Below are positions 1-64,000 of a DNA stretch of 64,000 bases, one piece after another. A program made the translations under genes and the position numbers. The stretch is taken from NCBI RefSeq assembly GCF_041320595.1, contig NZ_CP166625.1, positions 3,842,001-3,906,000 of the forward strand, in the 5' to 3' direction. The notes beneath the pieces were generated by a model. It searched no databases and was not told the origin of the DNA. It was given only the letters and a program-made list of their open reading frames with translations. Numbering within the stretch: the stretch's first letter is position 1; the number at the start of each line of letters is the position of its first letter. Source of the stretch: Pleomorphomonas sp. PLEO (GTDB lineage: Bacteria > Pseudomonadota > Alphaproteobacteria > Rhizobiales > Pleomorphomonadaceae).

Positions 1-193
<193 letters not shown>

Positions 194-271
194 TCAGGGT
201 TTCGATGGTGCCGGACGGAAGGTCGCAAGGCGCGTCCTAGGGGAACGCCGACGGCACACTCTTGTGAATAG

Positions 272-1324
272 CTACTTCGCTACACATCCCGCAAGGCTTT
301 GCATCATCGAAATGACAGCCTGCCGGCGATCTAGGTTGATGCCATCTGTCTCGGCGACGATGCGATTCACCGTTTCCCAAGCGATGGCATAGCCATTGAG
401 GCGGTCAACACTCCCCCTCAGCGTCAGGCGCATGTGCTCGGAGAGCCAGCCGCGAGCCAGGTCGGCGCAAAGATCGAAACTGTCGCCCCCCTTGCGACCA
501 GCGACCGCGTCGGCAAAGCGATAAAGGCGCGGTCGGTCGAGACGCGGAAATCCGTCCACCAAGGTCTGAAACAGCCGATAGACATCGAGACCGTCGTTCT
601 CGATGCATTCGATCGCTCGCCGCACCGAGCCTTCTGCCAAGGCCGCCAGCGCCGGTTTGTCGCCCTCGGCGACCGTCAGGCCTAGCGACGTCAAGGCCGC
701 GTCGAGATCGTCGGGGCCGAGTGGATCAAGGGAAAGCCGCCGGCAGCGCGAGCGAATGGTCGGCAGCAGCCGACCCGGCGCGTGCGACAGCACCAGGAAC
801 AGCGACCGCTTTGGCGGCTCCTCCAGCATCTTCAGCAGCGCATTGGCCGCCGAGATATTCATGTCGTCGGCCGCGTCGACGATGGCGATGCGATAGCCGT
901 CGATACCGGCGGCATTGCCGAAGAAAGTCACCGTCCTGCGGATCTCGTCGACGGTCAGCTGTGTCTTGACCTTCTTGGTCTTGTCGTCCCAAGGGCGGCG
1001 GAGGTGCAAGAGATTGGGATGGGCGCCAGTCGCCACCATGGCGGCGACGCGATCGCTTGCCGGCAGCAGACCGGCGGTGGGCGGAGGCGCCTTCGTCGGA
1101 TCGGGGTGGCTCAGCACGAAGCGAGCGAAGCGGAAGGCCAGCGTGGCCTTGCCGATGCCCTTCGGTCCGGTCAAGAGAATGGCGTGGTGCAAGCGACCGC
1201 CGGTGTAGCCCTCATGCAGTTCGGCGGCAGCGACCGAATGGCCGATCAGCTCCGTCTGTTCGCGCGGCAGCGGCAACCCTTCCAGCCAATCGGCCTCGGT
1301 GGCGCGATCGTCCTCAATCGCCAC
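272..1324 (-). CDS. holB: DNA polymerase III subunit delta prime
   Basis: This is a clamp-loader AAA+ subunit of the replicative polymerase, 350 residues. A Walker A motif (GPKGIGKA, residues 53-60) and the SRC motif in TIRSRCRRL are visible, and ALLKMLEEPP is characteristic of delta prime/gamma proteins. The four-cysteine zinc module found in many clamp-loader subunits is not evident. The start is GTG, overlapping the 3' end of tmk by 11 bases, so the two are probably translationally coupled. The tmk-holB-metG order is common in alphaproteobacteria and supports the call. The C-terminal third is poorly conserved, as is usual for the family. Confidence 0.93.
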   Translation of the reverse strand: MAIEDDRATEADWLEGLPLPREQTELIGHSVAAAELHEGYTGGRLHHAILLTGPKGIGKATLAFRFARFVLSHPDPTKAPPPTAGLLPASDRVAAMVATGAHPNLLHLRRPWDDKTKKVKTQLTVDEIRRTVTFFGNAAGIDGYRIAIVDAADDMNISAANALLKMLEEPPKRSLFLVLSHAPGRLLPTIRSRCRRLSLDPLGPDDLDAALTSLGLTVAEGDKPALAALAEGSVRRAIECIENDGLDVYRLFQTLVDGFPRLDRPRLYRFADAVAGRKGGDSFDLCADLARGWLSEHMRLTLRGSVDRLNGYAIAWETVNRIVAETDGINLDRRQAVISMMQSLAGCVAK

Positions 1325-1973
1325 GGGCGCCCTCCCCGTCGAGCTTAAAGCGGCTTGTCACCAGCGCCAGGATTTCGGCGGACACCACGTCCTTCTCCCG
1401 GCTACCATCGACGACGACACAACGCTCAGGAAAGCGGTCGGCCAGCGCCAGGAAGCCTCGGCGGCGTGCTTCGTGTACGGCGACGGCGTCGCTTTCGAAC
1501 CGATCGGCGCCCTCGGAGCGATGACCAACCCGAGCGAGCCCGACCGACACTGGCACATCGATGATGATTGTGAGATCGGGAATCGTGGAGCCGATGGCGG
1601 CGTCGACAAGGCCATCGACAACATCGGCCGACAGTCCTCCAGCGGTCCCCTGATAGACGCGGCTCGAATCGGCGAAACGGTCACAGATCACGACGGCGCC
1701 GCGCCCGAGCGACGGTTCGATGAGCTCGGCAACATGGTCAATGCGGGCAGCGGCGAACAGATAGGCCTCACCGAGCACGCCAAGCGGCTTGACCCGGCCG
1801 GACAGGAGAAGACCGCGAATGGTCTCGGCCGCCGGCGAACCTCCCGGCTCGCGCGTCAGCACCACGTCGAGGCCACGCGCCTCCAGAGCCGCGGCTAGGC
1901 GCTTCGACTGTGTTGACTTGCCGGTGCCTTCGCCGCCCTCGAAAGTGACGAACCTACCCCTGGTGCCGCCCAC
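1314..1973 (-). CDS. tmk: Thymidylate kinase
   Basis: This kinase phosphorylates dTMP to dTDP in the cytoplasm for DNA synthesis. The 219-residue product has the P-loop GGEGTGKST (residues 13-21), the TREPGG motif (40-45) that binds dTMP, and the DRF segment (ICDRFADSSRVYQG). Length is normal for the family. The start is a GTG lying inside the last codons of the upstream dac gene (20-base overlap), and its stop overlaps the start of holB, so dac, tmk and holB form a tight transcription unit. Confidence 0.95.
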   Translation of the reverse strand: MGGTRGRFVTFEGGEGTGKSTQSKRLAAALEARGLDVVLTREPGGSPAAETIRGLLLSGRVKPLGVLGEAYLFAAARIDHVAELIEPSLGRGAVVICDRFADSSRVYQGTAGGLSADVVDGLVDAAIGSTIPDLTIIIDVPVSVGLARVGHRSEGADRFESDAVAVHEARRRGFLALADRFPERCVVVDGSREKDVVSAEILALVTSRFKLDGEGARGD

Positions 1974-3171
1974 GCAATGCTCCCAAGTTCACGATATCCT
2001 CGATCGATATAGACCCGATCGTCTTATACCACCAGCCGGCGAACATCTCGGTGAAGCCGTCGAGCGCCCGGTCCCGGATCTCGCCGCGTTCGACATCACC
2101 GGCCGCCTCAAGCGGGACCGATTGATAGAGACGATCGTCGACGCGCACCTCAAGACGGGCGATCGGGGTGCCGCGCACGATAGGGGCCGGCACAGGACCA
2201 TTGTAGACGACGGTGAGGCGAAACTTGGAACGATCGCCGGTTGGCAGCGTCAGATGCACCGGAGCGCCACCCGCCGAAATCACCGCCACATCCGGCGTAT
2301 TGCCGCCAAACACCTTCACCCGGCCGATCTCCGCGCCAGATGGGTAAATCTCGAAGCGGCCATATTCAGAGAACGCCCCCTCGACAAGCGCCTTGAGATC
2401 TTTGTCGCGATCAGCGAGCGCAGTGTAGCCGCTTGCCACCACGGTGATACGGCGATCGCCCCGTTTGGCCGACATCAGCGCCCCGAAACCATCCTTTTCA
2501 TCGAACGCCAGCATCATGCCGTCGACGCCCGGCAGCTCCTTCACAAAGCGGGTCTTGTTGGTCTGGTTGATCTTGTTCCAGAGAAAATCCGGTTGGCTAT
2601 AAAGCGCGTAGCGGTCGGGATACGTCGTCCGGACATAGGCAGCCAGCGCCAGCATGTCCGCCAGAGTGGTCTTTGCCTGGGGGTCAGGGTAGCCGGTCGG
2701 ATTGGCGAACCGGCTGTCCTTGAGACCAATCCGCGCCGCATAGGCGTTCATGCGTTCAGTGAAAGCCGCTTCGGACCCCGTCAAGCCCTCGGCCAACGCA
2801 ATAGCCGCGTCATTGGCATAGTCGACGACGAGACCGCGCAGAAGATCGCTCACCGGCACGAAGGACTTCACCGCCGCGAACATGGTGGTCACTCGGGCAG
2901 GCGCGCCGCCCGTTCGCCACGCATGTTCTGTGATGGGATAGAGCGTGGCATCGGTGACCTCACCCGTCTGCAGCGCTTCGAAAACCACGGCGGCGGTAAC
3001 AAGCTTGGCGAAATTGGCCGGCGCGAAAGGCTTGTTTTCGTCCTTGGTAATCAGCAGTGAGCCGGTGCTTTCGTCATGCAGCATCACCCGCGGCGCGGCG
3101 CTCTCAACTGCGACGGACGGGCCGGACATCAGGACAACAAACAGAAGGAACGGCAGAACGAACCCACGCAT
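1954..3171 (-). CDS. Penicillin-binding-protein-5-like protein lacking the D,D-carboxypeptidase catalytic motifs
   Basis: The 405-residue product has a signal peptide (residues 1 to about 22) and aligns along its length with DacC/DacF-type D-alanyl-D-alanine carboxypeptidases, including WRTGGAP, SEAAF and the C-terminal PBP5 beta domain. All three active-site motifs are altered. The SxxK motif reads N-F-A-K (53-56, Ser to Asn), the SxN motif reads Y-A-N (118-120, Ser to Tyr), and the KTG motif reads M-L-A (220-222). The frame is open and the flanking fold residues are kept, so this looks like a maintained pseudoenzyme rather than a decaying gene. I prefer the start at 3171, directly before the signal peptide; an in-frame ATG at 3207 is the alternative. 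It sits between rlpA and tmk. An enzymatic role is unlikely; a structural or peptidoglycan-binding role is inference. Confidence 0.85.
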   Translation of the reverse strand: MRGFVLPFLLFVVLMSGPSVAVESAAPRVMLHDESTGSLLITKDENKPFAPANFAKLVTAAVVFEALQTGEVTDATLYPITEHAWRTGGAPARVTTMFAAVKSFVPVSDLLRGLVVDYANDAAIALAEGLTGSEAAFTERMNAYAARIGLKDSRFANPTGYPDPQAKTTLADMLALAAYVRTTYPDRYALYSQPDFLWNKINQTNKTRFVKELPGVDGMMLAFDEKDGFGALMSAKRGDRRITVVASGYTALADRDKDLKALVEGAFSEYGRFEIYPSGAEIGRVKVFGGNTPDVAVISAGGAPVHLTLPTGDRSKFRLTVVYNGPVPAPIVRGTPIARLEVRVDDRLYQSVPLEAAGDVERGEIRDRALDGFTEMFAGWWYKTIGSISIEDIVNLGALRGRHQG

Positions 3172-3243
3172 GACGACGAAACCGGACCTCCCGCTTCCGG
3201 CGCCCAAAGACGCCGGATCTCCCTCGTCGCGCGGAACACCGGG

Positions 3244-4647
3244 TCAGCGCAGGAGACGGGCTCCGTCGATGCCGGCAGCCTCGGCAGCGGCAATCACCTG
3301 GTCCGGCGTCGTGGTCAGGGCCGTGAGACGCATCAGCTTCATATCGCGCCCGCCGACGGTGATGTCGGTAACAACAGGCGTACCGTAGGCCGAGAGCGCT
3401 GTGCTCACCTTGGCGACATTATCAGGGTTGCCGAACACGCCTAGCTGCACCACCGGCCCAGACGTGTCATGGACGGCAGACGGCTTCGACCCAGCCATAC
3501 CTTCAAGCTTATTGACCAGCTCCGACAGGCCCGTACCGGCTTCGATACCATCGACGGCCTGATAGGCTTGCGACACGCGGTCGGCCGCATAGCCAGAGGC
3601 ATTCGGCGGCAGAGGCGGTAACATGACATCGCCGAACATGACGGTCGGCTGATAGGTGTTGGCACTCGGGTCGGCGTAACTCATACGCGGCTGCGGCAAA
3701 GGCACCGCGGTCGGCGCAAGAACCGCGAACTGCGGCTGCGCCATGAAATCGGCTGGGTCTGCCGAAGCGATCGTGACGTAATCGAAGGTCTCGGCAGGAC
3801 GCGGCAGCGGCACAACGTCGATAGCCGGCGCTGGAATGCCGGCAACTTCCGCCGGCATGGTCGCGGCAGCCATCACCGCCGGAGCGACGGGAGCCATCCG
3901 CGCAGGCGCGGCCTTCGGCGCATCCGAACTGCCGAAGACATTCATCACGGACTTCACGCCCGGCAAGGATTCGACGGCGGCAAGCATCACGTTCGGCTTG
4001 TCTGCCTGCTGCTGATCCAGCGACGGGCCACGATAAGAGGCAAGCAGGAAGGCGGTATCATCGCCGTCGGTCGAAGCGGGACCGACATATTCGACGCGAA
4101 TCTTGGCCACACCCGCGGCCTTGACGCCGAGCATGTCCGCGGCGCGCTGCGACATGTCGAGGACGCGGTTGGAATGGAACGGGCCGCGATCATTGACGCG
4201 GACGATAACCGACCGGCCGGTCGCCAAGCTGGTCAGCCGGGCATAGGACGGCAGAGGCATGGTAGGATGGGCGGCCGAGATCGACGCGCTATCAAACACT
4301 TCGCCATTGGCGGTGCGGCGACCATGGAAATCGGTGCCATACCAGCTGGCAAGGCCGACGACCTTATAATCAGGGTCGATCCGCGGAAAATAGGTTTTTC
4401 CGGCAATCTGATAAGGCTTGCCGACCATGGCACGACCGCCACCCTTGGGTACGGGGTCGCCCATCGCCACGACGCGTGGGCTTGGCGCAACGCCGTACTT
4501 AGGATCGATCTTTGCCTTGGCGAACTTGAGAGGGGCCTGTTCGGTTGTTCCGCAGCCCGCTACGCCGATCGCCAAAGCCAGTGATGTGGACATCACCGTC
4601 AGGAGCGTTTTCGTCGTCGAGCGCGTGCCGTTTCGCCCAGCAGTCAT
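3244..4647 (-). CDS. rlpA: RlpA-like septal lytic transglycosylase/SPOR lipoprotein
   Basis: RlpA proteins are outer-membrane lipoproteins that cleave glycan strands lacking stem peptides, usually at the division septum. The 467-residue product has a lipoprotein signal with lipobox V-A-G-C (Cys32) and a double-psi beta-barrel domain (residues about 95-180, with GLASWYG and VRVNDRGPF). The likely catalytic residues His127 (AAHP) and Asp153 (VND) are present. A Pro/Ala-rich linker follows, and a C-terminal SPOR domain occupies about residues 390-467. An in-frame ATG at 4746 exists, but the start at 4647 puts the signal peptide at the N-terminus. It heads the minus-strand run into dac, tmk and holB, 72 bases before the dac start. 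Confidence 0.9.
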   Translation of the reverse strand: MTAGRNGTRSTTKTLLTVMSTSLALAIGVAGCGTTEQAPLKFAKAKIDPKYGVAPSPRVVAMGDPVPKGGGRAMVGKPYQIAGKTYFPRIDPDYKVVGLASWYGTDFHGRRTANGEVFDSASISAAHPTMPLPSYARLTSLATGRSVIVRVNDRGPFHSNRVLDMSQRAADMLGVKAAGVAKIRVEYVGPASTDGDDTAFLLASYRGPSLDQQQADKPNVMLAAVESLPGVKSVMNVFGSSDAPKAAPARMAPVAPAVMAAATMPAEVAGIPAPAIDVVPLPRPAETFDYVTIASADPADFMAQPQFAVLAPTAVPLPQPRMSYADPSANTYQPTVMFGDVMLPPLPPNASGYAADRVSQAYQAVDGIEAGTGLSELVNKLEGMAGSKPSAVHDTSGPVVQLGVFGNPDNVAKVSTALSAYGTPVVTDITVGGRDMKLMRLTALTTTPDQVIAAAEAAGIDGARLLR

Positions 4648-4973
4648 TCCATACGCCTTGCCGTTTGAGCACTCATCACCACCGCGACTCCAGCAGGCCG
4701 AAAGCCTTCCGGAGCCCTTCCAAAACGAAGCGTTGCACCGAAGCACATTTGCTCACTTTAGAACACCATCCCTAACCTCTTGTTAAAGATGAGATGGCGG
4801 CTCGACGATGAATCCCCTGGTCAATCCCTAGCGCCCGACCTCCTGTTCAGGAAATCGGCAGCATGCGATTTGTACATTCGTTCGGCAGGTCCGTAAAGGC
4901 AGCAAAGGAGGTGTCCGGCGGGTTTCATACACACCAAATGTAGTATTTAATCGTTATAGCCCCCAACGACTCG
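4648..4973. other. Intergenic region between rlpA and parC
   Basis: This 326-base stretch lies upstream of rlpA and downstream of parC, both on the minus strand. No convincing ORF, RNA gene or strong terminator hairpin was seen. The AT-richer part around 4745-4795 is where the rlpA promoter would be expected. A TTAACA-like hexamer read on the minus strand there could be a -35 element, but the match is weak. Confidence 0.4.
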
Positions 4974-7235
4974 TCAGAGCCCCCTCGGTCCGAAACTGTT
5001 CGACTTTGGGAATCCCAGCGGCGGCAGCCGACCGGCGGAGGCGCGATCACCTATCCAGTCGGCGAGATCGGTCATCGACCTTTGGAACACGCGACCCGAC
5101 GTGTCGGTCCAGATGAGACCACCATCGGCGGCAAACACCCTCACGTCTGACACGCCGCCATCCTTGAACCTTTGGAGACGCACGCCCTTGCCACGGCCCA
5201 TCTCCGCCACCTGGGAGAGTGGGAAGATCAGGAACTTGCGGTTTTCGCCGATGATGGCGACATGGTCGCCTTCCGCCGGAACCATCAGCTTCGCCTTCTG
5301 GCCAGGCGAAACGTTCAACAGCTGCTTGCCCTTGCGCGTCGTGGCGACAAGGTCGGCCTCGACGGTAACGAAGCCATAGCCATCGGACGACACCACGAGG
5401 AGCTTGCGATCAGGCTTGTGGACGAACACGTCAACCACATCGGCATCGTCGTCCATGTCGACCATCAACCGGATTGGTTCACCGGCCGAACGGCCGCCCG
5501 GCAGCTTGTCGGCGCCGAGGGCGAATACCTTGCCGTTGTCGGCGAACACGATCAGCTTGTCGGTGGTTTCCGCCTTGAAGAACAGCCTGAGCTCGTCGCC
5601 GGCCTTGAATTGAAGACCGGAAACGTCTGAGATGTGGCCCTTCAGCGTGCGAATCCAGCCCTTTTCGGAAACGACGACGGTGATCGGCTCGCGCTCGATC
5701 AGCGCTTCCATGACATCGCCGGCGTCATGGGCCGGACCTTCTCCGAAGGTGGTGCGGCGTTTGCCGATCTTGCTGTCGGCACCGAACGCCTTCTTCACCT
5801 CGCCGATCTGCCAACGCACCGTCTTCCACTGCTTCTTATCCGAGCTGAGCAGGTCCTCGATCTCGGCCTTTTCCTTGGACAGTTCGGCGTGCTCCTTGCG
5901 GATCTCCATTTCCTCAAGCTTGCGCAAATTCCTGAGGCGCATGTTGAGCACGGCATCGGCCTGAGTCCCGTTGAGAGCGAAGGCGCGAATCAATTCAGCC
6001 TTGGGCTCGTCCTCCTCGCGGATGATGCGGATCACCTCGTCGAGGTTGAGGTAGGCAATGATAAAGCCTTCGAGCAGCTCGATACGGGCGTTGATCTGGT
6101 CGAGCCGGTGTTGCGACCGGCGGATCAAGACCTCGCGACGATGAGCGAGCCACTCGATGAGCACCTGCCGCACGCCGAGCACGTTGGGCACCTGACCGCG
6201 CGACAGCACGTTCATGTTCATCGGAAAGCGGCTCTCGAGTTCCGACATGCGGAACAGCGCTTCCATCATCAGCTTGTCGTCGACGTTACGCGACTTCGGA
6301 ATGATGACGACGCGGACGTCGGTGGTCGACTCGTCGCGCACATCCTCGATAAGCGGCACCTTGCGATCGGTGATCAGCTCGGCGATCTTTTCGATCAGCT
6401 TGGCCTTCTGCACCTGGTAAGGGATCTCGGTGACCACCGCCTGCCACATGCCGCGATCAAGGTCTTCGCGATGCCAGCGGGCGCGGACGCGGAAGCCGCC
6501 CCGGCCAGTGCGGTAACTTTCGAGAATGGACTCCGAGCTCTCGACGATAATACCGCCGGTTGGGAAATCCGGGCCGCGGATTGGCCCCTCGTCACGGTTG
6601 ACCAAGCCCTCCACCGGCGTTTCCGGCGCGTCGATCAGCTTGATGGCCGCGTCGCAGATCTCGGCGACGTTGTGGGTGGGAATATTGGTCGCCATGCCGA
6701 CGGCAATACCGGCCGAGCCGTTGGCGAGGAGGTTGGGGAAGGCGCCGGGCAACACGACCGGTTCCTTGTCGGCCTGGTCGTAGGTCTCCCGAAAGTCGAC
6801 GGCATCCTCGTCAAGCCCATCCAGCAGCAGGCGGGCGACCTCGGTCATGCGCGCTTCGGTGTAACGCTGGGCGGCGGCGCTGTCGCCGTCGATATTGCCG
6901 AAGTTGCCCTGGCCATCGACCAGCGGATAGCGCTGGGAGAAATCCTGGGCGAGGCGCACCATCGCCTCATAGACCGCGCCGTCACCGTGCGGATGGTACT
7001 TACCGATCACGTCGCCGACGACACGGGCGCACTTCTTGAAGGCGTTGCCGGGGTCGAGGTGTAAAAGGCGCATGGCGTAGAGGATGCGCCGGTGCACCGG
7101 CTTCAGGCCATCGCGCACGTCGGGCAGTGCCCGATGCATGATGGTCGACAAAGCATATGCGAGATAGCGCTCCTCGAGCGCCTCCCGCAGATTGATCGGC
7201 TCGATGCCGTCGGATGGAATCAGTTCCTTGCCCAT
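4974..7235 (-). CDS. parC: DNA topoisomerase IV subunit A
   Basis: This is the breakage-reunion subunit of topoisomerase IV, which decatenates daughter chromosomes together with ParE. The product has about 753 residues. The catalytic tyrosine is Tyr125 in [10 protein letters not shown], the winged-helix segment [11 protein letters not shown] covers 81-91, and repeats of the C-terminal pinwheel domain occupy roughly the last 250 residues. At the position of the quinolone-contacting serine of E. coli ParC (Ser80) this protein has glycine (Gly86). I chose the ATG at 7235 over the in-frame ATG at 7271, because [16 protein letters not shown] begins close to the usual ParC N-terminus; neither has a clear Shine-Dalgarno sequence. 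ParC rather than GyrA is supported by the short pre-catalytic N-terminus and overall length. Confidence 0.93.
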
Positions 7236-7325
7236 GGCACGATGGGTAGAATCACCCCCGTCCAAGTGCAACAGAATGGCAAGCGGTTATCCGCTGGCGG
7301 GTTGGTTTTGTCCCCGGATTAGTGG

Positions 7326-7802
7326 TCAATCCGCCACGAGCGATACTGCCTTGGCGTCGAGCGACTTCACCGCGTCGGCCGGTTTGAGATGCACCTGCAG
7401 GCCGCGCTGGCCGCCGTTCATGTAAACCGTTTGATGGGCGAGCGCCGCTTGTTCGAAGGCGGTCGGCACGCGTTTCTTCTGGCCGAAGGGCGATATGCCG
7501 CCGACGTGGTAGCCAGTGACACGCTCGGCGTCGGCCGGTTTCATCATATTGGCCGATTTGCCGCCGAAGGCCGCCGCCAGCTTCTTCATGCTGACTTCGT
7601 GATCGGAGGGCACGACAACGCAGACCGGCTTGCCGTCCACCTCAGCCATCAGCGTCTTGAGGACACGGAACGGCTCGGCGCCGATCGCCTCGGCCGCCTG
7701 CATGCCGATGCGGTCGGCGTCGGGATCGTAATCGTAGGTCACCGTTTCGTAGGCGACACGCGCCTTGTCGAGGAATTGGGTGGCGCGGGTAGTACGGGAC
7801 AT
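7326..7802 (-). CDS. ybaK: YbaK/EbsC-family aminoacyl-tRNA deacylase (Cys-tRNA(Pro) deacylase)
   Basis: This is a trans-editing enzyme that hydrolyses mischarged tRNA, typically Cys-tRNA(Pro). The product is 158 residues, the full length of a YbaK domain. The conserved lysine lies in VLKTLM (Lys49), and the GGISPFGQKK loop is intact. The start at 7802 (MSRTTRATQFL) is preceded by AAGG; the frame stays open to 7934 but the extension is arginine-rich and unlike the family. It follows the alpha/beta hydrolase gene after 35 bases on the same strand. Confidence 0.9.
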   Translation of the reverse strand: MSRTTRATQFLDKARVAYETVTYDYDPDADRIGMQAAEAIGAEPFRVLKTLMAEVDGKPVCVVVPSDHEVSMKKLAAAFGGKSANMMKPADAERVTGYHVGGISPFGQKKRVPTAFEQAALAHQTVYMNGGQRGLQVHLKPADAVKSLDAKAVSLVAD

Positions 7803-7837
7803 TTGGAAGGCCTTGTTTGCGATAAAGGACAAGACGA

Positions 7838-8728
7838 TCAGGCAGGAAGCTCGGCCAGAAAAGCGGCGAGGCGGCGATTGACGGCAAGCGCCGCCTCGAC
7901 GTGCGGCAGGTGGCCGACGTCGGGAATGACGCAACGCTCGCCGCCCACCGCGTCGAGACGTTCCTCATCAAGCGGATTGACGGCGTCTCCGGCCCCCCAG
8001 ACGACGAGACGCGGCACGCCAGCCTCGGCAACCGCGCGGAAAGCGGCGTCCGCCTCGGCGGAGATCGCCGTCATTTCCGAGGCGATTCGCGACAACGCCG
8101 CCCGTCGTCCGGGTTTTTCCAGCTCGTCGAGCATGTAAAGCGCCAGGCGCCGGTTGGCGAGGCTCTTCCTGACGAACAGGCGCTGGAGCAGATGTTCGGT
8201 GGCCTCGACGTCGGTCAAAGTTGGCAGCGTCTCGACGAAAACGCGCGGCACCGGCCGGCCAAGCCCCGAAGCGGCAAGCGCCGTCAGCGACCGGACGCGA
8301 TCCGGGTATCGAGCTGCGAAGACGCCGGAAACCGCGCCACCGAGTGAATGACCGACGATATCGACGCGGCCAACCTCCGCCGCATCGAGTGCCCGCAGGA
8401 TGGCATCGGCAAAGGTCGCCGCCGACGGTTTCGCCCCGTCCACCCAGGGCGAAGCTCCGTGCCCCGGCAGATCGAGCGACCAGACATCGGCCACTGCCGA
8501 CAAGGCCGGCTGATTGGCCGTAAAGGTGCGGCGGTCGGCTCCGAAGCCGTGCAGGAGCAGAAGAGGCGCGCCATTGCCGCCTGAATGGTGGAGACGGGCT
8601 TCGAACACAGCAGAAGATTGAGGGCTGGACAATCGCAACTCCGGATGGATGCGCGGATCATCGCAGATTGGCGGTTCGCCGCAGGTAGGGCAAGGGTAAA
8701 CCGATATTTCGTAGTCACTTTCCCTCAT
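7838..8728 (-). CDS. Alpha/beta-fold hydrolase
   Basis: The 296-residue product has the canonical serine-hydrolase layout: an HGFG oxyanion loop (60-63), the nucleophile elbow GHSLGG with Ser128, an acidic residue in WGAGDAVNP and a histidine in DVGHLPHVE near the C-terminus. It resembles the hydrolase domains related to acetoin-dehydrogenase E2 and haloalkane dehalogenase-like esterases; the substrate cannot be told. The first 40 residues are odd for the family, with C-P-T-C at 13-16. The ATG at 8728 has no Shine-Dalgarno sequence and abuts an inverted repeat, so translation may start further in, for example at the GTG encoding residue 41, or from a leaderless transcript. Confidence 0.8.
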   Translation of the reverse strand: MRESDYEISVYPCPTCGEPPICDDPRIHPELRLSSPQSSAVFEARLHHSGGNGAPLLLLHGFGADRRTFTANQPALSAVADVWSLDLPGHGASPWVDGAKPSAATFADAILRALDAAEVGRVDIVGHSLGGAVSGVFAARYPDRVRSLTALAASGLGRPVPRVFVETLPTLTDVEATEHLLQRLFVRKSLANRRLALYMLDELEKPGRRAALSRIASEMTAISAEADAAFRAVAEAGVPRLVVWGAGDAVNPLDEERLDAVGGERCVIPDVGHLPHVEAALAVNRRLAAFLAELPA

Positions 8729-8749
8729 ACTTGACTCAATAACTCAAGT
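8729..8749. promoter_or_regulatory. Inverted repeat ACTTGA-N9-TCAAGT in a divergent intergenic region
   Basis: A perfect 6-base dyad with a 9-base spacer lies in the 60-base gap between the hydrolase gene (minus) and the Cys-rich gene at 8789 (plus). Its position suits an operator controlling one or both genes. No regulator gene of obvious fit is adjacent, and the binding protein is unknown. Confidence 0.4.
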
Positions 8750-8788
8750 TATGATCCCTATAGGCGAATCCTATCGCTGGAAGCCATC

Positions 8789-9292
8789 ATGAACGCTCCC
8801 CACTTGACGCACGAAAGCTGGTCTACCCAGGACGTAGAGGATCTGCTGATCCTCGTGCGCTTCATCGGCGCGGAGAAACGGCGGAAAGCCGGCGAAACAT
8901 TCAACGCGAGCCGATCCGACGCTCTCGCCTGCCGCCGGCTCGTCGAACGTTGCGCGCTCGTACCCCGGCCGCGCGCGCCCGAGGGCTACGCGGCGAGCCT
9001 CGTCGGCGTGTCGCGCCTTTATCGCTTCATCCACGCGCCGGTGGGAATCGCACAGGAGATGCCGGTCGACCGCGAGGTAGAGGTGCGGCGTTCCGTGCTG
9101 GAAGCCCTCAATCCGCCGGATCGCGGCGAGGTGCAGGCGCGGATGTGTGCCGAACTGGTGGAGATACGCGCCGGCATCTTTCGTTGCGCCCACTTCGATC
9201 TCTGTGCCGGGCGGGGCTGCCCGTTCGAGCTGGAAGTGAGCGCGGACGCCGTCGATCGCGCCCTTTGCGCTCTCTTGCCCAAAGGGAACTGA
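8789..9292 (+). CDS. Cys-rich protein of unknown function
   Basis: I do not recognise this 167-residue product. It has seven cysteines (48, 55, 120, 133, 139, 144, 160). Three of them form a C-x5-C-x4-C cluster in RCAHFDLCAGRGC, which looks like an Fe-S or zinc ligand set. No signal peptide or membrane segment is present, so it is probably cytoplasmic. The stop codon ends one base before the ATG of the DUF2325 gene, which is also Cys-rich, implying translational coupling and a shared role. nikR and the nickel importer lie downstream. The lead stretch from the divergent hydrolase gene contains an inverted repeat that could control it. Confidence 0.75.
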   Translation: MNAPHLTHESWSTQDVEDLLILVRFIGAEKRRKAGETFNASRSDALACRRLVERCALVPRPRAPEGYAASLVGVSRLYRFIHAPVGIAQEMPVDREVEVRRSVLEALNPPDRGEVQARMCAELVEIRAGIFRCAHFDLCAGRGCPFELEVSADAVDRALCALLPKGN

Positions 9293-9293
9293 C

Positions 9294-10523
9294 ATGCTCG
9301 GCAAACCCGTTTTCTCGATACCCGGGACGGCCGACGCGGCCACCTCCCTTTCCTCTTTCGCAGCCGACCGGCCACAGCTGCGCCCCGCCCGTCACGAACG
9401 ACCGAAGATCTGGGACCTACCGAAGAGTTGCCACTGCGTAACCCTCGGAACCTGTCTGGTCTTGGCCGAATTGCGCAAAATGGCGAAACGGTTGGGGCTT
9501 TTCCACGGCATCGACCAGATGACCGACTATGAACTGCATGGCGCGTTCGTGCACGTCCTATCGAACCGCAACCGGGCCTCCAGCGCCGTCCAGAAGCTAC
9601 TCGAGACCAATCATGCCGGCGCGGTGCGCAAGGCATCACGTTGCCATTCGGAGGAAGAGCTTTCGGCCTTCTGGGATCGAGAAGTGGCTGAAGGCCAGAT
9701 CGCCGGTGCCTTTTGGGCAGTGATGAGCCACGTGCATCTCGGTGGCGCGCTGGAAGTGCGCGTCTTCGGCGAGGTACATATGATGTCGCATCTCTGCGGG
9801 GCCTCCCACAGAGGCGATGCGCGTGCCCGTTCTCTCGCCGAACAGCAATGCGCCGCTCTGGCTCGGCGGCTGGAAGAGGCCAATGCCGGCCACCTGGAAA
9901 CACTTGCGGCCCGCGACCGAGAGATCGAGCGCCTGAGCCGCCTGGTGTCTAGCATCGAGCCTTTCGTTAGAGAGACGGCAACCCTGCGCGCCCGCGTCGC
10001 CGAGCTGGAAGGCGGCGAAGAGCTGGCTCGTCTCGATCATCGCGCCGACGAACTCGCCCGCCGGCTCGACCTAGCCCTACGCCGCAACGATCATCTCGCG
10101 GCCGAAATCGATGCGTTGACCAGCCAGGTCGCCGTCGCCGAAACACGGATAGGCAACCTCACCGACCAACTGGCGGAAGCCTCGCCCTACCCCGCCCGCG
10201 CCTGTGCCGATGATTGCCCGTTCAACCTCGAGGGGCGTTGCATCGCCTACATCGGCGGACGGCCTCGCACGGTGTCGCGCATGCGCGACCTTGTCGAGCG
10301 TTGCCGTGGTTCGCTGATCCACCATGATGGCGGCGCCGAGCAATCGGCCGAAACGCTGGATGGCGTCCTCGTGCGCGCCGACGTGGTGATGTTCCCGGTG
10401 GATTGCGTCAGCCACACCGCAGTCGAGAAACTGAAGACGGTCTGCGGTCGTATGAACAAGACCTACCTGCCACTGTCTTCAGCCAGCTACTCGTCCTTTG
10501 CGAGCGAACTCGCAAGAGTATAG
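9294..10523 (+). CDS. DUF2325 domain protein with Cys motifs and coiled coil
   Basis: The product has 409 residues. An N-terminal domain begins with a C-x-C-x5-C cluster (Cys46, 48, 54) and contains HMMSHLCGASHRGD. A long Arg/Glu/Leu-rich coiled coil covers roughly residues 185-290. A second cluster C-x3-C-x7-C (304, 308, 316) leads into a C-terminal DUF2325 domain recognisable from YIGGRPRTVSRM, HHDGG, FPVDCVSH and the Ser-rich end. DUF2325 has no assigned function. The Cys clusters suggest metal or redox sensing (inference). It begins one base after the preceding Cys-rich gene, and nikR follows 84 bases downstream on the same strand. Confidence 0.8.
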   Translation: MLGKPVFSIPGTADAATSLSSFAADRPQLRPARHERPKIWDLPKSCHCVTLGTCLVLAELRKMAKRLGLFHGIDQMTDYELHGAFVHVLSNRNRASSAVQKLLETNHAGAVRKASRCHSEEELSAFWDREVAEGQIAGAFWAVMSHVHLGGALEVRVFGEVHMMSHLCGASHRGDARARSLAEQQCAALARRLEEANAGHLETLAARDREIERLSRLVSSIEPFVRETATLRARVAELEGGEELARLDHRADELARRLDLALRRNDHLAAEIDALTSQVAVAETRIGNLTDQLAEASPYPARACADDCPFNLEGRCIAYIGGRPRTVSRMRDLVERCRGSLIHHDGGAEQSAETLDGVLVRADVVMFPVDCVSHTAVEKLKTVCGRMNKTYLPLSSASYSSFASELARV

Positions 10524-10607
10524 CGACGACTATCCTTCGCCGACCCGAGCCTGCTAACCTCCCTGCCGCCGACGGGCTTCCGCCGGCTGGAAATCAGGGA
10601 GAGCGCC

Positions 10608-11060
10608 TTGCAGCGGGTGACAATCACACTGGATGACGACCTCGTCGAGGAGATCGACGCCTTCATTGCCCGGCGCGGCTATCAAAACCGCTCAGAGGCG
10701 ATCCGCGATCTTGCCCGCGCCGGCCTTGGGGAACTGGCCACCACCGCCGATCCCGAGCGGGACTGCGTGGCCGCCGTCGTCTACACCTTCGACCATGAGA
10801 AGCGCGAACTGGCGCGTCGCCTCGCGGCGGTACATCACCACCACCACGATCTTTCGCTTGCCACGACGCATGTCCATCTCGACGAAGCCAATTGCCTCGA
10901 AGTGGCGCTGCTGCAAGGGAAAGCCGGCGAGATCAGTCATTTCGCCGAACATCTCATGGCCGAGCGCGGTGTCCGATATGGTCGCCTAGTCATGGTGCCG
11001 GTCGAAGGGAAAAGCGAACGATCCGATCCGCATGGCCATAGCCATATCGCGCAGGACTGA
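10608..11060 (+). CDS. nikR: Nickel-responsive regulator NikR
   Basis: NikR is a ribbon-helix-helix repressor with a C-terminal ACT-like nickel domain. The 150-residue product starts with the RHH segment (VTITLDDDLVEEID). It keeps the square-planar nickel ligand set: a His within the run 76-80, His88 and His90 in HVH, and Cys96. The tail is also His-containing (PHGHSH). The start is TTG at 10608, preceded by AGGGAG; no upstream in-frame ATG is available. An exact NikR-type operator lies 0.5 kb downstream, in front of nikK, so its target is almost certainly the nikKMLQO importer. Confidence 0.93.
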   Translation: MQRVTITLDDDLVEEIDAFIARRGYQNRSEAIRDLARAGLGELATTADPERDCVAAVVYTFDHEKRELARRLAAVHHHHHDLSLATTHVHLDEANCLEVALLQGKAGEISHFAEHLMAERGVRYGRLVMVPVEGKSERSDPHGHSHIAQD

Positions 11061-11090
11061 AAAAGCGACGCGGAAAACCGCGTCGCCGAA
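11061..11090 (-). terminator. Rho-independent terminator, probably bidirectional
   Basis: A 9-bp stem (GCGACGCGG / CCGCGTCGC, 11065-11073 and 11078-11086) closes an AAAA loop. On the minus strand it is followed by TTTTT, a strong terminator for the small secreted-protein gene. On the plus strand the T-run is poorer, but it lies directly after the nikR stop. Confidence 0.8.
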
Positions 11091-11092
11091 AT

Positions 11093-11446
11093 TCATTTCA
11101 CGACATACGCATTGTTAAGCTTGCCGCTTGCCGAATCGTAGAAATTCGCCGCCTTTTTACTGACGATCTCCACCTTGTTGCACTCGGTGAAGCTCGGGAA
11201 ATGCCAGCAGAAGGTGTCACCCTTGAAATCCCAGGTAAAGGTTTGCGGATCTTTGCCTTTGGCTGTGAAGACACCCGTTCCGCCCTTCTTGACGATAGCG
11301 GTGAACGGCACACCTTTCTTGGTCTTGCTGCCAATGGTCTTGTCGACCACGGCGACGCTGAACTCTTCGCTGCTAACAAATTTTGGCGCGGCGATGGCAT
11401 TCGAGACAAAAGCAAGGCCGGCTAACAAAACAATCAGTGCTCTCAT
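11093..11446 (-). CDS. Small secreted protein of unknown function
   Basis: This 117-residue product has a clear Sec signal peptide (MRALIVLLAGLAFVSNAIA, cleavage about residue 19) and a basic, beta-rich mature part with two cysteines (CWHFPSFTEC) that may form a disulfide. No family was recognised. The start at 11446 is preceded by GGGGG; an upstream ATG at 11458 has no ribosome-binding site. It lies on the opposite strand between nikR and nikK, divergent from nikK, so its promoter shares the 11447-11630 intergenic region. A link to nickel is only positional. Confidence 0.7.
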   Translation of the reverse strand: MRALIVLLAGLAFVSNAIAAPKFVSSEEFSVAVVDKTIGSKTKKGVPFTAIVKKGGTGVFTAKGKDPQTFTWDFKGDTFCWHFPSFTECNKVEIVSKKAANFYDSASGKLNNAYVVK

Positions 11447-11581
11447 ATCTGCCCCCATTTTATATTGGCTACGAAATGTACGTATAAATATTTATCATTG
11501 TCTAGGGGAAAGCTATGTCCGCCCTACCGATCTGGACGTGCTGACGGCTGGGCCACATTAGTCTTTTACCGTATTGCGTCG

Positions 11582-11609
11582 GTATGATGATTTTGTATTT
11601 TTCTCATAC
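11582..11609 (+). promoter_or_regulatory. NikR operator GTATGA-N16-TCATAC upstream of nikK
   Basis: Half-sites GTATGA (11582-11587) and TCATAC (11604-11609) are separated by exactly 16 bases, the architecture known for the E. coli nik operator. The site ends 21 bases before the nikK start codon. The left half-site contains TATGAT, a plausible -10 element, so NikR binding would occlude RNA polymerase. It may also affect the divergent gene starting at 11446. Confidence 0.9.
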
Positions 11610-11630
11610 TAATGCAAACCGGAAAAGCCG

Positions 11631-12392
11631 ATGCGTACGCTCCTTGCCACCGCCGCCTTCATCGCCCTCACCTCGCCCGCCTTCGCCCACTTCCAGGAAA
11701 TCCTGCCGTCGGCGGACGTGCTGCCCGAGGGCGGCAAAGTCACTGTCAGCCTGGTCTTCACCCACCCGATGGAGCGCGGACCGACCATGGATATGGTCAA
11801 GCCCGTGCGGGTTGGTGTGGTCACGGCAAAAGGCGTCGAGGACATTTCGAGCACGCTGATCGAGGCTCCGGTCGACAGCAAGCAGGCTTGGCGCTTCGAG
11901 CGCGATGTCGGCGAACCGGGTGCCGAGGTGCTCTTCGTCGAGCCCAAACCCTATTGGGAGCCGGCGGAGAACAAGTACATCATCCACTATGCCAAGGTGG
12001 TCGTGGACGGTTACGCCTCCGGCGAAGGCTGGGATCGGCTCGTCGGCCTGCCCGTCGAGATTGCGCCGCTGGTTCGACCGACCGGCCTGTGGACCGGTAA
12101 CCTATTCCGCGGGGTCGTGCTCAAGGACGGACAGCCGGTGCCCGGCGCCGAGGTCGAGGTGGAGTGGGTGAACGATGGATCGGTGACACCGCCCAACGAA
12201 GCCTTCATCACCCAGGTGATCAAGGCCGACGATAGAGGCGTCTTCGCCTATGCCATGCCGAGGGCGGGATGGTGGGGCTTTGCCGCGCTGATCGACGGCC
12301 CAGAGGCCCAGTCGCCGGATGGCAAGCCAGCCGCCACCGAACTCGGCGCGCTGATGTGGGTGAAGGCGACCGATATGGGTGAAGCGAAGTGA
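11631..12392 (+). CDS. nikK: NikK-like periplasmic DUF4198 nickel-uptake component
   Basis: NikK proteins are DUF4198-family accessory components of ECF-type nickel importers. The 253-residue product has a signal peptide ending A-F-A, so the mature protein would begin with histidine (HFQEIL). The body is beta-rich with the DUF4198 features VSLVFTHPM and GAEVEVEW. The end reads ATELGALMWVKATD, as in other family members. It is the first gene of nikKMLQO, directly behind the NikR operator, and nikM begins 21 bases after its stop. It probably delivers or binds Ni(II) in the periplasm; this role is inferred from family and context. Confidence 0.87.
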   Translation: MRTLLATAAFIALTSPAFAHFQEILPSADVLPEGGKVTVSLVFTHPMERGPTMDMVKPVRVGVVTAKGVEDISSTLIEAPVDSKQAWRFERDVGEPGAEVLFVEPKPYWEPAENKYIIHYAKVVVDGYASGEGWDRLVGLPVEIAPLVRPTGLWTGNLFRGVVLKDGQPVPGAEVEVEWVNDGSVTPPNEAFITQVIKADDRGVFAYAMPRAGWWGFAALIDGPEAQSPDGKPAATELGALMWVKATDMGEAK

Positions 12393-12413
12393 CGACCGGA
12401 CTGGAGGCCTGAC

Positions 12414-13040
12414 GTGGCACACATTCCCGACGGCGTCCTATCGTTGCCGGTGCTCGTCGCCGGCACTCTGGCTGGCGCGGCAGGCCTTGCGCTCGGCGTC
12501 CGCCAGTTAGGCGACCGTGATATTCCGCGCACGGCGCTGCTTGCCGCCGTGTTCTTTATCGCTTCGTCACTGGCCTTCCCGCTCGGGCCGACTTCCGTCC
12601 ACCTGCTGCTCGGCGGCCTCATCGGTCTCATGCTCGGCTGGAAGGCGTTTCCGGCAATCTTCGTCGGCCTGCTGCTGCAGGCCCTTTTGTTCGGCTTCGG
12701 TGGACTGACGACGCTGGGTGTCGACCTGGTCAACATGGCGCTGCCGGGTGTGGCTCTGGCCGCCACTATTCGACCATTCATCCGGGCTCACCATCCTGCC
12801 CGGTCGGCGGCGCTCGCCGGCGCCGTGGCGGCGCTCTCGGTGATCGTCACCGCCGGACTGGTCGGTGTGGAGATTGCGTTGTCGGAGCCAGCCTTCTCGC
12901 CCGCTGTCGGCTTGATGGCAGCCGCTTATCTGCCGCTCGCGGCCATAGAGGCCGTGGTGACCGCCTTCGTGACGCTCTATCTTCTCAAGGTCAAACCCGA
13001 GATGATCGGGGCGTCCGCTTTCATCGGATCCTCCTCGTGA
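12414..13040 (+). CDS. nikM: Nickel ECF transporter S-component (CbiM/NikM family)
   Basis: This 208-residue membrane protein with about six to seven transmembrane helices starts AHIPDGVL after the initiator, matching the CbiM/NikM N-terminus whose histidine binds the metal. Here an Ala precedes the His, and methionine removal would expose Ala-His. The start is a GTG with GGAGG upstream (actggaggcct). The NikR operator at the head of the operon, and the absence of CbiN or a cobalamin riboswitch, favour nickel over cobalt. The stop overlaps the GTG start of nikL (GTGA). Confidence 0.9.
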   Translation: MAHIPDGVLSLPVLVAGTLAGAAGLALGVRQLGDRDIPRTALLAAVFFIASSLAFPLGPTSVHLLLGGLIGLMLGWKAFPAIFVGLLLQALLFGFGGLTTLGVDLVNMALPGVALAATIRPFIRAHHPARSAALAGAVAALSVIVTAGLVGVEIALSEPAFSPAVGLMAAAYLPLAAIEAVVTAFVTLYLLKVKPEMIGASAFIGSSS

Positions 13041-13594
13041 TCCGCCGCCTCGCCCCTGCCATCGCCGCCCTGCTCTTCCTCGCCTTGCCGGCCGAGGCAC
13101 ACCGTCTCAAGCTTTTCGCGCAAGTCACCGGAGCAACCATTTCCGGCTACGGATTCTATATCGGCGGTGGCCGTCCGCAGGGCGCCGACCTGGTCGTTGC
13201 GACGCCGGATGGCAAAGAGGTGAGCCGTCTCAAGACCGGCGAGGATGGTGGCTTCAGCTTTACGCCGCCATCGCCCGGCCGCTTCCACCTGAAGCTGGCC
13301 GCGGGAGATGGTCATTTTGCCGAACTGGATATTTCGACCGACGGAATACCAGCCGCCGCGGCGGCCGTTACGGCGACATCATCGGCGGCGGCCGTTCCGA
13401 CCGACCTCGATGCCCGCATTGCTCAAGCGGTCGACGCAGCGGTGGCGCGTCAGATCAAGCCGCTGCTCGAAGCTTATGATGCCGCCGAAGGCCGTGTGCG
13501 TTTCAACGACCTCCTCGGTGGCCTTGGCTGGATCGTTGGTCTTGCCGGCCTCTGGGCCTGGTTCCGCTCGCGACGGAGCGGACATGGCGACTGA
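13037..13594 (+). CDS. nikL: NikL-like membrane-anchored nickel-uptake component
   Basis: This 185-residue product has a signal peptide ending A-E-A, so the mature N-terminus is predicted to be His (HRLKLFAQ). A carboxypeptidase-regulatory-like beta domain follows (GADLVVATPDGKEV, FSFTPPSPGRFHLKL), then an Ala-rich linker, a predicted coiled segment and one C-terminal transmembrane helix (about 163-177). This matches NikL, which replaces NikN in some nickel ECF systems. The GTG start overlaps the nikM stop, and the end overlaps the start of nikQ by 11 bases. Confidence 0.85.
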   Translation: MIRRLAPAIAALLFLALPAEAHRLKLFAQVTGATISGYGFYIGGGRPQGADLVVATPDGKEVSRLKTGEDGGFSFTPPSPGRFHLKLAAGDGHFAELDISTDGIPAAAAAVTATSSAAAVPTDLDARIAQAVDAAVARQIKPLLEAYDAAEGRVRFNDLLGGLGWIVGLAGLWAWFRSRRSGHGD

Positions 13595-14339
13595 CACGGC
13601 CGACGCCGGTGCCCGCGTATCGCCTCTCGACAAGCTCGACACGCGCACGCGCATCGCCGCCGCTGTAACGCTCGTGCTGGTGCTTGTCAGCCTCAGGGCC
13701 TGGACATTGCTCGGTATGGCGATCCTTCTCGGCATCCTGCTCACGACGCTCGCCGGCCTATCCCCACGGCAGATGGTCCGCCGCCTGTTGCATGTCGAGG
13801 GCTTCCTGCTGATCCTGTTCGTCGCACTGCCGCTGACGACACGGCTTCCGCCTTTTGTGGCGATAGGGCCAATCAGCCTGTCCCTGCCCGGTCTTGAGCG
13901 GGCGGTAACACTGGCTCTCCGCATTACGGCGGCGGCGCTCGTCGTATTGCCACTCATCGCCGGCCTGACACCGATCCGCCTCGGTCACGCGCTCGGCCGG
14001 TTTGGTCTGCCGCCGCGCCTCGTCCAGGTCTTTCTGTTCTCCATCCGCTATATCGAACTGCTGCGCGCGGAAGCGCGGCGCCTCAATGACGCCATGCGGC
14101 TGCGCGGCTTTGTGCCGGGCACCAACCTTCATACCCTTAAAACCTACGGCCACTTTATCGGCCAACTGCTGGTGCGCGCCGTCGAGCGCGCCGAACGGGT
14201 GAACGAAGCGATGCGCTGCCGGGGCTTCGCGGGGCGGTTTCCGCTTGTTACCCTGGAGCGGTTCGGCACTGTCGACATTGGCGCCGCCGGGCTGACCGTG
14301 CTCCTTGCCTGCACTCTCCTCGTGATGGATCGCCTTTGA
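13584..14339 (+). CDS. nikQ: Nickel ECF transporter T-component (CbiQ/NikQ family)
   Basis: This 251-residue transmembrane protein contains the EcfT coupling motifs ALRLRG-like NDAMRLRGF and NEAMRCRGF, which contact the ATPase. The frame is open well upstream (to 13308), but the ATG at 13584 after a GGAGCGGAC sequence fits the family start and the compact operon. It overlaps nikL by 11 bases, and its TGA overlaps the nikO ATG. It couples ATP hydrolysis by NikO to metal entry through NikM. Confidence 0.9.
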   Translation: MATDTADAGARVSPLDKLDTRTRIAAAVTLVLVLVSLRAWTLLGMAILLGILLTTLAGLSPRQMVRRLLHVEGFLLILFVALPLTTRLPPFVAIGPISLSLPGLERAVTLALRITAAALVVLPLIAGLTPIRLGHALGRFGLPPRLVQVFLFSIRYIELLRAEARRLNDAMRLRGFVPGTNLHTLKTYGHFIGQLLVRAVERAERVNEAMRCRGFAGRFPLVTLERFGTVDIGAAGLTVLLACTLLVMDRL

Positions 14340-15049
14340 TGACCGCACTCCTGGATCTTTCCGGTCTCAGCGTCCGGCGTGGTGGCCGGCTGGTGCTCGA
14401 CCGGATCGACCTTCGGCTCGAAAGCGGTGAGCGGCTGGCGCTGGCAGGCGCCAACGGAGCAGGAAAAACCACCTTGCTGCGCGCCTTGGTCGGGCTGGAA
14501 GCGCTTGACGCCGGCGAAATCGTCGCCTTCGGCCGCCCTCGGCGCGATGAGCATGACTTCCGCGACCTACGCCAACGGGTCGGCTTCCTGTTTCAGGATT
14601 CCGACGACCAGTTGTTCGCGCCTACAGTAATCGAGGACGTCGCCTTCGGCCCGCTCAACCTCGGCTTCACGCCGGCCCAGGCGATCGAACGGGCGCGCAA
14701 GGTGCTCGCCGATCTCGACCTGCTGTCGCTTGAACAGCGTGTCACCCATCATCTTTCCGGCGGCGAAAAGCGGTTGGTAGCGCTGGCCGGCGTGCTGGCC
14801 ATGGATCCGGATGTCCTGCTGCTCGACGAGCCGACCAACGCGCTCGACGAAGCACACCTCGCCCGTCTCACCGCCATTCTCACCGAACTACCTGTGGCGA
14901 TGATCCTGGTGTCGCATGACGCGCATTTCCTCGCGAGCCTGTCGACACGGGCGGTGCTGCTTGAAGGCGGACAGCTGAAGCCGGCGGTGGCACATCGGCA
15001 TCAGCACCGGCACGACCATGTGCATTTTCATCCGATCGATGAAGATTAA
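14339..15049 (+). CDS. nikO: Nickel ECF transporter ATPase (CbiO/NikO family)
   Basis: This 236-residue ABC ATPase has Walker A GANGAGKT (38-45), Q-loop FLFQDSDDQLF (the DDQLF form is typical of ECF ATPases), signature LSGGEKR, Walker B LLLDEP and the H-loop LVSHD. The last about 20 residues are strikingly His-rich (HRHQHRHDHVHFHP), a likely metal-buffering tail. The ATG at 14339 overlaps the nikQ stop (TGATG); a TTG codon directly upstream is an alternative start. It converges on the LacI-family gene with a 4-base overlap of 3' ends. Confidence 0.93.
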   Translation: MTALLDLSGLSVRRGGRLVLDRIDLRLESGERLALAGANGAGKTTLLRALVGLEALDAGEIVAFGRPRRDEHDFRDLRQRVGFLFQDSDDQLFAPTVIEDVAFGPLNLGFTPAQAIERARKVLADLDLLSLEQRVTHHLSGGEKRLVALAGVLAMDPDVLLLDEPTNALDEAHLARLTAILTELPVAMILVSHDAHFLASLSTRAVLLEGGQLKPAVAHRHQHRHDHVHFHPIDED

Positions 15050-16056
15050 TCCACCGGCTCGTCGACGAGGCCAGTCACCGGCGCCGTCGAGCCGCGCACG
15101 ATCAGCTTGCCGGACAGCGTGACCTTGCGGGCCGGAGCCTTGGGCGTCTTCATGCGATCGAACAGCAGCGTCATCGCCATGCGGCCGATGTCGCCGACCG
15201 GCTGTTCGATGACGGTAAGGCCCGGTCCAACCAACTCCGACCAGGTCTCGTTGTCGAAGCCTGCGATGGCCACGTCGTCGGGGGTCTTCAGCTCCAGTCG
15301 CCGCATGGCCTTGACGACGCCGAGCAGCATGGCGTTGCTCGAGGCGATGACGCCATCCGGACGGTCGGGGCGAGAAAACACCTTGAGGATCTCGCGCTCA
15401 GCCGCTTCGGCATTGGGGGCGACGAAAAAGGCTTCCGACGACAGGCCAAGCGATGCCGTGGCTGAGAGATAGCCGAGATGGCGGTCAACCGCCGTCGACG
15501 AGGTGTTGCCGAACAGGCCGACGATATGGCTGCGGCCGATGGTATGGAGGTGATGGACCAGGGTCACCGTCGCCTGATAATTATCGAGCACGACGCTGTC
15601 ATGGCGCCCGACCGGCCCGCCACGATCCACCAGTACCGCCGGAAACGGCAGATCATCGTCGGCCAATCGTTCGAGGCTACCGCGAGTCGGCGCCCAGATT
15701 AGGCCGGTGACCCGCTCCTCCTCCATCAGGCGCAGATACATCGCCTCGCGCTCGGCGCTCTCGTCGGTATTGCAGAGGATGACGCGCATGCCGTTGCGAT
15801 AGGCCTCGTCCTCGACCACCCGGCTCAGCGAGGTGAAGAACGGGCTGCGAATGTCGGCCACCATGAGACCGATGGTCTGGGAGTGCTGCGAGCGCAGCCG
15901 ACGGGCCGAAAGGTTGGGTCGGTAGCCGGTGACGGCGATAGCTTTTTCCACCCGCTCGCGCAGCTCCGGGCTGACCGGACCGTTGCTGAACACGCGTGAC
16001 ACGGTAGCCACCGACACACCGGCCCGCTGGGCCACGTCCTTGATACTAACAGCCAT
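15046..16056 (-). CDS. LacI-family transcriptional regulator
   Basis: This 336-residue repressor-type protein has an N-terminal LacI helix-turn-helix (SIKDVAQRAGVSVATVSRVF, residues about 4-23), the hinge-helix region (NLSARRLRS), and a periplasmic-binding-protein-like effector domain. The frame extends to 16227, but the start at 16056 matches the family. It is divergent from adhE across a 464-base intergenic region, so it may control the fermentation genes or itself; no sugar operon is adjacent. The effector cannot be predicted. Confidence 0.88.
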   Translation of the reverse strand: MAVSIKDVAQRAGVSVATVSRVFSNGPVSPELRERVEKAIAVTGYRPNLSARRLRSQHSQTIGLMVADIRSPFFTSLSRVVEDEAYRNGMRVILCNTDESAEREAMYLRLMEEERVTGLIWAPTRGSLERLADDDLPFPAVLVDRGGPVGRHDSVVLDNYQATVTLVHHLHTIGRSHIVGLFGNTSSTAVDRHLGYLSATASLGLSSEAFFVAPNAEAAEREILKVFSRPDRPDGVIASSNAMLLGVVKAMRRLELKTPDDVAIAGFDNETWSELVGPGLTVIEQPVGDIGRMAMTLLFDRMKTPKAPARKVTLSGKLIVRGSTAPVTGLVDEPVD

Positions 16057-16520
16057 TTTTTGAAGGTCCCAAGACCTCAACCATGCTTTCCGAGCGCGCC
16101 CTCCTCCGCCCTCGAAACCATTGAAAAGGATTACATGAGGCTCGCTTAGCCGCACCAATTTGAAATCAGTACTTTTTCTGATATGTCTCCTGAATGGTTT
16201 AGTACCCCTTGGGAAGACTGTGGCCAAACTCTGCGTATCCTGCGGATTTCACCTTTTCTATCAATGCTCTTCAGAAGAATTTTGGCCGGTCTGTAGTACC
16301 ACTACGCACTGAAAACTTAATCGGTTCAACGCTTGACCATTGAACTGAAAACGATCCCATATGTAGCGGGACACAATAAAGCGGACCATCGAAAAGGTCC
16401 TCAACAACCCGCCTCGCCCTCGGGGTCAGACAGCCCGGCCGGCAAATGCCAGAAAATGGTGGCGCCGGTCGAACGAAGAGAAAACCTTCGGGACGAATGC
16501 TTGGAAGACAGGAGAAGAAC
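16057..16520. promoter_or_regulatory. Divergent lacI-family/adhE intergenic region
   Basis: These 464 bases hold no convincing ORF and must contain both divergent promoters and a long adhE leader. The first half is AT-richer than the surroundings. AAACCATT (16115-16122) and its inverse AATGGTTT (16193-16200) flank the segment nearest the regulator, and ACCATTGAACTGA (16336-16348) repeats part of that motif nearer adhE. These are candidate operator sites; no full FNR box was found. Confidence 0.45.
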
Positions 16521-19199
16521 ATGCCAATCAATAGCCCGGCAGATCTCGACGCGCTGGTTTCCCGCGTTAAGCGCGCCCAGCAGATCTATGCGACGTTCTC
16601 CCAGGAGCAGGTCGACCTGATCTTCCGTCAGGCAGCCTTCGCCGCCGCCTCCGCCCGTATCCCGCTCGCCATGCAGGCGTTCGAGGAAACCGGCATGGGC
16701 GTGGTGGAAGACAAGGTCATCAAGAACCACTTCGCTTCCGAGTACATCTACAACAAGTACAAGGACGAAAAGACCTGCGGCGTGCTCGAAGAGGATGAGC
16801 TAGGCGGCACCATCACCATTGCCGAGCCGATCGGTTTGATCTGCGGCATTGTGCCGACCACCAACCCGACGTCGACCGCCATCTTCAAGGCGCTGATCAG
16901 CCTGAAGACCCGCAACGGCATCGTCTTCTCTCCGCATCCGCGCGCCAAGAAGTCGACCTGCGCCGCCGCAAAGCTGGTGCTTGACGCCGCCGTCGCCGCC
17001 GGCGCCCCGGCCGACATCATCGGCTGGATCGACACCCCGTCGGTCGAGCTGTCCAACGCCCTGATGCGTCACCCCGACGTCAACCTGATCCTGGCCACCG
17101 GTGGCCCGGCCATGGTGAAAGCGGCTTACTCCTCCGGCAAGCCCGCCATCGGCGTCGGCGCCGGTAATGCCCCGGTCGTCATTGACGAGTACGGCGACAT
17201 CAAGCGTGCTGTCGCCTCGATCCTGATGTCCAAGACCTTCGACAATGGCATGATCTGCGCCTCCGAGCAGGCGGTGATTGCCGTCGACAGCGTCTATGAC
17301 GCGGTGCGCGAGCGCTTCCACAGCCACGGCGGCTACATCCTCAGCGGCAACGAGTTGGGCGCGGTGCGCAACGTCGTATTCCCCGGCGGCCACCTCTCCC
17401 CCGATGTCGTCGGCCAGTCTGCCATCAAGATCGCCGCTTCCGCCGGCATCACCGTGCCGAACGACACCAAGATCCTGATCGGTGAGGTTGAAAGCGTCGA
17501 CGAGAGCGAGCCGTTCGCCCACGAGAAGCTGTCGCCGACACTGGCCCTCTACCGGCGTCCGGACTTCGAGTCCGCCGTCGACGCCGCCGCGGCCCTCGTC
17601 GTCCTCGGTGGTATCGGCCACACCTCGGTGCTGTATACCGACCAGGACAGCCACAAGGAGCGCGTCTCCCGGTTTGGCGACAGGATGAAGACGGCCCGCG
17701 TCCTGATCAACTCACCGGCCGCCCTCGGCGGCATCGGCGACCTTTACAACTTCAACCTGGCACCGTCTCTGACGCTGGGTTGCGGCAGCTGGGGTGGTAA
17801 TTCGATCTCCGACAACGTCGGCCCGAAGCACCTCATCAATCGCAAGACCGTCGCGAAGCGAGCCGAAAACATGCTCTGGCACAAGCTCCCCAAGTCCATC
17901 TACTTCCGCCGCGGCGCCATCGCCGAAGCGTTCAAGGACCTCGAGGGCAAGAAGCGCGCGCTGGTGGTTACCGACCGCTTCCTGTTCATCAACGGCTATG
18001 CCGATGGCGTCATTGAGCTCCTGAAGAAGCACGGCATGGACGTCGAGACCTATCATGACGTCGAGGCCGATCCGACGCTCACGGCCGTCCGCAAGGGCAC
18101 CGAGCGCGCCGTATCCTTCAAGCCGGACGTGATCGTCGCCTTCGGCGGCGGCTCGGCCATGGACGCGGCCAAGATCATGTGGGTGATGTACGAGCATCCG
18201 GAAGTCCACTTCGAGGACCTCGCGCTGCGCTTCATGGACATCCGCAAGCGCATCTACAAGTTCCCCAAGCTGGGTGTTAAGGCCGAGCTGGTCGCTATCC
18301 CGACCACCTCCGGCACCGGTTCGGAAGTGACGCCGTTCGCCGTCGTCACCGATGACGCCACCGGCATGAAGTACCCGCTCGCCGACTACGAGCTGACCCC
18401 GAACATGGCGATCATCGACGCCAACTTCGTCATGAACATGCCGAAGTCGCTGACCGCCTTCGGTGGCATCGATGCCGTCACCCATGCTCTGGAGGCCTAC
18501 GCTTCGGTCCTGGCCAACGAGTATTCCGACGGCCAGGCTCTGCAGGCGCTGAAGCTGCTCAAGGAGTATCTGCCGGCGTCCTACAAGGAAGGTGCCAACG
18601 ATCCGATCGCCCGCGAGAAGGTGCACAACGGCGCCACCATCGCCGGCATCGCTTTCGCCAACGCTTTCCTGGGTGTCTGCCACTCCATGGCCCACAAGCT
18701 CGGCGCGGCCTTCCACATCCCGCACGGCCTTGCCAACGCCCTGCTGATCTCCAACGTGATCCGCTACAACGCCAACAACAACCCGACCAAGCAGACGGCC
18801 TTTTCCCAGTATGACCGCCCGAAGGCTCGGGCTCGTTATGGCGAGATCGCCCAGCACCTTGGTCTCGGCGGCGAGCGGACGCAGCAGCGTGTCGAAAACC
18901 TGATCGCCTGGGTCGAAGAGCTGAAGAAGCAGCTCGACATTCCCGCCTCCATCCAGGCGGCCGGCGTGTCGGAGACCGACTTCCTCGCCAAGGTCGACAA
19001 GATCGCCGTCGAGGCCTTCGATGACCAGTGCACCGGCGCCAACCCGCGCTTCCCGCTGATCTCGGAGCTGAAGCAGATCCTGCTCGATAGCTACTACGGC
19101 CGTGCCTATGACGAGGCGTCCGAACACGCCGAGACGGAGGAGGCGGCTCAGCCTGTCGCGGCGATGAAGCCTTCCAAAGGTAAGAAAGCCGCGGAATAA
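16521..19199 (+). CDS. adhE: Bifunctional acetaldehyde-CoA/alcohol dehydrogenase
   Basis: AdhE reduces acetyl-CoA to acetaldehyde and then to ethanol, regenerating NAD+ in fermentation; family members assemble into spirosomes. The 892-residue product has an N-terminal aldehyde dehydrogenase domain with the catalytic cysteine in FDNGMICASEQ. The C-terminal iron-dependent alcohol dehydrogenase domain includes GTGSEVTPFAVVTDD and the metal-ligand histidines in GVCHSMAHKLG and FHIPHG. A short Glu/Ala/Lys-rich tail follows. The start at 16521 has GGAG six bases upstream; the frame opens earlier at 16446. Codon use is strongly C-ending, as in highly expressed genes. It is the first gene of the plus-strand energy block. 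Confidence 0.96.
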   Translation: MPINSPADLDALVSRVKRAQQIYATFSQEQVDLIFRQAAFAAASARIPLAMQAFEETGMGVVEDKVIKNHFASEYIYNKYKDEKTCGVLEEDELGGTITIAEPIGLICGIVPTTNPTSTAIFKALISLKTRNGIVFSPHPRAKKSTCAAAKLVLDAAVAAGAPADIIGWIDTPSVELSNALMRHPDVNLILATGGPAMVKAAYSSGKPAIGVGAGNAPVVIDEYGDIKRAVASILMSKTFDNGMICASEQAVIAVDSVYDAVRERFHSHGGYILSGNELGAVRNVVFPGGHLSPDVVGQSAIKIAASAGITVPNDTKILIGEVESVDESEPFAHEKLSPTLALYRRPDFESAVDAAAALVVLGGIGHTSVLYTDQDSHKERVSRFGDRMKTARVLINSPAALGGIGDLYNFNLAPSLTLGCGSWGGNSISDNVGPKHLINRKTVAKRAENMLWHKLPKSIYFRRGAIAEAFKDLEGKKRALVVTDRFLFINGYADGVIELLKKHGMDVETYHDVEADPTLTAVRKGTERAVSFKPDVIVAFGGGSAMDAAKIMWVMYEHPEVHFEDLALRFMDIRKRIYKFPKLGVKAELVAIPTTSGTGSEVTPFAVVTDDATGMKYPLADYELTPNMAIIDANFVMNMPKSLTAFGGIDAVTHALEAYASVLANEYSDGQALQALKLLKEYLPASYKEGANDPIAREKVHNGATIAGIAFANAFLGVCHSMAHKLGAAFHIPHGLANALLISNVIRYNANNNPTKQTAFSQYDRPKARARYGEIAQHLGLGGERTQQRVENLIAWVEELKKQLDIPASIQAAGVSETDFLAKVDKIAVEAFDDQCTGANPRFPLISELKQILLDSYYGRAYDEASEHAETEEAAQPVAAMKPSKGKKAAE

Positions 19200-19216
19200 G
19201 CGTTAAACATAGACCA

Positions 19217-19246
19217 ACGGAGGCGGGGCAACCCGCCTCCGTTTTG
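19217..19246 (+). terminator. Rho-independent terminator after adhE
   Basis: An 11-bp GC-rich stem (19217-19227 with 19232-19242) with a GCAA loop is followed by a TTTTGCTTT run, 17 bases after the adhE stop. It should separate adhE transcription from gap. Confidence 0.9.
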
Positions 19247-19404
19247 CTTTCGGAAGCCTTCAATCCTTCTGAAGTGACAACCCGCCCCCACCGGCGTACA
19301 CCAAGCTTATCCGGATTTCGGACAACTTTTCACGAGCATCTCAAGGCTCTCCGCAAGGATCCATCGATGCCGCGAAAGATAAACAGATCGTTTGGGAGAT
19401 GAAT

Positions 19405-20415
<1,011 letters not shown>

Positions 20416-20442
20416 GATAGACCGCCAGGTTAAAATTCGAGG

Positions 20443-20472
20443 ACCCCGCCCGCAAAGGCGGGGTTCTTTTTT
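20443..20472 (+). terminator. Rho-independent terminator after gap
   Basis: An 8-bp stem ACCCCGCC/GGCGGGGT (20443-20450, 20457-20464) with a six-base loop is followed by a run of six T. It lies 28 bases after the gap stop codon. Confidence 0.9.
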
Positions 20473-20651
20473 CCGGCTGCGAGTTGTTTGCGGGGCTGCC
20501 TTGCGACACTGCGACGGAAGCGGCCCTTCCCCTTGCAGCGGCCTTGCGTGTATACGAAGGCAACGCTCGCGAGGGGTTTCCCTTAAGGGCCAAACCCGAA
20601 GAGATTTTCCGGTCGGACAATCCCAGGGTCGACAGACGTCAAGGAGCAGAC

Positions 20652-22115
20652 ATGAGCGCGCCGGCATCCTCGCAAACGGGCACCAATCCCAAGATCCGCC
20701 GGCGTCAAACCAAGGTGGTCGCCACCCTGGGGCCGGCCTCCGGCACCATCGAAGTGATCCGCGAATTGGTCGCAGCCGGCGCCGACGTGTTCCGTCTCAA
20801 TTTCAGCCACGGCGCGCATGACGAACATCGCGCCCGTTTCGACATGCTGCGGCAGGTGGAAGCCGAGACCGGCCGCCCAATCGCCGTCATGGCCGATCTG
20901 CAAGGTCCGAAGCTGCGCATTTCAACCTTCACCGACGGATCGATCGATCTTGTCGAAGGCCAGACCTTCCGACTCGATCTCTCCGCCGAGCCCGGCGACA
21001 CCACTCGCGTTGGCCTGCCGCATCCCGAGATCTTCGCCGCCCTCCAGCCCAACACCGACGTGCTGCTCGACGACGGCCGCGTCCGCCTGCATGTCGTGAG
21101 CTGCGCCAACGATCACGCAATCACCACGGTGGTCAGCGGTCGCGCCCTCTCCAACCGCAAGGGCGTCAACGTGCCGGACGTGGTGCTGCCACTCTCCGCA
21201 CTGACGCCAAAGGATCGCAAAGACCTTACTTTTGCGCTGAAACTCGGCGTGGACTGGATCGCGCTTTCTTTCGTCCAGCGGCCGGAGGATCTCATCGAGG
21301 CCCGTGCGTTGATCGGTGACCGCGCGGCGCTGCTTGCCAAGATCGAAAAGCCGCAGGCCATCGACAGTCTGAGCGCCATTATCGAACTCGCCGACGGCGT
21401 CATGGTGGCGCGCGGCGATCTCGGTGTCGAGATGCGCCCGGAGGACGTGCCGACGCTGCAGAAGCGCATCGTCCGCGAGGCGCGCCAGGCCGGCAAGCCG
21501 GTCATCGTCGCCACGCAGATGCTGGAATCGATGGTGACCAGCCCGGCGCCCACCCGGGCCGAGGCTTCCGACGTCGCCACCGCGGTATTCGACGGTGCCG
21601 ACGCGGTCATGTTGTCAGCTGAAACGGCCGCTGGTGCTTACCCCGTGGCCGCCGTGGCGATCATGGACAGCATTGCCCAACGCGTCGAACATGACCCTTT
21701 GTACCGCCAAATCATCGAAGCGCAGCGCCTGCCCTTCGGCGCCGAAACTTCTTCGGACGCCATCACCCACGCTGCCAATCAGATCGCCAGCGCCCTCGGT
21801 GCCAAGGCTATCATCACCTACACTGCCACCGGCTCGACGACATTGCGCGTTACCCGCGAGCGGCCGGGCGTGCCAGTGCTCTGCGTGACGCCAGACCTCA
21901 TCAAGACTCGTAAGCTGATGCTCGCCTATGGCGTGCTGGTCATCCCGAGCCCGCCGTTCCGTCGTTTCCAGGACAAAGTGAACACGGGTGTTGCACTGGC
22001 CAGTGACCTCGGCATTGCCAAGTTCGGCGATACGCTGGTGGTGACCGCCGGCGAAGGCGTGCCAGGTTCAACAAACGTGTTGCGCATCGTCACCGTCGGC
22101 GAGGCGGCTTTCTGA
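20652..22115 (+). CDS. pyk: Pyruvate kinase
   Basis: Pyruvate kinase makes pyruvate and ATP from phosphoenolpyruvate. The 487-residue product shows the N-terminal TKVVATLGPAS, the catalytic Lys in AKIEKPQAI, the metal-binding MVARGDLGVEM, and a complete C-terminal regulatory domain (TYTATGSTTLRV). The start at 20652 follows AAGGAG by six bases; the longer open frame back to 20484 lacks homology. It sits between gap and focA and supplies the PflB substrate. Confidence 0.95.
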   Translation: MSAPASSQTGTNPKIRRRQTKVVATLGPASGTIEVIRELVAAGADVFRLNFSHGAHDEHRARFDMLRQVEAETGRPIAVMADLQGPKLRISTFTDGSIDLVEGQTFRLDLSAEPGDTTRVGLPHPEIFAALQPNTDVLLDDGRVRLHVVSCANDHAITTVVSGRALSNRKGVNVPDVVLPLSALTPKDRKDLTFALKLGVDWIALSFVQRPEDLIEARALIGDRAALLAKIEKPQAIDSLSAIIELADGVMVARGDLGVEMRPEDVPTLQKRIVREARQAGKPVIVATQMLESMVTSPAPTRAEASDVATAVFDGADAVMLSAETAAGAYPVAAVAIMDSIAQRVEHDPLYRQIIEAQRLPFGAETSSDAITHAANQIASALGAKAIITYTATGSTTLRVTRERPGVPVLCVTPDLIKTRKLMLAYGVLVIPSPPFRRFQDKVNTGVALASDLGIAKFGDTLVVTAGEGVPGSTNVLRIVTVGEAAF

Positions 22116-22365
22116 GCCGCTGACGCCGCCGCCAACGACGCGTTATTTGCCATGTGTTGTCCGCGTTCCTCGCTAAGGGGAGCGCTAAACTTGTTGTAGC
22201 AGGCGCGTCGGCGCGCGATTTCGCCGGCTGAAGCGCGGCGGCAGGCCGCGGATCGGCAAGGCTGAGGCCATTGCCAGACCGAAACCTGCGTAATTCTCTC
22301 CTCTTTACATTTATGCGCCGAGCGGTATCGCTGGCGCGGAATAAGTTGAACCGGAGATACCCCAA
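22116..22365. other. Intergenic region upstream of focA
   Basis: These 250 bases separate pyk and focA. No ORF or clear terminator was seen. The last 70 bases are AT-richer and probably contain the focA promoter; CCGGAG lies eight bases before the focA ATG. I looked for a TTGAT-N4-ATCAA FNR box here and did not find one. Confidence 0.4.
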
Positions 22366-23277
22366 ATGGCGGACAATGTGCCCGGACAGGCCAACACAAT
22401 CCTTGGCCTCGATGCCTACGCACCGGCCGAGATCCAGGAGAAGGTCGAAAAGCTAGGCGTCAAGAAGGCGCGCATGCCGATGCTCGCCAGCTTGTCGTTG
22501 GCGGTCGTTGCCGGCGGATCGATCGGCCTCGGCGCGCTGTTCTTCGGCATTGTGCTGGCCGACCCAACGCTCGGCTTTGCAGCTCAGCGCCTGCTTGGTG
22601 GTCTCGTCTTCACCCTCGGTCTGGCGCTGGTGATGATTGGCGGCGCGGAGCTGTTTACCGGCAACTGCCTGATCGTCATGGCCTGGGCCAACCGTCAGCT
22701 CGGCACCGGCGAAGTGCTCCGCAACTGGGCAATCATCTGGTTCGGCAACCTTCTGGGCGCGCTCGGCCTCGTCTTCCTCGTCTATATGGCTCACACGGCG
22801 GCGCTCAACAACGACGCCTTCGGCAACGGCATGATCAAGCTCGCCGCCGGCAAGGTGGCACCCGATGCCGTGACCATCTTTTTCAAGGGCGTGCTCTGCA
22901 ATATCCTGGTCTGTCTCGCCGTCTGGCTCAGCTATGCCGGTCGCTCGGTGACCGACAAGCTGTTCGGCATGGTACTGCCGGTTACCGCCTTCATCGCCGC
23001 CGGTTTCGAGCACTGCGTCGCCAACATGTTCATTCTGCCCTACGCCTGGGTGTTGGTTCAGACCGGCCACGCCCCCGAGGGCGTCGACGTGTCGGTGCTG
23101 ACCTTTGGTGCGATCATTCACAACCTCATACCCGCCACGCTTGGCAATATCGTTGGCGGCGCCGGATTCGTCGGCGGCCTCTACTGGCTGGTCTATCGCA
23201 AGGCTCTGGGCGGGTTGACGCCGCTCTCCACCAAAGAACAGCACCAAATGCAGGGCAGATCTTCCAGGAATGGATAA
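22366..23277 (+). CDS. focA: Formate/nitrite (FNT) family channel, FocA-like
   Basis: This 303-residue inner-membrane protein has six predicted transmembrane helices and FNT signatures (GGAELFTGNCLIVMAW, KGVLCNILVCLAVW, FEHCVANMF, NLIPATLGNIVGG). FNT pentamers move formate, nitrite or hydrosulfide. The nearby pflB and pflA make formate the likely substrate. Unlike the classical focA-pflB operon, a terminator and a 560-base gap separate it from pflB. Confidence 0.9.
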   Translation: MADNVPGQANTILGLDAYAPAEIQEKVEKLGVKKARMPMLASLSLAVVAGGSIGLGALFFGIVLADPTLGFAAQRLLGGLVFTLGLALVMIGGAELFTGNCLIVMAWANRQLGTGEVLRNWAIIWFGNLLGALGLVFLVYMAHTAALNNDAFGNGMIKLAAGKVAPDAVTIFFKGVLCNILVCLAVWLSYAGRSVTDKLFGMVLPVTAFIAAGFEHCVANMFILPYAWVLVQTGHAPEGVDVSVLTFGAIIHNLIPATLGNIVGGAGFVGGLYWLVYRKALGGLTPLSTKEQHQMQGRSSRNG

Positions 23278-23370
23278 CCGTTTGGAATTGTTCGGCTGGC
23301 TGGCGCTGCATAGGATGCAACGCTGCTGCGCGGGCCTGCATGGCTTGGACAAAAGCTTCAACGTGATCTC

Positions 23371-23399
23371 GAGGGGCCCCGACAGGCCCCTCTCTTTTT
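23371..23399 (+). terminator. Rho-independent terminator after focA
   Basis: Stem GAGGGGCC/GGCCCCTC (23371-23378, 23385-23392) with a CCGACA loop and the T-rich tail TCTTTTT, 93 bases after the focA stop. Confidence 0.85.
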
Positions 23400-23836
23400 A
23401 GTTGCAACGACCCGGGCAACTGAAAATATCGAGAGACGTCCAAATACTGTTGCGACGCATTCCCACAGCCGTAAAATTGGCTGTTTTCCTTCATGTTTTT
23501 AAAAGTCGCACTATTTGGCGATTTTCTAAAAGGTTTCAGTTTCTTCTCCGCTTTTTGCCTTGACGAGAAGGAAGCACCAAGCACGCAGGCAACCGCAACC
23601 AAAAGCTGCATGCATATCCGGGTGGGCTGATCTCCCCCACGCGCACGCCCCGCCAAGAAGCTCGGCAATAGAGCAGGATTACTTACTTAACCTTTGAACT
23701 CATATATTACATGAAGGGTGCAGGGCACCTGCAAATCACCGTGATTCAGCAGGACCACGTAAGTAATTTATGTTATACGTTCTCGAACGCATAACTTTCC
23801 GGCCATCGAGCTGGTGATAGAACTGGAGAGAAAGCC
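23400..23836. promoter_or_regulatory. pflB upstream region with 9-base inverted repeat and nested dyads
   Basis: This is an AT-rich 437-base region without a convincing gene. ATTACTTAC (23678-23686) pairs perfectly with GTAAGTAAT (23759-23767). Between them lie the hairpin TGCAGG-GCA-CCTGCA (23719-23733) and the dyad AATCAC-C-GTGATT (23734-23746). If transcribed, this would be a closed multi-helix leader of about 90 bases ending 69 bases before the pflB ATG; it may instead be a set of operators. ACCTTTGAACTCA (23690-23702) resembles a motif upstream of adhE. CTGGAGAG precedes the ATG. Confidence 0.5.
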
Positions 23837-26122
23837 ATGAACGTCTATGCGCGCGAACCGTTCGATACACTCGACACGGAGCTCACCGCCCAGGACCCCT
23901 GGCGCGGCTTTCTTCCCGGCACGTGGACGCGTGAGATCGACGTCCGCAGCTTCATTATCGCCAACGTAACTCCCTATGTGGGCGACGCCGGTTTTCTGGC
24001 TGGCATCACGCCGCGCACCGCCGACCTGTGGGAAAAGCTGAAGGTTCAGCTCAAGGCCGAACGCGACAAGGGCGGCGTGCTCGACGTCGACGTCTCCACC
24101 CCGTCTTCCATTACCTCGCACAAGGCCGGCTACATCGCCGAGGATCTTGAGCAGATCGTCGGCCTGCAGACCGATGCGCCGCTGAAGCGCGCCATCATGC
24201 CGTTCGGCGGCTATCGCATGGTCAAGAACGGCCTCGAAGCCTTTGGCTTCAAGCCCGACACTTCCCTCGACAAGATATTCCCCAAGCTTCGCAAGACCCA
24301 CAATGACGCGGTCTTCGATGTCTATACCCCCGAGGCGCTGGCCTGCCGCAAGTCCGGCATTATCACCGGCCTGCCGGACGCCTACGGCCGTGGCCGCATC
24401 ATTGGTGACTATCGCCGGGTCGCTCTTTACGGCGTCAATCGCCTGATCGAGGACAAGCAGGCCCAGCTCAAGAGCTTCGAGCTCGCCACCATCGACGAAG
24501 AGGTACTGCGCTCCCGGGAAGAGACGGCCGAGCAGATCAAGGCGCTGAAGGAACTCGTCAAGCTTGGCGAGATCTACGGCTTCGACCTCACCCGCCCGGC
24601 CATGAATGGCCGCGAGGCGGTGCAGTGGACCTACCTCGCCTATCTCGCGGCGGTGAAGGAAGCCAACGGCGCTGCCATGTCGCTCGGTCGCGTTTCCAGC
24701 TTCCTCGATATCTTCATCCAGCGGGATATCGTCGAAGGCGAGCTCAACGAGGCCGAGGCGCAGGAGCTGTTCGACCACTTCGTGATGAAGCTCCGCATCG
24801 TCCGCTTCCTGAGGACACCGGAATACGACCAGTTGTTCTCGGGCGATCCGACCTGGGTCACCGAGTCGCTGGGTGGCATGGCCATTGACGGTCGCCCGCT
24901 GGTGACCAAATCTTCATTCCGCATGCTCAACACGCTGAACACCCTCGGCCCGGCCCCCGAACCGAACCTTACGGTGCTGTGGTCGGAAAACCTGCCGAAG
25001 GGCTTCCGCGACTTCTGCGCCGAGACCTCCATCAAGACTTCGTCGATCCAGTACGAGAACGACGACCTGATGCGCCCCTATTGGGGTGACGACTACGGCA
25101 TCGCCTGCTGCGTTTCCGCCATGCGCATCGGCAAGCAGATGCAATTCTTCGGTGCTCGCGCCAACCTCGCCAAGACGCTGCTGTATGCGATCAACGGCGG
25201 CCGCGACGAGAAGAGCGGCGCCCAGGTTGGTCCCGCCCTCGCTCCGGTGGTCGGCGACTATCTCGACTACGAGGACGTCAAGACTAGGTTCCTGCCGATG
25301 ATGGAGTGGCTTGCCCGCGTCTACGTCAACGCGCTCAATTCCATCCACTACATGCACGACAAGTACATGTACGAGCGGATCGAGATGGCGCTGCACGACC
25401 GTGACATCCTCAGGACCATGGCCTGCGGCATCGCCGGCCTGTCGGTCGCGGCGGATAGCCTCAGCGCGATCAAGTACGCGAAGGTGAAGATCATCCGCGA
25501 CGAGCGCGGTCTTGCCACCGACTTCGAGATCGAGGGCGACTATCCGGCCTTTGGCAACAACGACGACCGTGTCGATGACATCGCCGTCTGGCTGACCGAA
25601 ACGTTCATGGGCTGCATTCGCAAGCACAAGACTTATCGCAACGCCATGCCGACCCAGTCGATCCTGACGATCACCTCCAACGTCGTCTATGGCAAGAAGA
25701 CCGGCAACACGCCTGACGGCCGCAAGGCCGGCCAGCCCTTCGCACCGGGTGCCAACCCGATGCATGGCCGCGACAAGAATGGCGCCGTCGCCTCCATGGC
25801 CTCGGTGGCAAAGCTCCCCTACGCTCATGCGCAGGATGGCATCAGCTACACCTTCTCGATCGTGCCGTCGGCTCTCGGCTCCACCGACGAAGACCGGGTC
25901 GAAAACCTCGACAATCTGCTCAGCGGCTACTTCATGCAGGGTGGCCACCACATCAACGTCAACGTGTTCGATCGCGAGACGCTGGTCGACGCCATGGAGC
26001 ACCCCGAGCTCTATCCGCAGCTGACCATCCGCGTGTCGGGCTACGCGGTGAACTTCATCAAGCTGACGCGCGAGCAGCAACTGGATGTCATCAGCCGGAC
26101 CTTCCATGGCGCAACAAACTAA
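23837..26122 (+). CDS. pflB: Pyruvate formate-lyase (formate C-acetyltransferase)
   Basis: PflB is a glycyl-radical enzyme that cleaves pyruvate and CoA to formate and acetyl-CoA under anoxia. The 761-residue product has the adjacent active-site cysteines Cys424-Cys425 (GIACCVSAM) and the radical glycine Gly735 in RVSGYAVNF near the C-terminus. This pattern marks a true PFL rather than a choline or glycerol lyase. It is followed by its activase pflA with a 17-base overlap. Codon use indicates high expression. Confidence 0.97.
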
Positions 26123-26924
26123 CCTCCTCGACCTCCGGGACGCTCAGCGCGCCCCGGGCGTCCACGCCGACGGTGGACACCTTGCCCACCGTCCGGTGGC
26201 CCATGGTTTCGTTCACTCCAAGGATGCCGGCGGCGCCGTCGACGGGCCAGGCATCCGCTACGTGTTGTTCGTCTCCGGCTGCCCGCTTCGCTGCCAATAT
26301 TGTCACAACCCCGACACCTGGCACATGCGCAAGGGCAAGGAGACCTCGGTGCGCGAGGTGGTGGCCGAGATGGCCAGCTACTCCAACTTCCTGAAGCGCG
26401 CCAAGGGTGGCATCACCATCTCCGGTGGAGAGCCGCTGACGCAGGTGGAATTTGTCGGAGAGGTATTCCACGCCGCCAAGGCGATGGGCCTTCATACGGC
26501 CCTCGATACCTCCGGCTTTCTCGGCAAACGCGTCAGTGACGAGATGCTTGAGGACATCGACCTCGTACTGCTCGATATCAAGGCCTTCACCGAGGAAACC
26601 TATTTCGAGGTGACCGGTGCCCAGTTGCAGCCGACGCTCGACTTTGCCCGCCGCCTTTCGGCCAAGGGCAAGAAGATCTGGCTGCGTTACGTGCTGGTGC
26701 CGGGTCTCACCGATAAGCTGGACGAGATCGAGGGCCTCGCCGCCTTCGCTGCCGAACTCGGCGTGGTCGAGCGGGTCGACGTGCTGCCCTTCCACAAGCT
26801 CGGTGAGTTCAAGTGGAAGGAATGTGGCCGCGATTACAAGCTGGCCGATACCGAGGCGCCGGCGCGCGAACTGGTCGAAGAGGTGCGCTCGATCTTCCGC
26901 AACCACGGCCTGAAGGCAGGTTGA
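26106..26924 (+). CDS. pflA: Pyruvate formate-lyase activating enzyme
   Basis: This radical SAM enzyme installs the glycyl radical on PflB. The 272-residue product carries the C-x3-C-x2-C cluster Cys59, Cys63, Cys66 (CPLRCQYC), the GGEP motif in ISGGEPLTQ, and the DGPGIR segment. The ATG at 26106 lies inside pflB (17-base overlap). This gives an N-terminal extension of about 25 residues over typical PflA, so a later GTG start near 26200 is possible. A terminator follows. Confidence 0.95.
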
Positions 26925-26952
26925 GACCGATCTGATCATTCATTGAAAAGAG

Positions 26953-26988
26953 GGTCCGGAACTGGGAACGGTTCCGGACCTTCTTTTT
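26953..26988 (+). terminator. Rho-independent terminator after pflA
   Basis: A 10-bp stem (26953-26962 with 26971-26980) with an eight-base loop is followed by TTCTTTTT, 28 bases past the pflA stop. Confidence 0.9.
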
Positions 26989-27007
26989 CGACTCGAAGCT
27001 TTGGTCG

Positions 27008-27035
27008 CAAAAGCCGGGAGCGCCGAAGCGCTCCC
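27008..27035 (-). terminator. Rho-independent terminator of the EF-G-like gene
   Basis: Stem GGGAGCGC/GCGCTCCC (27016-27023, 27028-27035). On the minus strand it closes a TTCG tetraloop and is followed by GGCTTTTG. It lies 20 bases beyond the stop of the gene ending at 27055. Confidence 0.7.
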
Positions 27036-27054
27036 ATTTCGCTCCTCGGACAGC

Positions 27055-29127
27055 TCAGGCGGCTGCGAGTTCACCCTTGCGCTTTTCGACGACTTTCTGC
27101 GCCACCGGACCGGTAATCTCCTGCAGATGGTCGAATGCGGCCTCGAAGGTGCCGACGCCGGCGGTCGCCGACCGGAGATCGACGATCAGCATACCCATCT
27201 CGGCCTGCGGGATCAGTGCTTCCGTCACGTCCCAACCCTGCCAGCCTTCACGGCCATCAAAGCCGAGGAGCTGACCGCGCCGGCCGGTGACGATCTGGTT
27301 GACTCGGGCGGTGAACTCGCTCGGCCCATAGAACTTCACCTTGAGGATCGGTTCGAGAAGGACCGGTGAGCACTGTGGCAGCCCCTCGCGCATGCCGATA
27401 CCGGCGGCCATCTTGAACGCCATGTCCGAGCTGTCGACCGGATGGAACGACCCGTCGGACAGTGTCACCTTGACATCGACCAGCGGGAAGCCCAACGCGC
27501 CACGCTTCAAGCTATCGACCACGCCTTCCTCAATGGCTGGGAAGAAGTTCTTCGGCACAGCGCCGCCGGTCACCACTTCGGCAAAGGCAAACCCCTTGCC
27601 TCGCCCCTGCGGCTCAATGGTCAGCACGCAGTCGCCGAATTGGCCGTGTCCACCTGATTGCTTCTTGTGACGACCACGCACCGTGGTCGAGGTCTTGATG
27701 GTCTCCCGATAGGGAATGATGGGATCGCGCGTCACCACGGCGACGCCAAACCGGCTTTGCAAGCGCTCGAGCTGAACCCGGAGGTGCATTTCCCCCTGCC
27801 CCTCGATGCGGGTTTCCGCCGTGTCTGCGTCCTGGATAACCACCAGCGATGGATCTTCCTCGGCGAGACGGCTGAGCGCGGTCGACAGTTTGACGTCGTC
27901 CTTGGCCTCTTTTGGCGCCACCACCATGGAAATCACAGGCGGCGGCGGCACGAGCGGTGCCAGTGCTTTGGGGGGCGCCTTGCCGGAGGTGAGCGTCGAC
28001 CCGGTTTCGGCCGGATCGACTTTGCCGATACCGACAACCGCGCCAACAACCGCCTCCGACATCTTGGTCGGCGTTCCCGTTCCCAACGCGTAGAGCCCGG
28101 ATATGCGACCGAGGGTGCCATCCGCCGCGGTGAGAGCCAGACCGTCGGTCAGCTTTCCGGCCAGGACGCGAACGATCGACAGCTTGCCGGCATGCGAGGT
28201 CTGCACGGTCTTGGCCACCTGAACGATGGCGTCCGCGCCAGCAGCAACGCCAAGACGGGTGCGCGTTTCCTCGATCCCGGCAGCGTCATGCCTCAATGCC
28301 TTGAGAAGACGGGTAATGCCGTTACCGCGCTCGGCCGAGCCAATGAATACCGGGGTGATCAGGCCAGACCGCATTTCCTTGCGCAAGTCCTCGAAAATCT
28401 GGCTGCGGTCGGGGGCGACATCGGACAGAAGCTCTTCCATCAGCTCATCGTCATAGTCGGCGAGGCGCTCCAGCATGTCGTAGCGAGCAGCCAGTTCGTC
28501 GGCCTGATGATCGGAGGGAATGGGAACTTCCTGGCTTTCGGCGTGTTCACGATAGACCAGGGCTCGTTCGAGCGCCAACTCGATAGTGCCAACCGTGATG
28601 CCATCCTTCCAGATGGGAATCTGGCGCAGCACCAGTGGCGTGGTCGACGCCGATTGCATCAGCTTGAGGGTGTCGCGCAGCGTCGCGTCGGCCTTGTCGA
28701 TCTTGTTGATGAACAGCACGTGCGGAACGCCGGCCGCTTCGAGCTGCCGGAGAACGAGCTGCAGTGCCGGAATCTTCTTCTCGTCGGCTTCGCAGACCAC
28801 GACCGCAACGTCGGCAACGGCGAGAACGGGCTGCATCTCGAAAGCGAATTCAACAAAACCGGGACAATCAAGAAAGGTATAGCGATCGCCGAGAAATTCG
28901 GCGTCGGCGGAGTTGAGATCGACGCCCATGCCATGGGCGCGCGCTTCCTTGGAACGATCGCCAACGCTAGTGCCAGCTGCCACGTTACCGGCCTTCGGAA
29001 TTGCCCCCGTCCGCTCGAGGATCGCCTCGAGAAGCGTCGTCTTGCCGCTGCCGTGAGGCCCCACGATGGCAACGCAACGGGGGCCGACTGCTCTGCCGTT
29101 GGCGGATGTTCCGGTATGTCCTGACAT
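27055..29127 (-). CDS. Elongation factor G-like translational GTPase
   Basis: This 690-residue protein has EF-G architecture: a GTPase domain with P-loop GPHGSGKT (23-30), DCPG (G3) and NKID (G4), then domain II and the EF-G C-terminal domains (GEMHLRVQLERL, GQFGDCVLTIEP, RRGQLLGFDG). The P-loop and the shortened N-terminal region differ from canonical FusA (typically GHIDAGKTT). It is therefore one of the EF-G-like paralogues (FusA2 class) rather than the main translocase, and it is not in an rpsL-rpsG-fusA-tuf operon. Its physiological role is not established from sequence. It converges on pflA. Confidence 0.88.
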   Translation of the reverse strand: MSGHTGTSANGRAVGPRCVAIVGPHGSGKTTLLEAILERTGAIPKAGNVAAGTSVGDRSKEARAHGMGVDLNSADAEFLGDRYTFLDCPGFVEFAFEMQPVLAVADVAVVVCEADEKKIPALQLVLRQLEAAGVPHVLFINKIDKADATLRDTLKLMQSASTTPLVLRQIPIWKDGITVGTIELALERALVYREHAESQEVPIPSDHQADELAARYDMLERLADYDDELMEELLSDVAPDRSQIFEDLRKEMRSGLITPVFIGSAERGNGITRLLKALRHDAAGIEETRTRLGVAAGADAIVQVAKTVQTSHAGKLSIVRVLAGKLTDGLALTAADGTLGRISGLYALGTGTPTKMSEAVVGAVVGIGKVDPAETGSTLTSGKAPPKALAPLVPPPPVISMVVAPKEAKDDVKLSTALSRLAEEDPSLVVIQDADTAETRIEGQGEMHLRVQLERLQSRFGVAVVTRDPIIPYRETIKTSTTVRGRHKKQSGGHGQFGDCVLTIEPQGRGKGFAFAEVVTGGAVPKNFFPAIEEGVVDSLKRGALGFPLVDVKVTLSDGSFHPVDSSDMAFKMAAGIGMREGLPQCSPVLLEPILKVKFYGPSEFTARVNQIVTGRRGQLLGFDGREGWQGWDVTEALIPQAEMGMLIVDLRSATAGVGTFEAAFDHLQEITGPVAQKVVEKRKGELAAA

Positions 29128-29513
29128 GGCTGACCTCCAGATATGTTTCCGTTATGTTCTCGCCTGTCCAATTCCGCAGCCCCCGATTATCGGGACTGCG
29201 GACGGTTCATGTTCGGATCGGGCACCCCTCCTCGGATACCCGACGAGCCGAGAATGTGCCCGTTTTCAAGGCTTGGCAATACGGGCAAACGGCAGCCGGC
29301 TCCGAACCCGACTAAGGGATGAAGGCACTGTCGAACAAGCAGGACCGTGATCTTGGGGGCGGCCAGAACGGCGAAAAACACAGACGCGAGACGCCAGCCC
29401 AAGTGCTAGCGTCCCGCGTCGCTGGAGCCGGCGTTCTCTCGGGGAGGAATAGGGCCGAGCGCCGGGAAGAAGCTTCGGAGCGGGCAGTTCCCCGCTCCGG
29501 CCTTGGTGTCGCT
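29128..29513. other. Intergenic region with possible terminator of the agp-like operon
   Basis: These 386 bases lie between the EF-G-like start and the end of the GH4 gene. No credible ORF was seen. A 9-bp stem CGGAGCGGG/CCCGCTCCG (29476-29484, 29491-29499) lies 15 bases beyond the GH4 stop on the minus strand. Its following T-content is weak, so it is a possible rather than certain terminator. The remainder should include the EF-G-like promoter. Confidence 0.45.
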
Positions 29514-30869
29514 TCAGCCGACCCGAGCCCATTTCGGCAGCATGTCACCGTGCGCGCGGCAAAGATCGTCGACCAGCGACCAGATCTGGTCGAGATCGAG
29601 CTCGGCCGCCGTGTGCGGATCCATCATCGCCGCGTGGTAAAGGTGCTGGCGGTCCTCGGTCATCAAGGCTGCTACCGTCAGCTCCTGCACGTTGACATTG
29701 GTGCGGATCAGCGCGGTGAGCTGTGGCGGCAGATCGCCAATATGAGTCGGCTGAATGCCGGAGGCATCAACGAGGCAAGGGACCTCGGCGGCGCAATAGT
29801 CCGGTAGCGAGGTGATGCAGCCGTTATTGCGGACGTTGCCGTAGATGACCGACGGTTCACCAGTCCAGACCGAGTTGATGATCTGGGAGGCATATTCGTG
29901 GCTCTCCCTCACCTCGACCGTGTCGGACGCCTTGAGGTCCTGAAGATCCTTCTCCCAGCGAGCGATCTGCTCCACGCAGCGCTTGGGATATTCATCGAGC
30001 GGGATTTCGAACTTCTCGATGAGGTCGTCGCGGCCCTCCTTGATGAACCACGGCGTGTACTCGGCGAAATGCTCGGAGCTTTCGGTGACGAAATAGCCCA
30101 GCCGTGTCAGCATCTCGTAGCGCACCTTGTTGGGGCAACGCGGATTCCAGCTCGACGGCTTGGGATAGCGACCTTCACGATACCCCCGGACGAGATCCGG
30201 ATAGAGATTGCGATAGCTGCCATCGGCCTGCCGATGCTCGAACTTCAGGTAGAAGGCCATATGGTTGATGCCGGCTGCCCGGTAGCGGATTTCCGACACA
30301 GGGATTTCGAGGTCACGAGCCAGCTCTTCGGCGGTATGCTGCACCGAATGGCAGAGGCCGACCTGGCGGACCTTCGGGTACTTGGCCGAGATCGCCCAGG
30401 TGTTGATGGCCATCGGGTTGACGTACTGAAGCAGAATGGCATCCGGACAGACTTCCATCATGTCGGCGCAGATGGCCCAGAGGTGCGGTACGGTACGAAC
30501 GCCGCGCATGATGCCGCCAACGCCGAGTGTGTCGGCGATGGTCTGACGAAGGCCGTATTTCTTGGGAACCTCGAAGTCGGTGACGGTAGCCGGCTTGTAG
30601 CCGCCGATCTGGAAGGCAACAACGACGAAATCGGCCCCTTCGAGCGCCTTGCGGCGATCGGTGTAGGTCTCGACTTTCGCTGGCGCATCGAGCAGCTTGA
30701 CGAGACGGCCAACGACCATCTCGCTTTCGGCAAGGCGCTTTTCGTTGACATCCATCAGGGCAATGGTAGCGCCCTTGAGCGCCGGCCGATGCAAAACGTC
30801 GCCGATGATGTTTTTCATGAACACCGTCGAACCGGCACCGATGAAGGTGATCTTGGGATTTGCCACCAT
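29514..30869 (-). CDS. agaL2: GH4 alpha-galactosidase (AgaL2/MelA-like)
   Basis: GH4 glycosidases act by an NAD+- and metal-dependent redox elimination mechanism in the cytoplasm. The 451-residue product has the N-terminal NAD motif GAGSTVFMKN, the NPM motif (151-153) and the metal-site signature C-H-S-V at 173-176. In GH4 the CHSV form marks alpha-galactosidases. The start at 30869 has GGAGG eight bases upstream, better than the in-frame ATG at 30905. It is the last gene of the agp-like operon, 180 bases after the ATPase gene. This matches the position of agaL2 in the S. meliloti agp locus. Confidence 0.85.
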   Translation of the reverse strand: MVANPKITFIGAGSTVFMKNIIGDVLHRPALKGATIALMDVNEKRLAESEMVVGRLVKLLDAPAKVETYTDRRKALEGADFVVVAFQIGGYKPATVTDFEVPKKYGLRQTIADTLGVGGIMRGVRTVPHLWAICADMMEVCPDAILLQYVNPMAINTWAISAKYPKVRQVGLCHSVQHTAEELARDLEIPVSEIRYRAAGINHMAFYLKFEHRQADGSYRNLYPDLVRGYREGRYPKPSSWNPRCPNKVRYEMLTRLGYFVTESSEHFAEYTPWFIKEGRDDLIEKFEIPLDEYPKRCVEQIARWEKDLQDLKASDTVEVRESHEYASQIINSVWTGEPSVIYGNVRNNGCITSLPDYCAAEVPCLVDASGIQPTHIGDLPPQLTALIRTNVNVQELTVAALMTEDRQHLYHAAMMDPHTAAELDLDQIWSLVDDLCRAHGDMLPKWARVG

Positions 30870-31049
30870 TTCGCTTTCCTCCAAGCAAACAGATATCCGG
30901 TGCAAACCGGCAATGCCGGTCCACCATCGCGAACAGGTCTGATGTTTTCTCGCTTTTTCAGGAGCCCGAGACCGCCACGTCGGCCGCCCCGGATCCTTTT
31001 TCGGCCTTCGCCTGCCTGAAAAGCAAAGCGAAACCCGGACTTCCGCCGC

Positions 31050-32714
31050 TTACGCAGCCACCTCGAAGGCAGCCTTCACCAACTTTTCGGTGTAAGCGGT
31101 TTTCGGTTTGAACAGGACTTCCTCTACAGGGCCTTCCTCGACGATCCGCCCGTTCTGCATGACGATGATGCGATGACAGAGCGCCCGGACGACTTTCAGG
31201 TCGTGGGAGATGAAGAGATAGCTGAGCCCGCGTTCGTCCTGCAGCTTACGCAAGAGGTCGATGATCTGCGCCTGCACGGATAGATCGAGCGCCGACGTCG
31301 GTTCGTCGAGCAGAATAAATTCCGGCTCGAGAGCGATGGCGCGGGCGATGGCGATGCGCTGCCGCTGCCCACCCGAGAATTCGTGCGGGAACCGGGAAAG
31401 AATGTTGGTTGGAAGACCAGCGGCGGTCAGTGCGTCGCGCACCCGATCAAGCCGCTCGGCGTGGTTGGCACCGATGCTGTTGACGATCAGTCCTTCCTCG
31501 ATGATCTGGCAGACCGACATGCGTGGATTGAGTGACGAGAATGGATCCTGGAACACCACCTGCATGCGCGACCTGAGCGGCCTCAGCTCCTCGCGGCTCT
31601 TGCCATGGATGGGTTTGCCGTCGAAGTAGATCTCGCCACTGTCGGGGTTGGAGAGACGGATCAGCGCCTGGCCGAAGGTGGTCTTGCCCGAGCCGCTTTC
31701 ACCAACGATGCCCAGCGTCTCGTGCCGGCGCAGCGTCAGACTGAGATTGTCGACGGCCACCAACTCGTGGAACTCGGCGTTGAAGAAGCCGCCCTTCTTC
31801 AACATGAAGGCAACGCGAACATCCTTGCCTTCGAGGATCACCGGCGACTCCGCGGGCAGCGGGTTGGCGTGGCCACGTGGCTCCGAGGCCAGAAGATGCC
31901 GGGTATAGGAGTGCCGCGGGTTGCCGAACAAGGCTTCGGTGGTGTTGTGCTCCTTCACCTCGCCCTTCTGCATCACATAAACGTAGTCGGAGAATTTGCG
32001 CACCACCGTGAGGTCGTGGGTGATCAGGATCACCGCCATACCGTGGCGCTGCTGCAGATCGCGAATAAGCTGCAGGATTTGCGCCTGCACCGTCACGTCG
32101 AGTGCCGTGGTCGGTTCGTCGGCGATCAGCACTTCCGGATTGTTGGCAAGCGCCATGGCGATCATCACGCGCTGGCGTTGGCCGCCGGACAGCTGATGCG
32201 GATATTGATTGATGCGCGATTCCGGGTCGGGAATATGCACTTCGCGCAGCAAATCGATCGCCTTTTCCCGCGCCTTGGCCTTCGACAGCTTCTGGTGAAT
32301 GCGGATCGCTTCGATGATCTGCGCACCGATCGAGTAGACCGGATTCAGCGAGGAGAGAGGCTCCTGGAAAATCATCGAGATACGATTGCCACGCAGCATG
32401 CGGCGGCGGTGCGGCGACCACTTCAGTACGTCGTTGCCATCGAAGCGGATACTGGAGCCAGTGGCAACGCGCGCGCGCTTCGACAACAGGCCCATGATGG
32501 TCCGCGCCGTGACCGATTTGCCCGAACCACTTTCGCCCACCACGGCGATCGTTTCACCGCGATAGAGCTGCATCGACACGCCTTTCACCGCCTCTACCTC
32601 GCCGTCCTCCACCTTGAAGCGGACGGCGACGTCGCGGCAATCGATGATCGGCTCTCCCGTTCGGCTGTCATGATCGAGCCGGACATCCGGAGCGAGGTTT
32701 TCGTCTCTGTCCAT
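31050..32714 (-). CDS. agpD: ABC transporter double ATPase (AgpD-like, Opp/Dpp family)
   Basis: This 554-residue protein fuses two ABC ATPase domains. Walker A motifs are GESGSGKS (60-67) and GESGSGKT (338-345), and both halves carry LSGGQRQR or FSGGQRQR signatures and [16 protein letters not shown] Walker B motifs, so both sites look competent. C-terminal segments resemble OppD/OppF. The ATG at 32714 has GAGGAAG upstream; the frame extends to 32819 inside the permease gene. It energises the AgpB-AgpC permease. The peptide-type family combined with two GH4 glycosidases points to alpha-galactoside rather than peptide uptake. Confidence 0.88.
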
Positions 32715-32725
32715 GGTCGGCTTCC

Positions 32726-33856
32726 TCAATAGGGATCGATGGCGTCGCGCAGACCGTCGCCAAGGGCGTTGAAGGCAAAGACAGTTGCGAAGACGAAGGC
32801 CACAGGCGTCAGGATCCAAGGGTAGGAACCAATGGCCGAGTAATTGGAGGTGTCCTGCAGCATCAGGCCCCAGGAGATCAGTGGTGGTTTCACCGCAAAG
32901 CCTAGGAAGCCGAGAAAGCTCTCCAGCAGCACAACGTTGGGGATTGCCAGCGTCACGGCGACGATGACGTGGCTCATAACGTTGGGGAAGATATGCTGGA
33001 AGATGATGCGCCGGTCACGGGCACCGATGGCGATCGCCGCCCGCACGTAGTCGATGCGTGCCAACGCCAGCGTCTTGCCGCGAACCTCACGAGAGAGCTG
33101 AGCCCAGCCGAGCGCGGACATCACGAAGATAACGAAGGCTAGGAACACCGACGTCGCCGCCGTCACCGGAATGAGCGAGGTAAGCGCGAGATAGAGCGGC
33201 AATTGCGGAAAGGCCAGTACCAGCTCAACGAAGCGCTGCATCCAGATGTCGAAGCGGCCGCCAAAATAGCCGGACACCATGCCGACCGTCGTACCGACAA
33301 CGGTAATGATCGATACCACGGTCAGCGCGATCATCAGCGAGATGCGCGAGCCGTAGAGCGCGCGCGACAGCACGTCGCGGCCGAACTTGTCGGTGCCAAG
33401 GAAATGCACCGGCTTGCCATCGATGGCACCGAACAGATGCCTCTCTACCGGGATTAGCCAGAGGAGCTGGTAGGGAGCGCCCTTGACGAAGAATCCAAGG
33501 TAGCGCGGGTTGTCATAGTCCGGCCCGATCAGCGGCTGGTAGGTGATCGGGTCGAGCTCGGTGCCCTCCACCATGGGATAGACGCGTGGGCTCAGCGCCC
33601 AGCCACCGTCCTTGTTGGTAAAGGAGATAGCTTCCGGGCTCGAATAACCGACATCGGTGAACTTCGGGTCGACCGGCGACAGAAAATCGGCAAACAGAGC
33701 GATCAAGATCAGCAAGATGACCATGATCAAGCCGGCCATACCTGTCCATGAGCGCTTCAGGCGCCGCCAGACCAGGGCGATATAGCTTTCACTGCCATGC
33801 TGTTCGACAATCTCGGCGGCGGTGCCGTTCAGGGTGGATTCGCCAGGGACAAGCAT
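32726..33856 (-). CDS. agpC: ABC transporter permease (AgpC-like, DppC family)
   Basis: This 376-residue inner-membrane permease has an N-terminal helix (GLIMVILLILIALFADFLSP), an unusually long periplasmic insert of about 100 residues, and the binding-protein-dependent transport domain (GTDKFGRDVLSRALYGSRISL; EAA-like loop IAIGARDRRIIFQHIFPNV). The insert is typical of the subfamily that transports sugars with Opp-type machinery. The ATG overlaps the stop of the preceding permease gene, and the ATPase gene starts 11 bases after its end. Confidence 0.87.
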   Translation of the reverse strand: MLVPGESTLNGTAAEIVEQHGSESYIALVWRRLKRSWTGMAGLIMVILLILIALFADFLSPVDPKFTDVGYSSPEAISFTNKDGGWALSPRVYPMVEGTELDPITYQPLIGPDYDNPRYLGFFVKGAPYQLLWLIPVERHLFGAIDGKPVHFLGTDKFGRDVLSRALYGSRISLMIALTVVSIITVVGTTVGMVSGYFGGRFDIWMQRFVELVLAFPQLPLYLALTSLIPVTAATSVFLAFVIFVMSALGWAQLSREVRGKTLALARIDYVRAAIAIGARDRRIIFQHIFPNVMSHVIVAVTLAIPNVVLLESFLGFLGFAVKPPLISWGLMLQDTSNYSAIGSYPWILTPVAFVFATVFAFNALGDGLRDAIDPY

Positions 33857-34866
33857 CAGTTGGCTCCTCCGCCGAGACGGATGCGGGGGTCGAGAAGGGC
33901 GAGCAGAATGTCGGCGATGATATTGCCGACGATCAGCGTCGCCGAAAGGACGAGCATGAAGGTCGCCGTGACATAGACGTCACCGACACTCATCGAGCCG
34001 ACGATGGCAGGGCCGACGGTCGGAAGAGCGAAGATGATGGCCGTCTCGATTTCACCCGTCAGCATGTAGGGCAACACCACGCCCTGATACATGACCAGCG
34101 GATGCAACGCATTGGGTACAGCGTGGCGCAGGATCACCGCGCCCTCCGAAAGTCCCTTGGCGCGCGCGGTTTCGACATACTGGGCGTTGAGCGTATCGAG
34201 CAGGTTGCCGCGCATCACGCGCATGTTGTAGGCGAGACCGCCGAAGGTGGCGATGGCGACCACAGGCCAGACGTGCTGCACAAGATTGACGAACTTGCCC
34301 CATGACCATGGCGCCCCGCCATATCGTGGAGAGAAGAAGCTATTGATTTCGTTGACGTTGAAGTGGAACACCATGATGTAGACGATGACCAGCGCCATCA
34401 GGAAACGCGGTACCGTCATACCCAGGAACGAAATGAAGGACAGCAGGCTGTCGATCCAGGAATACTGCTTCGTCGCCGCGATAATGCCGAAGGATATGCC
34501 GATGACCGACGCCAGGATATGGCAGGTCAGCGCCAGAAGCAGCGTTCGCGGCAGACGCTCACCAACCACATCGGCCACAGGTCGATTGTAGAAGAAACTG
34601 CGGCCAAAATCGCCTTCGGTGACCATGCCAACCACCCAGTTGATGTACTGGACAGGGATCGGCTTATCTAGGCCATGGGCGTGAGCGTAGGCCTTGGCCT
34701 GCGCGTCGGCGGCCTCGAAGGTCGCACCACCTTGGTTGATAAGCTGAGAGCGAATGAAATCGCTGTAGTCGCCCGGCGGCGCCTGAATGATGGCGAAGGT
34801 GACGACACTTAGAATGAAGAGCACCGGGATCGCCGAGGCGATACGGATGAGCAAGAAGCGAAACAT
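33856..34866 (-). CDS. agpB: ABC transporter permease (AgpB-like, DppB family)
   Basis: This 336-residue membrane protein starts MFRFLLIRIASAIPVLFILSV, typical of DppB/OppB. It has six transmembrane helices and the EAA motif region (ARAKGLSEGAVILRHAVPNAL). It pairs with the overlapping AgpC-like permease to form the channel. It follows the binding-protein gene after a 197-base gap that contains a strong intercistronic hairpin. Confidence 0.87.
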   Translation of the reverse strand: MFRFLLIRIASAIPVLFILSVVTFAIIQAPPGDYSDFIRSQLINQGGATFEAADAQAKAYAHAHGLDKPIPVQYINWVVGMVTEGDFGRSFFYNRPVADVVGERLPRTLLLALTCHILASVIGISFGIIAATKQYSWIDSLLSFISFLGMTVPRFLMALVIVYIMVFHFNVNEINSFFSPRYGGAPWSWGKFVNLVQHVWPVVAIATFGGLAYNMRVMRGNLLDTLNAQYVETARAKGLSEGAVILRHAVPNALHPLVMYQGVVLPYMLTGEIETAIIFALPTVGPAIVGSMSVGDVYVTATFMLVLSATLIVGNIIADILLALLDPRIRLGGGAN

Positions 34867-35011
34867 CGGTCTGAGACTTCCTGACTCTTGTCATGGATAT
34901 GAAGGACCCGCCTCACATGAAACGGGCTGGCTTGGATCGTCGTCATGGACGGCTTGAGATCGTAGGCTCCCTCAGACTCCCGGACAATTCCGCGGAGGTC
35001 TCGGAAGAGGT

Positions 35012-35040
35012 GTCCCGGCGGCGGGGGGCACCGCCGGGAC
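35012..35040 (-). terminator. Intercistronic hairpin after the binding-protein gene
   Basis: A perfect 10-bp stem GTCCCGGCGG/CCGCCGGGAC (35012-35021, 35031-35040) with a nine-base loop lies 24 bases beyond the agpA stop, with no T-run on the minus strand. Such hairpins commonly stabilise the upstream message or attenuate read-through, raising binding protein over permease. Confidence 0.7.
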
Positions 35041-35063
35041 GATTGGCCATTCGAGTGGGAAGA

Positions 35064-37142
35064 TTACTCGACAGGACCCTGGTCGCCTGGCTTGCCAGGC
35101 AACGTGTCCTTGGCCAGCTCAAAATCACCCTGCTTGTCGGCGGGAACGTACAAGCGCTCACGCAGAACCGAGTCTTCAGCCCAGTTGAACATGAAGATTG
35201 GGGTTCCCGGAGGAACGTTGTCGAAACGCTTGTTGATGATCAGAGCGCCAGGGTATTCGGTCAGACCGACGCTGTTGACGTTGGTCGTCGCGACCTTGTT
35301 GTACTCTTTCATCAGGTTGGCGCGTTCCGTGACATCCTGGGTGGCGATGAACTTGTTGATGATGTCGACGAGTTGGTTCTCAAACGGCATCAGGTCGAGC
35401 TGTCCGCTTTCCGGTGCGCGGTGGAACCACGACGTTTTCGGACCGACCGGAGCCAACTGCTCGGTGTTTTGCACAACGGCCGTCAGTTCTGGACCATGAC
35501 GGTTGATCGTCCAGTCGAACTTGCCGCCATAGTTGGCGTTGTCGCGCTGCTTGCCGTCCAGGGAATTCAGGACGACGCGCAGACCGAGCTTTTCCATCTG
35601 GCCGATCACGCCTTCGGCGAGGTTCTTGTCCGTAGAGTAGTCGGCGCTGACGAGCAGCGTGATCTCGACGTCCTTGCCCTTCATCGGGCCATCCGTATAA
35701 TTCACGACGCCGTTGCCATCGGTATCCTTGAGACCAGCGGCTTCCAGTTCCTTCTTGGCCCCATCGAGATCGAAGGGATAGAAGAAGGTGCTCTGGCGAT
35801 CATAGAAGCTCGAGCCGGAGGAGATGCCGCCGGGGTAAATGGCCGTGAACGGCCCCTTCACCAGCGCTTCGCCGAGCTTCTGACGGTCGAGACCCATGGT
35901 CACGGCCTTGCGGAAATGGTCGTTGCGGTTCAGCTCACGCACCGCTTGGCCACGCGCGTCTGGCTCGCCCCAGCCGTTGGCCGAGAAGTTCATATAGAGG
36001 TTATAGCCGATGAGACGCGGACCGAACTCGAGGCGGGCCGGCGCGGTCGGCTGGGCGGCTCGCTTCAACGATTCAACGAAGTTCTCCGGCTGCTCCAGGT
36101 TGGAGATGTCACCCGAGCCGGCCACCGCCTGCACGTCGCGATCCGCCCAGGTCGACAGCTTGAAGTGGACTTCATCGAGATAAGGCAGCTGATTGCCGTT
36201 CTCGTCGACCTTCCAGTAGTAGGGGTTGCGGCGAAGAACAATGATGTCGTCCGGACGATAGAGAACAGGAGACCAAGCGCCCATCACCGGCCAATTCAGG
36301 TAGCTCGGTGGGAAGAAATTCTTGTACTGCTCATAGGTATTCTTGGAATACTTCGGATGCTGGGGTTTCAGCATATGGGCAGGACCAGGGCAGAAAGTGC
36401 CGTAGGCCATATTGTAGAGATACTGCTTGGGGAAGGCTTCCTTGAAGGTCCATTCGACCGTGTAATCGTCGATCTTCTTCAGCGTTGTTCCTTCACCAAA
36501 AGTCGCCTGCCTCGCTCCGTTGGTCGGCGACACATTTTGGTCAAGGACATTGTCTTCCCAGTAGAACATCACGTCTTCGGACGTGAAGGGCACGCCATCC
36601 GACCACTTAGCACCCTCGATGAGGTGCATGGTCAGCTTGTGGCCGTCCTCGGACCATTCCCAGCTCTTGGCGAGATTGGGAAGCGGCTCCATATCCTCGG
36701 CCTTGATCTGGAACAGCGGCGCGGTACGCGTCAGGCACTCATACATGCCGATGTCGATACCGCCCCAGCCCTGGACCTGACCGGCCTGATAGTTCCAGCC
36801 CTCGGGACGACCGCCGATGACATGGCGAAGCGCGTCACCGTAGACACCAATGCCATTGGGCATGTTGCCAGTCTTGAAGACGAGCGGCTCTTTCGGCAGA
36901 CGGTCCTTGACCGGCGGCAGACGCCCCTTGTCGACGAAGTTTTTGGTGATGTACTCGGGCTCATGGTAGGCGGAGAGTGCCTTATACTCCCACAGGTCAC
37001 CGCGCGCGACATAGTTGACCTTGCCTTGGCCCTGGAATACCGGGGCTTCCGGCACGACGGTCAGCTCAGACGCGAATGCGGCGGTCGCAAAGAGCGACGC
37101 ACCGAGCATCAGAGCCGACGTCAATTTCATCCGATAAGTCAT
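35064..37142 (-). CDS. agpA: Periplasmic solute-binding protein, family 5 (AgpA-like)
   Basis: This 692-residue extracytoplasmic binding protein has a Sec signal peptide (MKLTSALMLGASLFATAAFA, cleavage before SELTVV) and SBP_bac_5 features (LAKSWEWSEDGHKLTMHL, WSDGVPFTSEDVMFYWEDN). At nearly 700 residues it belongs to the large subgroup that includes the S. meliloti alpha-galactoside binder AgpA rather than typical 530-residue peptide binders. GGGAGG precedes the ATG at 37142; earlier in-frame ATGs add no signal-like sequence. It lies between a GH4 gene and the permease genes. Confidence 0.85.
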   Translation of the reverse strand: MTYRMKLTSALMLGASLFATAAFASELTVVPEAPVFQGQGKVNYVARGDLWEYKALSAYHEPEYITKNFVDKGRLPPVKDRLPKEPLVFKTGNMPNGIGVYGDALRHVIGGRPEGWNYQAGQVQGWGGIDIGMYECLTRTAPLFQIKAEDMEPLPNLAKSWEWSEDGHKLTMHLIEGAKWSDGVPFTSEDVMFYWEDNVLDQNVSPTNGARQATFGEGTTLKKIDDYTVEWTFKEAFPKQYLYNMAYGTFCPGPAHMLKPQHPKYSKNTYEQYKNFFPPSYLNWPVMGAWSPVLYRPDDIIVLRRNPYYWKVDENGNQLPYLDEVHFKLSTWADRDVQAVAGSGDISNLEQPENFVESLKRAAQPTAPARLEFGPRLIGYNLYMNFSANGWGEPDARGQAVRELNRNDHFRKAVTMGLDRQKLGEALVKGPFTAIYPGGISSGSSFYDRQSTFFYPFDLDGAKKELEAAGLKDTDGNGVVNYTDGPMKGKDVEITLLVSADYSTDKNLAEGVIGQMEKLGLRVVLNSLDGKQRDNANYGGKFDWTINRHGPELTAVVQNTEQLAPVGPKTSWFHRAPESGQLDLMPFENQLVDIINKFIATQDVTERANLMKEYNKVATTNVNSVGLTEYPGALIINKRFDNVPPGTPIFMFNWAEDSVLRERLYVPADKQGDFELAKDTLPGKPGDQGPVE

Positions 37143-37369
37143 TCCGTCATGTCCTCCCTCATGGAGCCGATCACCGGCTTTGCGCCAGAAACGGCCAATG
37201 CGATGGTCAGCGTCGGAACGCATCCCCCCGCGCTCTCTTCCCAAGTCGACCGGTTTCCTCAATTGCCCGATCGGCTTTCCCCTTTACGGCAGTCACAGTC
37301 AACGAGGCCTGCCGCGTCCGGCGCGGGCGATCCGCGCCGGAGAATTCTTGAAGACGGCCCGAGGTCTCG

Positions 37370-38830
37370 TCAGACCTTGGTGCGGGCCTTCTCCTCGCGG
37401 ATCTCTTCGATGCCACGCGCCTCACGACGGGCCGCCCCTTGCCAATTGCCCGTCTTGACCGTCGATTTCGCGACCCTCTCCTTGGCCGCATCGATGGCGT
37501 GGGCATATTGCGGCAGCCAGCGCGCTTGAGCGACCAGCATTTCGTCGACCATCGCCCAAACTTCCTCCGGAGTGCAGATTGCACCGACGAGCGGGTCGTG
37601 CAGCACGGCAAGCTTCAGGAGATCGACGTCGCCGGTTACCGCCGCGTGCACCGACATGCGCTGAACGTTGATCGATGCCAGACAGGTGGCCGCGCAAGCC
37701 TCCGGCAGCGTAATGCCGGCCACCATGTTGATGCCGAAGCGATCGACAAAGCCGGGCGACTCGATGATGCAGTCATCAGGCAGATTGGTTATGACGCCCA
37801 GGTTCTTCTGGTTGAAGTGGCCACGATAGACCCGGCCCGTCTCCAGCGCCTCGATGATGTGGCTGGCGTGCTCACTCGACCGCCGCTTGGGATCGATCTT
37901 CTCCTCGGCTTCCTTCAGGAACTCCGGGAACTCGGTCTCGAACCAGTTGCGCTGTTCGGTGGTGAAGCGCAGGTAACCGCCCGTCTCGCCATGAATCCAG
38001 TCCGACATGTCGATCCAGTTCATGATCTCGCCCGGCCGCTTGCGGTACCAAGGCAGATATTCCGACAGATGCCCATTGCTCTCCGTGGAGTAGACGCCGA
38101 AGCGCTTCAGCACATCGATGCGCACCTTTTCCTGCTTGGAATAAACCGGGTGCGCCTCGAAGGCGGCCAGGATTTCGTCCTTGCTCACCTTGCGGCCACG
38201 AACGCGGACGTCGACGTACCAAGTCTGATGATTGATGCCTGAGCAGATATAGTCGACCTCGTCATGGCCGACGCCGAAGATGTCGGCGATCTGCTCGCCG
38301 CCATGCTGCACGCCATGGCAGAGACCGATGGTATCGACTTTGCCGTATTCGATGGCAGCCCAGGTGTTCATGGCCATTGGATTGGCGTAGTTCATGAACT
38401 TGGCGCCGGTCTCGGCAACTTCGCGGATATCCTTGCAGAAATCGAGGATCACCGGAATATTGCGCTGGCCATAGAGGATGCCACCAGCACAGATCGTGTC
38501 GCCGACGCATTGATCGACGCCATATTTGAGCGGAATGCGGATGTCATCCTGGTAGGCGTCGAGCCCGCCAACGCGGACGCACGAGATCACGTAGCGCGCG
38601 CCCTCGAGCGCCTTGCGGCGATCGGTGGTGGCTGTGACCGTTGCCGGCAGCTTGTTGACTTCGACGATCTTTCTCAGGATCGTCGCGATCATCGTCAGAT
38701 TGTGCTCCGAGATATCGGTCAGCGCAAACTCGACGTCGGCAAACTCTGGTACACAGAGAATGTCAGTGAAAAGCTTCTTGGTGAAGCCGACGCTACCCGC
38801 GCCGATGATCGCAACTTTGAAGGCTGCCAT
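37370..38830 (-). CDS. agaL1: GH4 glycosidase (AgaL1-like; CHGV-type metal motif)
   Basis: This 486-residue GH4 enzyme has the NAD-binding GAGSVGFTKKL, NPM at 150-152, and the metal motif C-H-G-V at 171-174. CHGx has been associated with alpha-glucuronidases in GH4, whereas CHSV marks alpha-galactosidases, so this enzyme may differ in specificity from the second GH4 gene of the operon. Position argues for AgaL1, an alpha-galactosidase. GAGGAC precedes the ATG at 38830. It is the first gene of the operon and is divergent from the AraC-type regulator. Confidence 0.83.
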   Translation of the reverse strand: MAAFKVAIIGAGSVGFTKKLFTDILCVPEFADVEFALTDISEHNLTMIATILRKIVEVNKLPATVTATTDRRKALEGARYVISCVRVGGLDAYQDDIRIPLKYGVDQCVGDTICAGGILYGQRNIPVILDFCKDIREVAETGAKFMNYANPMAMNTWAAIEYGKVDTIGLCHGVQHGGEQIADIFGVGHDEVDYICSGINHQTWYVDVRVRGRKVSKDEILAAFEAHPVYSKQEKVRIDVLKRFGVYSTESNGHLSEYLPWYRKRPGEIMNWIDMSDWIHGETGGYLRFTTEQRNWFETEFPEFLKEAEEKIDPKRRSSEHASHIIEALETGRVYRGHFNQKNLGVITNLPDDCIIESPGFVDRFGINMVAGITLPEACAATCLASINVQRMSVHAAVTGDVDLLKLAVLHDPLVGAICTPEEVWAMVDEMLVAQARWLPQYAHAIDAAKERVAKSTVKTGNWQGAARREARGIEEIREEKARTKV

Positions 38831-39029
38831 GCTGTCCTCGTTCACTCGCCTAAATCGACCGGCTGAAGGATACGTCCAGGCAATACGAAAGTATTACGCA
38901 GCCGACACTGTCGCTCTGCGCCCGACATCTTGCTCAGGGGTAAGTCCTTGGCTGCGCCCGTTCCGTTCTTCTTGTTGGGCGCATTAAGACGTAATATGGC
39001 TGCCAAGGCCAGACGAGGATTGTGCTTCG
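38831..39029. promoter_or_regulatory. Divergent agaL1/AraC-regulator promoter region
   Basis: This 199-base region must hold both promoters. AATAC-GAAA-GTATT (38882-38895) is a short perfect dyad about 50 bases upstream of agaL1, and CGTAATA recurs in inverted orientation (the complement at 38890-38896 and the plus strand near 38990). These are candidate sites for the AraC-type activator. The ATG of the regulator at 39030 lacks an obvious purine-rich leader. Confidence 0.4.
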
Positions 39030-39947
39030 ATGGGTAATTCTATGCTCGAGAAACTCCGGCAAAATGGACCGGGAATGACGACCATGTCATTGCCTCGCGG
39101 GCGGAATCTGCTGCACACAATGCCGACCAGTACAGGCTATGATATTCAAACTTCAAAGGAATATTCGTGGGACGGCAGAAAACGAGGACAGACGCCGTTC
39201 ACGGTTCTCCAGCATACAATTTCCGGGCATGGAAATTTGCGCTACGAAGACAAGCATTATCGCATCGGCGAGGGAGAGGCGATGCTGGTACTCGTGCCGC
39301 ACAATCACCGGTACTGGCTGGAGGATGGCGGGCGTTGGGAGTTCTTCTGGATTTCCATGAACGGCGAGGAGGCCCTGAGACTGCATCGCTCGGTATTGGC
39401 GGTGACCGGGCCAGTCCTTCACTTGAAGCCCCGCACCGTGGAAACGCTGGCCGATTGCAGCCTCAGGATGATGGAAGGTGAAGGCGAAACGCCGGGCGCC
39501 GCGTCCGCGTTGGCTTACCGCGCGGCCATGGCCCTCTATGACGACGTGTTCGCGGGCACTTACTCAGATGCTACCCAGGCGAGCCCCATGGCGCCGGTGA
39601 TTCGGCACATTCTCAACAACCTCCAGAGTGACTTGTCGGTCGACGAACTGGCCGGCGTCGCCGGGCTGAGTCGCGCTCATTTCAGCCGTGTTTTCACGGC
39701 CACTGAAGGGCGGCCACCGTCGGAATATGTGCTGGCCGAGCGGATGCGCCGCGCCGCCAAGCTGCTCGCCGTCAACACGGAGATCTCGGTCAAGGAGGTC
39801 GCTACGTTGACCGGCTTCTCCGACCCCAACTATTTCTCGAAGGTGTTCCGTCGCTTCTTCGGAGCCAGTCCCACCGAGTTTCGCACCACCGGCATGTACG
39901 CAACTCAAAGCATCGGCTCGGACCGTCGAGACAAGGATCAAAGCTGA
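39030..39947 (+). CDS. agpT: AraC-family transcriptional regulator (AgpT-like)
   Basis: This 305-residue protein has an N-terminal cupin-type effector domain (GEGEAMLVLVPHNHRYWLEDG) and a C-terminal double helix-turn-helix of the AraC type (about residues 185-290; LSVDELAGVAGLSRAHFSRVF and VKEVATLTGFSDPNYFSKVFRR). It is divergent from the agp-like operon, exactly where agpT lies in S. meliloti, so it probably activates that operon in response to an alpha-galactoside. The gene converges on puuD with six bases between stops. Confidence 0.85.
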   Translation: MGNSMLEKLRQNGPGMTTMSLPRGRNLLHTMPTSTGYDIQTSKEYSWDGRKRGQTPFTVLQHTISGHGNLRYEDKHYRIGEGEAMLVLVPHNHRYWLEDGGRWEFFWISMNGEEALRLHRSVLAVTGPVLHLKPRTVETLADCSLRMMEGEGETPGAASALAYRAAMALYDDVFAGTYSDATQASPMAPVIRHILNNLQSDLSVDELAGVAGLSRAHFSRVFTATEGRPPSEYVLAERMRRAAKLLAVNTEISVKEVATLTGFSDPNYFSKVFRRFFGASPTEFRTTGMYATQSIGSDRRDKDQS

Positions 39948-39953
39948 CGCGGC

Positions 39954-41147
39954 CTAACCGCCGTTGGCGGCAATCCAGGCGCCCAGCGCGTCCCGCTCCC
40001 CACGCGTTATGCCCGTCTCGTTGCCAAGCGGCATGACTTCCGAATCGACCGCCTGCATCTTGATCAGCGGCGCGTAGCGACGAATATGCTCGATATCGGT
40101 GAAGACGAGCCCCTTCGGCGGTTCGGTGAATCCCTCATGGGTCGGTTTGGCGGAATGGCACATCACGCAATGCGTCGCGGTGAGTCGAAGCACATCGGCA
40201 TCGGTGACGACGGACGCATCGGCAGCGGTTTCGGATCGCGGTAGCGGCGCGGTTGCGAGGATTGCCACGACAAGGGCAACCGCCGCGCCCGGCAGTGCCC
40301 ACCAGTATTTCCGGAAAGGATCGCCCGCCTCGTGGCGGTTGAGGATATGACGCGCCATGCCGCCGATGACGAGGATCAGCGCCACCAGCAGCCAGCCATG
40401 CGGATGGCCGGTGAGCAGCGGATAGTGATTGGACACCATCATCAGCAAGACAGGTAGCGTCAGGTAGTTATTGTGGAGCGAACGCTGCCGACCTTGCAAT
40501 CCCAGCGCCGGATCGGGCCTTTCGCCGGCCATCAACGCGGCGGCGATCTTCTTCTGGTTCGGAATGATCACCCGGAACACGTTGGCGGCCATCATGGTGC
40601 CAACCAGCGCACCGACATGAATGAAAGCGCCACGCCCCGAAAAGACGTTGCTGAACAGCGCGGCGAAGCCGACGATCATCAGGAAGACACAGAGGACGAC
40701 GAGGCCAGGATGATCATTGGTCGTGTGCCTCATCAGCCCGTCATAAGCGATCCAGCCGAGGAGCAGCGAGAGCATCGAGATGGCAATCGCCTGCCACGGC
40801 GCTAGGTCGGCAACCGAGGGATCGATGAGATAGGCACGGGCGTTGAAATAATAGACCGTCGTCAGGAGCAGAAAGCCGGAGACGAAGGTGAGATAGGCCT
40901 CCCAACGATACCAGACGAGATCCTCCGGCAGCTCTTCAGGCGCCACCGCGTATTTCTCGACATTGTAGAAGCCGCCACCATGCACGAGCCACGCGGTGCC
41001 GTAGACACCAGGGTTCATCTTCTCCCGCTTGCGAAGACTGAGGTCGAGCGCGATGAAGAAAAAGCTTGTGCCGATCCAGCCGATGCCGACCACAAGATGG
41101 AACCAACGGATCAGAATGTGCAGCCACTCGATGGCAAAGCTCAGCAT
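39954..41147 (-). CDS. puuD: Membrane urate oxidase of the PuuD type with C-terminal cytochrome c
   Basis: PuuD oxidises urate to 5-hydroxyisourate, passing electrons to the respiratory chain instead of oxygen directly. The 397-residue product has about eight transmembrane helices (starting FAIEWLHILIRWFHLVVGIGWIGTSFFF) and a C-terminal cytochrome c domain with the haem motif CVMCH (327-331) and a likely axial methionine in EVMPLG (Met372). It lies downstream of the purine importer and xanthine dehydrogenase genes, and its product is the substrate of HiuH from the same island. Confidence 0.9.
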   Translation of the reverse strand: MLSFAIEWLHILIRWFHLVVGIGWIGTSFFFIALDLSLRKREKMNPGVYGTAWLVHGGGFYNVEKYAVAPEELPEDLVWYRWEAYLTFVSGFLLLTTVYYFNARAYLIDPSVADLAPWQAIAISMLSLLLGWIAYDGLMRHTTNDHPGLVVLCVFLMIVGFAALFSNVFSGRGAFIHVGALVGTMMAANVFRVIIPNQKKIAAALMAGERPDPALGLQGRQRSLHNNYLTLPVLLMMVSNHYPLLTGHPHGWLLVALILVIGGMARHILNRHEAGDPFRKYWWALPGAAVALVVAILATAPLPRSETAADASVVTDADVLRLTATHCVMCHSAKPTHEGFTEPPKGLVFTDIEHIRRYAPLIKMQAVDSEVMPLGNETGITRGERDALGAWIAANGG

Positions 41148-41304
41148 CTGGGATCATGTACCTCGAGACGGACTTCGCCCGGCCTAACAAGAAGGCATGG
41201 CGCATCCATACGCATTTAGCCGTAATCTAGCCTCTCCAGCCCAACCAAGGCAAGCTGGCCAGCCGACGGAAATGCCAATATTTCCGGCAGCTTGAAAGAC
41301 GCCT

Positions 41305-41338
41305 TCAAACAGAACGGGGCCACCCTGAGGCGGCCCCG
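41305..41338 (-). terminator. Terminator after the BMP-family binding-protein gene
   Basis: Stem CGGGGCC/GGCCCCG (41315-41321, 41332-41338) with a ten-base loop, followed on the minus strand by GTTCTGTTT, lies 32 bases beyond the stop. It would partly separate the transporter from puuD. Confidence 0.65.
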
Positions 41339-41370
41339 CGCAAAGCTGGGTTATGCAATCAGGCAGACGC

Positions 41371-42441
41371 TTACTGCGGCAGCTTGTCGTCGACGCCCTT
41401 GACGTACCAGTTCATGCCGAGCAGATCGCCATCGGGAGCGACCACACCAGCCGCGTAACGCTCCTTGCCAGTCTGATCGGCGATCGGACCGGTGAAGGGG
41501 TTCCAGCCACCGGCGATCTTGGCCTGCGTTTCCTCGGCGAGCTTCTTGGTCTCGTCGGACATGTTGGCATAGTCGGCCATGTGGACGGTGCCGTCCTTGA
41601 TGCCTTCCCACACGTCGTCAGCCTTCCACGTACCGTCGAGAACGGCCTTGACCGACTTGATATAGTGCGGGCCCCAGTTGTCGACGATGGCGGTCATCTG
41701 CGCCTTCGGCGCAAACTTGATCATGTCGGACGACTGGCCGAAGCCCTTGAGGCCGCGCTCCTCGGCAACCTGGATGGCAGCGGTCGAGTCGGTGTGCTGA
41801 ACGATGATGTCGGCGCCTTGGTCGAACAGCGCCTTGGCGGCGTCGGCTTCCTTGCCCGGGTCGAACCAGGAGTTCACCCAGACGATCTTGGTCTTGAAGT
41901 CGGGGTTGATCGACTGTGCACCGAGAGTGAAGGCATTGATGCCCATCACCACTTCCGGGATCGGGAAGGAAACGATGTAGCCGGCGAGGGCCTTCTTCGA
42001 TTCTTTGGCCGCGATCTGGCCGAGAATGTAACGGCCTTCGTAGAAGCGAGCGTTGTAGAGGCCCATGTTGGGGGCGCTCTTGTAGCCGGTGGCGTGCTCG
42101 AACTTCACCTTCGGGAACTTCTTGGCCACCTTCAGCTCGGCATCCATGAAGCCGAACGAGGTGCCGAAGACGATGCCGCAGCCTTCACGGGCGAAACGCT
42201 CGAAAACGCGCTCGGCATCCGGGCCTTCGGCGACGTTCTCGACATAGGCGGTCTGGACCTTGTCGCCCAGTTCCTTCTCGACGGCGAGGCGGCCCTGATC
42301 ATGCTGATAGGAATAGCCGAAATCGCCGATCGGGCCGGTGTAGACCCAGCAGGCCTTCAGCTTGTCGGCGGCCGAGGCGCCAGAGACGGCACCGATAGCG
42401 AGCGCTAGGGCCGTGCCGGCAAGAAGCGCGAGTTTCTTCAT
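41371..42441 (-). CDS. BMP-family purine/nucleoside-binding lipoprotein or periplasmic protein
   Basis: This 356-residue binding protein of the basic membrane protein family has a signal peptide (MKKLALLAGTALALAIGAVSGASAAD) with A-S-A cleavage and no lipobox cysteine. The body has KACWVYTGPIGDFGYSYQHDQGR and GYIVSFPIPEVVMGINAF, typical of purine nucleoside binders. AGGGGAG lies seven bases before the ATG at 42441; an ATG six bases upstream is too close. It is the last gene of the four-gene importer. Purine or nucleoside as substrate is inferred from family and from the xdh neighbours. Confidence 0.88.
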   Translation of the reverse strand: MKKLALLAGTALALAIGAVSGASAADKLKACWVYTGPIGDFGYSYQHDQGRLAVEKELGDKVQTAYVENVAEGPDAERVFERFAREGCGIVFGTSFGFMDAELKVAKKFPKVKFEHATGYKSAPNMGLYNARFYEGRYILGQIAAKESKKALAGYIVSFPIPEVVMGINAFTLGAQSINPDFKTKIVWVNSWFDPGKEADAAKALFDQGADIIVQHTDSTAAIQVAEERGLKGFGQSSDMIKFAPKAQMTAIVDNWGPHYIKSVKAVLDGTWKADDVWEGIKDGTVHMADYANMSDETKKLAEETQAKIAGGWNPFTGPIADQTGKERYAAGVVAPDGDLLGMNWYVKGVDDKLPQ

Positions 42442-42542
42442 GTTCATTCTCCCCTGGTGTGGGTTTTCCCACGGTCTGTCACGGTCTTGAAATGAGGCGC
42501 CGGCCGACCGTACCGCCGACGCTTGTCTCTCGATGACCCGCC

Positions 42543-43457
42543 TCAACGATCGGGCACGAAGGACTTACCCAAACTGCTGGGCGTATTGAAAAGCGTCGCC
42601 CGCCGGTTGCCGGAAATGGCGACCAGCACGATGATCGTGGCGAGATAAGGCAGCATCGCCAGGAATTGCGATGGAAAACCAAGACCAAACGCCTGCGCAT
42701 GAAATTGCAGCACGGTGACTGCGCCGAACAGGTAAGCACCGACCGCCGCCCGCCAGGGTATCCACGAGGCGAACACCACCAATGCCAGCGCGATCCAGCC
42801 ACGGCCCGCCGTCATATTTTCCACCCAGAGCGGTGTGTAGGCGACCGATAGATAGGCACCGCCCAGGCCTGCCATGGCGCCGCCGAACATCACCGCGAGG
42901 TAACGGACGCCAATCACCGAGTAGCCGAGGGCGTGGGCCGAGGTGTGATTGTCCCCGACGGCGCGCAGGATCAGACCGGCGCGCGTCCGATTCAAAAACC
43001 AGGAGACGGCTAACACCGCCGCAAACGACAGGTAGACGAGGATATCCTGCCCGAACAGCACCTTGCCGACAAAGGGGAGCGTGGTCAGGCCGGGAATGTC
43101 GAGGCTGGCGAGCTTGATGCCTGGCTGGCCGACGAAGCTTTCGCCGATCAAGCCCGACAGGCCAAGGCCGAACAGCGTCAGCGCCAGGCCAGACGCCACC
43201 TGGTTGGCAACCAACGTCAGCGTGACAAAGGCAAACAGCAAGGAGACCAGAACACCGGCGAAAGCCCCGCCGACAATGCCGAGCAGCGGACTGCCGGTGG
43301 AAACCGTAACGGCGAAGCCGGCGACGGCGCCCATCACCATCATGCCCTCGACGCCGAGGTTCAGTACGCCCGACTTTTCAACCACCAGTTCGCCGGTGGC
43401 GGCCAGCAGCAGCGGTGTCGCCGCGGTGATAATCGTGAGGATGATGGCCTCAAGCAT
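42543..43457 (-). CDS. ABC transporter permease, purine/nucleoside type
   Basis: This 304-residue membrane protein of the branched-chain-type permease superfamily (GVLNLGVEGMMVMGA, GDNHTSAHALGYSVIGVRYLAVMFGGAMAGLGGAYLS) matches the YufQ/NupC-type subunit of BMP-family nucleoside importers. Its start overlaps the end of the companion permease gene by eight bases. Confidence 0.88.
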   Translation of the reverse strand: MLEAIILTIITAATPLLLAATGELVVEKSGVLNLGVEGMMVMGAVAGFAVTVSTGSPLLGIVGGAFAGVLVSLLFAFVTLTLVANQVASGLALTLFGLGLSGLIGESFVGQPGIKLASLDIPGLTTLPFVGKVLFGQDILVYLSFAAVLAVSWFLNRTRAGLILRAVGDNHTSAHALGYSVIGVRYLAVMFGGAMAGLGGAYLSVAYTPLWVENMTAGRGWIALALVVFASWIPWRAAVGAYLFGAVTVLQFHAQAFGLGFPSQFLAMLPYLATIIVLVAISGNRRATLFNTPSSLGKSFVPDR

Positions 43458-44541
43458 GGGCGCGCTCCCCCTCGCGGCCGGTTACCAGCCTCACCTTGTA
43501 AAGGATCAGCGTGTCGGCAGCGAGCACGAAGAACAGCAGCACACCCTGGATGACCGTGGCAAGCTTCGACGACATCTGCAAGGAAGTCTGGATGGCCTCG
43601 CCGCCGAGATAGGAGGAGGCGATGACGAGGCCGGCGATCAGAATGCCTACCGGATTGAGGCGGCCAAGGAAGGCAACGATGATCGCCGTGAAACCATAGC
43701 CCGGCGAGATCACCGGCTGCAGTTTGCCGATTTCGCTCATCACCACCATCATACCGGCGAGCCCGGCCAAGGCGCCCGACAGCGCAAAGGCGAAAGCCGT
43801 CATCCGACGGTTTGAAAAGCCGGCAAAGGAGCCGGCGCGCGGGCTTTGGCCCAGCACACGGATTTCAAAGCCTTTCAGCGTCGAGCGCATCACCACCGAC
43901 AGCACGACGACGAGAAGAAGGGCGATTGGCGCCGAAAGATTGATATTGATGCCGCCAACGTCCACTGCGTTCAGCACGGCCCATTCATGGAAGTCGATGG
44001 TGATCGGGAAATTGTAGCCCTGCGGGCTCCGCCAGGGACCGCGCACCATCCAGTCGAGAAACAGGTTGGAGCAGTAGACCAGCATCAGGCTGGTCAGGAT
44101 CTCGTTGGTGCCGAAGCTGGTCTTGAGCTTGGCGGGGATGAGCGCAAACAATGCGCCGCCGGCCATGGCCATGAGCAGCATCAGCGGCAGCACCACCGGG
44201 TTGACGAAGTCCGGAAAAACGATCGGCGGGATCGAGCCGACGATGGCGCCGATGGTGAGCTGCCCCTCGGCGCCGATGTTCCAGTTGTTGGAGAGGTAGC
44301 AGACCGAGAGACCGAGCGCGATGATGATCAGCGGCGTCGCCTTGGTGATCAGTTGCTCGACGCCCCATAGCGAGGTGATCGGCTCAAGGAAGAAATACCA
44401 TATGCCGGTAAAGGGGTTGTGCCCCTGCGCCGCGAAGACGATGCCGGCGAACACGACCGTCAGCGCCACGGCGACCACTGGCGACAACACACTCATCACC
44501 CGGCTTTTTTCCGACCTCTTGACCAGTTCGAGGCGTATCAT
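43450..44541 (-). CDS. ABC transporter permease, purine/nucleoside type
   Basis: This 363-residue membrane protein is the larger permease of the pair (LGLSVCYLSNNWNIGAEGQ, KTSFGTNEILTSLMLVY, SPRAGSFAGFSNRRM). It is homologous to YufP/NupB-type subunits and has roughly nine helices. Its start overlaps the stop of the ATPase gene by four bases. Confidence 0.88.
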   Translation of the reverse strand: MIRLELVKRSEKSRVMSVLSPVVAVALTVVFAGIVFAAQGHNPFTGIWYFFLEPITSLWGVEQLITKATPLIIIALGLSVCYLSNNWNIGAEGQLTIGAIVGSIPPIVFPDFVNPVVLPLMLLMAMAGGALFALIPAKLKTSFGTNEILTSLMLVYCSNLFLDWMVRGPWRSPQGYNFPITIDFHEWAVLNAVDVGGININLSAPIALLLVVVLSVVMRSTLKGFEIRVLGQSPRAGSFAGFSNRRMTAFAFALSGALAGLAGMMVVMSEIGKLQPVISPGYGFTAIIVAFLGRLNPVGILIAGLVIASSYLGGEAIQTSLQMSSKLATVIQGVLLFFVLAADTLILYKVRLVTGREGERAHA

Positions 44542-46115
44542 GCCGCGGCCGCTCCCTTTTTCTCAGCACCACCGGCCATCAGCAAGCCGACCTTTTCCGG
44601 CGTCAGCGTGTTGGCGTCCTCCGCTTTCGAGAGATGGCCGCGCGAAATGACCGCGATCCGGTCGGCGATCTCGAAGATTTCGTCGAGGTCCTGCGAGATG
44701 ACCACGATGGCGGCGCCCTTGCGCGACAGATCGATCAGCGATTGGCGGATCACCGCCGCCGCGCCGGCGTCGACGCCCCAGGTGGGCTGCGCGATGATCA
44801 GGATTTTTGGCGTACGTTCGACCTCGCGACCGACAACGAATTTTTGCAGATTGCCGCCCGACAGAGCGCGCGCCTCAGGATCGACGACGCCCTTTCGAAC
44901 GTCGAACAGGCTCGTCACCTTCTCGACGATGCGGCCAGCCTTGCCGAAGCGGGTGAAGCCGCGCCGGGCTATGCCTTCGCCAGTTCCATGGCGGGTCAAT
45001 ACGACATTCTCCGACAGCTTCAGCGCCGGCACCGCGCCGTGACCGAGGCGCTCCTCCGGAACGAAGGCCGCGCCGAGAAGACGGCGTTCGTTGATGTCCA
45101 ACAGGCCGGCAGCCTCACCGGCGAAGATCACCATGCCTTCGTTCTCGGCCAGATGCTCGCCCGACAGCGCGTCGAACAGCTCCGTCTGGCCGTTGCCGGC
45201 GATACCAGCAATGGCGACAATCTCGCCGGAGCGAACGGACAGGTTGACGTCCTTCAGCGACACGCCGAACGCATCCTGCGAGACTTGCTTGAGCCCCTTG
45301 AGCAGAATGGCTTCCGGTCCGAGCTTGCCCTTTTCGCGAATAACGCGGGTAATCTCGTTTCCAACCATCAGCTGAGCGAGCGTATTCACCGTCTCGTGGG
45401 CCGGATCGGCCTCAGCCACCACTTTCGCGCGGCGCATGATGGTCGCGTGATGGCAGAGCGCCCTCACCTCTTCGAGTCGATGCGAAATATAGAGGATGGC
45501 GCAGCCCTCCTCGGCGAGACGCCTCAGCGTCACGAACAACTGGTCGGCCTCCTGCGGCGTCAACACCGAGGTCGGCTCGTCCATAATGATCAGTTCGGGG
45601 TTCTGCAGGAGGCAGCGAACGATCTCGACGCGCTGCCGTTCACCCACCGAGAGATCGGCGATATGGGCATTCGGATCGAGCGGCAGACCATAGTTGGCTG
45701 AAACACGGGCAATGGTATCGCCAAGTTCGCGCGTCGCCTTGCAATTGGGCAGAGCCAACGCGATGTTCTCGGCCACGGTCATCGCCTCGAAAAGCGAGAA
45801 GTGCTGGAACACCATACCGACGCCCAGCGCTCGCGCTTCAGCGGGCGAGGTCACCGTTACCGGCTTACCCTTCCACAGAATCTCTCCGGCGTTGGGCTGC
45901 AGGGACCCGTAAATGATCTTGACCAGCGTCGACTTGCCCGCGCCGTTCTCGCCGAGCAGCGCGTGGATTTCGCCCGGCATGATCCTCAGGGACACGTCAT
46001 CATTGGCGGCGAAGCTGCCAAAGCGCTTGATAACATGACGGACCTCGAGAAGCGGCGTTTCGCCCCCAACCCGACGGAGTCTTTCTCCGGTGCTGTCCCC
46101 AGTCCCCTCGCCCAT
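44538..46115 (-). CDS. ABC transporter ATPase with two ABC domains, purine/nucleoside type
   Basis: This 525-residue protein has two ABC domains. The first carries Walker A GENGAGKS (55-62), LSVGERQRVEI and IMDEPTSVLTP. The second has the degenerate Walker A GIAGNGQ and the LSGGNLQKFVVGRE signature, as usual for YufO/NupA and sugar (RbsA-like) ATPases where only one site is fully active. It follows xdhC after 88 bases and opens the importer gene set. Confidence 0.9.
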   Translation of the reverse strand: MGEGTGDSTGERLRRVGGETPLLEVRHVIKRFGSFAANDDVSLRIMPGEIHALLGENGAGKSTLVKIIYGSLQPNAGEILWKGKPVTVTSPAEARALGVGMVFQHFSLFEAMTVAENIALALPNCKATRELGDTIARVSANYGLPLDPNAHIADLSVGERQRVEIVRCLLQNPELIIMDEPTSVLTPQEADQLFVTLRRLAEEGCAILYISHRLEEVRALCHHATIMRRAKVVAEADPAHETVNTLAQLMVGNEITRVIREKGKLGPEAILLKGLKQVSQDAFGVSLKDVNLSVRSGEIVAIAGIAGNGQTELFDALSGEHLAENEGMVIFAGEAAGLLDINERRLLGAAFVPEERLGHGAVPALKLSENVVLTRHGTGEGIARRGFTRFGKAGRIVEKVTSLFDVRKGVVDPEARALSGGNLQKFVVGREVERTPKILIIAQPTWGVDAGAAAVIRQSLIDLSRKGAAIVVISQDLDEIFEIADRIAVISRGHLSKAEDANTLTPEKVGLLMAGGAEKKGAAAA

Positions 46116-46203
46116 CAGAGCCGTAGTCCCCGTTTCACCGCGCTTTGTCTATTTTCTGTGCAGCATACAAGCACGATTTCGCCAACCGGACGCGCCAAAA
46201 GAT

Positions 46204-47238
46204 TCAGCCGGAATGTCCGAATAAATGGGCAATCTGCCTATTTTCTAAGCTATCGACCGATCGGCCAGCGACGGACTCTCCGGCGGGGGTCCTACGAAGT
46301 TTCTCGTCCACAATCAACAGCTCAGCCACCACCGAAATGGCGATATGCGCCGGTTCCTTGGAGGTTATCCCCGGCACACCAATCGGGCAGGTGAAAGCCC
46401 TGATGGCTGTTTCAGAATGTCCCAGTTTGGCAAGACGATGTTCGAAGCGCGCACGCTTGGTGCGCGAGCCGATCAGGCCGACGTAAGGAAAGCGATCTTC
46501 GGTCAGCGCCGCGTGGAGGATATCCAGATCGAGTCCATGATCATGGGTCATGATCAGCACGAAGGCATCGGCGGCAGCTGCTTTCAGCTCCGCCGCCGGC
46601 GTACCGGTAACCACTTGTTCAAGCCGCGCGAGCGGCAGATCGGGGAAGGCGCTCCGGCGGGCGTCGATCCAGCGGATATGAAACGGCAGCGGCGCCAACG
46701 CCAGGATCACGGCCCGGCCGACGTGCCCAGCCCCGAACAACAGCAGCTCGCGCATCGCGTCGCCGAAGCTTTCGTCGAGCCGGCCGTTCGCGTCGATGGA
46801 TGCGGTCGGTCCCGACTGCTCCGCGCTCACGACATGGCGGTCGATCGGTGCGTTTCCGACGCTGGCGGCAGAGGTCTGAAACGGCCCCTTTGCCTCCACC
46901 TCGGCCAGATAGGCGACCGCCGCCAGCCGGGCGGCGGTGAAGGTCTCGATCATCACACTGACGGCGCCGCCGCAACACTGGCCGATGGACGGGCCCAACG
47001 CCAAATCGAGACGCTCGCTGCCGTCGCGCCCCTCATGCAGCGCGGCAATGGCGCGCTCCATGGCGTCAAGTTCCAGCCTGCCGCCGCCGATCGTGCCGGA
47101 GATGGCGCCGTCGACCGACACCACCATGCGGGCCCCGGCCTCGCGCGGTGTCGACCCCTTCGCCCCGACAACCGTCACCAGCGCAGCGACACCGTCGCGG
47201 GCTATGAGACGATGAAGCGGGGCGAAAACGTCTCTCAT
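46204..47238 (-). CDS. xdhC: XdhC, xanthine dehydrogenase maturation/molybdenum-cofactor insertion protein
   Basis: XdhC binds molybdenum cofactor, promotes its sulfuration and hands it to XdhB. The 344-residue product has an N-terminal XdhC/CoxI domain (VVGAKGSTPREAGARM, SGTIGGGRLE, QCCGG) and a C-terminal Rossmann domain (LLFGAGHVGRAVILAL). The ATG overlaps the xdhB stop by four bases, the normal xdhA-xdhB-xdhC order. Confidence 0.92.
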   Translation of the reverse strand: MRDVFAPLHRLIARDGVAALVTVVGAKGSTPREAGARMVVSVDGAISGTIGGGRLELDAMERAIAALHEGRDGSERLDLALGPSIGQCCGGAVSVMIETFTAARLAAVAYLAEVEAKGPFQTSAASVGNAPIDRHVVSAEQSGPTASIDANGRLDESFGDAMRELLLFGAGHVGRAVILALAPLPFHIRWIDARRSAFPDLPLARLEQVVTGTPAAELKAAAADAFVLIMTHDHGLDLDILHAALTEDRFPYVGLIGSRTKRARFEHRLAKLGHSETAIRAFTCPIGVPGITSKEPAHIAISVVAELLIVDEKLRRTPAGESVAGRSVDSLENRQIAHLFGHSG

Positions 47239-49562
47239 GCCTCGCTCCGTCGCATGAAGGACACTGCCCGCATGATCGACTCGGGCGTCGCCGGCGCATC
47301 GAGCGGCGGCACGGCGCCCGGCTTCAAGCTGGCTATGGCGTCGAAAATCGCCGAGAACACCGAACAGGCCAGCATCAAGGGGGGTTCGCCGACGGCCTTC
47401 GAGGAATGGATGGTCTCCTCGCGATTGGCGCCGTCCCAGAGGCTGGTGTTGAAGATGGCTGGTACGTCACCGGCGGTCGGGATCTTGTAGGTGGACGGAG
47501 CATGCGTCGAAAGCCGCCCTTTGTCGTCCCATACCAGTTCCTCGGTGGTCAACCAGCCCATGCCCTGGACGAAGGCCCCCTCGATCTGGCCGATATCGAT
47601 CGCCGGGTTGAGAGAGCGGCCGCAGTCGTGAAGGATATCCACCCGGTCGACCTTCATCTCGCCGGTCATGGTGTCGATGGTCACCTCGGCGCAGGCGGCG
47701 CCGTAGGCGAAATAGAGGAATGGCCGCCCCTCCGCCTTCTGGCGGTCCCAGTGGATCTTGGGCGTCGAGTAGAATCCGGCAGCGGACAGCTGGACGCGGT
47801 TCTCGTAGCAGGCCTTGGCGAGATCGGCGAAGGACAGCGAGCCGCTGGCATGGCTCACCCGGCCGCCAGCGAATACAACGCTCTCGGGCGCGGAATTGGT
47901 GGTTGTAACCAGATGAGCAACCATCCTCTCCTTGATCTCGTCGCAAGCGGCGAGCGCCGCCATACCATTGAGATCCGAGCCGGACGACGCGGCGGTCGCC
48001 GAGGTGTTCGGCACCTTGGATGTATTGGTGGCGGTGATGCGCACCAGATCAAGGGGAATGCCGAAAGCGTCGGCGGCGACCTGCGCCACCTTGGTGTTGA
48101 GCCCCTGCCCCATCTCGGTACCACCGTGGTTCAGGTGAACCGAACCGTCGGCATAGACGTGCACGAGAGCGCCGGCCTGATTGAGATGGGTCAGCGTGAA
48201 GGCAATGCCGAACTTCAGCGGGGTCAGGGCGATGCCCTTGCGAAGGATGCGATTTTTGGTGTTGAAGGCGCGGCACTCCTGCCGGCGCTTTGGATAGTCG
48301 CAGGATCGCTCAAGCTCGGCGACCAGTTCCGGCAGGATGTTGTCTTCGACCTTCTGGCCATAGGGCGTCACGTCGCGGCCTGGGCCGTAGAAGTTCCGTT
48401 TCCGGACCTCCAGCGGATCGATACCGGTGACGATGGCCAGCGTGTCCATGATGCGCTCGGCGGCAAGAATGCCCTGCGGCCCGCCGAAGCCCCGGAAGGC
48501 TGTGTTGGTTACCGTGTTCGTCTTCAGCCGCTCCGACTTCAGGACGACGTTCGGGTAATAATAGGCGTTGTCGGCGTGAAACAGCGTACGGTCGTTGACG
48601 CCCCCAGAGAGGTCGGCCGAATAGCCGCAGCGCGCCATGAAGTCGATGTCGGCCGCCAGAATTTTGCCAGAGCTGTCATAGGCGACGGAGAAAGCCGTCG
48701 TCATATCGTGCCGTTTGCCGGTCATCACCATGTCGTCGTCACGATCGAGCCGGAGCTTGCATGGCCGACCGGTGACGCGAGCGCCCAGCGCGGCGAGGCA
48801 TGCCCATTGGCTCGCTTGGCTTTCCTTGCCACCGAAGCCGCCACCCATGCGCCGCACTTCCACCGTCACCATGGCGCTCGGCAGCCCGAGCATGTGGGCA
48901 ACGCAGTGCTGCACCTCGGAGGGATGCTGGGTCGACGAATGGACGTGCATATCGCCCATCTCGCCGGGAATCGCCAAGGCGATCTGACCTTCGAGATAGA
49001 AGTGCTCCTGCCCGCCATTGCGGATGACACCGTCGAACCGGCGTTGAGCACTGGCGAAGGAACGAGCGACATCGCCACGGCCGTAGCCGTAGTCGTCGAG
49101 CACGCGCAGCCCCTTGGCCTTTGCCTCCTCGACATCAAGTACCGGTGTCTCCGCCTCGCCTTCGAACAATGCGAGCCGTGTTGCCCGACGGGCCGCGTCG
49201 CGCGTTTCCGCCACGACGCAGAACAGAACCTCGCCCCAGAACTCGACTTCCTTCTCGGCGAGGATCGGATCGCCACCGATGGACGTCGACCAGTCGTTGC
49301 GTCCGGGAATGTCGGCGGCGGTCAGCACCGCGACAACGCCTGGCGCCTGCCGAACACGGGAGAGATCAATATCGCGAATGCGGCCGCGCGCCATGTCCGG
49401 GCAGAAGCCAGGGGCCAGATGCAGCGTGCCGGTCGGCTCGACCATATCGTCGATGTAGACGGCGCGCCCCGTGACGTGCAGCACGGCGCTGTCATGTGGC
49501 GTCGAGCGATGGATTACTCGCTCGACCACACCGTCGGAGCGTTCAGATTCGGGCGCACTCAT
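47235..49562 (-). CDS. xdhB: Xanthine dehydrogenase, molybdenum-binding subunit
   Basis: This 775-residue large subunit hydroxylates hypoxanthine and xanthine. It carries the Moco-binding segments GGGFGGKESQ, AFRGFGGPQG and GGTEMGQG, and the catalytic base glutamate in KAVGEPPLML. The start at 49562, preceded by GAGGTGG, overlaps the xdhA stop; a longer frame to 49634 is an artefact. It partners XdhA (FAD/Fe-S) in an alpha2beta2-type enzyme. Confidence 0.95.
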   Translation of the reverse strand: MSAPESERSDGVVERVIHRSTPHDSAVLHVTGRAVYIDDMVEPTGTLHLAPGFCPDMARGRIRDIDLSRVRQAPGVVAVLTAADIPGRNDWSTSIGGDPILAEKEVEFWGEVLFCVVAETRDAARRATRLALFEGEAETPVLDVEEAKAKGLRVLDDYGYGRGDVARSFASAQRRFDGVIRNGGQEHFYLEGQIALAIPGEMGDMHVHSSTQHPSEVQHCVAHMLGLPSAMVTVEVRRMGGGFGGKESQASQWACLAALGARVTGRPCKLRLDRDDDMVMTGKRHDMTTAFSVAYDSSGKILAADIDFMARCGYSADLSGGVNDRTLFHADNAYYYPNVVLKSERLKTNTVTNTAFRGFGGPQGILAAERIMDTLAIVTGIDPLEVRKRNFYGPGRDVTPYGQKVEDNILPELVAELERSCDYPKRRQECRAFNTKNRILRKGIALTPLKFGIAFTLTHLNQAGALVHVYADGSVHLNHGGTEMGQGLNTKVAQVAADAFGIPLDLVRITATNTSKVPNTSATAASSGSDLNGMAALAACDEIKERMVAHLVTTTNSAPESVVFAGGRVSHASGSLSFADLAKACYENRVQLSAAGFYSTPKIHWDRQKAEGRPFLYFAYGAACAEVTIDTMTGEMKVDRVDILHDCGRSLNPAIDIGQIEGAFVQGMGWLTTEELVWDDKGRLSTHAPSTYKIPTAGDVPAIFNTSLWDGANREETIHSSKAVGEPPLMLACSVFSAIFDAIASLKPGAVPPLDAPATPESIMRAVSFMRRSEA

Positions 49563-51052
49563 CAGGCCACCTCGGTTTCCGGCGCCTCGCGGCGGCCGAT
49601 GACGCGGGTACGGCTCGTCGGCGCACCGGCGCATTCGACGAGTGCCTTGGCGAGCAGTGCCTTGGCCGTCTCCATGCGATAGGCTGCGGAAGCGCGCATG
49701 TCGGAGATCGGCGCGTAGTCTTCGCCGAGCGCTTCGATCGCCGCCCCCCAGCTCGCGGCCCGCGCCGGCTGAGCACCGTTAAGGCGTGCCTCGGCATGAA
49801 GTGCCCGTTTGGGCGTTGCCGCCATACCGCCATAGGCGATACGCGCCTCGGTGATGACGCCGTCTTCTATCGTGAAGCGGAACGCGCCCATCACCGCAGA
49901 AATGTCCTCATCAAACCGCTTGGTGATTTTGTAGGCGCGAAACACCTGGTTCGGCGCAAGCTTCGGCACCAACAGCCCGGCGACGAACTCACCGGGCTGC
50001 CGGTCCTGTTTGCCGTAAGTGATGAAATAGTCCTCGAGCGGCAGCGCCCGCCCCTCCTCGCCATGGGCGAGCTCAAGAGTCGCGCCAAGGGCTATAAGAG
50101 CCGGCGGCATGTCGCCGATCGGCGACCCATTGGCGATGTTGCCACCGATGGTGCCGACGGAGCGCACCTGCCTCGAACCGAGGCGCCGGACGAGTTCGCC
50201 GAGGTCGGGATCGAGGTCGGCAAAAACTGGCGCTGCGTCCTCATAGGTAACGCTGGCGCCTAGGATCAACGCGTCGCCGACATCCTCTATCTGCCGAAGA
50301 GCGGCGACGCGGCTGACATGGATCACCTGCGAGATCGGCCGCATTCCCTTGGTGACCTTCAGACCAACGTCGGTGCCACCGGCCAGCAGCGTCGCTTCGG
50401 GGTATTTCACCACAAGCTGTGCGAGGACCGAAAGGCTGGCGGGAGCCGCGAAGAAGGCGCTGTTTGAGCCGATGAACACGTCCTGACCATCGGCCAGGAA
50501 CTGCAGCAGACCCGCGGTCTGGCTCATCGCCTCGACAAAGCTATCGGCTGGCGGCTCGGCCATGGCGGCGAGCGCCGCGTCGACGATCGGCCGATAGCCG
50601 GTGCAGCGACACAGGTTCCCGGCGAGTGCCGTGATGATTTCTTCGCGCGGCGGCGGGCCGTCACGACCCTCGCGGTGGTAAAGAGCGAACAGGCTCATGA
50701 CGATGCCCGGCGTGCAGAAACCGCATTGCGCCCCGTGAGCATCGACGATCGCCTGTTGCACCGGATGCAGCCGGCCGTCCGGCCAGGCGAGGTCCTCGAC
50801 GGTGACGACCTCCTTGCCATCCATTGCGCCAAGGAACTGGATGCAGGAATTGACGGGCCGATAGATGACCCGGCCGTCGCGCCATTCGCCAATGACCACG
50901 GTGCAGGCGCCGCAGTCGCCCTCGTTGCAACCTTCCTTGGTGCCGGTGGCGCGCTCCCTGAGGCGCAGGTAGTCGAGCAGCGTTTCGGTCGGCTTGACCT
51001 CATCGATCTCGACGATCCGCCCACTGCGGACGATGCGGATGGAGTCGCGCAT
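49562..51052 (-). CDS. xdhA: Xanthine dehydrogenase, FAD/iron-sulfur subunit
   Basis: This 496-residue small subunit has two N-terminal [2Fe-2S] clusters. Cys42, 47, 50 and 70 form the plant-ferredoxin type, and Cys110, 113, 148 and 150 the second cluster (CGFC and CRC). An FAD domain of the CO-dehydrogenase flavoprotein type follows (LLAGGTDVGLKV, TIGGNIANGSPIGD). It lies four bases after hiuH on the same strand. Confidence 0.95.
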   Translation of the reverse strand: MRDSIRIVRSGRIVEIDEVKPTETLLDYLRLRERATGTKEGCNEGDCGACTVVIGEWRDGRVIYRPVNSCIQFLGAMDGKEVVTVEDLAWPDGRLHPVQQAIVDAHGAQCGFCTPGIVMSLFALYHREGRDGPPPREEIITALAGNLCRCTGYRPIVDAALAAMAEPPADSFVEAMSQTAGLLQFLADGQDVFIGSNSAFFAAPASLSVLAQLVVKYPEATLLAGGTDVGLKVTKGMRPISQVIHVSRVAALRQIEDVGDALILGASVTYEDAAPVFADLDPDLGELVRRLGSRQVRSVGTIGGNIANGSPIGDMPPALIALGATLELAHGEEGRALPLEDYFITYGKQDRQPGEFVAGLLVPKLAPNQVFRAYKITKRFDEDISAVMGAFRFTIEDGVITEARIAYGGMAATPKRALHAEARLNGAQPARAASWGAAIEALGEDYAPISDMRASAAYRMETAKALLAKALVECAGAPTSRTRVIGRREAPETEVA

Positions 51053-51056
51053 GGGC

Positions 51057-51404
51057 TCAGCTCCCGCGATAGGTTGAATATCCGTAAGGCGAGATCAGCA
51101 GCGGCACATGATAGTGGGCCGAGGCGTCGGCAACGCCGAAACGGATGGGGACGACATCAAGAAAGGCAGGCTCGGTAAGGGTGTGGCCCGCGGCGCGCAA
51201 GTAGTCGCCGGCATGAAAGACCAGCTCGAAAGTACCAACGGAGAACCCGGCGCCCTGAAACAGCGCACCATCGATACGGCCATCCTGATTGGTGATCGCC
51301 TCGCGCACGAGATCGCGGCCGCCGTCGGCGCGAACCGCCCAGAGTTCGATCTTGACACCGGCGGCCGGCCGGCCCGACGCCGTATCGAGCACATGGGTCG
51401 TCAT
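51057..51404 (-). CDS. hiuH: 5-Hydroxyisourate hydrolase (transthyretin-like)
   Basis: HiuH hydrolyses the product of urate oxidation to OHCU. The 115-residue product has the N-terminal [12 protein letters not shown] with the active-site His4, and the C-terminal signature YRGS (112-115). The ATG at 51404 has GAGGGG upstream; an in-frame TTG at 51419 is a less likely start. It is the first gene of the minus-strand purine island. No OHCU decarboxylase gene is adjacent in the window. Confidence 0.94.
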
Positions 51405-51634
51405 ACGCCCCTCAGCCAACGCTCAACCCTTCCCTGTTGGAGCCAGCAGAAAGCCGGCTTGTGTCGCAGACGTTTTGTCTGGCACGACTTTTCGCCTTTA
51501 GGAAGGCCCATTTCCGGAAACGGACCAACCAGTCATTGCTTTTCCAGCCGAAACCTCGATAGGCCGGCAGAAGAATAGTATGAAAAAACAAACCGATCGA
51601 GAGACTTCTGAAAGTCAGGAATCAGGATATGGCA

Positions 51635-51667
51635 CGGGCGCCGTGGCAGAATGGCCGCCGGCGCCCG
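51635..51667 (-). terminator. Possible terminator after aapP
   Basis: A 9-bp stem CGGGCGCCG/CGGCGCCCG (51635-51643, 51659-51667) with a 15-base loop lies just past the aapP stop. No T-run follows on the minus strand, so termination would be weak or Rho-assisted. Confidence 0.45.
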
Positions 51668-51675
51668 CGGAAAAA

Positions 51676-52443
51676 TCAGTGGAGGATCTGGCCGAGGAAC
51701 AGCTTGGTGCGCTCGTGCATCGGATTGGAGAAGAAGGCTTCCGGCTCGTTCTGCTCGACGATCTGACCCTGATCCATGAAAATGACGCGGTTGGCGACCT
51801 GACGGGCAAAGCCCATTTCATGGGTCACGCAGATCATGGTCATGCCTTCCTCGGCGAGACCGACCATGGTGTCGAGCACCTCCTTGACCATCTCGGGGTC
51901 GAGGGCTGAGGTCGGCTCGTCGAACAGCATGATCTTCGGGCGCATGCACAGCGAGCGAGCGATGGCGACGCGCTGCTGCTGACCGCCAGAGAGCTGGCCG
52001 GGATACTTATGCGCCTGCTCGGGGATCTTGACGCGGGTGAGGAAGTGCATCGCCACCTCCTCGGCCTCCTTCTTGGGCATCTTGCGCACCCAGATCGGCG
52101 CCAGCGTGCAATTCTCGAGAATGGTCAGGTGCGGGAACAGGTTGAAGTGCTGGAACACCATGCCAACCTCGCGCCGCACCTCGTCGATCCGCTTGAGGTC
52201 GTTGGTGAGTTCAATACCATCAACGATGATCTTGCCCTTCTGGTGCTCCTCCAGGCGGTTGATGCAGCGGATGGTCGTCGACTTGCCGGAGCCGGATGGC
52301 CCGCAAATGACGATGCGCTCCCCCCGCTTGACCGAGAGATTGACGTCGCGCAACACGTGGAACTCGCCAAACCACTTGTTGACGCCGATCATTTCGACGG
52401 CGGTTTCGGAAGCGGGCGTGGCGGCTAAGGCAATATCGGCCAT
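51676..52443 (-). CDS. aapP: General L-amino acid ABC transporter ATPase
   Basis: This 255-residue ATPase is of the polar amino acid type. It has Walker [10 protein letters not shown] (48-56), [15 protein letters not shown], Walker [12 protein letters not shown] and the H-loop [10 protein letters not shown]. It is the last gene of aapJQMP, 48 bases after aapM, and energises the AapQ-AapM permease. Confidence 0.93.
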
Positions 52444-52491
52444 GAATAGGGTCCCTTTGGCGGCAGGCGGGGCGGCGGCAACGACGGCCGG

Positions 52492-53634
52492 CTATCGCTT
52501 GCGTCCGGTGTTGAGCTTTCTCTCCATGTACATGGAATAGCGTGACATCGAGAAACAGAAAACCCAGAAAACGGCGGCGGCGAAGATCAGGCCGGTGGGC
52601 GCGATCGACGGCGTCGACCAGCTGGCATCGGAAAAGTTTCGCTGGATCGACCCCAGGAGATCATAGAGGCCGATAATCATCACCAGCGAGGTGTCCTTGA
52701 ACAGCGAGATGAAGCTGTTGACGATGCCCGGAATGACGATCTTCAGCGCCTGCGGCAGGATGATCAGCCGCATCGACTGCCAGTAGCTGAGCCCCAGAGA
52801 GGCAGCGCCTTCATACTGGCCTTTCGGGATGGCCTGCAGGCCGCCGCGGATGGTCTCGGCCATGTAGGCGCCGGTGAACAGAGCGACGCCGATCAGGGCA
52901 CGCAGGAGCTTGTCAAAGTTGACGCCGGTGGGCAGGAACAGCGGCAACATCACCGAGGCCATGAACAGCACGGTGATGAGCGGCACGCCGCGCCAGACCT
53001 CGATGAACACCACCGACACGATCTTGATGAACGGCAGCTTCGATCGCCGGCCAAGCGCCAGAAGAATGCCGAGCGGCAGCGAGGCGACGATGCCGGTGAC
53101 CGCCACAACCAATGTCACCAGAAGCCCGCCCCAGTTGGACGTCTCGACAACCGGCAGCCCCAGACCGCCGTAGAGCACCCAGAAGGTCAGAATCGGGAAA
53201 GCCGTGAGCATCAGCCAAATGCCTTCACGCCGACGCGGCATCTTCGGAATCGCCACCCAGGCAAGGCCAAGGACGAAGGCGATCATCACCAGAGCCGGGC
53301 GCCAGCGCTGGTCGGCCGGATAGGAGCCGAAGGTAAACTGAGCCAGCTTGGCGTTGACGAAGGCCCAGCACGCGCCAACGGTCTCGCCATCCTTCGGCAG
53401 GCAGGCTTCACGGTCGGTGCCTGTCCAGACAGCGTCGATGAACAGCCATCTGAAGAGCGGCGGCAACCACCAGACCAGCAGGAATAGCATCAACAGGCTG
53501 ACCGTGATGTTGACGGGCGAGGAGAACAGGTTCCTGCGCGCCCAGCCGGGGAAGCCACCCAGCGACGGCGGCGGCGCCTCCGGCTCCAGGAAGTCGCGGC
53601 GAACGAAGACGGTGTCGGTTTCGATGCGGCTCAT
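52492..53634 (-). CDS. aapM: General L-amino acid ABC transporter permease AapM
   Basis: This 380-residue permease has a long N-terminal region (two helices plus a periplasmic segment containing [15 protein letters not shown]) and then the conserved permease domain ([48 protein letters not shown]). GAGAGGAC precedes the ATG at 53634. It follows aapQ after ten bases. Confidence 0.92.
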
Positions 53635-53644
53635 GACCGTCCTC

Positions 53645-54844
53645 TCAGCGTTCGACCAGCGCCACACGGGCGTTGAACCAGTTCATCAGCGCGGCGGTGA
53701 TGAGGCTCAGCACGAGGTAGACCGCCATGGTGATGGCGATAACCTCAATGGCGTGGCCGGTAATGTTGAGCGTGGAGCCGGCGAACACCGCCACCAGGTC
53801 CGGATAGCCGATGGCCAGCGCCAGCGACGAATTCTTGGTGAGGTTGAGATACTGGCTGGTGAGCGGTGGAATGATGACGCGCATAGCCTGCGGCACCACG
53901 ATGAGACGCATGGTCTGACTGGGACGCAGACCGAGCGAAAAGGCGGCCTCGCTCTGCCCTGCGGAGACGGCCAGAATACCGGCGCGTACCGTCTCGGCGA
54001 TAAAAGTCGCCGTGTAAAGCGAGATACCGAACAGCATGGCGGTCAGTTCGGGGTGAACGACCATGCCGCCGACAAAGTTGAACCCCTTGAGTTCGGGAAG
54101 CTCGAAGGTAAGCGGCGCGCCGAGAGCCAGAAAGACGACAATCGGCACCCCGATGATGATGCCGAGCGAGGCCCGGAAGACCGGGAATGACTGGCCGGTG
54201 GCCACCTGCCGACGCTTGGCCCAACGTGCCACGGCCCAAGCCACTGCGGCGGCAACCGGCACGGTCCACAACACGATCTCGAAGCCCTCGCCAATGATCG
54301 GGCGCGGCATGGTCAGACCACGATTGGAGAGGTTGATAGACAGGGGCAGCATATAGCCCTGGCGCGGCCCCGGCAGCACCGAAAGCACGGCCTTGTACCA
54401 GAACAGAAGCTGCAGCAGCAGCGGGACATTGCGCAGCGTTTCGACATAGACCGTCGCGGCTCGCGCCAACAGCCAGTTGCTGGATAGTCGTGAAACACCA
54501 ACGACGAACCCAATGATCGTCGCAAAGAAAATGCCGAGCACCGAGAGAATAATCGTATTGAGAAGACCGACCTTGAACGCCTGTAGGTGCGAAGAATCCA
54601 GCGTGTAAGCTATGGGCTTTTGCGAAATGTCGAAGCCAGCCCGCATGTTGAGGAAGTCGAAACCAAAGGGAATATTGGCGGCATGCAGGTTGACGGCCGT
54701 GTTGTGAATGATCCAAGCGGCAAACAAAACCAGGAAGACTAGAACCAGCCCCTGGAACACCCAGCCACGGATCGTTGCATCATAGAGAACGGCGCGAACC
54801 CAGGAGCGAGGTGAATCGTCTGCCGTTTCGTCTCGGAGCGTCAT
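53645..54844 (-). CDS. aapQ: General L-amino acid ABC transporter permease AapQ
   Basis: This 399-residue permease starts [15 protein letters not shown], has an N-terminal helix, and carries the amino-acid permease domain ([54 protein letters not shown]). It is long relative to HisQ-type permeases, as expected for AapQ. GAGGCC lies upstream of the ATG. It is separated from aapJ by 225 bases carrying an intercistronic hairpin. Confidence 0.92.
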
Positions 54845-55030
54845 GTCTGGCCTCGAGAAAGGACGCCAAGCGGCGCCAAAAAACGCGTTATGTCATGAAG
54901 AGAAGGCGCCGCTGGCGCGAAACCCTGCACTCGCAGAGCAACGGGCTCGCCCCGCACGTCTGCTGTGCCGACAAGGAGCAATCCTTGCCAACGACCAGCA
55001 TCAGCCGGCGCGTCCTTAATTCGAAGAATA

Positions 55031-55057
55031 GGGAAGCGCCCGTTCAGGGCGCCTCCC
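55031..55057 (-). terminator. Intercistronic hairpin between aapJ and aapQ
   Basis: Core stem GCGCCC/GGGCGC (55036-55041, 55047-55052) with loop GTTCA is extended by imperfect GGGA/TCCC-type pairing. It lies 13 bases beyond the aapJ stop on the minus strand and is followed by a moderately T-rich stretch (TATTCTTCG). It probably causes partial termination or mRNA stabilisation, giving more binding protein than permease. Confidence 0.65.
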
Positions 55058-55069
55058 TCGCCTGTTCGA

Positions 55070-56101
55070 TCAACGGATCGGCGGGGCGTACTGCAGGCCA
55101 CCCTTCGACCACAGGGCATTGAGACCACGGGCGATCTTCAGCGGCGACCCCGCGCCGACGTTACGCTCGAAGGACTCGCCGTAGTTGCCGACACCCTTGA
55201 TGATGCTATAGGCCCAATCCTTGTTGAGACCGATCGGCGTACCGAAATCGACACCTTCACCAACGCCGAGCAGACGCTGTATTTCAGGATTTTCCGACTT
55301 CTTCATCTCGTCGACATTGGCCTGCGTCACGCCAAACTCCTCGGCGGTCAGCATGGCATAGTGGGACCAGCGAACAACCGACTCCCACTGGTCGTCGCCC
55401 TGACGAACGGCCGGCCCAAGCGGCTCCTTGGAGATGATCTCCGGCAGCACCAAGCTATCGTCCGGCTTGGTCATCTTCAGGCGGATCGAATAAAGGCCGG
55501 AAGCATCTGTCGTATAGGCATCGCAGCGACCGGCGTCATAGGCGGCATCCGCCTCTTCCTGCTTCTCGAACACCACAGCGTTGAAGGTCAAGCCATTCGA
55601 CTTGAAGTAGTCGGCGAGATTTAGCTCGGTGGTGGTGCCGGACTGGACGCAGACCGAGGCACCGTTGAGGTCCTTGGCCGACGACACGCCAAGCGACTTC
55701 TTCACCATGAAGCCCTGGCCATCGTAGTAGTTGATGCCGGTGAAGGTGATGCCGAGCTGCGTATCGCGGCTCATCGTGGCAGTCGAGTTGCGGGCCAGCA
55801 TGTCGATTTCCTTCGACTGCAAGGCCGTGAAGCGCTCCTTGGCCGAGAGGCCCGTAAACTTCACCTTCGACGGATCGCCGAATACGGCGGCGGCGACAGC
55901 ACGGCAAGCGTCAACGTCGAGGCCCTTCCAGTTGCCAGCGTCATCCGGCGCACCGAAGCCGGCAAGGCCGGTGCCGTTGACACCGCACTGCACGAAGCCC
56001 TTGGCCTTGACCTCATCGAGCGTGCCGGCCGAAGCGGCGACGGCACCAGCCCCCACGAAAGCGGCGCCGAGCAGCAGAGTCTTGAATGTGTTGGAACGCA
56101 T
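55070..56101 (-). CDS. aapJ: General L-amino acid-binding periplasmic protein
   Basis: This 343-residue binding protein has a signal peptide (MRSNTFKTLLLGAAFVGAGAVAASA, cleavage before GTLDEVKAKG). The body has VQCGVNGTGLAGFGAPDD and GLDVDACRAVAAAVFGD, diagnostic of AapJ/BztA proteins. AGGGGAG precedes the ATG at 56101. It is the first gene of aapJQMP. Confidence 0.93.
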   Translation of the reverse strand: MRSNTFKTLLLGAAFVGAGAVAASAGTLDEVKAKGFVQCGVNGTGLAGFGAPDDAGNWKGLDVDACRAVAAAVFGDPSKVKFTGLSAKERFTALQSKEIDMLARNSTATMSRDTQLGITFTGINYYDGQGFMVKKSLGVSSAKDLNGASVCVQSGTTTELNLADYFKSNGLTFNAVVFEKQEEADAAYDAGRCDAYTTDASGLYSIRLKMTKPDDSLVLPEIISKEPLGPAVRQGDDQWESVVRWSHYAMLTAEEFGVTQANVDEMKKSENPEIQRLLGVGEGVDFGTPIGLNKDWAYSIIKGVGNYGESFERNVGAGSPLKIARGLNALWSKGGLQYAPPIR

Positions 56102-56680
56102 GAATGTCTCCCCTGATGACCACCAAGGCCGGGCGCGTGGGTGCATTTATTGTTTTGGACACCCATCCTGATCGTCGGAACGCCGAAGCGCGCGCGATCC
56201 GCCAAGCCCGATTTCGAAGCGACTCCCAAAGGCTAATCCACAGCAAACAAGTCCGAGGGACAGAAACCTGTTGGCAGCCACTCCGCACCCGCCGAACCAA
56301 CGGGCTTCTCGATCACTAGATTACAAATTATGCCGATGGTCAATCGCAAAGCGCCTTAAATTGACCACAAATTACACATGCGCAAATGATAAGCGAAACG
56401 CCGCTCATGAAATAAGCAGGTAGGTTATTTTTTGCCCAGCTCGTAGGTTACTTAAGAAAAGCTGCAACATGTGTTCGCGCAAACCGAAAAATAGCCCGAA
56501 GCAATTCGCCAAGATTGGGCACAAAGCGTCTCGTATTTTCACGTAGACGATCGATGAACTTAATGCGCGCTACGTTCATCCGCGCCGAGCACGCAAATCG
56601 CACGGCAATGTTCACCGGCGGCAGGCCGCAGCCGGCCGCCGGCGCCCGGATCGTCACTCATCACTTGGTCCAAGTTGGTC
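56102..56680. promoter_or_regulatory. aapJ upstream region
   Basis: This 579-base intergenic region, AT-rich at about 56310-56570, contains no convincing gene; a 69-codon minus-strand ORF is not supported. Two copies of ACAAATTA (56323-56330, 56367-56374) lie 44 bases apart, and GTAGGTTA is repeated near 56421 and 56444. These may be regulator sites for aapJ. A GC-rich 8-bp stem (56615-56622 with 56635-56642) without a T-run follows panB. No sigma-54 promoter was recognised. Confidence 0.4.
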
Positions 56681-57502
56681 TCAGGCCTTTGGCTGAAAGG
56701 TATGCTCAAGGCCAGGAAAGCTGCGCGCCTTGACTTCCTCGGCATAGGCGGCGGCGGCTTTCGATACCTCCGCGCCCAAATCGGCGAAACGCTTGACGTG
56801 GCGCGGGATGAATTGGTTGTAGAGACCGAGCATATCCTCACTGACAAGGATTTGTCCGTCGCACTGTGGCGACGCCCCGATGCCGATCACGGGAATCGGC
56901 GACTCGGAGGTAATCTCCCGGGCGAGTGGTTCCATGGTGCCTTCGAGCACGAAACCGAAAGCGCCGGCCTCGGCGACCGTGCGGGCGTCGGCCTTGATCT
57001 TCGCAGCCTGGAACTGGTTGCGCCCCTGCGTCTTGTAGCCGCCGTAGACGTTGACCATCTGCGGCGTCAGGCCGATGTGGCCGAGTACCGGCACACCACG
57101 CTCGGTGAGAAAGCGAATGGTCTCGCCCATCTCCTCGCCGCCCTCGAGCTTCACGGCCTGGGCGCCGGTCTCGGCGAGAATGCGCGAAGCCGAACGGAAG
57201 GCCTGTTCCCGTCCTTCCTGATAAGAACCAAAGGGCATATCGACGACCACCAGAGACGTCACCGAACCGCGTACGACGGCGGCGCCGTGGGCGATCATAA
57301 GGTCGAGCGTCACAGGCAACGTCGTCTCGAAGCCGTAGACCACCATGCCGAGCGAGTCGCCGATCAAGAGGAAGTCGACATGTGGGTCGAGCAGCGCCGC
57401 CATCGGCGCCGTATAGGCCGTAAGACTGACGATCGGGCGCACGCCCTTCAGCGCCTTAATGTCGGCGACCGAGGTACGGCGGGAGCGGACGGGAGCACTC
57501 AT
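56681..57502 (-). CDS. panB: 3-Methyl-2-oxobutanoate hydroxymethyltransferase
   Basis: PanB makes ketopantoate, the first step of pantothenate synthesis. The 273-residue product has the TIM-barrel motifs [33 protein letters not shown] and GHIGLTPQ, and ends [12 protein letters not shown]. The ATG at 57502 has GGAGG seven bases upstream. It follows panC after 38 bases. Confidence 0.95.
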
Positions 57503-57540
57503 ATCAAAACCTCCAGGACGACGGTCCAGGCCGTGTTCCT

Positions 57541-58401
57541 TCAAGGAACGGCGACGACGCGCTGATCGATAAGGCGCGTGCGACCAACACGAACGGCAAT
57601 CATCAGCGCAATGGCTGGCGGCGGCGCCTTCGGGTCGACTGGTTCTAAGGTGTTGGCCTCGGCAACAGCGATAAGATCTGGTTCGGCCTGCGGCTCGGTG
57701 GCGAGTACAGCCCGTATGGCCGCCTCGATCTTCCGTGGATCCACGGTCCCGCCACCAATGGCCTCGGCGGCGGCCGCGAGTGAGCGGCTGAGCACCGGCG
57801 CCGCAGCCCTCTCCGTCGGTGATAGATAAATATTGCGCGACGACAGCGCCAGCCCGTCAACGTCGCGCACGGTCGGCACTCCGACGATTTCCAAGGGGAA
57901 GGATAGATCGGCCACCATGCGGCGGATCACTTGAAGCTGCTGGTAGTCCTTCTCACCGAAGTAGGCTCGGTCTGGCTGGACGATATTGAACAGCTTGCCG
58001 ACGACCGTTGCAACACCGCGAAAATGACCCGGACGACGCTCTCCCTCCAGGCGAACAGAAAGGCCTTCCACCTCAACATGCGTAGCGATCGGCTGGGGAT
58101 ACATTTCCTGGACCGGCGGCGCAAAGACGATGTCGGCACCATGGGCACCCAGCAGGCTGCGATCGGCGTCGAGGTCGCGTGGATAGCGGGCGAAGTCCTC
58201 GCTCGGAGCGAACTGCAGCGGATTGACGAAGACCGATGTCACGACGATGTCGTTTTCGGCCCGAGCCCGATCTACGAGGGTAGCGTGGCCACGGTGAAGA
58301 TACCCCATGGTCGGCACCAGACCGACGCTCTTTCCCGTCCGCCGAGCCGGCCTAAGCCGTTCACGGAGTTCAGCGATCGTGGTCACGGTTTCAAGCGGCA
58401 A
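57541..58401 (-). CDS. panC: Pantothenate synthetase
   Basis: PanC joins pantoate and beta-alanine using ATP. The product is about 286 residues, with the HIGH-like HRGH at 36-39 ([10 protein letters not shown]), [14 protein letters not shown] and the SSRNIYLSP loop. The start is most likely the TTG at 58401: GGAGGG lies four bases upstream, and the peptide then begins near the family N-terminus. An ATG at 58467 would add an unrelated extension. Confidence 0.93.
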
Positions 58402-58714
58402 TGTTCCCTCCAGCGATCTCCGTCTGGTGCGCCCTTTTAATGCCGCTAAAAACCCTTTGTCACCCAAGAATTGGGCAGACTGCGAAAAAGCCGGTCAGCA
58501 GCCCCCGCGCCTGCCACCAAGCATCGCACCACGTCACCGCGTCTTTATTGGCAATCGCATAAAAACCTAACTTTTAAGCATGAGAATTATTCATGTCGTA
58601 ACGTTCTACATGCGACAAAAGCAGGGTCTGCGCGGCTTTGTTTGCGGGATTAGAAACGATGTCTCTACGGTTGCAACAAATCGTTTGCAAACCCGGAAAC
58701 TGTATGAGGTTGGA
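58402..58714. promoter_or_regulatory. panC / Tad-like divergent intergenic region
   Basis: This 313-base region separates panC (minus) from the TadE/G-like gene (plus). CATGA-N7-TCATG (58579-58595) with central GAATTATTC is an AT-rich palindrome reminiscent of iron-responsive (ICE/Fur-type) boxes, but the match is partial. No gene was seen; an open frame in phase with the downstream gene from 58580 lacks signal-like sequence. Confidence 0.4.
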
Positions 58715-59986
58715 ATGATGTCTGGCTACCGTGTTCGCAAACGTTCCGGTACGCTTTTACGCCTCCGTCGGCTGGCGACAGACGTCCATGGCTCGATTGG
58801 CGTAATCATGGCCATCGCCTTGGTAGTACTGGTGGTGGCGGTCGGTGCCGCGGTGGATCTCGCCCAGGCGCTGAGGGCGCGGGAAATCCTCCAGGGATCC
58901 CTCGACCAGGCGACAATCCGTGCAGCCCTCACGACAGGTTCAGGCTATGATGCCGCCGGTCAGGCCGCTCTGGCTGCCAACCTGACAAACACCGGCGTTG
59001 CCGAGGAAAATCTCAACTCCAGCTTCATCCGCAACAGCGACGGCAGCGTTTCAGGCTCGGCGACAATCACGGTCCCGTTGTCATTCATGGGCATTGTCGG
59101 CAAAAACGACATGTCCGTCGGCGTCACCGCCAAGGCGACGCCCAAGACCAGCACCGCCACCACAGCGGCGGCCGGCACCGTTTGCATCCTTCTGACCTCG
59201 AGGAATTCCCAGGCTCTATTGGTCAACTCGGGTGCCGTCGTGAACGCCTCGAACTGCGAGATTCACGTGCAGTCGAGCGCCAGTGGCGCGGCTGTTTTTA
59301 ACTCTGGCACAACGATCAATTCGAAGAAGATCTGCATCAAGAGCGCCAGTATCATCGACAACGGCGGCACACACCCCAACCTTGAGAAGAGCTGCTCACC
59401 GGCGAGCGATCCCTATGCGTCCACACTGCCCGCCGTTACCGTAGGTAGCTGCAACTACAACAGCCGCAATATCGATGCCGCCACCTATACCTTCCAGCCC
59501 GGCGTACATTGCGGCGGCGTCAACTTCAACAACTCCAACACCGTCTCGACCTTCAGCCCCGGCCTCTACATCATCAAGAGCGGCGACTGGAACGTCCAGG
59601 GCACCCTACAGGGCACCGACGTCACCTTCTATTTCGCCGATACCTCGAAGTTCCAGTTCAATTCGGGCGCCGCTGCCTATCTCAAGGCACCAACCACAGG
59701 CACCTACGCCAACATTCTGATGTATGAGACCACCGGCAACACCAACGTGTCGCAATGGCCGTGGAACGACAGCCCTGGTCACGCGCTCTCCGGCCTCATT
59801 CATCTGCCGAGCCGGCAACTCACCATGAATTCCGGCATGACAGCCGCGCTCGACCATGTCACCGTCGTCGCCGACTCGCTGATCCTCAACCAGACCACCT
59901 GGAACCTGTCGCCGGACACCTCGGCCATCTCCAACGGCACAACGACGACCACCACAACGAACAGCGGCGTCTTCCTGTCGCACTGA
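58715..59986 (+). CDS. TadE/TadG-like pilus-assembly-type secreted protein (orphan)
   Basis: The 423-residue product begins with a basic stretch and one hydrophobic helix (about 28-48) in a TadE/G-like N-terminal context (GSIGVIMAIALVVLVVAVGAAVDLAQ, ILQGSLDQATIRAAL). It continues as a Ser/Thr/Asn/Gly-rich domain with repeating VNSGAVVNASN-like strands suggestive of a beta-helix. Six cysteines occur in the exported part. It ends in a run of seven threonines. GAGG lies five bases before the ATG. No other tad, flp or cpa gene is nearby, so it is an orphan relative; surface or extracellular location is inferred. Confidence 0.75.
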   Translation: MMSGYRVRKRSGTLLRLRRLATDVHGSIGVIMAIALVVLVVAVGAAVDLAQALRAREILQGSLDQATIRAALTTGSGYDAAGQAALAANLTNTGVAEENLNSSFIRNSDGSVSGSATITVPLSFMGIVGKNDMSVGVTAKATPKTSTATTAAAGTVCILLTSRNSQALLVNSGAVVNASNCEIHVQSSASGAAVFNSGTTINSKKICIKSASIIDNGGTHPNLEKSCSPASDPYASTLPAVTVGSCNYNSRNIDAATYTFQPGVHCGGVNFNNSNTVSTFSPGLYIIKSGDWNVQGTLQGTDVTFYFADTSKFQFNSGAAAYLKAPTTGTYANILMYETTGNTNVSQWPWNDSPGHALSGLIHLPSRQLTMNSGMTAALDHVTVVADSLILNQTTWNLSPDTSAISNGTTTTTTTNSGVFLSH

Positions 59987-59989
59987 TGA

Positions 59990-60014
59990 AAAAGCCCGGG
60001 GCTTGCCCGGGCTT
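59990..60014. terminator. Bidirectional terminator between the Tad-like gene and pgm
   Basis: Stem GCCCGGG/CCCGGGC (59994-60000, 60006-60012) lies between convergent genes. The minus strand has a run of five T after the stem (for pgm); the plus-strand tail TTCGTTC is weaker. Confidence 0.8.
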
Positions 60015-60041
60015 CGTTCACTGGACAAATGGCGCCCTGCC

Positions 60042-61679
<1,638 letters not shown>

Positions 61680-61708
61680 TCACTCCCCGAGAGGCGAAAT
61701 CACTTTAC

Positions 61709-63823
61709 TCAAGCTCTTACCTCGACGAAAGCGAGGAAGGTGCGGCCCGGTACTTCTACCGCTTGCCAAGCGCGGCGCGGTGTAGCAGCGGCGGGCCGGC
61801 CGGTCGGCATGTCGGAACTCAGGATCGGCTTCCAGCTGTGGCCCTCGCGCGTCGGCGGCAAGTGGAAGCGGCGGTTGGCGCGGTGGGCGTTCAGCATGAG
61901 ATACACGGCTTCGCCGTCCGCTTCGGCATGCGGCAGCGCCGAATCGCGCATCAAAAATCCGAAGGCCTTACATTCGCGGCTGTTCCAGTCATCACCCGTC
62001 ATCGGTCGCCCGGACACCGCAATCCACTCGACGTCGGCCAGCCCGTCCTCTGGCCGCTGTGTCCCATGAAGAAAGCGCGTCTGGCGAAAGACCGGATGGG
62101 ACTGCCTAAGTCGGACGACGTAGGCGACGAAGTCGGCGAGCTCGGCATCGTCGGCGCGGTTCCATGCGACCCAGCCGACGGGATTGTCCTGACAGTAGGC
62201 ATTGTTGTTGCCGAGCTGGCTATTGGCCAGTTCGTCGCCGGCAAGCAGCATGGGCGTTCCCTGCGACAGAAGCAGCGTTGCCAGCATATTGCGCATCTGC
62301 CGCTTGCGCGTGGCCAAGACGGCAGGATCCGTCGAAGGGCCCTCGATGCCATAATTGGCCGAGTGGTTGTCGGAATGGCCGTCTCGGTTGTCTTCGAGAT
62401 TGGCCTCGTTGTGCTTTGACGCGTAGGAGACAACATCCCTCAGCGTGAATCCGTCGTGCGCGGTGATAAAGTTGATCGATGCCGACGGTCGCCGGTTGGA
62501 GCGGTCGAAGCGATCCGGCGAACCGAGCAAGCGCGCCGCCAGTTCCGGCGCCACCAGTTCATCGCCACGCCAAAAGGCACGTACCGTGTCGCGGTAGCGG
62601 TCGTTCCACTCGGAAAAGCCGGGCGGGAAATTGCCGAGCTGATAGCCGCCGGGACCGATGTCCCAAGGCTCGGCAATCAACTTTACGGTCGACAGGAGCG
62701 GGTCCTGCCTAAGCGCTGTCAGGAAGCGTCCCTCCGAATCAAAGCCTTGCGGCTCTCGCCCCACAGAGGTGGCAAGGTCGAAGCGGAAACCGTCGACGCC
62801 AATTGCCTCAACCCAGTAGCGGAGCGAGTCGAGGATCATCTGCGTTACGCGCGGGTGGCCGGCGTTGAGCGTATTGCCGGTTCCGGTGTCGTTGATGTAC
62901 CAGCGCGGGCGGTCGGGATTCAGGCGGTAGTAGCTGGCGTTGTCGATGCCCCGGAAGCTGAGAGTGGGGCCGAACTGATCGACCTCGCCGGTGTGGTTAT
63001 AGACGACGTCCAGCAATACCTCGATGCCCGCCTCGTGCAATGCGCGCACCATGTCGCGCACACGCTCAATTACAGAGACACCGCGCGAACCGTGGTCATA
63101 GCGCGGCTCCGGCGCAAAGTAGCAGAGCGGCGAGTAGCCCCAATAATTGACGAGCCCCTTTCGGGTGAGGAAGCCATCATCCATGAAAGCCTGGATGGGC
63201 ATCAACTCAATCGCCGTAATGCCGAGCTTTGTCAGATGCTCGATGGTCTCCGGCGCACCGAGCCCCTCGTAGGTGCCGGCCTTGGCTCGTGGCAGCCGCG
63301 GCATGTGCATGGTCAACCCACGAACGTGGGCCTCGTAGATGACGGTATCCCGCCACGGCCGGGCCGGCCGGAAGCTTACGCACGGTGGAACTTTGGAATC
63401 GGTCACCAAAGCCTTGGGGACGACGCGGGCGCTGTCGCGCGTATCGAAGCTGGCATCGTCGAGCGTGACCGGCTGATAGCCCGCCATCAAGTCGCTCGCA
63501 CGCAGGCGCCCGCTCAACACCTTGGCATAGGGGTCGATGACCAGTTTATGCGGGTTGAACCGGTGCCCGTGCTCCGGATCGTAAGGACCGTGAACGCGAA
63601 AGCCGTAGGCGGTGCCTATGCCGATGCCGGAAACGTAGCCGTGGAATACCTCATCGGTGCATTCCGGCAGCGTCAGGCGCGCATGCTCGAAGCCGGTGAG
63701 CGGCTCGAACAGGCACACGTCGACGCGCGTCGCATTGGCCGAGAAAAGGGCGAAATTAACGCCCTCCCCGTCGAACTGCGCACCTAAAGGATACGGCCGG
63801 CCGGACCGGATCGACAAAGTCAT
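61709..63823 (-). CDS. glgX: Glycogen debranching enzyme GlgX
   Basis: This 704-residue GH13 isoamylase-type enzyme hydrolyses alpha-1,6 branches of limit dextrin. An N-terminal CBM48 domain (PYPLGAQFDGEGVNFALFSANA) precedes the catalytic barrel, which contains LLDVVYNHTGE, the nucleophile Asp in GFRFDLA, the acid/base Glu in AEPWDIGPGG, and FITAHDGFTL. Length is normal. It starts six bases after the glgA stop. Confidence 0.95.
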   Translation of the reverse strand: MTLSIRSGRPYPLGAQFDGEGVNFALFSANATRVDVCLFEPLTGFEHARLTLPECTDEVFHGYVSGIGIGTAYGFRVHGPYDPEHGHRFNPHKLVIDPYAKVLSGRLRASDLMAGYQPVTLDDASFDTRDSARVVPKALVTDSKVPPCVSFRPARPWRDTVIYEAHVRGLTMHMPRLPRAKAGTYEGLGAPETIEHLTKLGITAIELMPIQAFMDDGFLTRKGLVNYWGYSPLCYFAPEPRYDHGSRGVSVIERVRDMVRALHEAGIEVLLDVVYNHTGEVDQFGPTLSFRGIDNASYYRLNPDRPRWYINDTGTGNTLNAGHPRVTQMILDSLRYWVEAIGVDGFRFDLATSVGREPQGFDSEGRFLTALRQDPLLSTVKLIAEPWDIGPGGYQLGNFPPGFSEWNDRYRDTVRAFWRGDELVAPELAARLLGSPDRFDRSNRRPSASINFITAHDGFTLRDVVSYASKHNEANLEDNRDGHSDNHSANYGIEGPSTDPAVLATRKRQMRNMLATLLLSQGTPMLLAGDELANSQLGNNNAYCQDNPVGWVAWNRADDAELADFVAYVVRLRQSHPVFRQTRFLHGTQRPEDGLADVEWIAVSGRPMTGDDWNSRECKAFGFLMRDSALPHAEADGEAVYLMLNAHRANRRFHLPPTREGHSWKPILSSDMPTGRPAAATPRRAWQAVEVPGRTFLAFVEVRA

Positions 63824-63829
63824 CGGACT

Positions 63830-64000
63830 TCAGACGCCCTCGACCGTCAGGTCGCGGTAGAGCGCGACATAATCGGGTGCGGAATCCTCCCACCCGACCG
63901 GATGGGCCATCGCCCGCGCTTGCAACGCCCGCCAGACCTTCTTGTTATGGAAAAGATCGAACAGGCGCTCGATGGCAAAGCCGAGCCCGCTCGCGGAGAT
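63830..64000 (-). CDS. glgA: Glycogen synthase, C-terminal fragment (cut by window edge)
   Basis: The last 56 residues of an ORF entering from beyond 64000 read GLGFAIERLFDLF, then WEDSAPDYVALYRDL, the usual end of GlgA, which extends glucan chains from ADP-glucose. The six-base gap to glgX and the glgA-glgX-pgm order support the call. Only the C-terminal helix region is visible; the catalytic residues lie outside the window. Confidence 0.8.
   Translation of the reverse strand: MSASGLGFAIERLFDLFHNKKVWRALQARAMAHPVGWEDSAPDYVALYRDLTVEGV

Follow-up and report, generated by a model that had tools for sequence, protein, structure and literature searches.

A PBP5-type protein with an apparently lost active site is kept between rlpA and tmk in Pleomorphomonas and related bacteria

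Proteins of the PBP5 type are known for pentapeptide trimming and for their effect on cell shape. Two of them, E. coli PBP5(S44G) and PBP6b(S63A), have been inactivated in the laboratory by single substitutions that, according to the accessible part of the study, disturb cell shape; in an E. coli mutant strain the inactive PBP5(S44G) raised the shape defects rather than repairing them (PMC4916385). Like these variants the protein described here is of the PBP5 type and lacks the nucleophile, but it is also without the KTG residues and the serine of SxN. Inactive homologues of peptidoglycan hydrolases that are kept as cell-wall factors are described, in the excerpts at hand, for the degenerate LytM factors (EnvC and NlpD; also in Agrobacterium, PMC8416486). 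These form a metallopeptidase family, whereas our protein belongs to S11, and a role as regulator would be ascribed to it by analogy. For S. meliloti four putative D,D-carboxypeptidase genes are annotated (PMC7327166), and in A. tumefaciens a gene named 'dac' is synthetically essential without the group-3 LD-transpeptidases (PMC11527210), as far as the consulted sections of these papers go; this 'dac' may or may not be the copy at the rlpA-tmk locus. In those sections we found no mention of lost catalytic motifs in the D,D-carboxypeptidases of either organism, nor did titles and abstract openings in the open-licence literature yield a description of an S11/PBP5 pseudoenzyme.

The window, i.e. 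the whole stretch of 64,000 nucleotides from Pleomorphomonas sp. PLEO that was analysed, carries such a gene (dac) with the following features.

272..1324, minus strand: holB (DNA polymerase III delta'), profile annotation
1314..1973, minus strand: tmk (dTMP kinase), downstream of dac, listed GTG start
1954..3171, minus strand: putative dac-type pseudoenzyme, 405 amino acids, PBP5 architecture with changed SxxK, SxN and KTG (open reading frame, Pfam, orthologues)
2020..2085, minus strand: C-terminal stretch, residues 363-384 (alignment; helix 365-378 in the model)
2086..2358, minus strand: PBP5_C domain, residues 272-362 (Pfam)
2437..3105, minus strand: Peptidase_S11 domain, residues 23-245 (Pfam; predicted fold)
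2506..2514, minus strand: MLA in place of KTG, residues 220-222 (codons M220-L-A222 at 2514-2506)
2554..2556, minus strand: Lys206 at the Arg198-equivalent (alignment with E. coli PBP5)
2812..2820, minus strand: YAN in place of SxN, residues 118-120 (codons Y118-A-N120 at 2820-2812)
2887..2889, minus strand: Thr95 at the Ser87-equivalent (alignment with E. coli PBP5)
3004..3015, minus strand: NFAK in place of SxxK, residues 53-56 (codons N53-F-A-K56 at 3015-3004)
3106..3171, minus strand: hydrophobic, signal-peptide-like N-terminus, residues 1-22 (judged by eye)
3244..4746, minus strand: rlpA (DPBB domain, Pfam), upstream of dac

The dac product and its paralogues

The reading frame 1954-3171 translates on the minus strand into 405 amino acids without an internal stop, as the earlier note had read it. 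By descent the product is an S11/PBP5 protein, since both Pfam matches lie above their gathering scores (PF00768 Peptidase_S11, residues 23-245, E = 4.2e-44; PF07943 PBP5_C, residues 272-362, E = 1.1e-10). The predicted model (mean pLDDT 78.1, pTM 0.75, pLDDT below 50 at residues 91-95) has the PBP5 fold in both domains and finds PBP5 and PBP6 as its first structural matches (4k91, 3it9, 1nzo). The best score against the NCBIfam DacA/DacC/DacD equivalogs is 143.3 bits with a cut-off of 610; this says little on activity because the intact paralogues of the same genome are also under the cut-offs. The C-terminal end of E. coli PBP5, which we take to be its membrane anchor, is matched in the alignment by residues 363-381. 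The window protein would be periplasmic and probably anchored in the inner membrane through its own C-terminal stretch.

Domain order, predicted fold, C-terminal end and conserved structural residues are thus shared with PBP5/PBP6 (DacA/DacC), whereas the catalytic serine, the serine of SxN, all KTG residues and the positions of Ser87 and Arg198 differ. In the alignment NFAK, YAN and MLA map onto SxxK, SxN and KTG of E. coli PBP5, and the window protein has none of these motifs in the form of an S11 enzyme with its serine nucleophile. The earlier note was right about the three motifs and their codons, with the nuance that five of the seven motif residues are changed (S53N, S118Y, K220M, T221L, G222A) while the lysine of SxxK (Lys56) and the asparagine of SxN (Asn120) remain. 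Two further cleft positions are changed in the alignment, namely those of PBP5 Ser87 (T95) and Arg198 (K206). To judge from these residues the protein would be inactive in serine D,D-peptidase chemistry.

A frameshift as the cause of the motif loss is ruled out by the frame, which is open over all 405 codons. An alternative catalytic motif is ruled out as well, as S..K is absent from the entire protein and the sole [KRH][TS]G is RTG at residue 86, which is not the place of KTG. In class C beta-lactamases and S12 peptidases the second motif has the letters YAN as well, but the window protein, which carries them at 2812-2820, is without the serine nucleophile.

The host genome, a single contig of 5,476,363 bases, codes for two other S11 proteins. 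Both have intact motifs, and PBP5_C was found in neither. One of them (L002:775-2694, minus strand) carries a C-terminal SPOR domain and, by its sequence, is a candidate for a septal carboxypeptidase. The two paralogues would cover the D,D-carboxypeptidase chemistry. Across the genomes of the window's family and those with degraded copies 41 of 42 paralogue rows are intact, or 38 of 39 places when duplicates (L038/L205, L039/L208, L040/L209) are merged; the apparent exception, L232, reads SLTK/SLK/KSG in a 343-residue frame. The loss of motifs therefore looks specific to the rlpA-tmk locus.

Occurrence of the motif-dead state

The window's family (f1) is represented by 20 genomes from six genera, the window's own included, and in all of them the rlpA-dac-tmk-holB locus holds a motif-dead protein (50-100% protein identity). 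Asn53, Phe54, Lys56, Thr95, Asn120 and Lys206 are each found in 20/20 genomes; position 118 is tyrosine in 19 and histidine in one (HAN), and the KTG site reads [MVIS][LVM]A throughout, with alanine replacing glycine in 20/20. A change private to one strain is thereby ruled out. The nearest named loci are those of P. carboxyditropha and P. oryzae with 89% protein identity. On the same strand rlpA adjoins dac in 20/20 genomes and tmk in 19/20; in the remaining one (L024, same gene as L008) the contig ends within dac. The 19 other genomes have open dac frames of 390-517 amino acids, one of which (L024) is cut by the contig end.

Among nine members of the genus (36 pairs; 30 pairs computed with YN00) the median dN/dS of dac is 0.098 by NG86 and 0.050 by YN00. 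The respective values are 0.090 and 0.048 for tmk, 0.050 and 0.026 for holB, and 0.128 and 0.080 for rlpA; dS behind these ratios is high, about 0.5 to 1.2 (NG86), in most of the listed pairs. In the close pair L006/L011 dac has a dN of 0.013 and a dS of 0.117. Thus, the catalytically empty form is under purifying selection, with a dN/dS of about 0.1 that is close to tmk. Chance is excluded by the dead state shared in 20/20 genomes together with this ratio. The earlier note had proposed a selected pseudoenzyme, and fixation in the family, purifying selection and intact paralogues in the same genome all speak for it; that the window protein is dead and selected we consider very likely.

We read the syntenic copy in 159 genomes from 46 families of the order, which we judge from its named members to be the Hyphomicrobiales/Rhizobiales. 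The sampling was not random, and many families are represented by a single genome. The genomes are the best-scoring listed matches among 297 searched; one or more genomes from unlisted families were added, as were all 20 of f1 and congeners from the degraded families and from some of the intact ones. Rows without adjacent rlpA or tmk (best matches in f4, f17, f26, f32 and f45, one f22 row), one f51 genome with a weak best match (G138) and two copies with unreadable motifs (L179 of f48, L272 of f42) were left uncounted. With 'degraded' meaning at least one change among S and K of SxxK, S and N of SxN, and K and G of KTG, the orthologue is degraded in 77/159 sampled genomes. Eight families are entirely degraded (f1, f12, f21, f23, f24, f34, f41, f50), four partly (f13, f15, f30, f35) and 34 show no degradation. 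In other orders of the class the syntenic copies are intact in all 28 genomes, these being the best-scoring 28 of 117 that matched. The earlier note would have given way to intact orthologues with changes here only; this is not what f1 shows, although other families do have intact orthologues at the same locus.

The substitutions vary between lineages: S..L/IAN/VIG in f12, SMAT/SGG/KTG in f34, AMAK/AGN/STG in f15, S..K/NAN/GAG or VAG in f41, SMSK/NAN/KPG in f30 and, as a mild case, KTG to MTG alone in one of ten f35 genomes. Degraded copies were also seen at four loci from Neorhizobium lilium, a Rhizobium MAG and two further Rhizobiales, which group with f23 in both trees described below and may duplicate f23 members. 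Rhizobiaceae-like orthologues (L014-L017, f23) resemble the window gene in locus and in having degraded motifs. Unlike f1 they keep SxxK (15/15), their SxN and KTG letters drift and no cleft column is newly fixed.

Both trees are quick searches. The protein's own tree, with the motif columns removed (129 rows, 80 intact and 49 degraded, after removal of nine near-duplicates, three partial rows and every odd-numbered row of the outgroup), requires at least six changes, four of them forced by starred branches. The tree built from the neighbouring Tmk, HolB and RlpA (126 rows, 78 intact and 48 degraded, one outgroup row, L130, being misplaced) requires at least ten, six of them forced, and leaves a single loss in the order unsupported. 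It places the intact f28 as sister of f1 (support 92, not starred). The change counts alone do not separate loss from gain; a regain of the catalytic triad we regard as unlikely. The own-protein tree may be distorted by shared fast evolution, gene transfer or convergence, because it puts the degraded f15 rows with f50 and not with f15. As the neighbour tree keeps the two apart, their likeness points to a transfer of dac alone or to convergence. Alanine stands at 53, 95 and 118 in both f15 (L065, L079, L125, L243-L245) and f50 (L119, L120, L251, L252). Within the order the active site would have been abandoned separately at least six times, and probably ten or more. It thus appears from the sequences that related bacteria lost it separately several times and often kept the protein.

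The gene order rlpA-dac-tmk-holB is widely kept across the genomes compared. The earlier note's idea of RlpA as a partner makes it a candidate by position alone; the adjacency is no evidence of partnership since the same order flanks intact copies in other orders. In the window RlpA has DPBB as its sole domain above the Pfam cut-off. A SPOR-like tail of RlpA was seen by eye in f1, f12 (L052) and one outgroup genome (L126), and none was seen by eye in the examined RlpA frames of f13, f19, f23, f28, f34 and f41.

Newly fixed residues in the cleft

We counted as newly fixed those columns which are nearly invariant in f1 with a residue that is rare (below 10%) in 108 intact copies. There are 14 of them (17 in a looser first pass), and seven fall on 14 cleft positions: N53, V94, T95, Y118, K206, A222 and D224 (p = 7.5e-8). 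Column 94 corresponds to Ser86 in one alignment and not in another; without it six of the 14 lie within 13 cleft positions (p = 1.6e-6). With published cleft positions alone we find five among nine (p = 4.9e-6), or four among eight without column 94 (p = 9.6e-5). F54 and T207 adjoin newly fixed cleft columns. Because shared descent is not considered in the Fisher test, the difference from f41 outweighs these p values: f41 has diverged to about the same degree as f1 (mean pairwise distance 1.59 vs 1.51), and neither it nor f23 has a newly fixed column in the cleft, several motif letters drifting instead. In this respect f1 is not unique, because cleft changes, predominantly to alanine, are fixed in f15 (p = 0.003; six genomes) and in f50 (p = 0.002; four genomes) too.

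Why the protein might be kept

A protein that is normally an enzyme of the cell wall appears, from its residues, to have lost its active site in Pleomorphomonas and the sampled members of its family, and the preservation of the dead protein suggests a second, non-enzymatic job. We consider it rather probable that this selected pseudoenzyme acts in the envelope as a non-catalytic factor, anchored in the membrane and with its pocket rebuilt. The PBP5 protein of the locus would have had a non-catalytic role before catalysis was lost, and dead copies would have been retained since that role was already present; we give such an ancestral role somewhat better than even chances. In f1 the cleft (N53, F54, K56, T95, Y118, N120, K206, T207, A222, D224) would have been rebuilt and refixed, and as such may now serve as a binding or structural site. 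If it binds, the protein might bind and steer another cell-wall enzyme, by analogy to the degenerate LytM factors that regulate amidases, and would likely do so through the rebuilt cleft. That the pocket holds a ligand or partner we put at slightly less than an even chance. More tentative is the combined reading, in which a function independent of catalysis in the order would have allowed the repeated abandonment of the active site while the protein stayed, and the f1 cleft, rebuilt as a new binding site, would have turned the PBP fold into a novel type of cell-wall receptor or regulator.

The dead cleft might instead hold stem pentapeptides, shielding or delivering them, and the fold that the model predicts to be intact as well as Asn120 and Lys56, kept in 20/20 f1 genomes, would fit such a decoy. 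Retention across the 12 degraded families was compared for 71 columns, each of them conserved in 88% or more of 93 intact copies. It is lowest for K of KTG (0.17), for S of SxN (0.21), for position 95 (0.24) and for T of KTG (0.40); position 206 stands at 0.55, the SxxK nucleophile at 0.66 and its lysine at 0.83. The four residues with the lowest retention we take to lie on the substrate side. Mainly the substrate side is thus abandoned, which speaks against a substrate-holding decoy and disfavours peptidoglycan binding via the ordinary cleft, a possibility the earlier note had raised; the glycine of KTG, moreover, is alanine in every f1 genome. Ser87 and Arg198 are active-site residues of PBP5 in the seen part of a docking study (PMC5512857). 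A dead protein still gripping pentapeptides might even be harmful, as the worsened cell shape with PBP5(S44G) would indicate (PMC4916385, in part). We regard a decoy as unlikely. A different chemistry is conceivable because Lys56 and Asn120 are retained, and a new hydrolase or esterase could use them differently together with Tyr118, present in 19/20 f1 genomes. But position 53 is asparagine and never serine in the family, and the window protein is without any S..K, so that we find an altered enzyme very improbable.

A redundant enzyme drifting towards loss, of which we see a snapshot, would explain several observations. Relative to the neighbours dac distances within families have a median ratio of 1.58 in nine degraded groups vs 1.13 in 14 intact groups (Mann-Whitney p = 0.025; exceptions are the degraded f34 at 0.50 and the intact f49 at 1.95), so that constraint is partly relaxed; motif letters drift in f23, f41 and partly f34; and dac is absent from the locus in some genomes. 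In five genomes, four of f17 and one of f4 (L278, L281-L284), rlpA lies directly before tmk, and between the two we found no dac match at E = 1e-3. Three f45 genomes likewise gave no dac match before tmk, in shorter upstream sequence where rlpA was not seen. Any second role would hence be dispensable in f17 and f4. Against decay stand the dN/dS of about 0.1 in the window's genus, near that of tmk, the open frames across f1 and its newly fixed cleft residues, and the 64 other conserved columns, 76-95% of which are kept in every degraded family. Decay of the window gene therefore seems to us quite improbable. It has also to be considered that the reading frame is kept merely to pass translation into tmk and holB. 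Counted from its listed start, tmk shares its first 20 bp with the end of dac (1954-1973), which makes translational coupling possible, and the gene order is widely held. Coupling, however, would not select amino acids as the dN/dS indicates, and the five genomes without dac between rlpA and tmk show that the operon does not force its retention. This explanation we consider extremely unlikely.

With a non-catalytic envelope factor as the preferred reading, the locus offers a natural series of intact, dead-but-kept and absent copies, the f17 and f4 genomes being its end. In such a series the protein and its chemistry come apart, so that a role without catalysis can be tested directly. The annotation as D-Ala-D-Ala carboxypeptidase at this locus may cover a protein without that activity, Rhizobiaceae-like lineages included, and this caution bears on genetic screens which name one 'dac' gene.
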